A stretch of DNA of 64,000 nt from assembly GCF_023509825.1 (NCBI RefSeq), contig NZ_JAKQXY010000001.1:62001-126000 (forward strand), read 5' to 3'. Below, in pieces: positions 1 to 64,000 of the stretch (within the stretch, counting starts at the first letter, position 1; each line of letters begins with the position of its first letter). Source of the stretch: Spiroplasma attinicola (GTDB taxonomy: Bacteria > Bacillota_I > Bacilli_A > Mycoplasmatales > VBWQ01). The position numbers and the translations under genes are program-made. The notes below the pieces were generated by a model. That model was given only the letters and a program-made list of their open reading frames with translations. It ran no database searches and was not told the origin of the DNA.

Positions 1-551
1 AAGTGTAATCCCATTTTGGCTGAACCAATCATTAAAGAATTACCCATATTATTTCTGGCATCACCAAAAAATACTAATTTAACACCCTTTAAATCATTAT
101 TAACATGTTCTTTAATTGTTAAAAAGTCAGCTAAAATTTGTGTTGGATGATAAGAATCAGTTAAACCATTTCACACTGGTACTCCAGCATATTTTGCCAA
201 TGTTTCAACATCAGTATGTTTTGAACCACGGAATTCAATGCCATCATACATTCTTCCTAAAACTCTTGCTGTATCAGCAATTGTTTCTTTAACTCCAATT
301 TGTGAACCACTAGAACTAATGTAAGTAACATGAGCACCTTGGTCAAAAGCACCAACTTCAAAAGCTGATCTTGTTCTTGTTGAAGTCTTTTCAAAAATCA
401 GGACAACATTTTTATTACGCATTCTTTGTGTTTCAGTTTTTGCTTTTTTTGCTTTTTTTAAACTCATTGATAGTTCTAATAAATAATTAATTTCTTCTGG
501 CGTAAAATCTAATAATGTTAAAAAATTTCTACCTTTTAAATTTACTGGCAT
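1..551 (-). CDS. arcB: Ornithine carbamoyltransferase, catabolic (3' part cut by window edge)
   Basis: This enzyme interconverts citrulline plus phosphate with ornithine plus carbamoyl phosphate, the second step of the cytoplasmic arginine deiminase pathway that yields ATP in fermenting mollicutes. The N-terminal carbamoyl-phosphate domain is visible: the STRTR phosphate-binding motif lies near residues 56-60, and the HPTQ loop follows in [12 protein letters not shown] near residue 134. One in-frame TGA encodes Trp before NGLTDSY. The C-terminal ornithine-binding half lies beyond base 1. The start ATG at 551 follows an AGGAG-like site and lies 18 bases after the arcA stop, so the two are probably one transcript. 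The catabolic (arc) rather than biosynthetic (arg) role is inferred from the adjacent arcA. Confidence 0.95.
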
Positions 552-569
552 TACTTTGCTCCTTTTGTG

Positions 570-1769
570 TTATTTTTCAAGTTCTTCTCTAATTAATGGC
601 ATTGACATACATCTTGGACCACCGCGACCACGAGATAATTCTGAAGAAGGAATTGTTAAAACTTTAACTCCTGCTTTTTTTAATAATTCAATTGTTACAT
701 AATTTCGTTCATAAGCAATTACTTTACCTGGAGCAAGGGTAATAACATTTGTTCCATCATTTCATTGTTCTCTTCCAGCAGCAATTTCATCATCACCACC
801 ACATTTAATTAATTTTACTTTCTTACCAACTAATTCTTCTAAATATACTTGTAAATTCTTTTTAACTCTTTTTTTACCATCATCTTTTGTTATTTCTCAA
901 ATTTTGAATTGATCAATATAGTCAAAAATTAATGGATGAACAATAAATTTATCATAATCAATATTAGTAAAGACAGTATCTAAATGCATAAAAGCACGAG
1001 CTTTTGGTAAATCAAGAATAGCAATTTTTTCAAAAGTTGCTTTAGGATCGTTAAAAATTCGCTTTGCTACTTTCTTAATTGCTTTCATTTCTGTTCTTTG
1101 TGAAAGACCAATAACTAAAGTTGTTTTATTTAAAACCATAATATCGCCACCTTCAATACTATGACGGTCTTTACGAGTATAATAAAATGTTATTTGATTA
1201 GCAAAACGACTATTATCTCTTAAAACAAAATCACAAAAAAGGGTTTCGCGATTTCTTGTTTCAGCTCACATTTTATGAATTGTTGCTCCATTACCAATAC
1301 TAGCAAATGGATCTCTTTGGAAAAGAATATTTGGCAAAGGTTCAGTAATAAAAGGATCACCATTACTATTTTTAATTTTTAAATCATACTTTTTAGTACC
1401 AGCAATCATCGTTTTAACCATATCTAAATTCTTTTTCTTGCTAATAAAAGTACGATATTTCTCACGATATTTTTTATTTATTTTTGCTTCTTTAATAAAG
1501 CGATTAATAAAATCATCTCTTCATTGTGGATTTTCATCTAATGTTTTTGCTACTAATTCTTCAATATATAAAACTTCAACACCATTTGCTTCCAAGTGAG
1601 CTTTAAAAGCATCATGTTCTTCAGCAGCAACTTTTTGATATGGAATTTCATCAAATAGTAATCTTTCTAATAAATCTGGTGTTAAATTTTCAAGTTCTTG
1701 TCCTGGTCGATGAATTAAAACTGACTTTAACTTACCAATCTCTGAAAAAACATTAATTGGATTACTCAT
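570..1769 (-). CDS. arcA: Arginine deiminase
   Basis: Arginine deiminase hydrolyses L-arginine to citrulline and ammonia, the first step of the energy-yielding arginine pathway. The 399-residue length fits the family. Visible motifs are [12 protein letters not shown], the EGGD segment, HLDTVFT with the catalytic His and Asp, and the C-terminal [10 protein letters not shown] that carries the nucleophilic Cys. Two TGA codons are read as Trp. The ATG at 1769 has AGGAG about 8 bases upstream. It precedes arcB in an apparent arcAB operon, and the 134-base upstream gap should hold the promoter. No arcC (carbamate kinase) or arcD (antiporter) is seen here; they may lie beyond the left edge. Confidence 0.97.
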
Positions 1770-1903
1770 ATATTTTCACTCCTCAATTTTCTTTTCCTAA
1801 CTTCTATATAACACACAAATATAGAAATAAAAAATAAATCTTTTACATATTAATTTTAATGGTTTTAAAAAAAAGATAGTGAAAAATGCTTATTATAAAA
1901 TAA

Positions 1904-2782
1904 TTATATTTTTTTTAATATTTTCTTAGTATTCGCAAAATGATATTTTGTATGACGAAGTAAAAATTTCTTAATGTCTTTATCAAAAAGATCTTGGTGT
2001 TGGACAAAAAATTTATCAACTTCAGCACCTGCTCCTAAAGGAATCCGAACTTCTAACTCAATTGATATTTTTTTAATTTCTTCCAAAAATAAATAACGAC
2101 TAATAATAGCACTACAAGCAACAGCAAGAAATTTATTTTCTGCTTTAATCGTAAAAAAAACATTATCTTGAATAATCTTATTTTTATTTGCTGCCATATT
2201 TTCTAAATATTGATAGTATAACTTGCGATCAACAAATTGATCAATAACAATTTTTTTATACTGATTTTTATGTTGTAACATTTTTACTAAAACTTGATTG
2301 TGACCTCAAGCTTTTATGACATTAGCATTATAACCTTCAGCAATTCATTGATTATACTTGCGATTATTAATAATAACTGATTCAAAAGTAACAATTTTCA
2401 TAATTTGATTAGCTAAAGGATAAATTGTCTTATCATTCAATGTTTTTGAATCTTTAACATTCAATAATCGTAATTTTTCCAACATTGCTGAACTTATATA
2501 ACAACTAGTAATAACAATTGGGCCAAAATAATCACCAGTTCCAACTTCATCATTGCCAATAATAGATTTTTCTTTTTCATCAAAAATATATCAGTAATCA
2601 CGATATTCACGAACAATTTCTTCTAAAGGCCCCTGAAATAAAACTTTATTATGGTACAAACTAATTGTTAAATTATTATATTTATAAACTTTTTCAACAT
2701 GAACATTTTTATTATTAACTTCATAAGGAAGGTAATGATTAATTATTTTAGCTTTTTCTTCTTTTTCCAAATAAAAAACCAT
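1904..2782 (-). CDS. rnhC: Ribonuclease HIII
   Basis: RNase HIII cleaves RNA in RNA-DNA hybrids. The signature GNDEVGTGDYFGP near residues 82-94 contains the catalytic acidic residues, DSKTL follows about 30 residues later, and the C-terminal CSAIISRYLFLEE segment fits the type 2 RNase H fold. The N-terminal 75 residues correspond to the TBP-like substrate-binding domain that distinguishes HIII from HII. At 292 residues it is full length. I chose the ATG at 2782, which has AGGAG 9 bases upstream; an ATG at 2788 is only 3 bases from the same site. The gene is divergent from acpS. Confidence 0.93.
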
Positions 2783-2820
2783 TATCATTTACTCCTTATC
2801 GCACTTTGATATTTTTATTA

Positions 2821-2826
2821 TATAAT
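2821..2826 (+). promoter_or_regulatory. Candidate -10 box upstream of acpS
   Basis: A perfect TATAAT lies about 60 bases upstream of the acpS start, in the short divergent gap between rnhC and acpS. I see no convincing -35 hexamer at 16-18 bases, so only the -10 is called. Confidence 0.4.
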
Positions 2827-2886
2827 AAAAGCACAAGAAAAATTATTATTTCCCCAGATTTAAAAACAATTAAGGAGAATTACTAA

Positions 2887-3210
2887 ATGAAAAATGTTGG
2901 TATTGACATTATTGAAATTAATCGAATGCAATTGAAAGCAAAATTAATTGAACGATACTTAAGTGAAGAAGAAGCAATTCAATTGCAACGTTTACAAAGT
3001 GAAGTTGGAAAAAAACAATTTTTAGCTAGTAGATGAGCATTGAAAGAAGCAATCTTTAAAGCTCTTCCTTTCGAGCATTTAGTTTTTAGTGAAATTAATA
3101 TTACTAAAAATAAATATGGCCAACCAACAGTAAAAATTAAAGATTATCAAATTAGCTTATCATTATCACATAATCAAACTAATGTTATTGCCATTGCTGT
3201 TATTTTCTAA
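2887..3210 (+). CDS. acpS: Holo-[acyl-carrier-protein] synthase
   Basis: AcpS transfers 4'-phosphopantetheine from CoA to a serine of apo-acyl carrier protein. The 107-residue protein has the family hallmarks: GIDIIEINRM at residues 5-14, with the metal-binding Asp, and SRWALKEAIFKAL near residues 48-60, where the Lys-Glu-Ala core contacts CoA and metal. The C-terminal ISLSLSHNQT strand is also typical. Position W50 is encoded by TGA. The start has a GGAG site 9 bases upstream. The short ssb-like gene follows after 78 bases and has its own -10 candidate. Confidence 0.93.
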
Positions 3211-3259
3211 TTTTTATACATAAAGACAATAATATTACTTATTTATTAATTTTCTTTTC

Positions 3260-3265
3260 TATAAT
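3260..3265 (+). promoter_or_regulatory. Candidate -10 box upstream of the ssb-like gene
   Basis: TATAAT occurs 24 bases upstream of the ATG of the SSB-like gene and is followed by a strong AAGGAGGG ribosome-binding site. The nearest -35 candidate (TTACTT, ending at 3240) has a long 19-base spacer, so strength is uncertain. Confidence 0.4.
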
Positions 3266-3288
3266 CTAAACTAAGGAGGGAAAAGAAA

Positions 3289-3600
3289 ATGATTAATAAT
3301 GTAATTCTTGTTGGTCGCTTAGTTTCAGAACCTGAAATTGTTCCAACAAAAGAACAAATGCCAGCAAAATGGGCAAAATTTATTATGGCAGTTGAACGAC
3401 CATTTAAAAATCGCCAAAATGAATATGAAATTGATTACATTACGATTAAAACTTGATTAGCCAATTGCCAAGAAATTAAAGAATTATTAAAATCAGGAAT
3501 CATTATTGCGATTAAAGGTCGAATTCAAACTTTTAGTAATAAAACTAATGATTTTCATTATACTGAAATCATTGCTGATAAATTAACTTATATTGAATAA
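3289..3600 (+). CDS. Short single-stranded DNA-binding protein paralogue (OB-fold only)
   Basis: The start MINNVILVGRLVSEPE and the core strand GIIIAIKGRIQTF are typical of bacterial SSB OB-folds. It probably binds single-stranded DNA. The protein is only 103 residues and ends right after the OB-fold; the Gly/Gln-rich linker and acidic C-terminal tip of replication SSBs are absent. It is also outside the usual rpsF-ssb-rpsR context, so it is probably an accessory SSB and the main ssb should be elsewhere. It carries one TGG and one TGA tryptophan codon. The ribosome-binding site AAGGAGGG is unusually strong, 8 bases before the ATG. Confidence 0.82.
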
Positions 3601-3622
3601 AAAATAAAAAATTTCATTAGAA

Positions 3623-3692
3623 ATGCATCTCACTTAGTTAATACAGGCAAAAAGAAAAAGTTTGTAGTAACGAAAATGAGATGTATTTTATT
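3623..3692 (+). terminator. Hairpin downstream of the ssb-like gene
   Basis: The arms ATGCATCTCA (3623-3632) and TGAGATGTAT (3677-3686) pair with one G-U wobble and are followed by a T-rich tail. The loop is unusually long (44 bases) and may pair further internally. It is probably the terminator of acpS-ssb. Confidence 0.55.
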
Positions 3693-3740
3693 TATCAAAG
3701 TTATTTTAATAAATCATTCCATCCTATTTTTTGTAAAAAA

Positions 3741-3749
3741 TGCTATAAT
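3741..3749 (+). promoter_or_regulatory. Extended -10 promoter of the repeat surface protein
   Basis: TGCTATAAT is an extended -10 element (TG, one base, TATAAT) 36 bases before the ATG at 3786. No clear -35 is present, which an extended -10 can tolerate. A GGAG ribosome-binding site follows at about 3773. Confidence 0.5.
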
Positions 3750-3785
3750 ACTTAAAAAGTAAAAAACAAAAAGGAGAGTAAGAAA

Positions 3786-5858
3786 ATGGCAAAAGACCTA
3801 ACAAAAGAAATTCTTCCAATTGAAGAAGAGCAAAAACAGGAAAAAAAGTTATTATATAAAAATTGAAAAATTTATGCTACGGCATTAGGAGTTATCACTG
3901 TTGGTTTAGCTGTTGGTTTAGGAGTAGGATTAGGAGTTTCAAATAGTTCTCATAACACTACAAGTCCAGAACAACAAATCGTTAATGCAATTAACAATAC
4001 AACAACTGCATATACACTAACAGCAAATACTACTAATCCAGCAACAGCAGCAAGTATTACTGAACAAATTACTGGCGACTTTATTAAAACAAAATTAACT
4101 GGTAACAATGCAACCGTATTTAAAGCTGAATCATTCCAACTTAATAGCATTACTGTCGGCGAAGACAATCATGCCTTAGCAGATAGTGACTTAACAACAG
4201 CTGGAACAATCAACGCTAAAATTAACTACAACTACGATTCAATTAAAAATCAAACAACAATTTTAACAATTACTATCGCAGTTACTGAACAACAACAAGT
4301 TGTAAATGCAATTAATGATATAACATATACTGTTTCAGCAGTTACTGTCAACGAAGCAGCAAAAAGTATTACTGATCAAATTAATGCTGATTTCATTAAA
4401 GCAAAATTAACTGGTAACAATGCAACCGCATTTAAATCTGAATCATTCCAACTTAATAGCATTACTGTCGGCACAGACAATCATGCCTTAGCAGATAGTG
4501 ACTTAACAACAGCTGGAACAATCAACGCTAAAATCAATTATAGTTACGACACAATTGCTAACCAAGCAACTACTCTAACATTCAAAGTTAATCTTACAGA
4601 TGCAGAAATTACTAATGCAATCAATAGTACTGAATATACATTAACAACAGTTACTGCCGGTGATGAAGCAACAACTGTAAGTGCAAAAATCAATGCTAGT
4701 TTTATTAAAAGTTCATTAAGTGAAGACATACAAAATTCCTTTAACTCTGAATCATTCCAACTTAATAGCATTACTGTCGGCACAGACAATCATGCCTTAG
4801 CAAATAGTGACTTAACAACAGCAACAACACTTACTACTAAAGTTAACTACGATTATGGTTCAGTTAAAGATCAAAATATTACCTTAACGATTACAATTAA
4901 TGCTAGTGATCAACAAATTGTTAATGCCATTGATTCATTATCATACACTGTTGAAGCTTATGTTGGTGATACAGCACAAAACATTATTAATCAAATTAAT
5001 GGTGAATTTATTAAAGCAAAATTAACTGATACTGATAATATTGCAACTTCATTTGATTCTAATTCATTTAGTTTTTCTAACATTATTGTTGTCGAAGACA
5101 ATCATGCCTTAGCAAATAGTGACTTAACAACAGCAACAACACTTACTACTAAAATTAATTATCAATATGGTGGTAAAGAAAAAATTGCTGGTACAACTAA
5201 CTTAACAATCACAACTAAAAATGTTGATGAAAATGCAATTGAAAATGCAATTGAAAATGCAACATATCAAATTTCATATCGTTTAACTAAAGATAAAGCA
5301 GCTGATATTAGTAAATCAATTACTAACAACTTTATTTTTGACACATTAAAAGAAACAAGTTTAGGCATTGCTAAAGGCTTTGAAATGGGAGTATTTAAAT
5401 TCACTTCTATTACAATTGATAATCATGAATTATTAGATAGTGATTTAAATAAAGTGCGAACATATGATGCTAAAATTAACTTTGAGTTTAATTCAAAAGA
5501 ATATTCATCTAACTTAACAATGAGTTGTGACCTTTTTGCAAGTCTACCAATTCAGATTGGTTCACTTGTTAATGATGATAATAAAAACTTTACTTTAGAA
5601 GGAGTAACTACTGCTTCAACTGATACTGAAATTAAAAATGCAATTCTTGACCAAATTCTTGTAATTACAAAAGATATTTTAGGAGAACAATGAGATTCAT
5701 TTGGTTCAGTTGTTGAACCAGTACTTAAAACAGCTGCTATTATTACCCTTGACAATAATTCAATTCATCAAGGAGCAACAATTACTGCTGCAGAAGGAAC
5801 TACAAGCACTTTTGTTGAGGGTTCAGCTGTAATTACTTTCACATTACCAGTAGCTTAA
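3786..5858 (+). CDS. Membrane-anchored surface protein with five tandem modules
   Basis: I do not recognise a named family. The 690-residue protein has a charged N-terminus (about 27 residues), one strongly hydrophobic Gly-rich segment (about 28-51) and a Ser/Thr/Asn-rich exterior, so it should be anchored as an N-in single-pass protein; there is no lipobox Cys. Five modules of about 103-108 residues follow, each with an N-A-I-N/E start, a DFIKAKL-like helix and a block such as NHALADSDLTTAGTINAKI (near residues 127, 231, 334, 437, 545). Modules 1-3 are near-identical in DNA over about 95 bases. The unique C-terminus ends FTLPVA. A role in host interaction is inference. A decayed paralogue lies downstream. 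Confidence 0.85.
4090..4842 (+). repeat. Near-identical intragenic DNA repeats (about 310-base period)
   Basis: The block beginning GAATCATTCCAACTTAATAG recurs at 4128, 4440 and 4749 (spacings 312 and 309 bases). Each copy runs on for about 95 bases with few differences, and the first two also share the preceding 38 bases. A shortened copy is at about 5091-5155. Such units could expand or contract by recombination. Confidence 0.85.
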
Positions 5859-5887
5859 TTACTTATAATCAAAACTAAAAAAATAAT

Positions 5888-5922
5888 AGTGATATATGAG
5901 AAATTCATATATCACTTTTTTA
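5888..5922 (+). terminator. Intrinsic terminator of the repeat surface protein
   Basis: A perfect 12-base-pair stem (AGTGATATATGA / TCATATATCACT) with loop GAAAT is followed by TTTTTTT. The whole 29-base hairpin is the exact reverse complement of the one at 6701-6729. Confidence 0.85.
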
Positions 5923-6051
5923 TTAAAATAATTTTAAATGAAAGAAAAATTTACAAAAAATATGCTTCACTCCCCCACCACCGCCGATAATGATGTAATA
6001 AGGATAGTTGTATCATTTTACAAAATAAGCAAAAGGAAAAAATAGATAAAA

Positions 6052-6681
6052 ATGGATAATAACAATGAACTTCTTTTACAAGAAGGACAAAAAAAGAAAA
6101 AACAATTATACAAAAACTGAAAACTTTACGCTAGTGCCTTAGGAAGTATTGTAATTGGATTAGGTGTTGGCGTAAGAATATTAGGTGCAAAACATAATCC
6201 AACAACATCAATAGCACCAATAAATTTAAATACTCTTAATACAAGTACTATTAATGGAATTGAAAATATGACAGCAGATGATGCTTTTAAATCTCTTCTT
6301 AAAGACAAATAAAATATTATTGGTAAAATAATTTAACTTCTGATCAAGTTGAACTATCTAACTTTCAAACAATTGATTATTTACAAAATGAAACATTAAC
6401 CATTCCTGTTAAAGAAGGAATCAATAGTAAATTTATTGGTTCAATTAATGTGACATTTAAATATGTTTTAACTGAAGCAAACTTAATATTAATCGAGTTT
6501 CAATTGTTAGTTCATGTGATACACCAACTCAAGACCAATTAAATAGTGAAGGAACAAGTATCAGCTGTAAATAATATCGGATCGGCTAATCTTCGTATAA
6601 TTGACAATAACGAACAAGAGAAATTTTTTTCAAGTTCATGATATAAAAAATGTTACTATTACAGTAGTGGCAACAAATTAA
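6052..6681 (+). pseudogene. Decayed paralogue of the upstream membrane-anchored surface protein
   Basis: The first 86 codons form a charged stretch plus hydrophobic anchor (QLYKNWKLYASALGSIVIGL) closely matching residues 22-50 of the intact gene at 3786. A TAA stop then occurs at 6310-6312. Homologous-looking coding continues in other frames: a segment with QTIDYLQNETLTIPV and INVTFKYVLTEANL, then after another shift VSSCDTPTQDQLNSEG, then a last piece ending VTITVVATN at 6681. At least three disruptions are therefore present. A short anchored peptide could still be made from the ATG at 6052, which has AAAAGG upstream. Sequencing errors cannot be excluded from one read-out, but several independent lesions favour decay. 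Confidence 0.75.
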
Positions 6682-6700
6682 AAAATTAAATTTATTAAAA

Positions 6701-6734
6701 AGTGATATATGAATTTCTCATATATCACTTTTTT
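6701..6734. terminator. Hairpin terminator between the pseudogene and the membrane protein gene
   Basis: The stem AGTGATATATGA / TCATATATCACT with loop ATTTC is followed by TTTTTTC on the plus strand and by a TTTT tail on the minus strand. It can therefore stop transcription from both convergent genes. It is the reverse complement of the hairpin at 5888-5916. Confidence 0.8.
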
Positions 6735-6745
6735 CTTAATTAAAA

Positions 6746-7528
6746 TTATTTTTGTTTTCTTTTAACTTTTTTATCAATCTTTATTAAAGTTTTTTGATAA
6801 TCAACTTCTAATCGAGTTTCTTTAGTTTGTGAATGTTTAAATCTTAAATTATTAATTCAAATATAAAGATATTGTAAACTAAAAACTAAACCAAAAATAA
6901 CAATAATCGCTGATGAAACAATTAATCAACCATATCGTTGATTAACATCAAAAAAGAAATAAGGATATAAACCAACTGTTTTACCATCCAAGCGTCTTAT
7001 TAAACCACGAACTAAATTAATAACCGAATATAATGCCGGATAAATTGCAATTAATCATAAATATTTACGATATCACTTATTAATAAGAATCTGTTCTTTG
7101 CCTGAAGTTACAATAAAACTACTAATCATAATAATTGGCATAAATAAATGCAAAATAATTGTACTAACTCAATTGTAAGCAGAATAATCTTCATGTTTAT
7201 ATGCATGAGTAATAAGACCCATTCAAAAAATTAACATCGTAATTGAAATATAAACTGTTACAGCTAAGCGAATGACAAATGATGGTGACGATTTATTAGT
7301 ATACAAAGTATAGAGGTAAAAAGCAAAATAAAATATTACTAAATAATTACTTTGCGTAGTAAAAAGCGAATAATGATAAGAAATTCTTTCACCATAAGTT
7401 AAAGATTTAGCTACAGTATTAGGAATTATAATTGCTGTTACTAAATTAACTATTAAAAAAATAAACATCATAATTAATGCTGATAAATAAATATAAAAAG
7501 TAGTTCTTCTACTAAATTTATAAACCAT
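6746..7528 (-). CDS. Multi-pass membrane protein, possibly Pr6Pr/DUF1600-like
   Basis: The 260-residue protein has about six hydrophobic segments and a basic C-terminal tail rich in Lys. The segment SLFTTQSNYLVIFYFAFYLY resembles the conserved T-x-Q-S-N helix of Pr6Pr/FAR-17a-like integral membrane proteins that are common in mollicutes; this assignment is from memory of the motif and is tentative. Function is unknown. Several TGA codons encode Trp (for example in LIFWMGLITHA). The start at 7528 has AGGAG 11 bases upstream. The gene is a single unit convergent with the pseudogene and 53 bases downstream of polC. Confidence 0.75.
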
Positions 7529-7581
7529 TGTTATTTTTTACTCCTAATAAGAAATTATAAACTTAATTATTTTATCACATT

Positions 7582-10500
7582 TTAAGATTTTAAGTCAGAT
7601 AAATGACTTAAAATCCCTAATTTTTCCATTAATGAAAAGTTAGTTTTAGTAATATTTGTTCGTTCCAATAAATCATTTGATGATCTAAATTGTTGGTTTT
7701 TTCTTGCATCAATAATTGACTGAGCATTAACTTCACCTAGACCATCTAAAACAATAAAGGCTGGTAAAATAAATTTTTTATTATCTTTTTCAATAACTTT
7801 AAAAGTTTTAGTTTCTGAATTTTCTAAATCAATATTACTAAAACTAATACCACGAGCATACATTTCTAAAGCCACTTCTAACATTGGCACTAAATCTTTT
7901 TCTTTTTGAGTAACTAATCTTTTTGTCGCATCTTGTTTTAATCTTTTATCAATATCTTTTAATTTTTCAAGCATTGCTGCTTTTCCTTGCGACATTACTG
8001 TAATATCAAAAATATCACATCTAGTTGTAAAGTAAGTAGCATAATATTCGTGTGGATAATAAACCTTATATCAAGCAACTCTTCAAGCCATTAAAACATA
8101 AGCAGTCGCATGTGCTTTTGGAAACATATATTTAATCTTTTTACAAGACTCAATATATCATTGCGGAACATGATGTTGTTGCATTAATTTTTCATACTCA
8201 GGTTTTAATCCTTTACCTTTACGAACATCTTCCATAATACTAAATGCAATTTTAGATGGTAAATTTTGAGCAACTAAATAAGTCATAATATCATCACGAC
8301 AACCAATTACATCTTTTAAACTTAACCCTTGTTTTGCAATTAATTCTTCAGCATTGTTTAATCAAACATCAGTTCCGTGTGATAATCCAGAAATTTGGAC
8401 TAACTGGGCAAAAGAATTTGGTTTAGTTGCTAAAAGCATTTTTCTAACAAATCCAGTACCAAACTCAGGAATGCCAATTGCTCCTGTAGTTTCACCATTC
8501 AAGTCAGCACTAGTAATTGCTAAAGCTGATAAATTTGAAAATAATGATAAAACTTTAGCATCATTATTAGGAATAGTTTTAGGATCAATCTTTGTTAAAT
8601 CATGGAGCATTTTTAAAGCTGTTGGGTCAACATGACCTAAAATATCTAATTTCAAAAGATTATCATGAATTGCTTCAAAATCAAAATGGGTAGTCTTTCA
8701 AGTCGAATTAGTATCATCAGCAGGATAATTAATTGGTGTAAAATCAGTAATTTGATATTTTTTTGGAACAACAATAATTCCTCCTGGATGTTGTCCTGTC
8801 GTTCTTTTAATTCCAACACAACCTTCACTTAATCAATCAACTGTGGCATTTCTGGCATTAAATCCTGTTTGATCAATAAAATTCTTAGTAAATCCATAAG
8901 CTGTTCGCTGTGCAACTGTAGAAATCGTTCCAGCACGAAAAACATTATTTTCACCAAACATTTCTTTTGTAAAATCATGAGCTTTCAACTGATATTCACC
9001 AGAAAAATTTAAATCAATATCTGGTACTTTATCGCCATCAAAACCTAAGAAAGTTTCAAATGGAATATCATGACCATCTTGGTGTAATTCAATATGACAA
9101 TTAGGACATAGTTTTTCAGGTAGATCATATCCACATTTAATATCACCAGCAATAACAAATTCACAATAATGACATTTTAAACATAAATAATGTGGTTTCA
9201 ATGGATTAACTTCGGTAATATTAGCTAAAGTTGCTACTAAAGAAGAACCAACTGAACCGCGAGAACCAACTAAATAACCATCTGCTAATGATTTAGCAAC
9301 TAACTTATGAGCAATTCAATAAACAACAGCAAAACCATGAGTAATAATAGCATCTAATTCTTGCTTTAAGCGCGCTTCAATTACTTCTGGTAATGGATTA
9401 CCATATAATTCTCATGCCTTGTTAAAGCATAACTCTCGTAAATTTTTATCAACATCAACAATTTCTGGAGTAAATAATCCAGATTTTAATGCTATAACTT
9501 GTTCAAATTTTTCTGCTAATAAATTAGGATTTTTTACAACAATTTCATCAACTAACTTTCCATCATTTAGAAAATTAAATTCACTAATCATTTCATTAGT
9601 TGTTCTTAGGTGCTGATCTGGATATTCTAAATCTTGTTTTTTATAATCATACAATGGGTGCATTACACCACCAATTGCTTTATTATTAATAATAACTTTA
9701 CGAAATACTTTTTGATAGCGATATAAATAATGAACATCACTAGTAGCAATAACTAATTTTTTTAAATCTTTTGCTGCAGCAATAATTTTTTTAATAGTTT
9801 GATGTAATTGTTGTTCAGTAATATTATTTCTTACTATTAAATGCTGATAAACACTTGGTGGTTGCACTTCAATAAAATCAAATCACTTCATTTTTTCTAT
9901 TAACTCTGGTAATGACTTATTCATTGCAAGTTCAAAAGTTGCACCATTAACACAAGCACTACCAATTAATAACGAATCACGATACTTGTCTAATGCAGCC
10001 TTAGTAATTTTTGGACTATTATAAAAATAAGTTGTATGTGACTCTGAAACTAATTGATAAAGATTTTTAATTCCAGTTTGATTTTTAGCATAAACAGTAA
10101 TATGTTCACCACGAATTTTATTAGTAATGTTTTCATCGATTAATTGATTAATTGCTTCTAGCATGAAAATATTTTTTTCTTCTTTAATATTCTTGAGCAT
10201 TTTTAAAAATACTTGTGCCAAAACATTAGCATCATAGTCGGCTCTGTGCGCTGTTTCGCCATCATATTTAACACTATAAACAGTACAAACTTTCCCTAAA
10301 CGATAAGACTTTAAACCTGGTTTTAAAATTCGTGATAATTGTAATGTATCAATTACAGGATTAGTTAAAACTGGCAAATCAAACTTTTGAAACGCTACCT
10401 TTAAAAAGCCAATATCAAAATTAGCATTGTGTGCAACTAAAACTCTGTTACCAACAATTGTTTTAATATCAAAAATCACTTCTTTTAAACTTGGTTTTCC

Positions 10501-11886
10501 GATTAACATTTCATTAGTAATATTAGTAAGTTCTTCAATATGTTTGCCAACTAGTGTTTCTGGTTTAATTAAAATTGTATTTTGTTCAACTATTTCACCA
10601 TTTTTAATGACAACATATCCAAATTCAATAATTTCATGGAAATTAACCGAAAGACCTGTTGTTTCTAAGTCAAACACTAAGTATTCAACATCATCAATTT
10701 GATCTTTAGTTGCATTTTGAATTAGTTGCAATTCAGGAACTAATTCCATTTCTACGCCATAAATTACCTTAAGTTTTGGATATTTTTTTGCTGCAAGAGC
10801 AATTTCTGGATAAGCTTGTAAATTTAAATGGTCAGTAAAAGCAATTGCCTTATGACCTCATTGTCCAGCCGCTTTAATGTAATCACTGGCACTAGTAACA
10901 CCATCCATTGCACTCATTTTAGTATGAAGATGAAATTCTACTCGTTTTTCTTTTGCTTCATCAATTGGTAATTTCAAAATTGCTGGTACAACCATTAAGT
11001 CATTTACCCATACTATTTGTTCTTTAGTAAAACTATCATATCGTGCTTGACCAGAAATTTTAATCGTATCATTTACTTTTATTTCTGTAACTAAATTTTC
11101 TAACCTAGGTGAACTTAAAAATGCTTTAACAGCAAGTGCTTGTTCAAAATCAGTAATTAAAAAATTATAAAATCACTTTTTATTTTTTGTAAAAAACTTT
11201 GTAATTTTAAAAACAGTACCTGTAATAATAACATCTTCATCATTAACAATTTCAGTAATTTTATGAGTATCAGTAGCTTTAGTTAAATCAACTTTATTAT
11301 AACTTCTAGGAGAATAACTTTTTTTAGGACTAGCATTACTACTAATAGGACTAACTTTTACTTTTGTTAATTCTTCAGCTCGTTCTTTTTCTAAATTACT
11401 AAATTCTGGAATTGAATCATCAGAATTAACTTTAATTTTTAAATTTTTAAAACCATAATGAGAAAAATAATAATGAAATTTTGAAAGTTCTTTATCAATC
11501 AATTTTGTTTCAGTAATAGTACGAACTCTAATAATTAAATCATTATCATTATAAGTAAAAACAGAAAAAGGTAAATCAGCAAAAATTCCAGCAAGTAATT
11601 TTAATTTATAAACTTTAATATACTCAAAATATTGCTTAATTAATTCAAAATCAATTTTGGTTTCTAAAACTTGAAAATTTAAAATTAAATTAGGATTTGC
11701 TTTGGCAACTTTTTCTTCTAAAGTTTTTAAAACTTCAACTGGTAAAAATTTTGCAATTAATAAATTAATAATTCCCTGTTGATTATTGTGAGAATATTGT
11801 ACTTTACACTTACTATTAGCAAAATACGATCAATGTTCTCGAAAATCAATCGCTTGAAAAAAATTTGTTAATTCTTTTGAAATCAT
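7582..11886 (-). CDS. polC: DNA polymerase III alpha subunit, PolC type
   Basis: PolC is the replicative polymerase of low-GC Gram-positive bacteria, with a built-in proofreading exonuclease. The 1434-residue protein has an N-terminal domain, an OB region (about 220-330), a PHP domain starting [13 protein letters not shown], an inserted DEDDh exonuclease ([26 protein letters not shown]), a Cys-rich zinc site ([14 protein letters not shown]) and the palm motif [12 protein letters not shown]. The C-terminus has the helix-hairpin-helix segment near [19 protein letters not shown]. Six or more TGA codons are Trp. Its position after cdsA and frr matches the Firmicute frr-cdsA-(rseP-proS)-polC order with the middle genes missing. 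Confidence 0.98.
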
Positions 11887-11980
11887 ACTTAAACCTTCTT
11901 TTTAATTATTTCTTTAAAATCATTTTACCTTAAATTAAAATATCTTTGATTGTAATAGTTATAAAAATCTTCTTTAAAAA

Positions 11981-12988
11981 TTAAGTAAATATTAAGACTG
12001 TCAAAATAAATGTAAATAAAACAACTAATGAAAAACCATCTAAACGATCTAATAACCCACCATGCCCAGGAAAGATATTAGAAAAATCTTTAACATTGTG
12101 ATTTCGTTTTAATAATGAAAACATTAAATCACCAATTTGACTTAAAAAACTTAAAAAGCAAGATAATCCAAAATAAGCAAGATAGATTGGCGCTTTACCA
12201 ATTGTTCCTTCATAAATTGGCAAAGGATTAAAATTACCTAGTTCTAACATTAATGCAATAGCAGTCATACTTAAAACAACACCAAAAGCAAAACCACTAA
12301 TTGCACCTTCTCAAGTTTTCTTTGGTGATATTCTTGGTGCCATATAATGTTTACCCCATAATGATCCACCTAAATAAGCAAAAATATCATTACTTAAAAC
12401 AATTATTCATAAATAAACAAAAGTTGGTCAACCTAATTGTTGAAATCCATCTTGATATAACATTAAAAAATTAATTCCTTTAAAAACAAATACTAAATAA
12501 AAAGTTCAAAATAAAACAAAAGCTAAATCATTATTAGTAAATCCTTTAACAGAAAATCTAATAACAACAAAAAGTAAAATAAAAAATATTCAAACAATTA
12601 AAGTAACTCAAAAATGAAATCAATGCGAATTATAAACATAAGGTCCAAATGTTTCATTGCCTAAAGGCATTCAAAATAAAATAAATGCCATAACAAATAC
12701 TAAAATTTTAATTCAAAGATTTCAGCCTAGACTCTTTCTTAAATTAACAATTTCATATATTCCCATCATTAATAAAACTGTATTAAGAGCCATAAAAGTA
12801 TAAGCAGCTCAGATTGGATGATTACCAAACAAATCTGTCAAATAAACAGCGCCAATAAACATTCAAACAAATGCACCAATTGCTAAAAAAATACCAGTAA
12901 CACTTCTTTTACCTAAACTACTTTTTAGATTTGCCAGTTTTGCTTTTTTATCTGTTTTAGTATTGTTTTTACTTCGTATTTTTTCCAT
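11981..12988 (-). CDS. cdsA: Phosphatidate cytidylyltransferase
   Basis: CdsA makes CDP-diacylglycerol from phosphatidate and CTP, the branch point to phosphatidylglycerol and cardiolipin. The 335-residue polytopic membrane protein carries the family signature at its C-terminus: SPKKTWEGAISGF, then SQIGDLMFSLLKRNHNVKDF and NIFPGHGGLLDRLDG. About eight hydrophobic segments precede it, and the basic N-terminus is cytosolic. TGA is used for most Trp. It lies between frr and polC and should feed pgsA at 15.1-15.7 kb. Confidence 0.96.
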
Positions 12989-13010
12989 TACTTACTCCAA
13001 ATTTAAAAAA

Positions 13011-13556
13011 TTATATTTGCATTAAATCAGCAACTTTATCTTTATCAATATTATTAATTAAATTAACTTTTTCATCAGTTAATTTTTGAATTGATTGTTC
13101 TGACTTTTTTTCATTATCTTCAGGCAAATTTTGTGTTTTCAATTTCTGAATCGCATCACGACGACAATTACGAATTTTAATACGAAATTCTTCAGTAATT
13201 TTTGCCAAGTCTCGTACTAATCGTTTTCTAACATCTTCCGTTAAAACCGGAAAAGTAATTCTAATCGCATTATTATTTTCAACTGTAAATTGTAAATTTA
13301 AACCAGAATGATTTAAAGCTTCAACAATTACTTTAATTGAATTAGGGTCATAAGGTTTAATTAATAATTGTCTTGCTTCTGGAACTTTAATTTGAGCAAC
13401 TGATTTTAATGGTTCAAAATTTCCATAAGCACTAATTTTAACATGATCTAAAATATCAGGATTTGCCCTTCCTGTTCTAATTTTACTAATTTCTTTTTCA
13501 TAATTTTGAATTATTTTATCCATACAATTCGTTGTTTCTAAAATTAATGCATCCAT
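13011..13556 (-). CDS. frr: Ribosome recycling factor
   Basis: RRF splits post-termination ribosomes together with EF-G. The 181-residue protein is full length and shows the family pattern SKIRTGRANPDILDHV near residues 24-39, VPEARQLLIKPYDP and the C-terminal RKRLVRDLAKITEEFRIKIR helix. GGAGCA precedes the ATG at 13556. It is followed by cdsA after a 22-base gap, as in other Firmicutes, where pyrH normally precedes frr; here a small membrane protein and a terminator lie upstream instead. Confidence 0.98.
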   Translation of the reverse strand: MDALILETTNCMDKIIQNYEKEISKIRTGRANPDILDHVKISAYGNFEPLKSVAQIKVPEARQLLIKPYDPNSIKVIVEALNHSGLNLQFTVENNNAIRITFPVLTEDVRKRLVRDLAKITEEFRIKIRNCRRDAIQKLKTQNLPEDNEKKSEQSIQKLTDEKVNLINNIDKDKVADLMQI

Positions 13557-13624
13557 ATTTTGCTCCTTTATTATCTTTTGATTAATATAAATATTATATA
13601 GATAATTCTAATAAAAATAAAATA

Positions 13625-13653
13625 AAATCTTGATTAGTCTAATCAAGATTTTT
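13625..13653 (-). terminator. Hairpin between the small membrane protein gene and frr
   Basis: AAATCTTGATTA / TAATCAAGATTT forms a perfect 12-base-pair stem with a 3-base loop. Both flanks are T-rich on their own strands. It separates the 98-residue membrane protein from frr, implying frr has its own promoter. Confidence 0.8.
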
Positions 13654-13663
13654 ATTAAAAGAT

Positions 13664-13960
13664 TTAAATTTGTTCATTGTTATCATATTGATTATTTTCT
13701 TGATAAGAAACAATTATTTTATCGTTTGTTACATAATCAACTAAAATTAAAATTCCACCAACAATTCCTAAAAAGAAACCAAAAATAATTCCCAGAACTG
13801 CAAGAAAAAGTTTATCTTCTTCTGTTGCAATGCCATTTGAAATTTTAGAAATTCTATTAAATGCTGGAATTGTTCAAAGTAATGGAATAATTAAAAGTGA
13901 TTCAAGTAAAAAAATGATTAATATTAAAATAGAACCTACTCTTGTTAATGGCTTTATCAT
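13664..13960 (-). CDS. Small two-helix membrane protein of unknown function
   Basis: No family is recognised. The 98-residue protein has a hydrophobic helix at about 8-30, a short loop (FNRISKISNGIATEEDKLF), and a second Gly-rich helix at about 51-75 (LGIIFGFFLGIVGGILILV). A hydrophilic tail rich in Asn and Gln follows. One TGA encodes Trp. The ATG at 13960 has an AAGGAAA site. It is separated from frr by a terminator. Its general layout recalls the paired small membrane proteins at 23.8-24.6 kb, but I see no convincing sequence similarity. Confidence 0.7.
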
Positions 13961-14012
13961 AATGTTTTTTCCTTTGCTAATTTTTTTATAAACTATTATA
14001 TCATTTAATTTT

Positions 14013-14819
14013 TTATTTATTACGATTAGTTTGATATTTATAAATAAAACTTAAAACAACATTTTTAGGAATTAATTTATAAATAAATAAAACTAATTTA
14101 TTTGATAAACCAATTAAAATATAATTTTTCTTTTTTGCTTTTAACGCTTTACGCAATGATTTCTGAGCAAATTTATCAACTTTCATCATTGGAATTTTTG
14201 ATTGATATGCCTTTGAATTATCACCATGCGAACGCTTTCAAAAATTAGTTTTTAATGGCCCTGGACAAATTGTAATTACTCGAACTTTGCTTTTTGCTCT
14301 TCTTAATTCATAATTAACTGCAACAGATAAATTTAAAACATATGCTTTTGAAGCATAATAACTAGAAAAAAGTGGTCCAGGTTGAAAAGCAGCAATTGAA
14401 GCAATATTAATAATCCGACCATAATTATATTTTAAAAATCTTTCAGTAAAAAGTTTTGTCAAAATATGTAAAGCATTAATATTTAAATTTAACATATTTA
14501 ATTCTGATGTTAAATTAGTATTTTTAAATTCACCACTAACACCATAACCAGCATTATTAATAACAATTGTGACATTTAACTTTTTAGTTAAATTATATAA
14601 TTTATAAACATTTTCTGCATCTGATAAATCTAAATCATAAGCTTTAATTTGTAAATTAGGATAAGTTTTTTTTAACTTTAAAATCCCTTGAGCATTCCTT
14701 GATACTCCTAAAAGATGATAACCTTTTGCTAATAATAATTGACAGTAACAATAACCAATTCCGGTTGAAGCACCTGTGACAATTGCTCATTGGTTTAAAA
14801 TTTGCTTTTTTTTACTCAT
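14013..14819 (-). CDS. Short-chain dehydrogenase/reductase family oxidoreductase
   Basis: The 268-residue protein is a classical SDR. The N-terminal Rossmann motif is TGASTGIGY near residues 15-23, NNAGYG follows near 89-94, and the catalytic Ser, Tyr and Lys are in IASIAAF and SSYYASKAY. The CPGPLKTNF segment after the active site is also typical, and a cofactor preference cannot be read. The substrate is unknown; ketoacyl reduction or steroid/lipid-type substrates are possible. Its start overlaps the end of the preceding 73-residue gene by 8 bases, so the two are translationally coupled. Confidence 0.88.
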
Positions 14820-15033
14820 GATTATTTTGTTTCTTTGCTATTTTTGCAAATTTTCTTTCTTGCTTTGCTAATCTTTTTTCTTTTTTTCATGTTCTTCTTT
14901 GCTCACGATATCGATCAATATACCCATCTTGGTCAATCGAACCACCGCCTGAAAAAAATTCAATTAACAAGATAATAAAAACTCATCAAAAAGGTACATA
15001 ATCTTTTTCTTTTTTCCTATGATTTCTTTTCAT
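14812..15033 (-). CDS. Small single-helix basic protein, unknown function
   Basis: This 73-codon gene is only visible when TGA is read as Trp (it has three). The peptide has a basic start (MKRNHRKKEKDY), one hydrophobic segment (PFWWVFIILLIEFF, about 14-27), a short Gly-rich turn and a highly charged Lys/Arg/Gln-rich C-terminal helix. It may be a small membrane protein with a nucleic-acid- or protein-binding tail; that is inference. It overlaps the SDR gene by 8 bases and begins 24 bases after pgsA, forming a tight minus-strand run. Confidence 0.68.
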
Positions 15034-15057
15034 TATTAAATAACCTCAATAATTTTC

Positions 15058-15687
15058 TTATTTTTTAGTAACAGAAGATTTTGTTATTAAATATTTATAA
15101 TTCATTGCAAGATAAACAATCGCACTATAAAGACTTAAAAGTGTTGCAATATACATTGGAATTAAAAGCAATTGATTAATTAAACCATACTGATCATAGC
15201 GACCTATACCAGAAGCATTACCATTAAAACTTTGATAACTAACAAAAAATAAAATTGTTAAACCAATCATTTGAAAAGCAGTTTTTCATTTTCCATATCA
15301 ATTTGCTGCTAAAACAACATTTTTAGTCGCTAAAATTTGTCTTAAAGCATCCATTAAAAAATCTCGTAAGATTAAAACTAAAGTAATTCAAATTGGCACA
15401 ATACCAACATAACTCATAACAATTAAAACAGCACTAGTTAAAAACTTATCAGCAATTGCATCAAAAAATTTACCAAAAGTTGTTACTTTATTTAACCTTC
15501 TTGCTAAATATCCATCTAAAAAATCAGATAAAGATGCAACAATAAAAAGTACTCCAGCAATTAATCAAGCAATTGTTAAATGATAATTATTAATTACTAA
15601 TGCTTGACTTCAATTGATTAACATCAAAACAATTATTACTGGAACTAAAATAATTCTAACTAAAGAAATGGCATTTGGTAAATTCAT
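15058..15687 (-). CDS. pgsA: CDP-diacylglycerol-glycerol-3-phosphate 3-phosphatidyltransferase
   Basis: PgsA makes phosphatidylglycerol phosphate from CDP-diacylglycerol at the membrane. The CDP-alcohol phosphotransferase signature is complete: SDFLDGYLARRLNKVTTFGK followed by FFDAIADK, in residues about 54-82, giving the D-x2-DG-x2-AR-x8-G-x3-D-x3-D spacing. The 209-residue length and about five transmembrane helices fit. It follows ffh by 20 bases. In Bacillus pgsA precedes cinA-recA-rny; here the same genes are nearby in a shuffled order. Confidence 0.95.
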
Positions 15688-15707
15688 TTAAGTCCTCATT
15701 CTAATCT

Positions 15708-17069
15708 TTATTCTTGATTTTTTAATAATTGATTTAAACCAGGCAAATCAGGCATTTGTCCTTGTTTAACTTGGTTAGCAATTCGATCCATGGTTTTTTT
15801 AATTTTTTCGTATTGTCCTAATAATTTATTTAATTCTTTCTCAGTTCGACCAGAACCTTTTAAAACTCTTACTTTTCTTGTTGGGTATCGTAATAATTGT
15901 GGTTTTTCGCGTTCCTTTACTGTTGTTGAATTAATAATAATTTCAGCAACCTTTAAATCTAATTCAGCATCATTAATCTTATTATCACTAATTTTTGTAC
16001 CAAGACCAGGAATCATTTTTACTAATGAACCAAGTTTACCCATACCTTGTACTTGTTTCATTTGATTTAATAAGTCATTTAAATCAAATTGCCCTAGCAT
16101 CATTCGATTCATTGTCGCTTCAACATCTCTTGAAGTAAAGTTATCTTGCGCTTGTTCCAATAAAGTTTCAATATCACCCATACCAAGAATACGATCAGCC
16201 ATTCTTTTTGGATAAAAAACTTCTAAGTCATTAACTTTTTCACCACTACCTAAAAATTTAATTGGTAATTTTGTTAAATAACTTAATGAAAGCGCAATTC
16301 CACCTTTAGCAGATCCATCCATTTTTGTTAAAATAAAACCTTTAACATTAATTTTGTCAATAAAAGATTGAGCAACATTAATCATATCTTGTCCGGCCAT
16401 ACCATCAATTACTAATAAAACCTCATCAGGATTAACTTGTTTTTGAATTTGCACTAATTCTGTCATTAATGCTTCATCAATATGTAATCGACCAGCAGTA
16501 TCAACAATTACAATATCAAATCCATTTGCTTCTGCATATCTTTTAGCATTAGCAACAATAATTTCTGGTTTCGTATTTTCTTGATGAAAAACTTCAATAT
16601 TTAATTGTTTTCCTAAAGTTTTTAATTGATCAACAGCTGCTAAACGATAAATATCACAAGCAACTAATAAACATTTTTTATTTTGCTTTTTAATTAGATA
16701 ATTTGCTAATTTTGCTGTTGTTGTTGTCTTACCAGAACCTTGTAAACCAGCAACCATAAGTACGGTTGGTTTATTAGATGTCGTTAAATCAACATTTTTA
16801 GTTCCCATAATATCAACAAACTCTTCGTGAATAATTTTAATTAACATTTGTTGCGGATCTAAACCTTCTTTGATATACTCACCAAGTGCTTTTTCACGAA
16901 TTTGATTAATTAATTTTTTAATAACTTGAAAATTAACATCAGATTCTAAAAGAATGATTCTTAAATCTTTTAAGAAATCTTCAATATTTTCTGCTGTTAA
17001 AGTTTTTTTACTTATATTTTTTGCTAAAGTTTTTTGCATCTTTTTTGCCATTAAATCAGCAAAACTCAT
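15708..17069 (-). CDS. ffh: Signal recognition particle protein Ffh (SRP54)
   Basis: Ffh binds signal sequences and 4.5S RNA and delivers ribosomes to FtsY. The 453-residue protein has the N domain, the G domain with GLQGSGKTTTTAKLA near 107-121, DTAGR, and TKMDGSAKGG. The Met-rich M domain includes MNRMMLGQFDLNDLLNQM and GMGKLGSLVKMIPG, and the RNA-binding helix-turn-helix has RVLKGSGRTEKELNKLL. It contains no internal TGA. An AGGTGA site precedes the ATG at 17069. No ylxM regulator gene is adjacent. Confidence 0.98.
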   Translation of the reverse strand: MSFADLMAKKMQKTLAKNISKKTLTAENIEDFLKDLRIILLESDVNFQVIKKLINQIREKALGEYIKEGLDPQQMLIKIIHEEFVDIMGTKNVDLTTSNKPTVLMVAGLQGSGKTTTTAKLANYLIKKQNKKCLLVACDIYRLAAVDQLKTLGKQLNIEVFHQENTKPEIIVANAKRYAEANGFDIVIVDTAGRLHIDEALMTELVQIQKQVNPDEVLLVIDGMAGQDMINVAQSFIDKINVKGFILTKMDGSAKGGIALSLSYLTKLPIKFLGSGEKVNDLEVFYPKRMADRILGMGDIETLLEQAQDNFTSRDVEATMNRMMLGQFDLNDLLNQMKQVQGMGKLGSLVKMIPGLGTKISDNKINDAELDLKVAEIIINSTTVKEREKPQLLRYPTRKVRVLKGSGRTEKELNKLLGQYEKIKKTMDRIANQVKQGQMPDLPGLNQLLKNQE

Positions 17070-17172
17070 TTTGTCACCTCTGAATAAAATTCAAATATTA
17101 TTATACCATTAATAGTTTATACAACCAAATTAAGCAACAAAAAAACAATAAATTAGTAAAAGAAAAACTGAA

Positions 17173-18729
17173 TTAACTAATTAATTCAGTTGCTCTCAAT
17201 TCTCTAATAACGGTAATATGAATATCACCAGGAATTGTAATAAATTTTTCAAGTTTTTCTTTAATATTTTTTGCTAAGACATGAGCATCATAATCATTAA
17301 TTACTTTTGGATCAACAATTACTCTAATTTGTCTTCCTGCTTGAACAGCATAAGCTTTATCAACACCGGCAATTGCAGTACATAAATCTTCAATTTCTTT
17401 AATTCTGGTAATAAATGCTTCTAAAGAATTATTTCTTGCACCAGGTCGAGCAGCTGATAAAGTATCAGCAGCAGAAACAATCGCTGAATAAATATTATCT
17501 TTTGCAACATCACCGTGGTGTGATTGAATTGCATTAATAACAATATCATTTTCTTGATATTTTTTTGCTAAAAGCACACCATTATAAACATGTGAACCTT
17601 CTAATTCATAATCAGCTGCTTTACCAATATCATGTAATAAACCTGCTCTTTTAGCTAATTGAATATCTAAACCTAATTCAGCAGCCATTAAACCTGAGAT
17701 TTTAGCAACTTCAAATGAATGAACTAAAACATTTTGACCATAGCTAGTACGATATTTCAAACGACCTAAATAAGAAACTAATTCTGGATGAATATCAACA
17801 ATTTTTAAATCATCAATAACTTGTTGACCATCAACTTTAAAGTTTTCAGTTATTTCTTGTTCATGAAATTTTAATATTTCTTCAATTCTAACTGGTTGAA
17901 TTCGACCATCTTTAATTAAATCTTCTAATGCTCTAGTAGCAATTTCACGTCTAACTGGATTAAAAGAAGAAATTTGAATTGTTTCAGGAGTATCATCAAT
18001 AATAATATCAACACCGGCAATTTGTTCAAACGACTTAATATTTCTACCTTCTTTGCCAATAATTCTACCTTTCATTTCATCATTAGGAAGTTTGACATAG
18101 GAAATTGATTTATCAACAATGAAATTAGAAGCATATCTTTCAATTGCTTCAGCAACAATTGAATTAGCAATTTCTTTTGCTTTAATCTTGGCATTATATT
18201 CAGCGTTTTTAACAATTTTATTCAAATCTAATTTTAAATTAGTTTCAAGTTTAGCAACTAATTGCTCTTTTGCTTCTTTTTTTGTAATTCCTGCAATTTT
18301 TTCTAACTCAAGAATTTCTTGATCAATTTTTTGTTTATATTCTAATTTAAGATTATTAAGTGCTTCTTTTCTTTGGTATAATTCTTGGAACCTTATCTCT
18401 AAATTATCTTCTCGTTCTGATAATTTCTTTTCTCTGTTTGTTAAAAGATTTTCATAATCTGAATTTTGTTTTTTTCTTGCATCAATTTCTTGTTGTGCTT
18501 CATTTTTTAAACGATTAGTTTCAAGTCTAGCATCTGCTTTAGCACTTTGAATTAATTTCTTTGCTTTAGCTTCATTCTTTTTTATTTCATTTAAACTATT
18601 TTTTTCTTTTTTTAATCAAATGAATTTTCTAATGAAAAAGCCAATAGTAAGACCAACAATAAGTGTTATAATAGCAATCAAAGCTACTAGTCACCCTGAT
18701 TGTGATAAGTTTGAAAAATTAACTGTCAT
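17173..18729 (-). CDS. rny: Ribonuclease Y
   Basis: RNase Y is a membrane-tethered endoribonuclease that starts mRNA decay. The 518-residue protein has an N-terminal transmembrane helix (about 12-34), a long coiled coil (about 38-180), a KH domain (GRIIGKEGRNIKSFEQIAGV) and an HD domain with RAGLLHDIGKAADYE and SHHGDV. The C-terminal domain ends in RATELIS. TGA encodes Trp twice near the N-terminus. An AGGAG site precedes the ATG at 18729. It follows recA as in Bacillus (recA-rny). It should cooperate with PNPase and the RNase J-like protein encoded further right. Confidence 0.97.
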
Positions 18730-18848
18730 AAATTCATATCACTCCTTTTCTAACTTTTTAAATTAGAAAAGCAGCACTTTTATTTTTTTCTTAAATTAAA
18801 ATTTTTGTTTATTTTTTTAAATTTTAAATGGATATTACCAATTTAATT

Positions 18849-19850
18849 TTAGCATAAATTACTATTTTTTAATGGAATTTCTATTTTCTCTTTTATTTTC
18901 TCTAATAAATCAGAATGATTTTCCAAATATTCTTTGACATTATCTTTACCCTGACCCAAATTAAGACTTTCATAACTATATCAAGCACCCGATTTATTAA
19001 TAATTTTCCGTTCAACTGCTAAATCAATAATTTCACTAATAATTGAAATTCCAGTTTTAAAATAAAAATCAATCATTGCAACTTTATAAGGCGAAGCTAA
19101 TTTATTTTTAACAACTTTAATTTTAATCTTATGACCAATCACTTCTTGATTAGTGACAATTTGCTCACCTTTCCTTACTTCCAAACGAATTGAACTGTAA
19201 AATTTTAAGGCTTTGCCACCAGGAGTAACTTCCGCATTACCATAAACAATGCCAATCTTTTGTCTAATTTGATTAATAAAAAAGACAGTGCAACCACTTT
19301 TAGCAATAATTGGTGCTAATCTTCTTAAAGCTTTTGACATTAATCTTGCTTGAGCACCCATTAACTGATCATTAATTTCACCTTTTAATTCTGCTTCAGG
19401 AACTAATGCAGCAACTGAATCAACAACAATAAGATTAATTGTTGCTGATTTAACAAGCATTTCTAAAATTTCTAAAGCTTGTTCACCAGAATCTGGTTGC
19501 GATAATAAAAATTCATCTAAATTAATTCCTAATTTTTGACAATATTGTGCATCTAAAGCATGTTCTGCATCAATAAATGCAACTTTTTGTTGATTTCTTT
19601 GTCCCTGTGCTAAAGTTAATAATGCTAAAGACGTTTTCCCCGTTGATTCAGGACCATAAATTTCAATAATTCTTCCTTGAGGAAAACCGCCAATACCCAA
19701 TGCTTGATTTAATAAAATACTACCTGAACTAGTAACCTTTACTTCAGTAAAAGAACTATCATTAAAAAGCATAATTGAACCTTTGCCAAAAGATTTTTCA
19801 ACTTCTTTAATCGTTTTTACTAAAGAATTTTCTATTATTTTTTCTGTCAT
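18849..19850 (-). CDS. recA: Recombinase RecA, full length
   Basis: RecA forms ATP-dependent filaments on single-stranded DNA for recombinational repair. At 333 residues it is intact: Walker A GPESTGKTSLAL near 64-75, the FIDAEHALD segment, VVDSVAALVPEAEL, loop L1-L2 with INQIRQKIG, and TPGGKALKFYSS. A single TGA (Trp) lies near residue 290, followed by SYESLNLGQGKDNVKEYL. AGGTGA precedes the ATG. Known Spiroplasma citri strains carry a broken recA, so intactness is informative about lineage. It sits between cinA and rny. Confidence 0.97.
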
Positions 19851-19900
19851 AAAAAATCACCTCATAAATTTATTAAGAAATTTAATTGGTGATTCCTTTT

Positions 19901-20386
19901 TTAATTATTTTTTAATTCATTTGTTACTTTTATTAAATTTGTTATTAATAATTCTTGTGCTGTTTTAACAACTGCTTTACGAATTTGATCACGATTACCT
20001 TTAAAATTTAATTCTTCAACTCAAAATTGCTTTTTTGAAAGAAAAATAGCTAAATAAACTAAACCAGATGGCTTATTTTCCAAATTATCAGGGCCAGCAT
20101 TACCAGTAAAACTAATTGCAATATCAGTTTGAAAAATTTTTCTAACATTTTTTGCCATTGCTAAAGCACATTCAGCGCTAACAACACCATATTTTTTAAT
20201 AATCTTTGCCTTAACTTTGACAACTTTAATTTTAATTTCATTATTATAAGAAACAATTGCTCCTTTAAATACTTTAGAAGCACCTGGAATATCAGTAATT
20301 GTTTTACTAAACAAACCTCCAGTAATGCTCTCACAACTACTAATTGTATAATTTAAAGTATTTAACAATTCAATAATTTTATCCAT
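19901..20386 (-). CDS. cinA: CinA C-terminal domain protein (NMN amidohydrolase family)
   Basis: The 161-residue protein corresponds to the C-terminal (PncC-like) domain of CinA, which deamidates nicotinamide mononucleotide in some bacteria. Diagnostic segments are SSCESITGGLFSKTITDIPGA (residues about 16-36, shown in part), KGAIVSYNNEIK and ISFTGNAGPDN. The molybdopterin-binding N-terminal domain of full CinA is absent, as is common in mollicutes. One TGA encodes Trp. It lies 50 bases upstream of recA, preserving the cinA-recA order of Firmicutes. Confidence 0.9.
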
Positions 20387-20436
20387 AAACGATCCTTTTT
20401 TATTTAATTATAAAAAAAATTTATAAGAAAATAAAA

Positions 20437-20829
20437 AAAAGAATAAAAAAATCATAAGCCACGTTCTGTATCTTGTACTAAAAATAATACAAGCGCTAAT
20501 CATTTATCTACTGAATTACTTCAGTTCTGCTTTCCATTGTTATTCTAGAAAGCAAACTCCCCTACCAAATTTGGGTTTCTCACTTGCGGGGTTTACCACG
20601 TTCCACTTCTTAAGTTTCCTTAATACTCGTCTCTATGGCACTTTTATAGATTAGAACCATATTTTAATAAAAATTAAAACTTAGGTTTTTCATCAGCCGT
20701 TAACAAATGTTACTTAAAGTTATTTTTTCCTTTAACACAAACCACTACTTTCATTTCAGAAAGTGTGAGCGTGGACTTTCCTCTACAAATTTGCATTTGC
20801 AGCGATTAGCTCATTTTTTATTCTTTACG
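20437..20829 (-). ncRNA. rnpB: RNase P RNA (type B)
   Basis: This is the catalytic RNA that trims tRNA 5' leaders. On the minus strand the conserved P4 5' half GTAGAGGAAAGTCCACGCTC is followed by GGAAACTTAAGAAGTGGAACG-type CR elements and ends with the 3' strand ACAGAACGTGGCTTATG. The terminal helix P1 is formed by AAAGAATAAAAAATGAGC near the 5' end and the complementary 3' end. Boundaries are set from P1 and the promoter and may be off by a few bases. It lies next to gpsB as in Bacillus. Confidence 0.95.
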
Positions 20830-20835
20830 GGTAAT

Positions 20836-20864
20836 ATTATAACATAATTAGTCTTCATTGACAA
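20836..20864 (-). promoter_or_regulatory. Promoter of rnpB
   Basis: On the minus strand TTGTCA and TATAAT are separated by exactly 17 bases. The predicted start falls 7 bases downstream at the first base of RNase P RNA. The -35 lies inside the last codons of gpsB. Confidence 0.75.
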
Positions 20865-21177
20865 TAGTTTCTAACTTACTTAATCTCGTAATAATATCAA
20901 CATTTTCAACACCTTTTGCCTCCAAAGCTGTCTTTTGCTCTTTTAATAAAGAAAAACTTTCTTTCAATTTTGAATACTCTTGTAAAATTTTTTTATTATT
21001 ATTTTGTTCAAGCACTAATTGTTCTTTGTTTTTTTTAATTTCTTTTTCTAACAAATCAAAATAAACTGTCAATCAATCCAAAAATTGATCAACTTCAGTT
21101 GGATTGTAACCTTTATATTCAACAGTAAATTCTTTATCAAGAATTTCTTGTTTAAGATTAATATTTTTCATATTCAT
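20848..21177 (-). CDS. gpsB: DivIVA/GpsB-family protein
   Basis: The 109-residue protein begins with the DivIVA/GpsB membrane-binding domain: EILDKEFTVEYKGYNPTEVD then QFLDWL, residues about 10-36. A coiled coil follows (about 38-85), then a short tail. In walled bacteria GpsB connects division and wall synthesis; in a wall-less cell it may act only in division or scaffolding (inference). The ATG at 21177 has GGAG 8 bases upstream; an in-frame ATG at 21171 is possible. Its adjacency to rnpB matches the Bacillus gpsB-rnpB arrangement. One TGA is Trp. Confidence 0.85.
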
Positions 21178-21280
21178 ATTAACAACTCCATCTACTTAAA
21201 GAAAACTTTATTGAGAAAATTATTATTAATTATACTATTGAAACTAATAATACTGAAAGAAAAGCATTTTATAAAATAAA

Positions 21281-21313
21281 AATGAGTATAAATTAAATTA
21301 ATTTATACCCATT
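21281..21313 (-). terminator. Terminator of hup
   Basis: On the minus strand GGTATAAATT and AATTTATACT pair around a short AT loop and are followed by ATTTTTATTTTAT. It lies 25 bases after the hup stop. Confidence 0.7.
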
Positions 21314-21337
21314 CCATTAGATTTTTAAAATCCTAAA

Positions 21338-21607
21338 TTATTTATTTAATTCTTCTTTAACAGCTTTACTAGCTCTAAATTTTAAACTTTTAGAAGCTGG
21401 GATTTGGATTTCTTCACCATTTTGAGGATTACGACCCACTCGTGCTTTTCGTGTTGCTAGTTTAAATGTACCAATTGGTAAATTAATTTTATCTTCTGAA
21501 ACTTTCTTTACAATTAAATCAAAAAAACTATCAAGCACTTCACTTGTTTCCTTTACTGAAACATTAGTATTTTTTGATACAAGATTAACTAATTCTTTTT
21601 TAGTCAT
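21338..21607 (-). CDS. hup: HU-type nucleoid protein
   Basis: HU bends and compacts DNA as a dimer. The 89-residue protein matches the family end to end: MTKKELVNLVSKNTNVS at the start, the helical dimer core, and the DNA-binding arm VGRNPQNGEEIQIPASKSLK. It has no Trp. The ATG at 21607 has GGAGA upstream and a candidate -10 (TAAAAT on the minus strand, 21662-21667). It is a single-gene unit bounded by a terminator. Confidence 0.97.
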   Translation of the reverse strand: MTKKELVNLVSKNTNVSVKETSEVLDSFFDLIVKKVSEDKINLPIGTFKLATRKARVGRNPQNGEEIQIPASKSLKFRASKAVKEELNK

Positions 21608-21724
21608 TGAAAAATTCTCCTATCTTACATTGTTCCAAACTTACACTTAGTTTGTTCTTTAATTTTATCATTAATTAATAAAATAAACCGATTTATTGAT
21701 AAAAATCAACGATAATAATTAATT

Positions 21725-23056
21725 CTAATCACTATCTTTATATAAAGATTTGCGATTTTTAAGAATAAGTTTAATTGGTACCCCTTGAAAATCAAAATTA
21801 TGTCGAATTTGATTAATTAAAAATCTTTGGTATGAAAAATGACAATAATCACGATTATTAACCATTAAAATAAAAGTTGGTGGACTAGTTTCAACTTGTG
21901 TTGCATAATAAATTTTCAATCTACCACCATTAAAATTTGGTGCTTGATTAATTAATTGTGCTTTTGTAATTACTTCATTTAAAACACTAGTCTTAATTCT
22001 TAAATCCATATTTTCTAAAACAACCTTAATTGTTTTAAATAAAATATTAATTCTTGTTTTTTTTAAGGCTGATAAATAAGTAATCAAGGCATAGTCTAAA
22101 TATTTAAATTCTTCTTTGATTTTTTTAGTAAATTCTTTCATTGCTTTTTCACTATGAGCAACTAAATCCCACTTATTAACAACAATAATAACTGGTTTAT
22201 CTAAATTTTTTGCTAAACCTGCAACAGTTAAATCTTGTTCAATAATACCTTCTTTAGCATCTAATAAAAAAAGAATAACATCACTTCTTTTAATTGCTTC
22301 AGTTGTTCTAATAACACTGTATTTTTCAACATTATTAGTAATTTTACCTTTTCGTCTAATTCCTGCTGTATCAATTAAAGCATACTTTTCCTTATTATAT
22401 TGAAAATAAGTATCAATCGCATCAGTTGTTGTTCCAGCAATTGGTGAAACTATCACCCGATCTTCTGCTAAAATTGCATTAACTAAACTTGATTTGCCAA
22501 CATTAGGACGACCAATAACTGCTAAACTAGTAATTTTTGCTGTTTCAACAGCCTTTTTATCACCTAATTTAACAATAACTTGATCTAATAATTCGCCAAT
22601 ACCAATACCATGACTAGCAGAAACTAAAATTGGTCAATCAAAACCTAAAGATAAAAAATCAGAAACTAAATCACTATTATCAACTTTATCATACTTATTA
22701 GCAACTAAAATAATTGGTTTTTTAACTTTATATAATAATTTGGCAATTGCTTCATCTTCATCTGTTAAACCATCTTGATAAGAACAAACAAAAATAACAA
22801 CATCTGCTTCATTTAAAGCAACATTTACTTGTTGATTAATTTCTGTTTGAAAATTAATTTTGGCACTACTAATTCCACCTGTATCAACAACAACAAATTG
22901 TTTTGTTAATCAATAAACATTACCATAAATTCGATCACGAGTTGTTTGTGGTTGATCACTAATGATTGCTGTTCTTTTTTGTGTAATCCGATTAAATATT
23001 GATGATTTACCAACATTAGGCTTACCAACAATAACAACTTTTGGTAAATCTTTCAT
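21725..23056 (-). CDS. der: Ribosome biogenesis GTPase Der (EngA)
   Basis: Der helps assemble the 50S subunit and has two GTPase domains in tandem. The 443-residue protein starts [20 protein letters not shown] with the first P-loop at 10-17; NKYD is the first specificity motif. The second domain has [14 protein letters not shown] near 180, DTAGIRRKG and NKWDLV. The C-terminal KH-like domain ends near [14 protein letters not shown] is Trp twice. Its start codon begins 3 bases before the cmk stop codon, a tight coupling typical of the cmk-der pair. Confidence 0.97.
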
Positions 23057-23058
23057 AA

Positions 23059-23727
23059 TTAACTTTTTTCTCCATATTCAACAAAAGTTTTAAAAAGTTT
23101 TTCAACAGTAGTTGATAAGTCATAATTACTATTATCAAAAACGATTGCATCTTCAACAATTGTTAACTGCCCAATATCGCGACTTTTATCACCATTATCT
23201 CGTTTTTCCATATCTTGATAAACCGTTTTTTGAGTAATATTAACTCCTTCAGAAAGATATTGTTTTCATCGTCTTTCACTTCTTGCTGCTAACGAAGAAG
23301 TTAAAAAGATTTTTAGTTCAGCATCAGGTAAAACAACACTAGTAATGTCTCTGCCAACAACAATATAACCTTTAGCACTAACAATATCTTGAATTTTTTC
23401 AACAAATAATGCTCTAACTTCAGGAATTACAGCAATAATTGGCACACTTTTTGTGACACTTGAACTATAAATTTCATCACTAATTGGTTGATTATTAAAT
23501 AAAAAATGATTGTTAACTCATTTAATTTCAAAAGTCTTTAAAGCTGAAATTAAAAGTTGTGTATCGTTCATATTAAAATTATTTTGTAAGCAAAATAAAG
23601 TAAAACTACGATAAATAATTCCTGTGTCAACAAAAATATAATCAATTTTTTTTGCTAATAGTTGTGCTGCAGCACTTTTTCCTGAAGCTGCTGGACCATC
23701 TATTGCAATATTTATTTTTTGACTCAT
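23059..23727 (-). CDS. cmk: Cytidylate kinase
   Basis: Cmk phosphorylates CMP and dCMP. The 222-residue protein has the P-loop [16 protein letters not shown] near residues 7-22, the nucleotide-binding YRSF segment, [12 protein letters not shown], and the lid region with RSERRWKQYL. I chose the ATG at 23727 because GGAG lies 7 bases before it; the ATG at 23739 would add MEFS but itself contains that GGAG and has no site of its own. One TGA encodes Trp. It is directly followed by der. Confidence 0.95.
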
Positions 23728-23774
23728 ACTAAACTCCATTCTTGCTTACTTTTTATTTTGATAATTTTGAATTT

Positions 23775-24161
23775 TTATTCTTGATTTACTACAATTTGTT
23801 CTTGTTTATTTTCAATATTTGCTTTATTTTTAATTGGCATAAAGTAATATAGAAAACCAATAATACCCACTGCTGCCAAAATTGGCGTTAAAATAACTGC
23901 AAAAGCAATACCTGCTCTTAATGTCATTAAAGCACTAAGTTGATTAAATTCTTTAAATGTATCTCAGATATATTTACTAGAAAGTCATGAACCAATATGT
24001 CCATCTTGAAGCATATCAAAACCATTGACACTTGTAGTTATTCCTGTTATTTCATCACTATCATGAATTTTAGCAACACCAATTAAAATCAATCCCAAAA
24101 CCATAAATAATAATGCAACTAACATAATGTATAGAAATTTCTTATTATTTTTATTTACCAT
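23775..24161 (-). CDS. Two-helix membrane protein, tandem paralogue A
   Basis: This 128-residue protein of unknown function has a basic start, a first helix (KFLYIMLVALLFMVLGLILI, about 8-27), an external loop of about 45 residues containing VNGFDM, a second helix (AGIAFAVILTPILAAVG) and a polar tail ending ENKQEQIVVNQE. It is clearly homologous to the next gene upstream at 24193, which has the same layout, the shared NGFD motif and a near-identical second helix. The pair probably arose by tandem duplication. Two TGA codons encode Trp. It is followed by cmk after 47 bases. Confidence 0.75.
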
Positions 24162-24192
24162 TTTAATCTCCCTTTTTTGCTTTATTTTGTTT

Positions 24193-24558
24193 TTAAATTA
24201 TTTCTACTTGTTCTTGTTCATTTTTAATAGTCTTTTTACTTTTAATAAGTGTCATAAAATCATAACCAAATCCAGCAAATCCAACTGCAAAAAGAATTGG
24301 TGTAAAAATAACAGCAAAAACAATGCCACATCTAATCAAATCTAGACCACTTTTAGAATCTAAAAGATTTCTTAAGATTTCACTAGAAAGAACTCTACTA
24401 ACTCCAAAAATTTGATTTGCATCAAAACCATTCATTGATGGAAACTCATTAGTAGAAAAGCGCAAATGACCTGCACCAATAAAAATTAAACCTAAAATCA
24501 TTAAGATAAATGCTGCTAGTAAAACATACAAAAATCTCTTATTAACTGCCTTTAACAT
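24193..24558 (-). CDS. Two-helix membrane protein, tandem paralogue B
   Basis: The 121-residue protein has a first helix (RFLYVLLAAFILMILGLIFI), an outer loop with MNGFDANQIFG, a second helix (CGIVFAVIFTPILFAVGF) and a charged tail ending NEQEQVEII. It matches paralogue A in order, spacing and motifs. Function is unknown; both tails are short and acidic/Gln-rich and could bind a cytosolic partner (inference). The start ATG has GGAG upstream. It lies 50 bases downstream of the tail-anchored protein gene. Confidence 0.75.
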   Translation of the reverse strand: MLKAVNKRFLYVLLAAFILMILGLIFIGAGHLRFSTNEFPSMNGFDANQIFGVSRVLSSEILRNLLDSKSGLDLIRCGIVFAVIFTPILFAVGFAGFGYDFMTLIKSKKTIKNEQEQVEII

Positions 24559-24608
24559 TACAATCTCCTTTCAATACTTTTTTAATTTATTAATACTAAT
24601 CTTGACTA

Positions 24609-25262
24609 TTATAGCATTACAATCAACAATAATAATACAACAATCGTAATTAAAACAATAATAATTATTGCAAAGAAAACAAAGCTAACTTTATAATTAT
24701 TTTTCCCTTTAATTTTCAACTGCTGAAAATCATCTTGCAATTTATTACTATTGAATTTAATTTCTTTAATACTTTTTTCAAAATCTTGTGACAAATTGTC
24801 TTTTTGATATTTTTTTTCTAAAGCATAAACAAAAGTATTAATATTTTTAATCTTACTTTCTAAATTCTTTTCAAATTCAACAATTTTTTGATTAATACTA
24901 CCAATTAAAGTTGCATACTCTAAAGGATAATCAACTAAAGTTTTATCAATCGCAAAGTCTTGTGTTTTTGGTTGATATGATTCAAAAATATTATTTAAAT
25001 CAGATAAAAGTTTAATTAATAAATATTTATCTTTTGGTGTTAAATATTGATAATTATTTTTTAAAAGCATACTATCCAAATTAATTAACTTTAAACTATC
25101 ATTAAGTTTTTTAATAACAGGAGCAAAATAATCTTTATTCAATTTTAATAATTGATTTTTATATTGTTCAAGTTTTTTTTCTTGCTCTCAAATCAAAGCA
25201 TTTTCTTGAATTTCTTTCATAATTTGAATTCTTAATTGTTGGTATTTTTCAACTCTTGTCAT
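24609..25262 (-). CDS. Coiled-coil protein with C-terminal membrane anchor
   Basis: No family is recognised. The 217-residue protein is almost entirely charged and helical, with Lys/Glu/Asn-rich heptad-like stretches between about 1-60 and 105-185. It ends in a single very hydrophobic segment (VSFVFFAIIIIVLITIVVLL, about 192-215) at the extreme C-terminus, so it should be tail-anchored with the body in the cytosol. One TGA encodes Trp near residue 25. The start overlaps an AGGTAGATAAA site. It follows smc by 44 bases and may be co-transcribed with it; any role in chromosome organisation is only suggested by position. Confidence 0.75.
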
Positions 25263-25306
25263 TTTATCTACCTCAACTTATTAACTTATTAATTTAAGAA
25301 AATAAT

Positions 25307-28285
25307 TTAATCTAAACTAACAGTAATCGATTCAGATTGTTGAAGATCTGAAATTATTGTTTTTTTAGCATCTGATAATTTAATATTAACCATTTTTGTC
25401 ACTCCTTGATTTTCCATCGTTGTGCCATATAAAACATCACAATTTTCCATTGTTCCTGGTCGGTGAGTAACAATAATAAATTGCGTTGTTTGTGAAAAAT
25501 TGCGAACATAACGAGCAAATCGTTCTAAGTTAGCTGGATCTAAAGGAGCTTCTACTTCATCTAAAATTGTTAATGGCAAAGGTTTAACTTTTAAAATTGC
25601 AAATAAAACTGATAAAGCAACTAAAGATTTTTCACCACCTGATAATAAATTTAAATTACTAATTCTTTTACCTGGTGGATTAGCTAAAACTTCAATTCCC
25701 GTTGTTAAAATATTATCAGGTTGACTATATTTTAATTGACAATTTCCACCACCAAATAAAGTTTGAAAAGTTTCAGGTAAGACATGATTAATTTGTTTAA
25801 TCGTTTCATCAAACTTTTCTACCATAATTTTGTCCATTTCATCAATTGCTTGCAACAATTCTTTAACAGCTGCTGTTAATTCTTGATGTTTACCTTTTAA
25901 ATTTTGATAGCGTTCATTTTCAGTTTCATATTCTTCAATCGCATTAAGATTAACAAATCCTAAATCTTCTAAATCATTGCGTAATTTGAATACTAATTCT
26001 CGTGCTTCTGCTTCATTATCCAATGGTTTATGATAAAGTTCTTGGGCACGATCAAAAGTTAAATGATAAGCGTCAACTAAACGCTTTAAAATTTGTTCAA
26101 GTTTATTTTCTAACTGAACCTTTTCTAATTTATCACTATTTAAATTACCGACTATATTATTATATTCTTGAGTAAATTGATAAACTTCATTTTCTAATCC
26201 TTGCATTTCGGTTAAGCCTTGATGTTTTTCTTGTCTTAAGGTTTGTAATTGCAAAGTAAAATTTTCTTGTTGATATTTATTTTTTTGGTATTGAGCAAAA
26301 ATATCATTTAATTCTTGATTATCATCTAAAACAATTTTTTTGCCAGTTAAACTTTGATATTCAGTTGACAATACTTGTGAACGATTTTCTAAATCAAGAA
26401 TTTCAGAATTTAATTTACTAATCGTTAAATCTGTCTTTGCCTTTTGTGCTTGTAAAGAATTAATTTCTGTCTCAAAACTAGAACTTTGAACATTAAGATT
26501 GACTAATTCTACTTCTAAATCTTTAATTTCCGTTCTGATTGTTTCTAAATTATTATCTTTTCTTAATAAATTAAGATTGCTATTTTGTCTTTGAAAGCCA
26601 CCAACAATTGCTCCACCTGCTTTAATCAATTGGCCATCTAAAGTGACACATTGATATCTTGCAGCCATTAATTTAGAAATATCTCGAGCATTATCTAAAG
26701 TTTCACAAACAATTGTTCTTGCTAATAAAAAATCAATTGCTTTTTGATATTCACTACTTTTTGTTTTAACTAAATTATTAGCAAAAGCAATAAATCCTAA
26801 TTGACTATTAACAATAATAACATCTTCTTGACTAATTGTTCGGGTTTGAATTGTATTTAATGGTAAGAATGTCGCAATTCCTGCTCGATTTTCTTTTAAA
26901 AAATTAACTGCTTTAGTCGCATCTTTATCAGTTTTAGTAACAATATTTTTTAAATTATTACCAAAAATAACAGCAATTGCTTGTTGATATAATTCTGGTA
27001 CTTCAATTAAATTAGCAATCGTATCAATAACACCATATAAACTATTACGATTATCTAAAATTGTTTCAACAGCAAAGTTTTTTTGTCTTTCTCGCTCTTG
27101 ATTCGAAACAAAAAAATCTAAACTAGTTCGTGCTTTACCCAAAGTTATAAATAAATCATTTCGGGAAATTGAAACATCATCTCTTTGTAAAATGAAATTA
27201 GCTAATTTATCATTTAATAGTTTTAAATTTTCTTGTTCTTGTTCTTTAATTATTTTCTTATGACTAATAATATTTAATAAATCTTGAATATTAGCTTTTA
27301 GTTTACTAATTTCGGAAAGATTTTTTGCTTTATCTTGTGCTTGCTTTGCTTGATCTTGCAAAACTTTTTTTTGTTGTTCCAAAATATTTAATAAATTATT
27401 AATATTAGTTAAATTCATTTCAACACTATTAATATTTTTTTCTAATTCATAATTTCGATTTCTTAAAAATTTGACTTTTTCTTGATGATTATTAATTTTT
27501 AACTTTAATGATTGATCAATTTGTTCATTTTTTAAAATATTATTAGTTAAGACTTTTAACTGATTTTTAAACATTTGACCATCTTTTACTAAAAGGGTAA
27601 TTTCATATTGTTTTAAAGTATTACTAATCGCAAGATAATTTTTTGCTTTTTCTGCTTGTTTAGCTAATGGTTCAATTTTTCTTGAAATTTCACTAACAAT
27701 ATCTTCAACTCTAACTAAATTTTCATTAGTTCGTTCTAATTTTCTTAAACTTTCTTCTTTTCTTTTTTTATATTTTGCTACACCTGCTGCTTCTTCAAAC
27801 AAAGTTCGTCGTTCTTCTGGTTTGCTATCAGCAAATTTTGAAACATTACCTTGACTAATAATTGCTAATGAACCTTTACTTAAACCAGTATCAATTACCA
27901 AATTTTGGACATCTTTTAAACGAACACGATTTTTATTAATATAATATTCATTTTCAGAACTATTACGATAAACTTTTCTCGTAATTGCAATTTCATTAAA
28001 CTCTGAGTTAAAAATTTTACTACTATTATCAAAAACTAATGTTACTTGTGCCATATTTAATGGCGCCTTTCCTTGTGCACCATTAAAAATAATATCGTCA
28101 GCTTTTTCACCTCTTAATGATTTAACAGATTGTTCACCAAGAACTCAGCGAATTGCATCATTAATATTAGACTTACCAGAACCATTCGGTCCAACAATGC
28201 CAACAATATTAGTATTGAACTCAATTTTTAAATCATCAGCAAATGATTTAAAGCCATGTGCTTCAATTCTTTTTAAAAATGCCAT
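25307..28285 (-). CDS. smc: Chromosome segregation protein SMC
   Basis: SMC is the condensin ATPase that organises and separates bacterial chromosomes. The 992-residue protein has Walker A GPNGSGKSNIND near 33-44, a first coiled coil, a hinge around LYGVIDTIANLIEVPELYQQ, a second coiled coil, then the signature LSGGEKSLVALS and Walker B LTILDEVEAPLD near the end. It is shorter than the 1180-residue Bacillus protein because the coiled coils are reduced, as in other mollicutes. One TGA (Trp) lies in the N-terminal AIRWVLGEQ motif. ScpA and ScpB genes are not in the window. Confidence 0.97.
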
Positions 28286-28506
28286 AAATATTCTCACCTA
28301 TAATATTGAATTTAATAAATTTATTTCATTTTATCACGGATTAACCTTTAAAACTGAGATAGTAATTATAAAAAAAGCAAAAATATTAAAACATTGGAAA
28401 GTATAAATTCAACTAATAGTGTTAATTTTATAACAAAATTTAATATTACAGAAAAAAACCATTATAATATATATTAGATAAATAAGAAAGTTAAGCAAGA
28501 TAAATT

Positions 28507-29331
28507 ATGATAAGCAATCTTAATAACCAAATTAATAACTTACCAGAATTAATGCTTCTATTAATTTTGCCTTTTTCTTTTTTAATTTTAGTAGTTAAAA
28601 TTAATCTTACTTTAATAACTAATTATCAAAAAAAACATTGAAAAAAAAATTACTTAGATAAAACAAATTTAGTTTATGAAAAGATTTTACTAATTAGTTT
28701 TCAAGTTTTAATTATTATTTTGAATAAACAAATTAATAACATCTTTTTAAGTCAATTAGTGCCATTCTTATCGTTAATCTTATTTTTACAATTTATAATT
28801 TGTTTTACTTTTTTAGTTAAAAAAAATCAAAAAAATAAAATGACAAACAATATTTCAAATTTTAGTTTTATGATTCTAATTATTATTATTTTTGGTCAAT
28901 TTATTATTATTTCCTGAAAATTACAAAATTTATTATTTACTAATATTAATAATTTTATTGGTATTACTATGATTTATAGTATTTTTATTATTTTCGTTTA
29001 TAAAATTTTTAAACAAAATTTACTAGTAATTAAACACTTAATAAGTGAAACCTATAAAATTTTAGTTAATAAAAAAAATCAAGAACTAAATAAAGTAAAA
29101 AAATCTTTAACAATCTGAGAAACATCACCCCCAGGAGTTACTAATTTATGAGACTTTACTAATCGAAGTAACAATCAAGATGAAGTAAATAATCCTTTTA
29201 ATGAAAATAAAAAAACAATTAAAACACAATTGATTTTATTTATTATCGCTTGCATTAATCATACTAATAAAAATATTACTAAATTACAAAAAATTATTAT
29301 TAATGGCTGAAAAATTAGTTTAATTGAATAA
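28507..29331 (+). CDS. Polytopic membrane protein of unknown function
   Basis: The 274-residue protein has about five hydrophobic helices in its first 175 residues (for example LMLLLILPFSFLILVV and FSFMILIIIIFGQFIII) and a hydrophilic, Lys/Asn-rich C-terminal domain of about 90 residues with SPPGVTNLWDF. Five TGA codons encode Trp. The ribosome-binding site is weak. A TATAAT lies at 28463-28468, divergent from smc. It ends 45 bases before the ABC permease gene and so may belong to the same transcript; a role as accessory subunit is inference. Confidence 0.72.
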
Positions 29332-29376
29332 AGTCCTTAGCTTAATTTATTGAAAATTTTAAGAAAGGAAAAAATA

Positions 29377-32300
29377 ATGAAAGAGACAAAAGAAAATCTT
29401 AATGAACAAGAAAATGAAACAACAATAACTGATTTGACAAAAGAAGATGAAGTAAATACAAATATTGAAACATTAACAAAATCAGACACAGTTAAGAAAA
29501 ATCGTCATAGCTTATTGTTATTCAAAAATGCTGCTAAGCAAGCATTTCGTAATAAAATCCAATTGATTGGTTTAGCAGTTTTAGTATTGCTTTCATCAAC
29601 AATTTTTTCGTTAATGCAAACTAGTTTAGTACGAGTTGATAGCCAATATGATGCTTTAATTTCTGAAAAACAATCTAATATTCATGACTTTATTTTAGAT
29701 CCTTATAATACAGCAAAATTAACAAATAATTTGGAACAACCAGAACATCCAACTCATCCTGATGATAATGCAGCAATTGTTGAAGATCAACAATTATATT
29801 TAAATCAAATTGCTCAAAATCCTAATAATAGTTTTATTTGAGAACGAATTGAAGCTAGAACTTTGCAACTTAATAATAACAATGATCCAAAAGTTTTAAA
29901 GTTAGTTACTTATAATAAAGATGCTCGAATTGATAAATTAGTAATAAGCAAAGGTTTTAATATTGGTGAAAATGCTAATGAAATTGTTCCAACTGAAAAA
30001 CAAACAGTTGTTAATAAAGAATTTGCTAATAAAAACAATTTAAAAATTGGCGATATTATTAGAGTTCAATCAGATAATAAAGGTAATACTTTAAAAGTAG
30101 ACGCAAACTTTGATATTAATAATCCCGAATATGCTAATTATAATTGATTAAAAATTGTTGGTTTTGGAACATCGGCTGACTTTATTACCCCAATTATTGA
30201 CAAAACAACTCCCTTACCAAATAAATCTAAAGAAGGAATTTTATATGTTGATCCAACTAAGTTTGGTTTTGATAGTAGATTAAAAGTTGATAATAATGGT
30301 AAGGTACTTGATGAAAACAATCCAACAGATCAAGCAATTATTAAAGATCCAACAAAATGAAATTCATTATGATTTCATAATAAAAATAAAGAATTAATTA
30401 GTGCTGGTTCTAGCAGTGATGCTGAAATTTATTATGTTGGTAAATCAACAATGAAAAAGAAAAATAATATTTCTGAAATATCAAACTTCTTTAAAGACCG
30501 ATATGTTAATACTACTGATTCAACAGCAAATTTAGTCTATCGTCTTGGTGATAGTAATTATCGTTTTAATAGTCGTACGGCAATCTTACCAAAAACAATT
30601 AAATCTTTTAAATCATTATTAATTGCTTTATTATTAATTGTTTTAGTTATTACTGGTATTACCGTTATTTTAGTTACTTATAAAAATATTGATAATTCAA
30701 AACCACAAATTGGAATTTTAAAATCAGTTGGTTATTCTAATTGAAAAATTTTAATTACATCCTTAGCTTATCCAATGATTGCTGCTTTTATTGGGACAAT
30801 TCTTGTTTTCCTACCGGCAACAGGTTTACAAATTTTAGTTGTCAATACTTTTGCTAATTATTTCAACCTAAACTTTGGTACATTTGTCTTTAATGGCTTA
30901 GGTTATCTTTATTGTTTACTTTTAACTTTTGGATTTTTATCAATTATTGCTTGAGTTATTAGTGCTTTAACAGTAATTCAAAATCCAATTGCTTTAATTA
31001 AAAATATTTCAGTCTCACGAGATTCAAAATTTACTAAAGTCATTAAAAAAAGTAGTGCCAATGCTAAATTCTTTACAAGATTTAGATTAGCTTTATTTAC
31101 TTCTTCAATTGGTAAAATGTCAGCAGTATTCTTAACAATGTTTTTAGGAACAATCTTAATGACAACTGCAATCATTGGACCAAAAATTATGAGTGACAAC
31201 CAAAAAGTTACTTATACTGGCATGAATTATAAAACTTTAACAGAATATGTTAATCCAACTTATAACTCACCATTTAGTTTTTATAAAACTTACAATCCTA
31301 ATACTGATTCTTGAAAATATAAAGCAACAACAATTGATGGTAATACTTATAGTTATCCCGATAGAAGTGATTCAAAATTTGCCCAAGAATTATTTAACAA
31401 TAGTATTAATTCTGAGGCTTACGCACCAATTTATGCCAATCCAAATGATGCTAGTGCTTTAACTATGCTATCTATGAATGGTTTATCTTATTTTTACGGT
31501 AAAATGGTTACAAAAGATTTTCTTACTAGTTTAGATACAAGTACTAGCAGTCCATTCCTGATTGGTTTCATTCTAAATCTTGCTTGACCTGAAGCAGTAC
31601 CAATTCATACGCTTGCTGAAACTTCTGGTAATATTTACAATTTAGAAAATTATCAAAATGCAAGAACTTTTTATATTAATTATCGTTCAACAATTGCTAT
31701 GGACTTAAATCCGGCAGTTCGTGATAATGATAATGAAAAATTACTTAATAAAGATAAACTTATAACTTTTGCTAAGACTGCTGGCTATGGTGTTGGTGGT
31801 TGAAATACTGATCCAGCAAACTTTCAAGCAGAATTAAACAATTTTGCCTTTGATACAAGTGATGGACAATATCCATGACATATTACAAATGAACAAGATT
31901 TATTTGCTCATCCTAATCCAAGTAATGATGAAATGCAAAATCAATGAATTAGAAAAATTTTAATTTGATTTTATAGTTTATTTTATAACCGAGTTGGACA
32001 AGCTGTAGCACAAGGAACATATACTAAAACACCATACTTTATAAAACAAAACTTAGCAACAGCGTTTGAAAATGAAAATAGTAAATTTAATGTTAGTTTC
32101 AATGTTGTTCCCTTTGCTAAAGAAACTGATGAATTAGGAACTTACTTTGTTGGTACACCTAATAAATTATTTAATAATAAACAATATCCAATTAAAATTT
32201 ATGGTTTACAAAATGAAAGTGAATTACAAAAAAAATCATTAATGCAATTAACTAATAGCAAAGGTAAGAGTTTAAATAATCTTTTAGAAAAAAATAATGA

Positions 32301-33561
32301 CGATGGAACAAAAAACATTGTTATTAATCAAACCGTTGCTAAACAATTAAAACTGAAAGAAAATCAAACATTTTTAATGGCACCAAATGGTAATATTTTA
32401 ATGACAAATCAAGATCCAAATTATCCAAATCAATATACTAACATTGATGTTGATAAAATTAATTTTGATAATATTAATAATCTTGACGATAACGATCAAC
32501 CTCTTGCCGGAGAAAACAATGCTTCACTTGTTACACAAAATACAACATATGACCAAATTCCTAGTACTAGTTCTGGTGCTTATCCAAATTTAGGTGTTGA
32601 TGCAACACCAATGGTAAAAGAAGTTGATCAAGGTAATGTTGTCATTAATCATGATACAGAAATGCGTAAATTTAAAGTTGCAGGAATCTATAATGGCTAC
32701 GGCCAACCAACAGCGTATATTTCAAAAGATAATGCTGACGAATTATTACATTATGATGAATCAAAAAAAGCATTATACCAAATCTTTAAACGAGAATGAC
32801 AATATAAAGATACTGTTAGTTTCAATGGTACAAGTGTTGACTTTGGTAGCTTACAAAATATGGCAAGCTATAATGACTTTAACGAAAACATCAGCGATAA
32901 TGATCCATTAAAAACTATCTTTAATAATGAATTTCCAATTTTTAATTTTAAATTTTCAAATTCTAATGAATTAGTTGATACAACTCAAACATTCTCAATT
33001 TCGCAAGCATATGGTGATTATAGTGCGCTTGGAATGAATGGTGGCATTGATGCAAATAATCCAAATAAAGCCTATTCTGTTTATGGTGATGGAACCGCTG
33101 TTAATATCCTACCATTGTATATTCACAAACAATTACTAGAACAAATTACCCAATTAGTTGATACAATTTTATTATTCTTTATAATTTTTTCATTAGTCAT
33201 TTCATTCTTTATTATTTTATTAACAAGTAACTTAGTTATTTATGAAAATCGCAAAATTATTGCAACAATGAAAACATTAGGGTATAGTAATGCTAAGATT
33301 ACTAATATTGTTATTGGGATGTATTTACCAACCATTGTTGTAACTTGAATTATCGGTGTCCCTGTTGGTTGAGCAATTATTAGTTCAATTATTAAATTAT
33401 TAGCATATAATACAAGTTGAGTATTACCATTATTCTTTGCTTGGTGATTACCAGTTGTTATTGGTTTAATTGTTGTCGGAATTTATGCAATTACATTTGT
33501 AATTGAATGACAAACAACAAAAAAAATTCAACCATTAGCAATCTTAAATGAAACTAATTAG
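29377..33561 (+). CDS. Very large FtsX/MacB-type ABC transporter permease
   Basis: The 1394-residue membrane protein has a charged cytosolic start, a first helix near residues 62-82, a large outside domain, and a three-helix FtsX core beginning KSLLIALLLIVLVITGIT at about 409. A second half starts near 575 with another helix, a huge outside domain (about 600-1250) and a final three-helix core from about 1259 (TILLFFIIFSLVISFFIILL). This is the usual two-FtsX-domain layout of exporters and mechanotransmission ABC proteins. More than 20 TGA codons are Trp. The start at 29377 follows AAAGGAAA. The ATPase gene begins 11 bases after its stop, with the ribosome-binding site overlapping the stop. 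Confidence 0.9.
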
Positions 33562-33571
33562 GAGGAAAAAT

Positions 33572-34468
33572 ATGGCAAAAATTGAAAAAAACAAAAAAAA
33601 TACTGATCAAAGTTTAATCAAAGAAAATGAAAAAAAAGTACGAAAAGAATTTAAAAATAGTGCAAAAAACTTAAATAAAATTACTAAAACACACTCACAA
33701 GCAATTTTAACAGGAAAAATTGTTTCAATTAATAACAATATTCCCAATACGGAAGAAAACATTATTGAATTATTTGATGTTAAAAAATCTTACTTAACTG
33801 GAGACTTAGAATATGAAGTTTTAAAAGGTGTTAATTTAGCAATTAAAAAAGAAACATTTGTTGTAATTTTAGGCCCTAGTGGTTCTGGTAAAACAACATT
33901 GTTAAATATTATTTCTGGTTTGGATAAAGCTAATCAAGGTGATGTTTTTGTTTCAGGTTATAATTTGTCTTTATTAAAAGATAACCACTTAACAAAATTC
34001 CGACGAGATAATGTTGGCTTTATTTTTCAACAATATAATTTATTAACTAATTTAACAGCAAAAGAAAATGCTGAAGTTGGTGAAAACTTAGCAAAAGAAA
34101 AAAATAAAGCATTAGGGATTGATGAAATCTTTAAAGTAATTGAAATGGACGAACATATGAATAAATTTCCAAGTCAATTATCTGGTGGTCAACAACAAAG
34201 AGTTTCAATTGGTCGTGCTTTAGCAAAAAATCCAAAAATCTTATTTTGTGATGAACCAACTGGTGCTTTAGACGAAGAAATGGGTCGTAAGGTTTTAGAA
34301 ATTTTATTAAACGTTAATAAAGAATTTAAAACTTCAGTAATTATGGTTACTCATAATCCAAATTTCCAATATGTTGCTGATACAGTTATTAATGTTCGTA
34401 ATGGAGCAATTACTAGTGTCAAACATAATCCTAATCCGAAAAAACCAAGTGAAATTAATTGAGGATAA
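33572..34468 (+). CDS. ABC transporter ATP-binding protein (MacB/LolD type)
   Basis: This 298-residue ATPase powers the preceding permease. It has Walker A GPSGSGKTTLLNIISGLDKA near 100, the Q-loop FIFQQYNLL, signature LSGGQQQRVSIGRA near 203, Walker B ILFCDEPTGALDEE and the H-loop VTHNP. The Q-loop and the A-x-x-N-A-E-x-G spacing follow the MacB/LolD/FtsE class. An extra basic N-terminal region of about 65 residues rich in Lys precedes the ABC domain. The penultimate codons include TGA (Trp). The start at 33572 has AGGAGG 8 bases upstream. Confidence 0.95.
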
Positions 34469-34474
34469 CAAAAT

Positions 34475-34511
34475 AAAAATATGGTCAATTTTATTTGACC
34501 ATATTTTTTTA
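34475..34511 (+). terminator. Terminator of the ABC exporter operon
   Basis: AAAAATATGGTCAA and TTGACCATATTTTT form a 14-base-pair stem with a 6-base loop, followed by TTTTT. The plus-strand operon ends here, convergent with the secreted repeat protein gene. Confidence 0.85.
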
Positions 34512-34528
34512 TAATTTTAAATTGTTAA

Positions 34529-36367
34529 TTAAACCGGAATAAAATTTAGTTCACTTTGATAATCAAAACGAATAGAATGCTTAACATAAGTACCATAAGC
34601 TTCTATTTGCATAGCAATTCTACCTTTTGCAGAAAATTCTTTATCTTCTTCATTAATTTTAAAATCATCATAAGTAATAACTACTGAATTTGGATCATAA
34701 CCTTTTTCAATATTTCAAAATTTAAAATCTACTTCCATTACCAGTTTAACTTCGTCATAAATAATATTTTGTAATATTTCATTTTGATTTAATTCCTCTT
34801 CAGGAAACTGAAAAGAGAATGAACGTATGTCTATTTGTAATTGCTTAAAATAACTAAATCATGCATCACTTCATTCACTATCATCTTCATTTTTATCTAA
34901 TTTAATTTTTATTTGTCTTAATAGATTACTACGTTCTGTAGTCATAGAAATTTGTTTTACTGTAAGGATTAATTGCATTTCTTGATTTGTAATTGAACCA
35001 TAATCATAATTAACTACTAATGATAATGTTTTAGCAGCAATCAAATCAGAATCTGCTAACTCATTACCTTCGTTAGTAAAAATTTTATTTACAACAAATA
35101 AATTATCATTAATAAGATTACTAGATGTTGCTACTAAACGATCTTTAATAAATTTAGTATCAATTGTAGGAATTAATTGATTCACTGTCGTATTTAAATT
35201 AACTGATTTACTAAATCTAGTTGAATTAATTATATCAACAGCTTCTTGATCATTTTCTACTGCTTTGTTAAAAAAAAAATTCATTAATGGATTAATAGTA
35301 ATTCCTACTTGACCAATATATTTACTATTTGTTGTCGCAGAAATAACCACTGAACCAGGTGTAATATTAGTTGCTTTATTGAAGTATCTAATTTCAACAT
35401 TTGTAATATTTAAACTAGGATTTAATCTAGCAATTTCAGCTAAAATAGTTTTTTCATCATTAGCAACTGAACCTTCAATTGTTCTTTCAGTAATTACAGT
35501 ACTTAACGCTGTTTTTGGTAAAGCATTAATAACAATTGTTACTTCACCAGTATATTTAGTATTTTCTTTAGCAATAACTGTAAATTCTCCTGATGCATAT
35601 TGTGATGCTGCTTTAAAGTCACCAACTTCAACATCATCAATATCTAAATCAAGATTTAATCTAGCAACTTCTTTTAATACAGTATCTTCATCATTAGCAG
35701 TTGCGCCTTCAACTTCTCTAATACCAATAACATCATTTAAATTAATTTTTGGTAAAACTGTAATAGTGATAGTAACTTCACCAGTATATTTTGTCCCTTC
35801 CAAAGCAGAAATAACAGCTGTTCCTTCTTTAACTTCTGTCGCTTTAGTGAAGTTTGTCACTTCAACATCTTCAGCTGTTAATCGTGGATTCAAATATCCA
35901 ATTTGTCTAAGTAATGCTTCTTCAGTAGGAGCAACTTGTCCTTTAACTTGAGCAACAGTAATAACACTTCTTAATTCAATTTTTGGTACAGGTGTAATAG
36001 TAATTCCTACTACTCCACTATAATCACTTCCAATTTTGGCAGCAACCATTGCTGCTCCTGGTGAAATTTCAGTTGGTTTATAAAAACTTGTCACTTCAAC
36101 ATCAGCAATTCTTAAATCAGGATTTAAAATAAGAAGTTGTGCTAATAAAGAAGTTTCATCACTAGCATCCTTACCTTCAATTTCTCTTACTTTAATTACA
36201 TTATTCAATAATGTCTTAGCAGCAACAATAACTGAATGATGATTAGTTAAAGTATTTTTATCTGATGCTGGTGCTACTGAATGATTAGTAAAAGTACTAA
36301 CTGATACTGGCACAACTCCTAACAAGCTAATTGTTGCCAACATCACTTTAAAACTCGATTTTTTCAT
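34529..36367 (-). CDS. Secreted surface protein with four tandem repeats
   Basis: The 612-residue protein starts with a Sec signal peptide (basic MKKSSFK, hydrophobic VMLATISLLGVVPVSV) and has no lipobox Cys. Four repeats of about 78 residues follow (about 50-370). Each has a V-I-x-x-R-x-I/V-E-G start, an LNPDLRIADVEV-like helix-strand, then KYTGEVTITI and a PK end. The C-terminal part contains NELADSDLIAAKTLSLVVNY, which matches the module core of the membrane-anchored protein at 3786. No known family is claimed; adhesion or host contact is inferred. The start at 36367 has GGGAGGG upstream; an upstream ATG at 36385 lacks such a site. Confidence 0.82.
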
Positions 36368-36380
36368 AATTCCCTCCCTA

Positions 36381-36396
36381 AGCATTTATAATGCTA
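36381..36396 (-). promoter_or_regulatory. Small leader hairpin before the secreted repeat protein
   Basis: On the minus strand GCATT and AATGC (extended by flanking A-T pairs) form a short hairpin just downstream of the transcription start and directly upstream of the GGGAGGG site. It could stabilise the mRNA 5' end or tune translation. Confidence 0.35.
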
Positions 36397-36402
36397 ATTA
36401 AC

Positions 36403-36431
36403 ATTATATCTTTACAGTCAGTTTCGGTCAA
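36403..36431 (-). promoter_or_regulatory. Promoter of the secreted repeat protein
   Basis: TTGACC and TATAAT are separated by exactly 17 bases on the minus strand. The -10 ends about 36 bases before the ATG. This is one of the best consensus promoters in the window and suggests strong expression. Confidence 0.8.
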
Positions 36432-36460
36432 TAATTTTAATATTTTATTTAAGCAAATAA

Positions 36461-36487
36461 AAAAGTTGTTTCTAAAAAACAACTTTA
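36461..36487 (-). terminator. Terminator of the division gene cluster
   Basis: AAAGTTGTTT and AAACAACTTT pair around a short loop, followed on the minus strand by TTTTTTATTT. It lies directly after the sepF stop codon and ends the mraZ-sepF operon. Confidence 0.8.
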
Positions 36488-36490
36488 CAA

Positions 36491-36796
36491 CTATTTATTA
36501 AGTTTAAACTCATAAATATCAACACCATTTTTTTTAATATCTAAATCTAAAACATAAGCAATACCACAAAGAAAATCAATAATTCTTCTACGATCGCCAA
36601 TGATTGTATTTTGTAAATTTAATTTAACTGATTTTCTTGCTACCAAAGCATTAGCAATTAATTCAACTTCTTCATAAGTTTTTGGAGTAAATTCTTTAAT
36701 TAACTCCATTGCTGCATCTTTATTATCATAAAGATTAGTTGCTGGTAAAGAAGCAGTATCATCAGTTGTTTGATTTTTACTCTTTCATCAACCCAT
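36491..36796 (-). CDS. sepF: Cell division protein SepF
   Basis: SepF anchors and bundles FtsZ at the membrane. The 101-residue protein has an N-terminal region starting MGWWKSK that could be the amphipathic membrane anchor, and the SepF core with PKTYEEVELIANALVARKSV, RRRIIDFLCGIAYVLD and a final strand YEFKLNK. The ATG starts immediately after the ftsZ stop codon (TAAATG), and GAGGT lies within the end of ftsZ. Two TGA-encoded Trp occur at the start. This is shorter than Bacillus SepF (about 150 residues) because the linker is reduced. Confidence 0.88.
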
Positions 36797-37951
36797 TTAG
36801 TCTACCTCTCTTCTTTTTCTCAAAAAAGCTGGTAAATCATCATTTTCCAATAATGATTCTGTTATATCTTTTTGGTAATTTTTTTCTTGAACATTTTTAA
36901 CTGAAGCAGGAGCAGCATTATTTAAATGTTGTGTATTATTAATAAAGTCTAAAATATTAACTTTATTATTAAAATTACTTGCTGCTGGTCTTTTATGGTC
37001 TTCAAAACCAGTAGCAATTACTGTCACAATCATTGAATCATTTAAATGTTCATTAATTGCCACACCAAAAATAATATTAACGTCATTTCCTGCTGCTTCT
37101 CTAACAACATCAACAGCAATATTAGCATCAATCAATGTCATAGTTGTACCACCAGTAACATTTAAAATTAAATTTTTTGCTCCTTTAATTGTTACATCAT
37201 CTAATAATGGTGAAGAAATTGCTTTTAAAGCAGATTCCTTAGCTTTATTTTCTCCCTTGCCCATTCCAATTCCAAATAAAGCACTGCCTTTATTTTGTAA
37301 AATTGTTCTAACATCAGCAAAATCTAAATTAATTAAAGCTGGAACAGCAATCAAATCAGTAATTGTTTGTACTCCTTGACGTAAAATATTATCTGCTTCT
37401 CTAAAAGAATCTTTTAAAGGAATATTACCAATAACATGGAGTAATTTATCATTAGAAATAATAATAATGGCATCAACTTGTTTTCGTAATTTTTCAATTC
37501 CCATTGCTGCATAAGAGTTTCTTTGGCGACCTTCAAATTTAAAAGGTTTAGTAATAATCGCAATTGTTAAAGCACCAGATTCTTTGGCAATTCGTGCAAT
37601 AATGTGAGCAGCCCCAGTTCCTGTACCACCACCCATACCAGCAGCAACAAAAACCATATCAGCACCTTCAAGTGCTTTTTTAATTTCTGATTCACTTTCA
37701 ATTGCAGCTTGTTGTCCGATTTCTGGATTTGCTCCAGCACCTAAACCTTTCGATAATTCCTTACCTAAAATAATGCGATTTTTTGCTTTTGATGCTGCTA
37801 AAACTTGAGCATCAGTATTTGCAACATAAAAATCAACACCTTGAACACCTGCTTCAATCATACGATTAACAGCATTATTCCCGGCTCCTCCAACACCAAT
37901 AACTTTAATTATTGCAACTTGTTCAAATTGTGCAGTAGTATCAATTTCCAT
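36797..37951 (-). CDS. ftsZ: Cell division protein FtsZ
   Basis: FtsZ is the tubulin-like GTPase of the division ring. The 384-residue protein has [17 protein letters not shown] near residue 18, the tubulin signature [18 protein letters not shown] near 103, and the T7-loop NLDFADV. The C-terminus ends [15 protein letters not shown], which fits the conserved peptide that binds FtsA/SepF. It has no Trp and no TGA. A GGAG site precedes the ATG. It lies between ftsA and sepF. Confidence 0.98.
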
Positions 37952-37995
37952 TTTTGTCTCCTTTTAAAGTCTTTTTTTGTTCTGATTAATTAATA

Positions 37996-39267
37996 TTACC
38001 TATTATCATTATACTGATAATTTAAATTTAAATGTGAATGATGTTGATTTGCATCAATTTCATTCTTTTCATGAGCAAGGGTTTTATTTATTATTTCCTT
38101 GCCAGTATTACTAATTGATGAAACAGTAACATTATTGAAAATATTCAAGTTATGTTGATAATTTGTCGCACCAATTAATGGTGCTCATTCATAATTATCA
38201 ATTCCTGGAATTATATTAGCAATAAAAGAAACCTTACTTAATTTCTCAAAATTTTTAATATAACTACTAAATCCAGGTAAATTGATTGTTTGTCCTGTAA
38301 AAGCAATTTCAATATTTGGATCATTATTAATAATTTCAGTTAAAAACCCTTCAATATGTTCAACAATTTCATCAAGTTGATTACGAACAGTATTTTGTAA
38401 ATCTGCTTTACTTAAAACAACCATTCTTCTACTTTCTTGATCAAAGTACTTATCAACAATTAAATCACCTAAATAATCACTATTAACATTAATAATTTTT
38501 GTTAAGTATTTCAATGCTTTACTATAACTACAATGCATTTTTACCATCAAACCTTGAATAATTTGATTAAAACCAATTTTAATATTATGAATCGCATATA
38601 ATGCTGAATTAGAAAAAACACTAATTTTAGTATTATTTCAGCCTCAATCAATTAAAACCAAATTATTAAAATTATTATGAAAATTAAAAACTAACGCAAA
38701 CTGATCTAATGTTGCAGACAATAACTCACATTTTGCTTGTTTTAAAACTTCTAATTGAGAATTATAAATTGCTGTTGGCAATGTATAAATTAAACTTTCA
38801 AGATAAATAATTTGTCCTTGAGCATTTAAGGGAAAAGAGTTAGGGAAATTTTTATTATCAACTTTAAAATCATATGGTTTTGTTAAACAAATAACTTCAT
38901 CTCGATCAATACTAATATTTTTTGCCATTTCAATTACTTGATTAATGTCACTATTAGTAATAACATGATTAACTTCTTTAAAATCCAACATTGCTCGTGA
39001 TTGATAAATCTTTAAATTATTAGATGGTAAATTTAAAGCAACTCTGGTAATGTTAATTTTTAAAAGTTTGTTAATTTTATTTAATATTGTTCTTAAAGTT
39101 TTACCAGTTAATTCTGAATCAAGCACAAGACCATTTTCAGCATATTGTTCAGTATTAAGTATTTCTTTATAAAGTACTTGAATATGATTATCAACATACT
39201 TATTAACCATAATTTTTAAATTAAAGTCGTCAATTTGACAAACAACATATAGTTCTTGATCAAACAT
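37996..39267 (-). CDS. ftsA: Divergent FtsA-like actin-family division protein
   Basis: Position between rsmH and ftsZ and an actin-like pattern support FtsA, the membrane tether of FtsZ. In the 423-residue protein, the phosphate-2 motif appears as LVLIDWGWNNTKISVF near 207 and the adenosine motif as IEIAFTGQTINLPGF near 347. The phosphate-1 motif at the N-terminus is poorly conserved, and the C-terminal amphipathic membrane helix is not obvious: the tail is His/Asn-rich. It may be highly diverged. AAAGGAAA precedes the ATG at 39267, which I prefer to an upstream in-frame ATG at 39300. TGA encodes Trp several times. Confidence 0.8.
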
Positions 39268-39283
39268 TTTTATTTCCTTTCTT

Positions 39284-40225
39284 TTAACTAACTCTTTCAA
39301 TTACTCTTAATTTAGCACTTCGACTGCGAGGATTTTCCCTAATTTCCTGCTCTGTAGGAATAATTGGTTTTTTAGTAATAATCTTGTAATTACTAGTTCA
39401 ATTACTAGCAATTGGTAATTTTGCATATACTTCATATTGCGGATCTTTAACCACTGTTAGAAAAACATTTTTAACAATTCGATCTTCCAATGAGTGAAAG
39501 CTAATCACAACAATTCTTCCTTTTGGTTTTAATAATTTTAAAGCTTGTACTAATGATGTTTTAAGACTACCTAATTCATCATTAACAGCAATTCTAATTG
39601 CTTGATAAGTTTTTTTTGCTGGGTGATGACTTTTATTTTTTTGCTTTGCTGGTAAAGAATTTTTAATAATATTTGTTAGTTGTTCCGTAGTATCAATTGC
39701 TTCCTTATTCCGAAAATTAACAATATTCTTAGCAATCGTAGCAGCAAAAGGTTCTTCACCATAAGTTTTAATAATATCCTTAAGATCTTGATAACTATAA
39801 GTATTAACAATATCTCAAGCAGTTAACTTTTGATTTTGATCCATTCGCATATCTAATCTACTATTAGTTTTATAGCTAAATCCTCGGTCTTCATCATCAA
39901 CTTGTGGTGATGAAATTCCCAAATCATAAATAATTCCATCAACTTTAGTAATATTTCTTGCTCTTAATTCTTCCGTTAGATTAGCAAAGTTATTTTTAAT
40001 TAATAAATAATCACGATCATATTTATTTAAGATTCGTTGACTATCATTAATTGCTGTTTGATCTAAATCAAAAGCATATAATTTGCCAGTTAATAATCGC
40101 TCCAAAATTGCTTTACTATGTCCTGCTCGACCTAAAGTACAATCAACATAAGTACCACTTGGCTTAACATTAAGTAAAGTAATTGTTTCATCTAACATAA
40201 CCGGAATATGTACTAAATTTTTCAT
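39284..40225 (-). CDS. rsmH: 16S rRNA (cytosine1402-N4)-methyltransferase
   Basis: RsmH (MraW) methylates N4 of C1402 in 16S rRNA. The 313-residue protein starts with [13 protein letters not shown] and shows [18 protein letters not shown] (SAM motif I), [28 protein letters not shown] and the C-terminal [18 protein letters not shown] Trp in LTAWDIVN is encoded by TGA. It starts 3 bases after the mraZ stop and its last codons run close to the ftsA ribosome-binding site, so this is one operon. Confidence 0.97.
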
Positions 40226-40228
40226 AAT

Positions 40229-40675
40229 TTAAAACTCTTTTAAAGTAGCAGCAGCTTGTACTAACTGGTCTTTCGTTTCATCATTGAAATCTTTTCAAGC
40301 AGTTTCTGACCAAATTTCCAATTTATTTGCCAAAGCAATAACAACAACTTTATTACTAATTTTGCTAATTTCCAATAACATTGAAGGAATTGTAATTCTT
40401 CCTTTATTATCAATTGTTACTTCTTCAGAATTAGCAAAAATTTGTCGTGATAAAATTCTACTTTCTTTTAATCCTTCCGACTGGTGCAAAATTTTTTCTT
40501 GTCATCTAGTAAATTCTTCAATACTACGAACTACTAAACAATCTTCAAAACCACGAGAAACAATAAGGTTTTGAGTATCTTGAAAATATCCGCGAAATTT
40601 GGCCGGAATAATCATCCGTTTCTTATTATCAATTGATGTTGTAACTTGACCTAGTAGCATTGATGTTCCACCCAT
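40229..40675 (-). CDS. mraZ: Transcriptional regulator MraZ
   Basis: MraZ is a ring-shaped DNA-binding protein that represses the division operon in other bacteria. The 148-residue protein has the two expected AbrB-like halves, each with the signature: DNKKRMIIPAKFRG near 17-30 and DNKGRITIPSMLL near 87-99. One or two TGA codons encode Trp. I use the ATG at 40675; an in-frame ATG at 40660 would remove five residues. It is the first gene of the mraZ-rsmH-ftsA-ftsZ-sepF operon and has a promoter just upstream, where autoregulation would act. Confidence 0.95.
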
Positions 40676-40695
40676 ACTTTCCCACTACTACCCTA

Positions 40696-40723
40696 ATTAT
40701 ACTTTAATAGTAAAAAAATACAA
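40696..40723 (-). promoter_or_regulatory. Promoter of the mraZ division operon
   Basis: TTGTAT and TATAAT are separated by 16 bases on the minus strand, 20 bases before the mraZ ATG. The segment TGGGAAAG just downstream overlaps the ribosome-binding region; MraZ boxes in other bacteria contain GTGGG, and a GTGGG lies at about 40678-40684. Confidence 0.6.
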
Positions 40724-40952
40724 AAGATTTGCTTATTTTTATTAACATTTAAAAGACCCATTTTTAAGTTTGTATTATATATAACACAAAAGGTATTTAA
40801 TAAAAACTAATTTTTAAAATAAAACAACTAAATATTAAAATTTTTTTTGAAAAACCTGAAATCAATTATTAATTTTTATGTTATTATTCTTTATAGTTAT
40901 TAATAATTTATTAATATTATTCAAATAATTATTTAACAAGGAAAGAAAAATT

Positions 40953-41807
40953 ATGAGTGACATAAACCCTAATTCAAATAATGAGCATAAAAAAGTTTCA
41001 GAAGAAACTCGCAGTCCATTAGATACTTTTATTGAAGTTTATAAAGCATCAGTACACAAAGCACACAATCCATTAATTAAAACCTTTTTATTAGGAATAG
41101 TAGCAGGAGCATTTATTGGCATTGCTTATATTGCCTCAATTTGAGCAACAAGAAATATGCAAGGGCAAGCAATGTATAATGTTATTTTTGGTTTAGTATT
41201 CTTAGTTGCTATTACAATGATTATTTTTATGGGTGGAGAAATGTTCACATCCAATTCATTAATGTTTATTCCTGTAATTAAAAAACATGTTAAATGACGC
41301 AGAATGTTTGCTAATTTATTTGTGGTTTTAATGGGTAATTTCATTGGTGGCGCTTTATTTGGTTTGTTAACTTGAGGTGCAGGATTTTTAAAAGATCCAG
41401 CATTTTTAAGTAATGCTTATTCAATAGCAGAGCATAAATTAGAGACAAGTTGATATAATAATTTCTTTAGTGCGATTATTTGTAATATTCTAGTTGCTGG
41501 AAGTCTTTATATTACTTGTGCAACAAAAAGTTCAATTGCTAAATTTGCATTAATGGCAATGTTAATTTTCCCATTTGCTTTATCAGGATTTTCTCATGTT
41601 GTTGCTAATAGCTATCCTTGAACATTACTACCAATCTTTAATCTCTTCAAAGGGTACCATACAACATTTGGTGATTGAGGAAAATTTGGTTATAGTGTTC
41701 AACTACCAACATTATTTGGTAACTTCATTGGTGGAGCAATCTTCTTAATGGGATTCTACTATCTAATCTTTAGAAAAGATTTAAAGAAAATAAATATTGA
41801 GCTATAA
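40953..41807 (+). CDS. Formate/nitrite transporter (FNT) family channel
   Basis: FNT proteins are pentameric channels for formate, nitrite, lactate or hydrosulfide. The 284-residue protein has six hydrophobic segments and the family signatures GGEMFTSNSLMF in the third helix region and SGFSHVVANSYPW near 210, corresponding to the central F-x-H-x-x-A-N element. The substrate cannot be read; lactate or formate export fits a fermenting mollicute (inference). Eight or so TGA codons are Trp. GGAAAG precedes the ATG. It stands alone, divergent from mraZ. Confidence 0.93.
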
Positions 41808-41838
41808 AATCAATCAGTAAAATGATTGATTTTTTTAT
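41807..41838 (+). terminator. Terminator of the FNT channel gene
   Basis: AAATCAATCA and TGATTGATTT pair around a 6-base loop and are followed by TTTTTT. It starts at the stop codon of the channel gene. Confidence 0.85.
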
Positions 41839-41874
41839 TGCAAAATTAAATTAACATCTGCAAAAGTAAAATTC

Positions 41875-41903
41875 TTACATAAGTCTCATATTATTTATAT
41901 AAT
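41875..41903 (+). promoter_or_regulatory. Promoter of the HNH gene
   Basis: TTACAT and TATAAT are spaced by 17 bases. The -10 ends 38 bases before the HNH start codon, and AGGGGA serves as the ribosome-binding site. Confidence 0.65.
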
Positions 41904-41941
41904 AAAAGTAAATTGATTTAAAAAATAGGGGACTAATAAAT

Positions 41942-42247
41942 ATGCATTTAGATGATTTAACAAAACAAGTTTGAGATAAAGCACAAGATTGTAAATGTGG
42001 TTTAGCTGATTGCGAATCAAACCATAAATTATGTGGTATTTGTAATAAAACAATTGTTTATACCGCCCATGAAAGCAATCAACCACATAGTGCTTATGCC
42101 TGAAATCGCGATCATATCTTGCCACTTTCAAAAGGTGGAAAAACCGAACTTAATAATTTACAAGCAACTCATGTTCATTGCAATCATAAAAAAGGTAATA
42201 AAGAAGAAACTATTTCAGTGCTTGAAGCAACAATTGAAGAAAAATAA
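41942..42247 (+). CDS. Small HNH endonuclease
   Basis: The 101-residue protein has a complete HNH core: NRDHILPLSKGGKTELNNLQ with Asp57-His58 and Asn71/Asn72, then HVHCNHKKGN with His79. Two zinc-binding pairs are likely, CGIC at 31-34 and Cys80 with His82, plus an unusual extra CKCGLADC cluster at 17-24. Such stand-alone HNH proteins can be restriction nucleases, homing-type nucleases or phage enzymes, and this one cannot be assigned further. Two TGA codons are Trp. It is convergent with the DUF3800 gene and may be part of the same accessory island. Confidence 0.88.
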
Positions 42248-42337
42248 AAAGAGACAATTAGCGAAATGCATTTCACACCTGTCTCTTTCAGTTGGGCAGC
42301 TTACCTGCTCTCGAAGAACACACCAGCAACTTAATTT
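42248..42337 (-). ncRNA. Structured 3' element ending in a terminator, downstream of the DUF3800 gene
   Basis: Read on the minus strand, this element begins just after the DUF3800 stop codon. It contains an outer stem (plus-strand AGTTG 42290-42294 with CAACT 42327-42331) enclosing two small hairpins (GCAG/CTGC and TCT-CGA-AGA). It ends in a 9-base-pair hairpin (AAAGAGACA / TGTCTCTTT, 42248-42256 with 42280-42288) followed on the minus strand by TTTTTATTTT. The last part is a good intrinsic terminator. The upstream stems could be a separate structured RNA or only a 3' UTR. The loop contains the palindrome GAAATGCATTTC. Confidence 0.5.
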
Positions 42338-42347
42338 CTAGAAGTAT

Positions 42348-43121
42348 TTACCATCTAGACTCTGACCAACAGCATTTAATATTTAATATATTATTATTAT
42401 ATACAACATTTGGAGATTTGCAAGCGTTTATCTTAAAGTCAAAATTTTCAAATAAATTTAATAATTTCTGAGAATGCGAGTGTTGATTTAAATATTTATT
42501 TGAAAAATTTACAATTATATCAGCAGCTTGTATACAATCTGATTTTTTTGAATCTAAATGTGAAACTTTACGAACATATATTTTCTTAGATCGTAAAAAT
42601 TTAATTATTTCATTCATTGAATAATCCTTATTTAAATAATTTAACAATATTTTGTCATCTATTTCCAGAATCTTTTCTGTATGACTATTATCTATATAAA
42701 TATTTATTGTTGATTCAGATAATATTTTATGTGTTTTTATTAAGGTTGCTAATAATAATGCTATCATTTCATTTATTTTTAATTTTGCATATTCTTCATC
42801 AAAATCTAAATCATTCAACTCATCTTTACAAGTTCATACACAACATAATGCATCAACCAAATTATATTGATTGATTAAGTTTTCTATATTTGCCTTTTTA
42901 TATGGACTTTTTTTATAATTAACATATTTTTTAGCTAAATCATTTCCTTTAATTTCATCTTTCTTCGTTATTTTATCTTTTGCATTTTTAAAATTCTTAA
43001 TAAAATTATTTCTTTTCTTTTTATTATTAAAAAGAACTCCGCCATAAAGCACATGTTTATCACTTTTATTAAGAAATTTACCACTGTCATCTAAATACAA
43101 CCAGTATTCCATAAATCTCAT
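42348..43121 (-). CDS. DUF3800-domain protein
   Basis: The 257-residue protein has the DUF3800 layout: YWLYLDDSGKF at the start with the conserved D-x-S-G, an EIKGNDLAKKY segment, a strand TINIYIDNS in the middle, and SDCIQAADIIVNFSNKY at the end. These positions recall an RNase-H-like nuclease fold, and DUF3800 proteins are often found in mobile or defence contexts and near conserved RNA structures (known from family surveys). Activity here is not proven. The ATG at 43121 has no strong ribosome-binding site; an in-frame ATG at 43112 is an alternative. It lies between two structured elements on the same strand. Confidence 0.82.
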
Positions 43122-43261
43122 CCATTCTATACCCTATTTTCATAATAATTATAAGGTTTTTTTCAAAATAAGAAAAATATTTTTTAAAAATATAAAAATC
43201 TTATTAAAATTTTTGAATTTAAATCCATTTTAATTACCACGTAAAAAAATTATTATATAAT

Positions 43262-43392
43262 AATAAAAAGAACTTACAATTACAATTCATATTCAAAGTA
43301 AGTTCTTTAAATTTAAACCCAGTTTGATAATCAAACAAAACATTATATATTACTTGCTTGCCATATCAGTTAACAATAAATAATATAATATG
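43262..43392 (-). ncRNA. Candidate structured small RNA or leader upstream of the DUF3800 gene
   Basis: No gene is found in 43122-43567; this element fills much of it. On the minus strand, a TTGACA promoter is followed by three hairpins: CATATTATATTA with TAATATATAATG (plus-strand 43381-43392 and 43341-43352, two mismatches), GTTTGATTATCAAAC (43322-43336), and a perfect 11-base-pair stem (43267-43277 with 43298-43308) followed by TTTTTATTATT. The last is an intrinsic terminator 140 bases before the DUF3800 start. It is either an independent RNA of about 130 bases or an attenuator-type leader. The remaining bases to 43567 show only AT-rich sequence and a 26-codon open frame at 43421. Confidence 0.5.
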
Positions 43393-43398
43393 CACAAA

Positions 43399-43427
43399 AT
43401 AATGATAAAAATAAATAATTATGTCAA
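43399..43427 (-). promoter_or_regulatory. Promoter candidate for the structured RNA / DUF3800 unit
   Basis: TTGACA is followed 17 bases later by CATTAT on the minus strand. The -35 is a perfect consensus; the -10 matches 4 of 6 bases. Confidence 0.5.
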
Positions 43428-43567
43428 TTGATTTGATTAATAATAAAAAATTAATTGAAAGAGAAATTAATAATTATTTTAAATTTTTTGAAAAGAATTA
43501 GTAAAATAATTATTATTAATAATAAAAAAATATAAAACTAGTTTAATAAATAGAAAGGAACTTATTT

Positions 43568-44257
43568 ATGTTCCCTTGCATATCTAAAACTAAATATTTT
43601 AATTCAGGTATACACAATGTAATTAAAAATCGTAACTATACTTGTTCTAATTGTGACACAAATCAACTTATAATAAACGAATATTTATTTTCCGGTTATT
43701 GCGATATAACAGGAAATAATCATAATGGCTGCTCCCCAAGTTCTTATGCTACTTCTCTTCAACAAGAATCTTATTTAAAAATTATTGACAAAGTTGCTTT
43801 TATCTGTAGTAATGCTAGATGTAATAAAATGTCAGTTAATAATCTAGATGGAAACCCATATTTTAATATTTCTAAGTTAAATTCTAATGAGCTTGAAATT
43901 TTAGAATTATTAAAAATAAATAATAAGGAAATTTTATATAATTTATTAAAAGAATACTTTTTTACTTTAAGTCTAAATTTTAACTCTGCTGCTACTTTAC
44001 TTGCTAGAAAAATGTTAATGCATTTTGCTTTTGAATTAGGTTGTACAGAAAAAAATAAAAACTTTGTTTATTATGTTGAATTTATTAAAAATGATGGTAC
44101 TTTAGGCAAAAAATGAAATTCTAAATTAGATCAAATTAGAAAATTAGGTAATGAAGAAGCTCATGAAGTAAAAATTGCTTCCGATGAAGAACTTAAAACT
44201 ATAAAAATTATCATGTTAGAATTAATTAACTCACATTTTAAACCAGATATAATTTAA
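43568..44257 (+). CDS. DUF4145-domain protein
   Basis: The 229-residue protein has an N-terminal Cys-rich region that looks zinc-binding (YTCSNCDTNQ, then CDITGNNHNGC, and CSNARCNKM) and a helical C-terminal DUF4145 domain with SAATLLARKMLMHFAFELG and LDQIRKLGNEEAHEVK. DUF4145 is known from proteins linked to restriction and other defence loci, and it often caps nucleases; its biochemical role is unclear. One TGA (Trp) precedes NSKLDQ. AAAGGAAC lies before the ATG. It is on the strand opposite DUF3800 and next to rpsO, which marks the edge of the accessory island. Confidence 0.78.
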
Positions 44258-44405
44258 CTTTTAACTTTATCTTTACTCATAAATTCTTGCTTTTTCTCTC
44301 ATTTTCAAGTATTATTATATTGTTAGTGACTTATTATTGTTATTATTTATCTCTCAAATAATCGCTTTAATAAGCCGAATTTTATCATCAAGGAGAGAAC
44401 AAACT

Positions 44406-44675
44406 ATGGATCAAAAACATTACGAAAGTTTAATTAAAAAGTTTCGTTTAAATGATAAAGATACAGGATCAACACCTGTGCAAATTATTAATTTAACAAA
44501 AAGAATTTTGGAATTAACAGAACACCTAAAAGTTCAAAAAAAAGATGTACCTGCCAAAAGAACTTTATTAAAAATAGTTGCAACAAGAAAGACTTACTTA
44601 AAGTATTTAAAAACTCAAAAGTTAGAAAAATACACTTATGAAGAATTCATTAAAGCATTAAATTTAAAAAAATAA
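44406..44675 (+). CDS. rpsO: 30S ribosomal protein S15
   Basis: S15 is a primary 16S rRNA-binding protein. The 89-residue length and motifs DTGSTPVQIINLTKRI, LTEHL and RTLLKIVATRKTYLKYLK fit fully. GGAGAG precedes the ATG. In Bacillus rpsO lies between ribF and pnp; here pnp and ribF are elsewhere in the window, so the cluster has been broken up. The roughly 130-base leader may fold for S15 autoregulation, which I cannot confirm. Confidence 0.98.
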   Translation: MDQKHYESLIKKFRLNDKDTGSTPVQIINLTKRILELTEHLKVQKKDVPAKRTLLKIVATRKTYLKYLKTQKLEKYTYEEFIKALNLKK

Positions 44676-44682
44676 ATTAAAG

Positions 44683-44716
44683 AAATCACTTTATTATCTA
44701 ATAAAGTGATTTTTAT
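44683..44716. terminator. Bidirectional terminator between rpsO and uvrC
   Basis: AAATCACTTTATTA and TAATAAAGTGATTT form a 14-base-pair hairpin with a minimal loop, followed by TTTTATTTTT. It sits between the convergent rpsO and uvrC stops. Confidence 0.85.
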
Positions 44717-46482
44717 TTTTCAAAACTATGAAGTTCTGATCATAACTTATTTAAAACAGTCTTTGATTTCACAACTTGTTTCAATTCATCAAAACTAGCA
44801 TTTTGTAAATCATTAAAAGTAGGAAACTTAACTAAAATATCTTTTTGTAATTTCGGACCAATTCCTGGAATTGCTGCTAAAAAACTATTAATCATTGATT
44901 GACTTCGTTTTAATTTATGATATTTAATCGCATAATTGTGAACTTGATCTTGTAAGTTTGCTAAAAACAAAAAGCAAATATCATTTTTAGGAATATGAAC
45001 AACTTGAAAGTTACTATTAATTACACGATCTGTTTGATGTTTTTTATTTTTTGCCAAGCCAATTATTGGAATTTCTAAATTCAATAATTTTAAAGGATTT
45101 AAAGTTGCTTGAATTTGTGGTTTACCACCATCAACAATAATCAAATCTGGTAATGGTAACTTATTAACTAATAAATTATAATAACGGCGATAAATCATTT
45201 CCTCAAAACGATGAAAATCATCATTTAACTTTGGATTTAATAAGAATCGGCGATAATCATTAAAACTTGGCTTACCATCTTTATAAACAATCATCGCGCC
45301 AACACTAGCATTTTTATATAAATTAGAAACATCAAATACTTCTAAATGATTAATTTCTGGTAATTTTAATCATTGACTTAAGACTTTCATCATATTTACT
45401 TCGGCAGTCTTTGCTTTATCCAAATAATTTTTTCAAGCATAAACAGCATTAGTCTTAGCAATATTTAAAATATTTTCTTTTTTTCCTTTAACTGGATGTA
45501 AAAATTTAACCGTTGGAAATAATAATTTTAAATCAGCAATTTCTATTTCTTTAGGCAAGTAAATTTCTTTTGGTAAAGTATTTTTATTATAAAGTTGAGT
45601 ACAATAATTTCGGACAAAATCTTGAATATCCAAAAAATTATTAACACTAACATTTTCATCTTTTGCTTGCAATTTACCATTACGATAAAATAAAGTAACA
45701 ATACTAATTAAATCATCTTCTTTTAAATAATTAATAAAATCACGATCACCAAAATCTTGGAACTCAACTACTTGTTGTGATAAAAATAAATCAATCTTTT
45801 CTAATAAAATCTTAATCCGATTAGCTGCTTCATATTGTAAGTTTTCTGAACTAATATTCATACTATTTTGTAATTGTTTTTTAATATCAGTAACATTACC
45901 TTTGAAAAATTGATTGATTTTATTAATTTGATTTTGATAATAACTTCAAGGAACTTCTTTAAAACAAGCACCCGAACATTGTCCTAAATGATAATACAAA
46001 CAAGGTTTACCTAAATTACCAGCACATCTTCGCAATGGAAAAATTCTTTCTAATAATTTTAAAACTTCCCTTGCTCCTGTGCCATCAGGAAATGGTCCGT
46101 AATAAATCCCTTGATCTTTACTTGCTCGACGAACATAACGATATTGTGGATCTTTTTCATTTGTAATTTGAATATAAGGATATCTTTTATCATCAGCTAA
46201 CAAAATATTATATTTTGGATGATATTTTTTAATTAAAGTTTGTTCTAAAATCAAAGCTTCTTTTTCATTGTTTGTTGCAATAAAATCAATATCAGCAATG
46301 TCATTTACTAATTGCATTGTTTTAAAATTGCCTACTTTAGTAAAATAACTATTAACTCTTTTTTTTAATGATTTTGCTTTTCCAACATAAATTAATTGCT
46401 GATTTTTATCTTTATACAAATAACAACCAGAAACATTTGGTAAATTCTTAACTTGTTCAAGCAACATTTGTTTTTTTTCCAT
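44713..46482 (-). CDS. uvrC: Excinuclease ABC subunit C
   Basis: UvrC makes both incisions in nucleotide excision repair. The 589-residue protein has a GIY-YIG domain at the start (GCYLYKDKNQ, LIYVGKAKSLKKRV), a Cys-rich site (CAGNLGKPCLYYHLGQCSGAC), a UVR motif region, the RNase-H-like 3' nuclease with LEVFDVSN and LPDLIIVDGGKPQIQ, and a C-terminal helix-hairpin-helix (AIPGIGPKLQKDIL). Five TGA codons are Trp. It starts with MEKKQML at 46482 and is a single gene convergent with rpsO. Confidence 0.97.
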
Positions 46483-46572
46483 TATTCACCAAGCAATTAA
46501 TTTTGATTCTTTTAATAATTATATTATATAATTTTCTCAAAATAACCGAATAAAAAGCAAAAAAACAATTGT

Positions 46573-46656
46573 ATTTCAACAATAATTGGTACTGCTATTG
46601 TTCTTACTATTGCAGGGATTTTTAATAATAAGTTCTGCTATATTATTATTTTATAG
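46573..46656 (+). other. Possible fragment of a small hydrophobic protein gene
   Basis: The 246-base gap 46483-46728 is mostly AT-rich, but this stretch reads ISTIIGTAIVLTIAGIFNNK in one frame, with higher GC and a membrane-segment look, then a TAG. It has no start codon and stops soon upstream. It may be the remnant of a decayed membrane or phage gene. Confidence 0.25.
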
Positions 46657-46683
46657 TAATACTGCAAAAGAATGCTAATTAGG

Positions 46684-46689
46684 TATAAT
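46684..46689 (+). promoter_or_regulatory. -10 box of the following membrane protein gene
   Basis: TATAAT lies 39 bases before the chosen GTG start. No good -35 is seen at the right distance. Confidence 0.45.
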
Positions 46690-46728
46690 GCGAATTATTC
46701 CTAGTGTAAAATGAGGGAGCGATTAAAA

Positions 46729-47355
46729 GTGACAGAAAAATTTCAAAAACCTTTTAATAAACAATATAAAGAAGTTAGAATTGCTAGTCGAGTTTGAATT
46801 GGTGCTGGAATTGTATTTCTTTTAATTGTAATAACTCAAATGACTACCAATGCAATTGATCCTCTCAGTGTCGTTTGCTTAGTTTTTAGTATTTTGTTCT
46901 TATTTTATAGTTCAATTTTATCCCTTTTATATTGAAAATGTGCTCAATACCAAAAAAAGCAACAAGAAATTCCAAAATCATTTCGCATTATTACTGGTTT
47001 ACTTTTAATCCTTTATTTAACTTTTTATCAACTTGATCAAAAAAAATATCGTTCCTATCTTATTTTAAAAGAATGAAAATTTCATATTTTATTATGATTA
47101 TTTTGTGGTGCTATTATTGTCTTATCTAATCTTTATAATACCATTCATAATGGAAAAATATTTTGAATGTTAATATCTTTATTAATTGCAACGATAGTTT
47201 TTATTATTAATTTAAGTCTAATGATTTCAATTTGAAAGTATCAAGGAACTAATAATAAACTTTTTATTTTCTTAACAATCTTGACACTAAATTATCGCAA
47301 TTATCGTTTTTACAAAGAAATAATTACACTTAATCAAAACAAAGAAACTATTTAA
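46729..47355 (+). CDS. Polytopic membrane protein, unknown function
   Basis: The protein of about 208 residues has roughly six hydrophobic segments arranged in helical pairs (IGAGIVFLLIVITQMT, VVCLVFSILFLFYSSILSLL, IITGLLLILYLTFY, ILLWLFCGAIIVLSN, ISLLIATIVFIINLSLMI). It has a short cytosolic start and a charged end. No family is recognised. I chose the GTG at 46729 because GAGGGAG lies 10 bases upstream; an in-frame ATG at 46711 would overlap that site and add six residues. Several TGA codons are Trp. It is a single gene with its own terminator. Confidence 0.68.
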
Positions 47356-47385
47356 AAGCCTTCTAAGAATAATCTAGAAGGCTTT
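47355..47385. terminator. Hairpin terminator between convergent genes
   Basis: AAAGCCTTCTA and TAGAAGGCTTT pair with a 9-base loop; a T-rich tail follows 6 bases later on the plus strand. It lies between the polytopic protein and the FtsK-like gene. Confidence 0.75.
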
Positions 47386-47431
47386 AATTATTTTTTAGTT
47401 TCAATCAGGTTTTTAACTCTTATTAAATTTC

Positions 47432-48409
47432 TTATTCCACTTCATCTGGTGTTATTTCAACCTTTTGTGTGACATCTTTTTGAACTTGACCAAATGGCGT
47501 TAAATTACCACTTTCCTTTAAAACATTTTGGATTAATAGTTGTTGATTTTCTGATTTTTTCGATGATAGAGTGGAACTTTTAATTGGTGGCTCATCTTTA
47601 ATTTCTTTAACTTTAATTTCAGTTGTCTTTTGTACTTGAGTTTTTGTTACTTTAGAACTAGACTTTTGTGCTACTTGCTCTTGTGGTAATGATTTTTGGC
47701 TAATTTTTTCAACTTTTTGTTTTTGGAAATAATTAACTAATGGCTTAACAAAAAAGAATAAAATTGTTGTAAAGAAAAATCAAGGTTTATTAAAAAATAA
47801 TCATGAAAAACTAATTACAAGTAACAAGAAATTTAAAATTAAATTAGTAATAAAAGTTCCATAACTAGTAATTACAAGTAAACAATTACTAATAATTCCT
47901 CCCGCTGCAAAAGTAGGAAAAAAACTATTAACACTAGTTCAATCATTAAAAGCAATCGGTCGACCAAAAAACCCATGATAATTTTTAATAATAGTACTTT
48001 GTCATCAATTATTAAAGTAATTATTAAAACTAGTAAAATTATAAGAATGAAAACTAAGTCAAATTTTATGATTTGATATCGCAATTAAATTAATATTATT
48101 AACAAGTCAAGAAACCGCAATTAAACTAAAAATCATTGCAAAAACAAATGAAAATCTAATCTTAAAATAATAATTAAAACAAATTGGAATTGTCAAACCA
48201 AACAAGATTAAGTAAACTAAATACTTACTTCAACCAAATAAAAATAGGAAAATAAAATCATCAAATAATTTACCAACAGCAAATAAACGAAAAAAACTAA
48301 CAAATAAAAAAATTAGAAACAATAAACTAAAAAATAATACCGCAATTTCATCACCACGAATTTTAAGTTTTTTAATTTTAATTGGTTCTAACTTTTTCAA
48401 CTTTTTCAT
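47432..48409 (-). CDS. FtsK/SpoIIIE-like membrane domain without motor
   Basis: The 325-residue protein resembles only the N-terminal part of FtsK/SpoIIIE. It has a basic start (MKKLKKLEPIKIKKLKIRGD), four or five transmembrane segments (about 22-200) including AAGGIISNCLLVITSYGTFI, and then a charged linker rich in Lys, Gln and Ser ending TPDEVE. The ATPase motor domain and the gamma domain are absent, and no in-frame or frame-shifted continuation is seen before the terminator. Location next to an RNase J gene and pnp matches the Bacillus rnjB-spoIIIE neighbourhood, which supports the call. It may be a truncated gene or a membrane-only protein. Confidence 0.55.
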
Positions 48410-48424
48410 AACTCACCCTAAAGA

Positions 48425-50248
48425 TTAAATCTCATTAATAACTGGTAAAATCATTGGAATCTTGCCAGTCTCTTTTTTCATAAAGTCTTGCAACTCAATC
48501 TTGATTCGATTCTTTATTTCTATTGTACTAAAATTATTACTCTTTTGTGCTTTTTCGACTATATTGATAATAATATTTTGAATATTTTTTAACATTGCTT
48601 CATTATTTACCAAATAAACAACACCACGCATTTGTGCATCAATCAATGAAGTAATTTGTTTTGTTTTTCGGTCAATTGTTAAACCAGTAATTAAAACACC
48701 ATCACTCATTAATCTTCGTCTTTCTTCAATAACAATTGCTCCAATATCACCAACACCAATACCATCAACATAAATATCACCAGTATTAACAACATTTGGA
48801 TTATCTTTATTACGATTAGAATTATGATGACTAACATCAGATAAAACGCCATTATTAAATGTCACAATCTCACCATTATCTTGAATTAGAGCATTATTAT
48901 GAATTACTCCAGCTTCAATTGCAGCATTTCTAGCACTATTTAAATCTTTATATAAACCTTTAACTGGTAAGAAATATTTTGGTTCTAACATATTAGTTAA
49001 TAACTTAATGTCTTCATAAGATGCTTGCAAACTTCAAGCTTGTTTCTCAGAAATACTAATTACTTTAACATCAGTTCGTGCCAATTCATCTAAAACTCCA
49101 GCATGTGCTAATTCATTTCCCGGAATTGGTGGTGTTGCCAAAATAACAGTATCATCAGGCAATAAATTTAATTCATCATCACTATTTGTAGCAATTTTAT
49201 TCATTTTGGCAAATAATCGTTCACCACTACCTGTGACAATAATGACATTATCCTTGCTTTTTGTTGCTGCTTGTAAAGGAATAATTCTAATTTTATTTTT
49301 ATCAGGATCGTTAAGATTAAAAGTAACATTAAATCCTTTAAGATTTATTTTTGTTTGTGTTTTATCATTATTCAATGCCATTGCTTGTAAAACTTCGCTT
49401 AAAGTTCGCCCATGAACAGCAACTTTTCTTGTTGAACTTGTTTCATACATTGCTTGAAAAATTTCATTAATTCGAAATAAATCTTGATCATAACAAGCTA
49501 AAATAATTCTACCCGGTGCTTCTTTAATTATTGGTTCAAGTAAGTTTTGAATTTTATGATTTGGTGCTGTAAAATTTTTTCTTAAAGCCATTTGAGCTTC
49601 AGAAATCAACAATAAAACTTGATTTGCTTTATTAGTTGCTCTAATTTTAGCAATTTGATCCATTTTTGTTGTGAAATCATTATTTTCATTTCCAACAAGA
49701 ATATAGTCACTTAAATAAAAAATTGTTTCATCAGCATAATTTTCCTGATTTGCTTTTAACGGATGGTTACGACTGTGAATTGCATAACCTAAACTACCAG
49801 GAATTGAACTTGTGGTATTAAAAGCATCAACAAAAACATTAATATCATTGAAAAAAACTCGTTCATTAACATTAATAACTTTAAATTGAACATTATTACT
49901 ATTAATAAGACGAAAATATTTTAATTTTTGTTCAATCATAAATTTTGTTAAATCACTACTATAAATTGCAATTTTAGTTTTTCCATCTTTTGTTAAATCT
50001 CTTAATAAATAAGGCAAAGCGCCAAAGTTATCATCAGAAGGTTTACTAATAAAAATTGCTTTAATTCGTTGACGATTTTCTCTTAAGTAAGAAAAATCAG
50101 GAATAATTACATCAACTCCTAACATTTCTCGTTCTGGAAATTTTAAGCCAACATCAAAAATAAAAATATTATTATTAATTTCAATTAAATATAAATTTTT
50201 TCCCCGTTCATCTAAACCACCTAATGCTACAAATTTAATTTTTGCCAT
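48425..50248 (-). CDS. rnjB: RNase J-like protein with degenerate active site
   Basis: The 607-residue protein has the full RNase J architecture: beta-lactamase and beta-CASP domains and a C-terminal domain (GDIYVDGIGVGDIGAIVIEE). But the metal motifs are lost: the expected H-x-H-x-D-H reads KPSDDN (residues 69-74), keeping only Asp73; the HSIPDS motif reads SSIPGS; GDFKFD reads SDYILV; and PVHGEYR reads PVKGLYK. GALPYLL right after motif 2 resembles RNase J2. It is therefore probably a non-catalytic partner of RNase J1 (inference). The start at 50248 has GGAG 8 bases upstream, preferred over 50260. It follows pnp, as rnjB does in Bacillus. Confidence 0.85.
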
Positions 50249-50314
50249 TATTTTCTCCATTTATTATTTTATTCATCTGAATTTTAATATCCTTTCAATT
50301 TTACTAGTTTTTAA

Positions 50315-52423
50315 CTATTTAATAATTTCTAATTCAATCTTATCTTTTTCATTAATTTTTGCAACTTTAACATTAAAAACATCATTTACTTTAACAAAAT
50401 CAGCTAAAGTAATATTTTTTTTATTAAAGTGATTAGCAAATTGTGAAACATGAAGTAAACCATCAGTGCCATTTTTTAAATTAATAAAAGCACCAAAGTT
50501 TAAAACTTTAACAACTTTACCTTGAAATTGATCACCAACTACCACTGGTTTTAAATCAATAATATCTTCAATTAAAAATCATGCTTTATTAATTGCTACT
50601 TGGTCATAATGATAAATCACAATCTTTCCATCATCTTCAATATCAATTTTAACATTATTTGATTCACTAATTATTTTATTAATAACTTTACCACCTGAAC
50701 CAATAATATCGCGAATTTTATCAACTGGTACTTGCTTTTGTAAAATTTTTGGCGCATTTGGAGCCAAATTAGCTTTTGGTTTGGCAATTGTTTGATTCAT
50801 ACTTGCTAAAACTTGCATTCTAGCTGTTTTTGCTTGATTTAAAGCTTTAGTTAAGATATTAAAATCAAGTCCAGAAATTTTAATATCCATTTGTAAAGCG
50901 CAAATTCCTTTATCAGTTCCAGCAACTTTAAAGTCCATATCTCCTAAATGATCTTCTAAACCTTGAATATCAGTTAAAATTGCATATTGATCTTGTTCTT
51001 TAATTAATCCCATAGCAATTCCAGCAATTGCTGATTTAATTGGTACTCCTGCTGCCATTAAAGCTAAACTAGAAGCACAAATTGCTGCTTGTGATGTTGA
51101 GCCATTTGAAGCTAAAACTTCTGAAACAATTCTAATTGTATAAGGAAAATCTTGTTCACTAGGAATAATTTGCAATAATGCTTTTTCTCCTAAAGCACCA
51201 TGTCCAATTTCTCTTCTTGATGGTTTTCCAATTCTGCCAGTTTCACCAACAGAAAATGGTGGAAAATTATAATGATGCATAAAACGTTTATAATCATCTT
51301 TTCCTAAATCATCAATGATTTGTTGTTCACCTAAAGCACCTAAAGTTACAATTGATAAAACTTGCGTTTCACCACGATTAAACATTGCACTACCATGAAC
51401 AATTGGCAATAAATCAATTTTATTTGACAAAGGACGAATTTCTGTCAAATTTCTTCCATCAATTCTTTGGTTTGTTGTTAAAATCATTGTTCGCATTTCA
51501 ATTTTTAATAATTTTTCTAAACCATTAGTAATAAAATTAATAACCTTTTCTTCAGGAAAGTCTAAACTTTCAGTAAGATTTTGCTCAAAAAAATTAGTTT
51601 TAGCTTGTTCAATTATTATTTTAAATTGTTGATTACGACTATTTTTTTCTTTAATTGCTGTTAGTTCTTTAATTGCTGGTTGATATTGTTGTAAAAAGTT
51701 ATTAATTACATCTGGTGTAATTGATAAAGGCAGGTCAAGGTCTGACTTTTTAAAGTCTTTAATTAACTTTGTTTGAATTTCAATTAACTTTTTGATTTCT
51801 TTATGAGCTAATGCTACGGCTGCTAATAAATCTGTTTCTGACACTTCTAAAGCTTGTGCTTCAATCATATTAACAGCATCACAAGTACCACCAACTACTA
51901 ATTCCAATTGTGAATTGTTTAGTTGTTCTTTTGTTGGATTAATAATTCATTGCTCATTAATTCGTCCAATAACTACTGTCGCTGTTGGTCCTTGAAATGG
52001 TAAACCACTTAATGCTAATGCTAAACTAGTAGCAAAAGCACAAACAAAACGAACATCATGATTTTCACTTAAAGCTAAGATATTATTAACGACTTGAACA
52101 TCATAATAAAACCCTTTAGGAAATAAAGGACGAATTGATCGATCAATTAATCTGGCACATAAAGTTGCATATTCACCTGGAAAACCTTCTCGTTTTAAAA
52201 AACCACCAGGAATTTTACCAATTGAATATAATTTTTCTTGAAAAACAACTGTTAAAGGAAAAAAGTCATAAGAACTAGCAGTATTATTATAATTAACTGT
52301 TGTCAAAACAACGGTATCACCATATCTAATTGTTACAGCCGAAGCTGATAAATTGGCCATTGTTCCTAATTCAATTACTAGTTTTTCATTAGCAAAAGAA
52401 AAATTAAAAATATTTTCTGACAT
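50315..52423 (-). CDS. pnp: Polyribonucleotide nucleotidyltransferase
   Basis: PNPase degrades RNA 3' to 5' with phosphate. The 702-residue protein has both RNase-PH domains (first with FPLTVVFQEKLYSIGKIPGG, second with DGRNLTEIRPL and GRREIGHGALGEKAL-like RREIGHGALGEKALLQI), a KH domain (IRDIIGSGGKVINKII) and a C-terminal S1 domain (GDQFQGKVVKVLNFGAFINL). Length and order are standard. Two TGA codons are Trp. A candidate -10 TATAAT lies about 50 bases upstream on the minus strand. The RNase J-like gene follows after 66 bases. Confidence 0.98.
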
Positions 52424-52529
52424 TATATTTTTTTACGCTCCTTAAAAATTTAAAAAATACTTTATATTAAATTATAACATAAACAAAAACTGGTAAAATT
52501 AGGAAAAAAGAAAAAAAGAGGATTAAAAT

Positions 52530-52838
52530 ATGGCAAGAACAAAAAATGATTACGAAATTGATAAAAAAGAATTTGAAAAAATTAAAAACAAAGCCTTAAT
52601 TATTGATGTTCGTGATCGTGAAGAGTTTCAATTATTAAAAAGACTTCCCAATGCTATTAATGTTCCTTACCGAGAATTAATTGCTAATCCAGAAAAATTT
52701 ATTGCAACAAAAGATAAAATTGTTATTACCATTTGCAATGCAGGTCATCGTTCAACAGCAGCAGCACAATCATTACGAGAACAAGGCTATGAAAATGCTT
52801 TTGTCCTAACAATGGGAATTTATGGCTATTATCACTAA
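52530..52838 (+). CDS. Single-domain rhodanese-like protein
   Basis: The 102-residue protein is one rhodanese domain: IDVRDREEFQLLKRLPNAIN near 25-44 and the active loop CNAGHRSTAAAQSL with Cys69 as the expected persulfide carrier. It probably handles sulfane sulfur for thiolation or redox sensing. A transmembrane segment or signal peptide is absent, so it is cytosolic. AGAGG precedes the ATG. It is divergent from pnp. Confidence 0.92.
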   Translation: MARTKNDYEIDKKEFEKIKNKALIIDVRDREEFQLLKRLPNAINVPYRELIANPEKFIATKDKIVITICNAGHRSTAAAQSLREQGYENAFVLTMGIYGYYH

Positions 52839-52914
52839 ATAAGCATATCTCACCCTTCTAAAAATAAAAAGTTTTAAAATATTTAATGATTAAAACTTTA
52901 AATTAGGGGCAGTG

Positions 52915-53253
52915 ATGAAAATAAACATTAGACAATGGAATATATACTTGGCATGAGTACCATATACGGAAAACTTTAGAAAAAGGGAAACACGACCAGT
53001 AATTGTCATAAGAAAACACGGTGGAGATGTAATTATTTTACCAATAACTAGTCATATTGAAAAAAAATATCAATTTGATTTAGAAATTAATTTAAATCTA
53101 CCAAGTCTAATTAAAGTTGGAAATATTCAATCAATCAATCAAAAAGATATTATTGCTCCTTATCAAAATTTAGTAACAAAAAAAATAATTTACTTAAATA
53201 AAAATAAAAAATTAGAAATAATAAATAATTTAAACAAATTATTTACCGAATAA
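52915..53253 (+). CDS. PemK/MazF-family protein (candidate endoribonuclease toxin)
   Basis: The 112-residue protein resembles PemK/MazF: the start IRQWNIYLAWVPYTE, the conserved RETRPVIVIRKHGGDVIILPI strand pair (shown in part), SLIKVGNIQSINQKDI and an end LEIINNLNKLF. MazF toxins cut mRNA. The segment RPVIVI after an Arg-rich loop is typical, but the substrate and activity are unknown. No antitoxin gene is adjacent on either side, which is unusual for this family. One TGA is Trp. AGGGG precedes the ATG, and a terminator follows. Confidence 0.72.
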
Positions 53254-53256
53254 TAT

Positions 53257-53284
53257 AAAAAGACCATAACTGGTCTTTTTTCTA
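53257..53284 (+). terminator. Terminator of the PemK-like gene
   Basis: AAAAAGACCA and TGGTCTTTTT form a perfect 10-base-pair stem with loop TAAC, then TCT. A second small hairpin (GTTTACTG / CAGTAAAC) lies just downstream at 53286-53307. Confidence 0.85.
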
Positions 53285-53414
53285 TTGTTTACTGAATTAA
53301 CAGTAAACTAGGCCTATATAAGGGCGAAATCATAAATATAAGATACACACCTTTGTGCTAATATGATAATAACACAAGATTATTAATAATGAATATTTTT
53401 GCTTATTTTAAATC

Positions 53415-53831
53415 TTATTTAATCTCAGTTGATACAGGATTATTATTCAAATTAATTAAATCATTAATCATAACACTAACATTACTTGCATAGTCTCCTA
53501 AAACAATTGTAATATTATCGCTTTGAACAAGAATTCCATTATTCTTAATTTTTTTTAATTGACTAAAATCAACTTTATCATGACTTAAAATTTCAATTTT
53601 AAGTTTAGTATTTTTAACTGAAGTATTAGAAATGTTATTAATACCACCTAATGCATCAATAAATTTATCGACTTTAAATGGAATTTTTACTTTTTCAGAA
53701 TCTTTTTGTTGATCAACAAAAGTTTCATTTCGTAATTTTTTTGCTCGTGTTACATTTCAAATTCACATAAAAACACTAAATACAGCAAAAAGCAAAGCAA
53801 TTGCTAATAAAATAATTTGTCAAACTGGCAT
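53415..53831 (-). CDS. Membrane-tethered EIIB-like domain lacking the phosphorylatable cysteine
   Basis: The 138-residue protein has one N-terminal helix (about 4-25), a linker and a domain that aligns without gaps to glucose-type PTS EIIB: DALGGINNISNTSVKNTKLK matches the consensus ALGG-x-x-N-I-x-N-x-x-A-C-x-T-R-L-R. The phospho-accepting Cys is replaced by Lys73. KVDFSQLKKIKNNGILV and the VLGDYASNV strand also match EIIB. It should be unable to carry phosphate. It starts 19 bases downstream of nadK and is presumably co-transcribed with it. Three TGA codons are Trp. It may serve as a regulatory or structural module (inference). Confidence 0.72.
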
Positions 53832-53850
53832 ATTTATCACCTTTTTAAAC

Positions 53851-54684
53851 TTACGATTTAATAAAATATTTATTAATTTTATTCGTTAACGTTTCAATAT
53901 TTTCTTTATAAGAAAAAACTTTTAATGTTTGATTAGAAAGTTTAATCTTAATTTCTTTAATTAGTTTATCATAAAAATTAAAAGTATCAACAACTATCTG
54001 GGTATTACTTTGTCTTTCTTTTGCTTCTTTTTGATCTTCTTCAATACTTTTTATTTTTAAAGTAATACTCTGCTCTTGATCAAAGATAATTGGACTATTA
54101 ATTGTTCGATAACTACTATTATTAACAGGAAATAATTCTTGATATTGCATTAATTTTGTTTGAGCAAAAATAATTGCGCCACCTGCGGTTTTCATTAAAC
54201 CAGTAGCACCAGTTTTAGTAGCAATAATAAGACCACTGCCACGGAAAAATTCTAAAAATTGATCATTAATGTAAACATCGCAACTTAAAGTTTGACTTAA
54301 ATTAACTAAACGAAACTCATTTATTCCATAAATAACTTTTTTATTAATAACAACTTCTAATAAATCAAGTTCTTTAATAATTAAATTCTGATCTTTTTTA
54401 GCTAAAGATTCAAGAACTTGGTCAATTTGATCAACAGAAAAATTATGATAGAAACCAATATTACCTTGATTAAAAGTCACAAATTTAATTTTATTCAATT
54501 GTTGATTATATTTATTAACAGCTTTCAAAAAAGTTCCATCACCACCAATAATAAAAACAATATCAGGAGATAAGTTATTTTCCTTTACTTTTCTTTGTAA
54601 TAATTTTTCTTTTAAAAGCAAACCAAACTTTTTTGGTTCCTGATAATTGCTTGTTATAATGGCAAATTGATAATTATTGTTCAT
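53851..54684 (-). CDS. nadK: NAD kinase
   Basis: NadK makes NADP from NAD and ATP or polyphosphate. The 277-residue protein has FIIGGDGTFLKAV near 45-57, the second Asn-Glu motif as YGINEFRLV near 119, and the glycine-rich ATKTGATGLMKTAGGA near 155. The length fits the family. It has no TGA. Its start at 54684 is 39 bases after the spx stop. It is followed by the EIIB-like gene. Confidence 0.93.
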   Translation of the reverse strand: MNNNYQFAIITSNYQEPKKFGLLLKEKLLQRKVKENNLSPDIVFIIGGDGTFLKAVNKYNQQLNKIKFVTFNQGNIGFYHNFSVDQIDQVLESLAKKDQNLIIKELDLLEVVINKKVIYGINEFRLVNLSQTLSCDVYINDQFLEFFRGSGLIIATKTGATGLMKTAGGAIIFAQTKLMQYQELFPVNNSSYRTINSPIIFDQEQSITLKIKSIEEDQKEAKERQSNTQIVVDTFNFYDKLIKEIKIKLSNQTLKVFSYKENIETLTNKINKYFIKS

Positions 54685-54723
54685 TTGTAAATACCCTATT
54701 CTTTTTAATATAAATTAATTATA

Positions 54724-55119
54724 TTAGAATATTTTACAATAATCATCTAATTCATTTTCTAAATTACCGCGTAAAAAGATTTCAATTTCATCTTCATTGT
54801 ATCCAATTTGAATTCTTTTCTTATTTTCTTGTAAAATTATTGGTCGTTTTAATACTGTTGGAGAAGTTTTAATTAAATTATAAATTTCTTCCATTCTTAA
54901 ATTTTCAATATTAATTGCATGAGTTTTAATAAACTTTGCTCGATTTGAAACAATATCATTAATTCCATTTGGAACAAATTGTAATAATGATTTAATTTCA
55001 CTTTCAGTTAATGGATTTTGAATAATGTTTCGTTTAACATAAGGAATCTTATGTTTATCAAAAAATTGAATTACTTTCTTTGATGATAAGCAACTCGGCG
55101 AAACATAAATTTTTATCAT
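54724..55119 (-). CDS. spx: Spx/ArsC-family regulator
   Basis: Spx binds the RNA polymerase alpha C-terminal domain and controls thiol-stress genes. The 131-residue protein has IKIYVSPSCLSSKKVIQFF at the start, LTESEIKSLL, a conserved NIENLRMEEIYNLIKTSPTVL-like region (in part), and LKRPIIL near 91-97, as in Spx. The redox motif is C10-x-x-S13 rather than C-x-x-C, so a disulfide switch within the motif is not possible. Spx versus other ArsC-like proteins is decided by length and the RPIIL region. It is first in an spx-nadK-EIIB run. Confidence 0.88.
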   Translation of the reverse strand: MIKIYVSPSCLSSKKVIQFFDKHKIPYVKRNIIQNPLTESEIKSLLQFVPNGINDIVSNRAKFIKTHAINIENLRMEEIYNLIKTSPTVLKRPIILQENKKRIQIGYNEDEIEIFLRGNLENELDDYCKIF

Positions 55120-55401
55120 GCTCTTTCACACCCCTACTTTTTCAAAAAGTTTTATTATTTTCTAAGATAAAATTACAAAATTAAATAGCAAAAAAATCTA
55201 ATTATTGCCCCCCTCTTTAATTTCATCCTTAGCTATAACATTTATATTTATTAAATACATAAAAATTATATAATAGTTTTCAATTAACTTAATTTTTATG
55301 CTTTATTGACAACTTTAACTAATTTTTCAAGAGAAAATTACTGATTTTCCTAATAAATAAGTTAAAATTATTTATATAAAAACTATAGGAGTTGACAATA
55401 A

Positions 55402-56415
55402 ATGAAAAACCGTGTCCTTTCTGGTATTACTAGTACAGGGAAATTAACATTAGGTAATTACTTAGGAGCCATTAATAATTTTGTTAAATTACAAAATGAA
55501 CATGAATTATTTATTTTTATTGCCAATCTTCATGCTCTTACAACTCCAACAACAAAAAAATCTTTACAAGAAAATACTTTGGAAATTGCTGCATGATATT
55601 TTGCTTGTGGCATTAATCCCAAAACAGCAAATGTTTTTGTTCAAAGTGATGTTTTAGAACATACACAATTAAGTTATATTTTATTATGTCATAGTTATCT
55701 TGGTGAATTAGAAAGAATGACACAATTTAAAGATAAAAGTCAAAAAATCAAATCACCAAATAAAACTATTAGTATTCCAACAGGATTATTAGTTTATCCA
55801 ACTTTAATGGCAGCTGACATTTTATTATATGATCCTGATTTTGTTCCTGTTGGCAAAGATCAAACTCAACATTTAGAATTAACAAGAACATTAGCTTTAA
55901 GAATCAATGCTAAATATCAAACTGAAATTTTTAAAAAATTCCCAACTCCATATCAAAACCAATATACAAGTAAGATTATGGCTTTACAAGATCCAATGAA
56001 AAAAATGTCGAAATCAGATGAAAATCAAAAAAATGTGATTTTCTTATCAGATGATTTAGCAACAATCACTGAAAAAATTAGTAAAGCAGTTACTGATTCA
56101 GAAAATATTATTAAATATGATCCAGAAAGAAAACCTGGAGTTAGCAATTTATTAATAATTTATTGTAGTTTGAGAAATAAAACAATTGCTCAAGCAGAAA
56201 AATATTTTTCAAAACAAAATTATAGTATTTTAAAAAAAGAAGTAACTAAAGCAGTTGCAGATTTATTAATACCAATTCAAAAAAAATATCAACAATATAT
56301 TAATGATAAAACACTATTATTAAAATTATTAGAACAAGGTGCTAATAATGCAAGAAAAATTGCTGCAGCAAAACTTAAAGCAATTGAAGCAGTAGTTGGT
56401 GTTGATTATCGTTAG
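55402..56415 (+). CDS. trpS: Tryptophanyl-tRNA synthetase
   Basis: TrpS charges tRNA-Trp. The 337-residue class I synthetase has the HIGH-equivalent TLGNYLGAI near 16-24, the Trp-specific region PTGLLVYPTLMAADILLY, PVGKDQTQHLELTR, and KKMSKSDEN near 196-204. It must charge the UGA-reading tRNA of this organism as well as the CCA type. One TGA (Trp) lies at residue 66. AGGAG precedes the ATG by 11 bases. No T-box consensus is seen in the 282-base upstream gap, which is AT-rich with two TTGACA sequences. The HAD gene follows after 21 bases. Confidence 0.97.
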
Positions 56416-56436
56416 TTAAAAAGGAAGGTATAAAAA

Positions 56437-57300
56437 ATGAGTAAACTTTATAATGGTAATATTAATCAAAAAAGACTAATTTTAGTTGATTTAGATGGAA
56501 CAACTTTAAAAAGCAATGGTAAAGAAATGCATCCTGTTACAATTAAAGCATTAAAAAAAGCAACAGAAGCTGGACACATTGTATGTATTGTTACTGGCAG
56601 ACCCCATCGTGGTTCATTAAAGTTTTATCAAGATTTAGGTTTACAAACATTATTATGTAATTTTAATGGTGCCCATATCCATGATCCAGTTGTTCAAAAA
56701 TTTAAAAGATTAATTTTTCCAATTTCTGAAACAATTATTCAAAAAATTCTTAACGAAGATTATCTTTATAAAAATATTAATAATGCTATTATTGAATATT
56801 ACAATAAAGCTATTTGTTTAAAACATGATGAATTCTTTGAAACTTATTTTCATCTCGATTCAATTGCTAACGATACTTTTACAATTTCCAAATGAATTCG
56901 TGAATGAAAAGGTAATGCCAATGCCATTTTAATTGAATTTAAGAAGAATACTAATTTAGATCAAATTCGTCGTGATTTAGAAAAATACTCTAATTCAATC
57001 AAAGTTACAACATGAAAACCAATTAAGAAAAATAGTTTAATTTTTGATATCTCAAGTCGTTTTATTGATAAAGGAATGACAGCAAAAATTTTAGCACAGT
57101 ATTATAATGTTGATATTCGTGATGTAATTGCTTATGGTGATGAAGTTAATGATAAAGAAATGTTACTAACTGTCGGTTATGGTGTAGCAATGAAAAATGG
57201 TCATGCTGATATTAAAAGTATTGCTAATGATATTACAACGAAAACTAATGATGAAGGTGGAGTTGGTTATCATTTAATGGAACTATTAAATTTAAAATAA
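56437..57300 (+). CDS. Cof-type HAD family phosphatase
   Basis: The 287-residue protein belongs to the Cof/type IIB HAD hydrolases, which dephosphorylate sugar phosphates or nucleotides. Motif I is LILVDLDGTTL near 15-25 with the nucleophile Asp and the acid/base Asp. Motif II is CIVTGRPHRG, motif III includes the Lys of IDKGMTAKIL, and motif IV is AYGDEVNDKEML. The cap domain lies between about 90 and 200. Four TGA codons are Trp. AAGGAAGG precedes the ATG. Substrate cannot be assigned. It is paired with trpS only by transcription. Confidence 0.93.
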
Positions 57301-57311
57301 TTGTTAATTAA

Positions 57312-57340
57312 TAAAAAAACATACAAATTTAATTTGTATG
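57312..57340 (-). terminator. Terminator downstream of the Panacea unit
   Basis: CATACAAATT and AATTTGTATG pair with a one-base loop (or shorter stem with larger loop) and are followed by GTTTTTTTATT on the minus strand. It sits about 185 bases after the end of the small minus-strand gene at 57525. Confidence 0.6.
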
Positions 57341-57385
57341 AATTCCATCAAATATAGAATAAATATTTATTATAAAACAATTTAT

Positions 57386-57431
57386 AAAGTGTACCATTTC
57401 AATTAAGTATGGTGTACTTTTTGTTTTTAAT
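57386..57431 (+). terminator. Terminator of trpS-HAD
   Basis: AAAGTGTACCAT and ATGGTGTACTTT pair with two G-U wobbles around an 11-base loop; TTTTTGTTTTT follows. It ends plus-strand transcription after trpS-HAD. Confidence 0.7.
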
Positions 57432-57524
57432 TCAATTATATTTATCTCTATTATCTGAATACATAATTAATAATTGTTCTTGTTAGAATGTTTTTTTGAT
57501 AATTTAATTATTAGTTTTTAAAAA

Positions 57525-57911
57525 TTACTGTTTATTTTTATCATGTTGATATAAGAGAGCATAAAAAATTCCATCATACATTTTTCCATAAAGTCTTTGA
57601 ACTTTGCCAACTCTTAAATACTCATACTTTTTAACTTTTTTATCTAACTTATTATTATGTTTTTGATAAATATAATTAATAAAATCTTCAGAGAGTTGAT
57701 TTGGTAAATTTGTATTTGCTACTTCAATAGTACAAAAACCAGTTTGTTGTTTAGAACCTTGTAACATTTGACCAATATTTTGAATAGAAACTTCTCTTAA
57801 ATGATTAATAAAATCATCACTAACTTTTTTACTTTTATTTATAAATCTAAATTGAAACAATAAATAATTATCTAATTGTGTTTTTTTACTATCATTAAAA
57901 AGATTATTCAT
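57525..57911 (-). CDS. Hypothetical protein, candidate toxin of a Panacea pair
   Basis: The 128-residue protein matches no family I recognise. It is soluble and mixed alpha/beta, with two similar half-motifs: VSDDFINHLREVSIQNIGQM and LSEDFINYIYQKHNNKLDK. The end has KVQRLYGKMYDGIFYALLYQ. It begins 15 bases downstream of the Panacea-domain gene in the same orientation, and no other gene is in the unit. Panacea antitoxins are usually encoded next to a small toxin of variable fold, so this is the natural candidate. Activity is not shown by the sequence. It has no Trp. Confidence 0.6.
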   Translation of the reverse strand: MNNLFNDSKKTQLDNYLLFQFRFINKSKKVSDDFINHLREVSIQNIGQMLQGSKQQTGFCTIEVANTNLPNQLSEDFINYIYQKHNNKLDKKVKKYEYLRVGKVQRLYGKMYDGIFYALLYQHDKNKQ

Positions 57912-57926
57912 TATAAATTAATACCT

Positions 57927-58418
57927 TTAATTATTGATGTTATGAAAAAAATTCTTCATAGCTTCTTTTGTTATTTCTTCATTTTTTGCTACTTCTTTTC
58001 AAGGTCCATAAATATGTGACAAAGTTACTAATTCAAATGAACTAAATTTATTAAATCTTATAAAAGTTTCTTCTAAAAAACTCAATTCTTCTTTATTTAA
58101 AGAAGTTGTTATATTTTTATAATTACCATTCTTTTTAAATTCTTCATAAAAAATTGGTTTTCTTTCAAATTTTTTCAATACATGATAAAGAGAAGGAATA
58201 ACAGGACCATATTCTCAAGCTTCAAAATTTTGAGAAAATAATTTTCTATTAAATTTAACTAAAAAACTCGCTTCAATAAAATAAATTAACTTTTGAATTT
58301 TTAAATTACTTAAACCTTCTCTATCTTCTGGTAAAATATTAATTCTTCCTTGAATATCTTCATTAGTTTTTAATAAAAATAAAACAAAATCATTTAAATT
58401 TAAATTTTTATTTTCCAT
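57927..58418 (-). CDS. Panacea (DUF4065)-domain protein, candidate antitoxin
   Basis: The 163-residue protein contains a DUF4065/Panacea domain: LSNLKIQKLIYFIEASFLVK near 36-55, then NFEAWEYGPVIPSLYHVLKK near 64-83. The W-E-Y-G-P-V-x-P element is the family hallmark; similar domains neutralise many unrelated toxins (known from family studies). The C-terminal part has LEETFIRFNKF and WKEVAKNEEITKEAMKNFF, matching the usual ending. Two TGA codons are Trp. GGAG precedes the ATG, and TATAAT on the minus strand (58439-58444) gives a promoter. The partner gene lies 15 bases downstream. Confidence 0.82.
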
Positions 58419-58597
58419 AATGAACTCCTTTTATTTATATTATAAGTATATAATAAAAATAACTTGATAAATAATTAATATGCATTTAATAAATAAAATA
58501 TATTTTAATTATAAAATGATTATGATTTTACTTTAAAAAATAAAGATTGGCAATTATAAACTATTAAATTAATAATATTAATAATTATGTAATAAAA

Positions 58598-58628
58598 AAT
58601 GAGATTAAAAGATTAATTTAATCTCATT
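58598..58628 (-). terminator. Terminator overlapping the stop codon of the CorC/HlyC-like gene
   Basis: AATGAGATTAAA and TTTAATCTCATT form a 12-base-pair stem with a 6-base loop, and TTTTTTATT follows on the minus strand. The last codons of the gene, including the stop, lie in the first arm. The 179 bases between this hairpin and the Panacea gene (to 58418) hold only AT-rich sequence and its promoter. Confidence 0.8.
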
Positions 58629-59919
58629 CATTTTTCAATTTCTTATTTGTCAAAATTTCAACTTTAAAAATAATTATTTGTTGATTTTGCTTTTTTAATT
58701 TTCTAATCCTATCAACTTGAAAAGTATAATGTCGATATTTAATCATCGGACTATTTTTCTTAATTGCTTTAGTTTTATTTTTTGTCTTTAACCGATATCA
58801 TTCTTCAACTGTCATAGTTTGCTTTATAGCAGGTGGTGACGATTTTAAATAGCGTTTAAATAAAACATCTAAATTAGTTCGGCCATCAACTAAGAACTTA
58901 TAAGTTCCAACTTCTTGTACTAAACCGATCTTATCAGTTTCATCATAAATTTCACCAACCAACTCTTCTAAAATATCTTCCATAGTGACAATGCCATTGA
59001 AATCTTTCTTTTCTTTATTAGTACAAACAATTGCAATATGGGTTCTTTCACTTTGTAAAATTTCTAAAGCTTGATTTAATTTTGTTCTTCTTGATAAATA
59101 AATTGGTTCAGAAATTAAAGTATTCAAATCAGGTTTTTGATTTTTTAACATTTCAGCAATATAATCTTTAATATTTAAAATTCCAATTACTTGTTCTGTT
59201 TTACTATCTAAAACAGGAATTCTACTATACTTTTCTTTTAAATAAATATCTTTAATAACAGTAGCAGGACTATCATTATAAATATATCTAATTCGTTGCT
59301 TTGGTTGCATTGCCTGATAAACTGATTTTTCATCAAATTTAATCGCTGATTCAATTAAATCTCGTTCACCTTTTTCTAATACTCCTTCTCGTTCAATAAT
59401 TGAAATCAATTCAATTAATTCTTGTTCTGAACTTGTTGGAGTTTTACTTTTCACTTGCAATAATTTAAAAACCATTGTTAAAGGATAAAATAAAATCATC
59501 ACTCCATAAAGTAAATAAGCAAGTCTTAAAGCAATTTTTTCTGGATAAAGTTTAGCAATACTTTTTGGCAAAATTTCACCAAAAATCAACACAAGAATAG
59601 TTGAAACAATCGTTGCAATAATTGGAGCAATGTGACCTAATTTAAAACCATTAACAAATAACATCGTACTCAAAGTCCCAATTACTAAGTTAACGACTGT
59701 ATTAAAAATTAAAATTGTTGTTAAAATTGAATTATAGTTTTTAACTAATTTAAAAACTATTCTTGCTCGTTTCTTTTTCTTATTATTTTTTACTTTAGCT
59801 AGCGATTTAATCCGAACAAAATTTAAAGAAGTAATGGCAGTTTCAGCTGCCGAAGAAAAGCCACTACAAACTGTCAATAATAAAATAATGATTATATAAA
59901 TATACCAACTGGGTTCCAT
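58618..59919 (-). CDS. CNNM/CorC/HlyC-type membrane protein with CBS pair
   Basis: The 433-residue protein has four hydrophobic segments of the DUF21/CNNM domain (about 6-155, including GFSSAAETAITSLNFVRIKS and GEILPKSIAKLYPEKIALRL), a CBS pair (about 205-340, with YSRIPVLDSKTEQVIGILN and NGIVTMEDILEELVGEIYDE) and a C-terminal CorC_HlyC-type domain (YKFLVDGRTNLDVLF). Family members move or sense Mg2+; the name hemolysin is historical. Three TGA codons are Trp near the end, including the last residue pair. It stands alone. Confidence 0.93.
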
Positions 59920-60039
59920 AATTTATTTAATTTTTATTCCTTTGCTTTTAATTCTAATTTCTTTTTGTTAATTAATTATATCATAAACAATTCAATAAAT
60001 TAATGCTTTCTTGTTTAACAAAAAAATAATTAAGAACTA

Positions 60040-60068
60040 TTACAAAAAAAAAAAAAACATTATATAAT
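60040..60068 (+). promoter_or_regulatory. Lipoprotein promoter containing a 14-A homopolymer
   Basis: TATAAT (60063-60068) has 14 consecutive A residues (60044-60057) just upstream, almost filling the 17-base spacer to a TTACAA -35 candidate (60040-60045). A change in A number would change promoter spacing. The 197-base gap before the gene otherwise holds nothing recognised. Confidence 0.65.
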
Positions 60069-60116
60069 TAATAATATTTAAAAGCGGAAACACAAAAAAT
60101 ATTAAGGATGATCAGA

Positions 60117-60773
60117 ATGCGAAAATTAATGAAATTAATGTCAATTACAGCAATTACAGCAATTACAGCTGCACAAGTAGTTGCTTGCCAAGATAATTCT
60201 TATTACAAAAATTTCACTACTGATGTTGCAAACACTGAAAAATATCAAAGTGCTTTTTTTGGTTTTTTAGGTTCAGCTGATAATGAAGAATCTGTTGCTT
60301 TATACGATATTTTTGATTATCTTAATACAACAACAAGTAAAGATAGTTGAGCAAATTGAACTGAACAATATCAAACAGAAATAACTGCTGCTGGAATAAC
60401 TAATATTACTCTTAATGCCTATCAAGGATCACCACACAATCCTGCACCAAGTGATCCAATTGATGCATTTTGAACAGATAAAAGCATCAACTGACAAAAA
60501 GGTATTTTCAATTGAGTTTATAGTCGTGCTAAAGCACAAGATTCAAATTTTCATACCCCCTCATCAGGAAAAAGCAGTGTCGTAGAAATTAAACCGAAAA
60601 AAGATAGTGATGATAATGATATGTTTGAAACTTTACCAATTGTTTTCATTGTTAAAAATGGCAAACTAATTACAGCTGGTGAAAACTGACTTGGAAAAAG
60701 TAGTACTAGATCTGAACAAATTGCAGCAGTTGAAGAATTCGTTTTAAGTAATTTAATTTCATATACTAATTAA
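60117..60773 (+). CDS. Surface lipoprotein
   Basis: The 218-residue protein has a lipoprotein signal: MRKLMKLMSITAITAITAAQ then VVAC, with Cys24 as the lipidated residue. The signal contains a 9-base tandem DNA repeat (ITAITAITA). The mature part is hydrophilic, with Trp-rich segments (SWANWTEQYQ, INWQKGIFNWVYS) encoded by TGA. The stretch ETLPIVFIVKNGKLITAG resembles the cis-Pro strand of thioredoxin folds, but no C-x-x-C is present, so this is only a fold hint. I chose the ATG at 60117 because AAGGA is 8 bases upstream; the ATG at 60108 overlaps it. Function is unknown. Confidence 0.85.
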
Positions 60774-60797
60774 AAAATCACCTTGTGGTGATTTTTT
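60772..60797. terminator. Bidirectional terminator between the lipoprotein gene and rdgB
   Basis: AAAAAATCACC and GGTGATTTTTT form an 11-base-pair stem with loop TTGT. T tracts on both strands serve both convergent genes. Confidence 0.88.
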
Positions 60798-61392
60798 ATT
60801 GATGATTTAAGTAATCTAATAATTGTTTTAATGCTTGTGCCCGATGGGAAATTTGATTTTTTTCTGTTTTCGACATTTGATACAAAGTTACTTTTTGTTT
60901 TGGTAAATAAAAAAATCCATCATAGCCAAAACCTTTTTCATCGCTAGTAATTTCTTTAGCAATTTCACCATTAAGAACACCAGTAAAAGTTTTTGTAATT
61001 CGTTTTTTATTATCAATATAAGCAACAACAGTAATCATTCTTGCTTGACGATTAGTTTTATCAGATAATTTTTGTAAAATAACTTCCATTGCTTGATGAA
61101 AATTCATATCGCCTCTTCATCTTTCTGAATAAATCCCCGGGAAATCATCTAAAGCAGTAATTTCTAATCCCGTATCATCAGCAATAACAATCGCATCATG
61201 ATTTAAATAATTTGCTAAAGTTCGTGCTTTAATCAAAGCATTTTCTTGATATGTTTTGCCACTTTCAACAATTGTTAAATTATCATCTAAATCTAATAAA
61301 CTTTTAATTTTATAACCATAAGGTTGAAAAAATTTTTCAACTTCAATTACCTTATTACGATTACTTGAAGCAAATCAAAGTATTTTATCCAT
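60796..61392 (-). CDS. rdgB: XTP/dITP pyrophosphatase
   Basis: This HAM1-family enzyme hydrolyses non-canonical purine triphosphates (XTP, dITP) to monophosphates. The 198-residue protein has WFASSNRNKVIEVEKFF near 6-22, IADDTGLEI with the catalytic acidic residues, DDFPGIYSERW, GFGYDGFFYLPK and the C-terminal EKNQISHRAQALKQL. Four TGA codons are Trp. Its start codon shares one base with the stop of the adenosyltransferase gene (TAATG), so translation is coupled. Confidence 0.95.
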
Positions 61393-61925
61393 TAATAATC
61401 AATTCCTTTTCTAGCAATTTGTCCTGTTTCAAAATAATGCTTTTTATTATTAATTTCGCTAACTAAATCTGCAACCGCTTCTAAACTAGGAGAAAGATAG
61501 CGACCAGAAAGTGCAACTTCAATTGTTGCTTTTCTTGTTACTAAAATTTCAATTAAGTCTTGTTCTTTAATTAAACCATTTTGAATACAACCTAAAATTT
61601 CATCAACAACAATCAAATCAACATCACTGCGTTGTGTTAAATTTTTTAAATATTGTAAACCTTGTTGAGTTTCAATTTTTAAATTATTTTTTTCTTCATT
61701 ATTCATTTCTCAAAAAAATTTTTGTGAAGATTGATAAAAACTTTTTATTTCTAATTTACCAGTCGCTTCAAGAAAATCAATTTCACCAGAAGGGCGATTT
61801 TTCAAAAATCGCAAATAATAAACTCGTAAATTATTACCTAAAGCTCGAATTACCATGCCATTTAAAATTGAAGTTTTACCTCTACCTTCACCTTTATAAA
61901 TATGAATATAACCTTTTTCTAGCAT
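61392..61925 (-). CDS. CobO/BtuR-type corrinoid adenosyltransferase family protein
   Basis: The 177-residue protein has the CobA/CobO/BtuR P-loop at the start: YIHIYKGEGRGKTSILNGMV near 6-25 and the following RALGNN segment, then the conserved strand LRVYYLRFLKNRPSGE, VDLIVVDEILG near 103 and LSGRYLSPSLEAVADLVSEI. These match ATP:cob(I)alamin adenosyltransferases of the P-loop class. A cobalamin pathway is not expected in a mollicute, so a different nucleotide-dependent role is possible. One TGA is Trp. It overlaps rdgB by one base and probably forms a two-gene operon. Confidence 0.82.
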
Positions 61926-62004
61926 TTAATAATCAACTACTTTCTATCTTTTACTAAATAAATTGTATAATTTTATTAGTTAAGAAACAATAAAGGAGAT
62001 TTTG

Positions 62005-62811
62005 ATGAAATTTAAACAAGTTGCATTACCTTATAATTTTCAACCAAGTAAAGCACAAGGATTAACTAATGATTTATTAATTTTAAACAATAAATATTTT
62101 GTCAAACGTTCGAAACCAATTACTAAAGCATTTCTTAATTGAAAAAATCAAATTAATGTTATTAATGAAATTAAAAATGCAAAATTTACTTTGCCAATTT
62201 TGGAAACAACAATTGCAGATGACAAATTATGAATTCTAATGCCTTATTATCAAAACCTATCTGCTTTAGCAAAACAAACAATTAATCAAGAAACTTTAAA
62301 AATACTAGCAAAACTAGTGCAACAACTTCATCAAGTAAAAATTAAAAATAATATTAAACAATGAGATGCACTTAAACAATTAAATTTGTATTGTAATTTA
62401 ATTAAATCAAAAGATAATTTTCAAACAATTAAAAATGAATTAATCCAATGATTAAAAATTTATCAGCCCCAACAAATAGTTTTGGCACATAATGATTTAA
62501 TAATTGATAATTTTGTTTATCAAGATAAAAAATGATATTTAATTGATTGAGACTTTGCTACTTTAAATGATCGCCTATTTGATATTGCTTCTTTTGTTTC
62601 AGAAACTTTAACTAAATCGGAAGATATTAATTATTGATATCAATTATTTAAAATATCTGAATCAGAATTAGAAATAATCAATAATTGAATTAAATATCAA
62701 AATTTAATTTGATATCATTGAGCAGAATATTTATATCAAAAAACTAATAATAAAACCTATCAAACAATTGCAAAAATAAAATTAGCTAACTTAAATAAAC
62801 AAGTTAACTAA
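62005..62811 (+). CDS. Choline kinase/aminoglycoside phosphotransferase-fold protein
   Basis: The 268-residue protein has the APH/choline-kinase catalytic loop LAHNDLIIDNFVYQ near 159-172 (H-x-D-x4-N) and the metal-binding YLIDWDFATLNDRLFDIASF near 178. An N-terminal lobe with KYFVKRSK supplies the ATP-binding Lys. It is of the LicA-like size used for choline or ethanolamine phosphorylation in mollicutes, but the substrate is not readable. Ten or so TGA codons are Trp. AGGAG precedes the ATG by 7 bases. Its last 8 bases overlap the end of the convergent ribF gene. Confidence 0.85.
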
Positions 62812-63721
62812 TTTTAGTTTTTTTAAAATAAGCAATTGTATTTTTTAAATCACTTTTAATTTGCTCAATTAAAACCTCTTTACTAGAAAAATTAATATTA
62901 TCTCGTAAATAATTCAAAAATTGCGTTTTAATTGTTTTACCATAAATATTTTGCTTAAAATCTAATAAATATGATTCAACCAAAGGTTTATTATTACGAA
63001 TAATAACTACTGTCATTGATTGATACCATTTATTATCAACTTCAGTTCTACTAATATAAGTAGCAACACCAGGAATAACATAATTATTAGTTAATTCTAA
63101 ATTTGCTGTTGGAAAGCCTAAAGTTCGCGCTTCTTTAATGCCATCAACAACTTTACCCGTTAATGTATATTTAGTAGCTAATAAACTATTAGCATGTACT
63201 ATTTCTTTCTTTTCTAGCAATCCTTTAATATAACTTGAAGAAATTTTTTGTTGATTTTGATCATAGACATCTTGGCTAAGAAAAACTTGTAATTGTGAAT
63301 CTTGTAAAGTTTTTAAATCACCTTGTCCTTTAGCACCAAAGTGAACATCTTTATTAACAACAACTGCTCTAACATCATTATTTAATAATCATTTAATAAA
63401 ATTTTCAGCAGAAGTTTGTGCTAATTCTTGACTAAATGTTAATTGACAATAATAATTAATATTTTTATTTGTTAAAAAAGCAATTTTATCTTGATTATTT
63501 AAAATAATTGGAAATTCTTTTTGCAATAAAATATTTTGTGGTTTTACATCAAAACTAATTACCAGTGTTTGATAATGATTATCTTTTGCAATTTTAATCA
63601 TTTTAGTTAATAACGCTTGATGACCTAAATGTCAGCCATCAAAAAAACCTCAAATCGCAATTAAAGGTTTATTTTCTTGATTAACTTTACTGCTTAAATT
63701 ATTAGTTTTTATCACTCTCAT
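62804..63721 (-). CDS. ribF: Bifunctional riboflavin kinase / FAD synthetase
   Basis: RibF converts riboflavin to FMN and then FAD. The 305-residue protein has an N-terminal nucleotidyltransferase domain with WGFFDGWHLGHQALLTKM near 24-41 and SSSYIKGLL near 160, and a C-terminal riboflavin kinase with ARTLGFPTANLEL near 202 and the conserved IYGKTIKTQFLNYLRD. TGA is Trp several times. The start overlaps the last 20 bases of truB, matching the truB-ribF coupling seen in Firmicutes. The 3' end overlaps the convergent kinase gene by 8 bases. Confidence 0.96.
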
Positions 63722-64000
63722 CGATATTGAATCCTTTTTTACTAATATAAGTTGTACCCTTATTATTAGCATATATTGCCAAAGGTTGTTTATTATTATT
63801 AACTAATAAGATTTCTTTTTTAATTTCAAGATCTGGTAAGTTAATTTCTTGACCATTTTTAATTTTTGTAATCATATTTTTATTACTAATCGTAACAATT
63901 TTTAAAGAATTTTTCAATCCCTTAACAATTGGAATCATTTTATTTTTAATACTTTTTTCATCAACAATGTCATCTAATAAAATAGCATCTTGAATTCTAA
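63702..64000 (-). CDS. truB: tRNA pseudouridine synthase B (C-terminal part, cut by window edge)
   Basis: TruB makes pseudouridine 55 in tRNA. Only the last 98 or so codons lie in the window. They include IQDAILLDDIVDEK, matching the family's F-x-L-x-D-A-x-x-L region, and a short C-terminal domain that ends NIDESDKN. The 5' part with the catalytic Asp lies beyond base 64000. The identification rests on the segment just named and on ribF, which follows it here with a 20-base overlap as in other Firmicutes. Confidence 0.85.
   Translation of the reverse strand, partial: RIQDAILLDDIVDEKSIKNKMIPIVKGLKNSLKIVTISNKNMITKIKNGQEINLPDLEIKKEILLVNNNKQPLAIYANNKGTTYISKKGFNIDESDKN

Follow-up and report, generated by a model that had tools for sequence, protein, structure and literature searches.

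In type III toxin-antitoxin systems of the ToxIN kind, a small structured RNA composed of tandem repeats neutralises a toxic RNase, and in OMEGA/TnpB-type systems the guide RNA overlaps the nuclease gene at its 3' end. Antitoxins also occur as orphans, the antidote being kept after its partner has been lost. For the RNAs associated with DUF3800 genes, we know of no established role. DUF3800 proteins are predicted to adopt an RNase H fold and have been noted as associated with putative non-coding RNAs, and a DUF3800-TPR protein has been linked to Cas12a2 (PMC10910872). With this in mind, we analysed a DUF3800 locus within a 64,000-nt stretch of Spiroplasma attinicola DNA (the window; genome G000), together with two genomes of the same genus (G001 and G002) and the citri group (G173, G175 and G178, the last being S. 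phoeniceum P40). The encoded protein matches PF12686 with E=4e-10 and 40.9 bits against a cut-off of 21. An earlier sequence-only reading had placed a promoter-to-terminator structured RNA directly upstream of this gene. The general idea was right, since DUF3800 is accompanied by such an RNA, here called R1 (42291-42370), but the location was wrong, as R1 lies 3' of the gene. We hold with high confidence that R1 is the DUF3800-associated RNA of this gene. It has no match in Rfam, DUF3800-I (RF02969) included, and is apparently undescribed, DUF3800-associated RNAs being already known as a kind.

Table 1. Features of the locus (window coordinates) and RNA types beside the DUF3800 genes of the genus
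Feature	Position	Strand	Remarks
R1 RNA core	42291-42370	-	closing stem GTTGG.CAG/CTG.CCAAC around two hairpins
Promoter TTGCAA-16-TATAAT	42396-42423	-	inside DUF3800 CDS; conserved in G002 and S. phoeniceum remnant
Intrinsic terminator of R1 and of DUF3800 mRNA	42240-42288	-	hairpin sequence differs per relative, position kept
DUF3800 protein gene	42348-43121	-	257 aa, code 4; PF12686
Promoter-like TTGTAA-16-TATAAT	43252-43279	-	candidate DUF3800 promoter; consensus match only
Upstream stretch of the sequence-only reading	43262-43427	-	TTGACA/CATTAT promoter-like site, AT-rich hairpin, 15-nt palindrome, intrinsic terminator; unconserved
Intrinsic terminator	43262-43308	-	11 bp, 20-nt loop, T-run; sole significant part of upstream stretch
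DUF4145 protein gene	43568-44257	+	divergent from DUF3800
R1 type	3' of DUF3800		window, G002
DUF3800-I type	5' of DUF3800		L115 (model), L154 (sequence)
DUF3800-I-like core	3' of DUF3800		L123; sequence only; unlisted by Rfam
B type	3' of DUF3800		L117, L129
Unclassified RNA	5' of DUF3800		L116

The R1 core (GTTGGTCAGAGTCTAGATGGTAAATACTTCTAGAAATTAAGTTGCTGGTGTGTTCTTCGAGAGCAGGTAAGCTGCCCAAC, minus strand) directly adjoins DUF3800 on the same strand in both the window and G002. Its start lies within the CDS, of which it covers the final 23 nt; the TAA stop codon falls inside its first hairpin. R1 begins ~25 nt after the promoter sequence TTGCAA-16-TATAAT (42423-42396), whose position is shared by TTGTAA...TATAAT in G002 and TTGCAA...TATAAT in S. 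phoeniceum. The GC content of R1, 44%, places it among the highest 0.23% of 80-nt windows. The consensus structure, a closing stem enclosing two hairpins and followed by the terminator hairpin, is likely: 98.5% of the alignment cells are paired, as against 37-53% when the alignment is slid, and there is modest covariation, with two compensatory pairs among five distinct sequences (UA/CG within the closing stem and GC/AU within the second hairpin). Folding of the core alone stays below significance (z=-1.07), and in a covariation test limited to those 5 sequences 55 of 500 shuffles were as good.

R1 stands out from its surroundings by conservation. When the whole neighbourhood was compared with a plasmid collection by blastn, a single place matched (42282-42369, 86%), in unannotated DNA of four S. 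citri plasmids, the only plasmids in which R1 reached a meaningful score. Between G000 and G002 the core is 88.8% identical; 80-nt windows of the CDS average 80%, only 3% of them reaching the value of R1, and the 45 nt beyond the core fall to 33%. Conservation of R1 also exceeds that of the protein: copies from the window and G002 share 85-89% identity with those of the citri group (G173, G175, G178 and the S. citri plasmids), in which the remaining DUF3800 fragment has only 38% protein identity. A covariance model of R1 run over 320 genomes returned G000, G002, G173 (three copies), G175 and G178 (three copies) at E<=3e-27, no hit elsewhere bettering 0.02. Among the other DUF3800 loci, only those of S. 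phoeniceum carry R1; there, in three copies, the gene is reduced to a C-terminal piece (residues 204-255) with the promoter and R1. A tRNA gene lies close to this remnant. Searches of phage and viral collections found neither the DUF3800 protein nor R1, and the plasmid collection yielded one weak Curtobacterium match to the protein. By sequence, the protein has no convincing relative in the PDB, and its AlphaFold model, computed from the single sequence with no alignment, is unusable (pLDDT 39).

The citri-group copies of R1 are mostly orphans, in which the RNA persists without DUF3800, and their context is mobile phage DNA. They share this behaviour with a second RNA, B, of consensus roughly GGCC.TA...GGTAAGA.C...CC, which had no Rfam match at the loci tried and whose model finds G000, G001, G002, G007 and the citri group at E<=3e-11. 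Breakage or loss of DUF3800 leaves both RNAs in place (L124, L125, L041 and G175, the last with no PF12686 match at all). In G007, B lies directly 3' of a frameshifted DUF3800 gene; in S. phoeniceum (L124) it lies 3' of one with a premature stop, between flanking genes that we take to encode portal and terminase, and phage DNA of S. citri has B in a similar slot without DUF3800. In the S. citri plasmids, such as CP047438 (L041:2426-2585), and in G173 and G175, B and R1 stand in tandem with no DUF3800, after a phage tail gene (PHROG 7064) and before DUF4065/SocA-like genes. Just upstream of B, these S. citri loci also contain a GC-richer folded element, C. DUF4065/SocA-like genes of G002, S. 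citri and S. phoeniceum (L148, L131, L136) have B-type RNAs as neighbours too, and DUF3800 may not be the only gene with which this RNA type associates.

The three genus genomes hold four (G000), one (G001) and three (G002) DUF3800 genes, and a putative GC-richer RNA with a terminator adjoins all eight. These RNAs are of several types (Table 1). In 161 nt searched at a paralogue in this genome (L115), DUF3800-I stays under its gathering score with 36.6 bits and E=1.6e-4, and the L154 copy shows a paired change from AACCGTAATCTAAGTACGG to AACCGTGATGTAAGCACGG. RNAalifold applied to MAFFT-aligned DUF3800-I copies recovered only 8 pairs. A further DUF3800 gene of G000 (L116, G000:C1:267500-272000, reverse strand) has on its 5' side, at ~1680-1795, a GC-rich hairpin RNA with a terminator, for which neither a relative nor an Rfam match was found. 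At L104:1148-1428, a DUF3800-I RNA is followed directly, on the same strand, by an FMN-riboswitch-like element. The pairing of every DUF3800 gene of the genus with a putative RNA and the survival of RNAs beyond the protein in phages offer a direct way to ask whether such RNAs act as antidote, guide or leader, and the orphan, stacked RNAs of phages are the part that deserves attention.

We lean, cautiously, towards a reading in which R1 is the partner RNA of the DUF3800 nuclease, starts inside its CDS and acts as an antidote, the upstream stretch being an unconserved spacer. R1 would be a three-way-junction RNA of ~80 nt plus terminator, with its start inside the DUF3800 CDS, made separately from the CDS-internal promoter and/or cut from the 3' end of the mRNA. 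Its target would be the DUF3800 protein, predicted to be a nuclease with an RNase H fold (PMC10910872), which R1 would bind and restrain. The antidote mechanism itself, which draws on analogy and on the RNAs found as orphans, is put forward tentatively. It is favoured because the RNA is kept after loss of the protein, a pattern that would be less readily expected of a leader or a guide. Extended to the whole set, DUF3800 and its RNAs could form an interchangeable RNA-protein system of Spiroplasma and its phages, with varied RNA types at the same place beside homologous DUF3800 proteins, and protein-less phages carrying sets of RNAs (B and R1, perhaps with a third element) that would serve as antidotes to host DUF3800 or as decoys for it; we regard this broader scheme as rather unlikely.

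It is doubtful that R1 serves instead as a guide or scaffold, such that an RNase H-fold DUF3800 complex would cut nucleic acid and the orphan copies of phages would be decoys against host DUF3800. Such a role would accord with an RNA beside every DUF3800 gene of the genus, with the tandem of orphan B and R1 that phages carry, and with the tie between DUF3800-TPR and Cas12a2 and the predicted RNase H-like nature of DUF3800 (PMC10910872). The R1 core, however, is nearly invariant and holds no variable guide-like segment, no repeat array accompanies it, and the DUF3800 protein has no match in PADLOC. Improbable, too, is that R1 is a mere conserved 3' UTR element for mRNA processing or stability, with no function in trans: its overlap with the stop codon and the terminator that follows are what one would expect of such an element, but S. 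phoeniceum (three copies) and phage DNA of S. citri retain R1 and its promoter in the absence of the gene.

The stretch to which the sequence-only reading had pointed was described accurately as far as its letters go. A perfect TTGACA is present on the minus strand (43427-43422), followed 17 nt later by a weak -10, CATTAT, for a promoter match of 10/12; the series of hairpins is there, the long AT-rich one at 43393-43340, as are the 15-mer GTTTGATTATCAAAC (43336-43322), a 7+1+7 palindrome, the 11-bp terminator and the 446-base gap between the DUF3800 and DUF4145 genes (43122-43567). Within the stretch, only the terminator exceeds chance, and the apparent structure stems from it: 43262-43312 folds with z=-3.7 (2 of 1000 shuffles as good), the 77 nt preceding the terminator with z=-1.5 (71 of 1000, ~7%), and the whole of 43262-43427 with z=-1.4 (18 of 200 in one run, 92 of 1000 in another). 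The palindrome was rejected as a special site, being one of 32 perfect 7+1+7 palindromes in the window, five of which have at least two G/C per arm. Promoter-like sites are not commoner than in shuffles (28 vs 25.6). The window has five TTGACA promoters, of which only this one is followed by a terminator within 250 nt, and ~38 comparable terminators in its 64 kb; we estimate that roughly 0.3 such pairs would be expected per window by chance. The candidate promoter at 43279-43252, whose -35 falls in the terminator's 3' arm and whose -10 lies past the terminator, makes the attenuator reading, although conceivable, unnecessary.

The proposal that this stretch belongs to the Rfam DUF3800 motifs failed, as no model matched, those of the DUF3800 families included. 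Searched alone (221 nt, E<=10), it gave only chance matches to unrelated families; DUF3800-I was not found at E<=10 in either 221 nt or 1401 nt, and membership in that family was rejected for want of a match to its covariance model. Other DUF3800 motifs, e.g. DUF3800-IX (RF02968), gave no match at E<=10 over 42200-43600. As a positive control, this library detects DUF3800-I next to many of the other DUF3800 genes of mollicutes: at L103, L099 and L115, and at 8 of the 20 DUF3800 loci fetched from the phylum, with more at a looser threshold. Across the window, Rfam reaches its gathering score just once, with an RNase P class B RNA (20450-20818, minus strand). A DNA search of the family for homologous upstream regions found none, but only short AT-rich matches; the best, of 44 nt in G002 (L003), was rejected as a homologue, since it falls in a long ORF that we take to be DnaN-like.

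The surroundings of the stretch are variable. G002 keeps the order rpsO - DUF3800 - HNH side, with one extra gene beside HNH, and lacks both DUF4145 and the stretch, homology resuming at about window position 43209. In G001 a different gene, of 446 aa and presumably ParB-like, lies beside rpsO. The accessory genes 5' of rpsO (window 43210-44320) thus vary across the three genus genomes: DUF3800 with DUF4145, DUF3800, and the ParB-like gene. Given this variability in G001 and G002, the stretch is part of a segment found only in G000. DUF4145 had no relative in any family genome searched, and shows a weak match to PADLOC PD-T7-4 (E=0.016). We thus consider, with good confidence, that the stretch is not a DUF3800-associated RNA. 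It would be an AT-rich spacer bearing a promoter and a terminator, with no relative found, in the segment that carries DUF4145, and its terminator most likely halts transcription from the DUF4145 side ahead of DUF3800. It is very improbable that the stretch represents another DUF3800 RNA, whether evolving fast or in decay, or functions as an attenuator leader: its layout of promoter, hairpins and terminator (~130 nt, directly 5', same strand) resembles DUF3800-I in several mollicutes, and its transcript part with the terminator reaches z=-2.7, but that significance resides in the terminator, its GC is only 19% (window mean 26%), the pair may arise by chance, neither Rfam nor DNA searches matched it, and it is absent from G002, where DUF3800 and R1 are intact. 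Inspection from promoter to terminator in sequence alone may thus point to the wrong side of a gene.

Among described RNAs, R1 resembles DUF3800-I, which is likewise short, lies beside DUF3800 genes (5' or 3') in mollicutes, and has two hairpins in an outer stem followed by an intrinsic terminator; R1 differs in lacking the first hairpin and the GUUUAAGCG...UGUAA core and in overlapping the end of the CDS. Other Rfam DUF3800 motifs, such as DUF3800-IX, share the kind of gene neighbourhood, with no model match to R1. With OMEGA/TnpB-type guide RNAs, R1 has in common the overlap with the 3' end of a nuclease gene, yet no transposon ends are seen at R1, it has no guide segment, and the protein is unrelated. 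From type III toxin-antitoxin systems of the ToxIN kind it differs in having no tandem repeats in the window, in its unrelated protein and in an inhibition that is putative, and it shares with them a small structured RNA next to a ribonuclease-like protein, the RNA being kept when the protein is lost.
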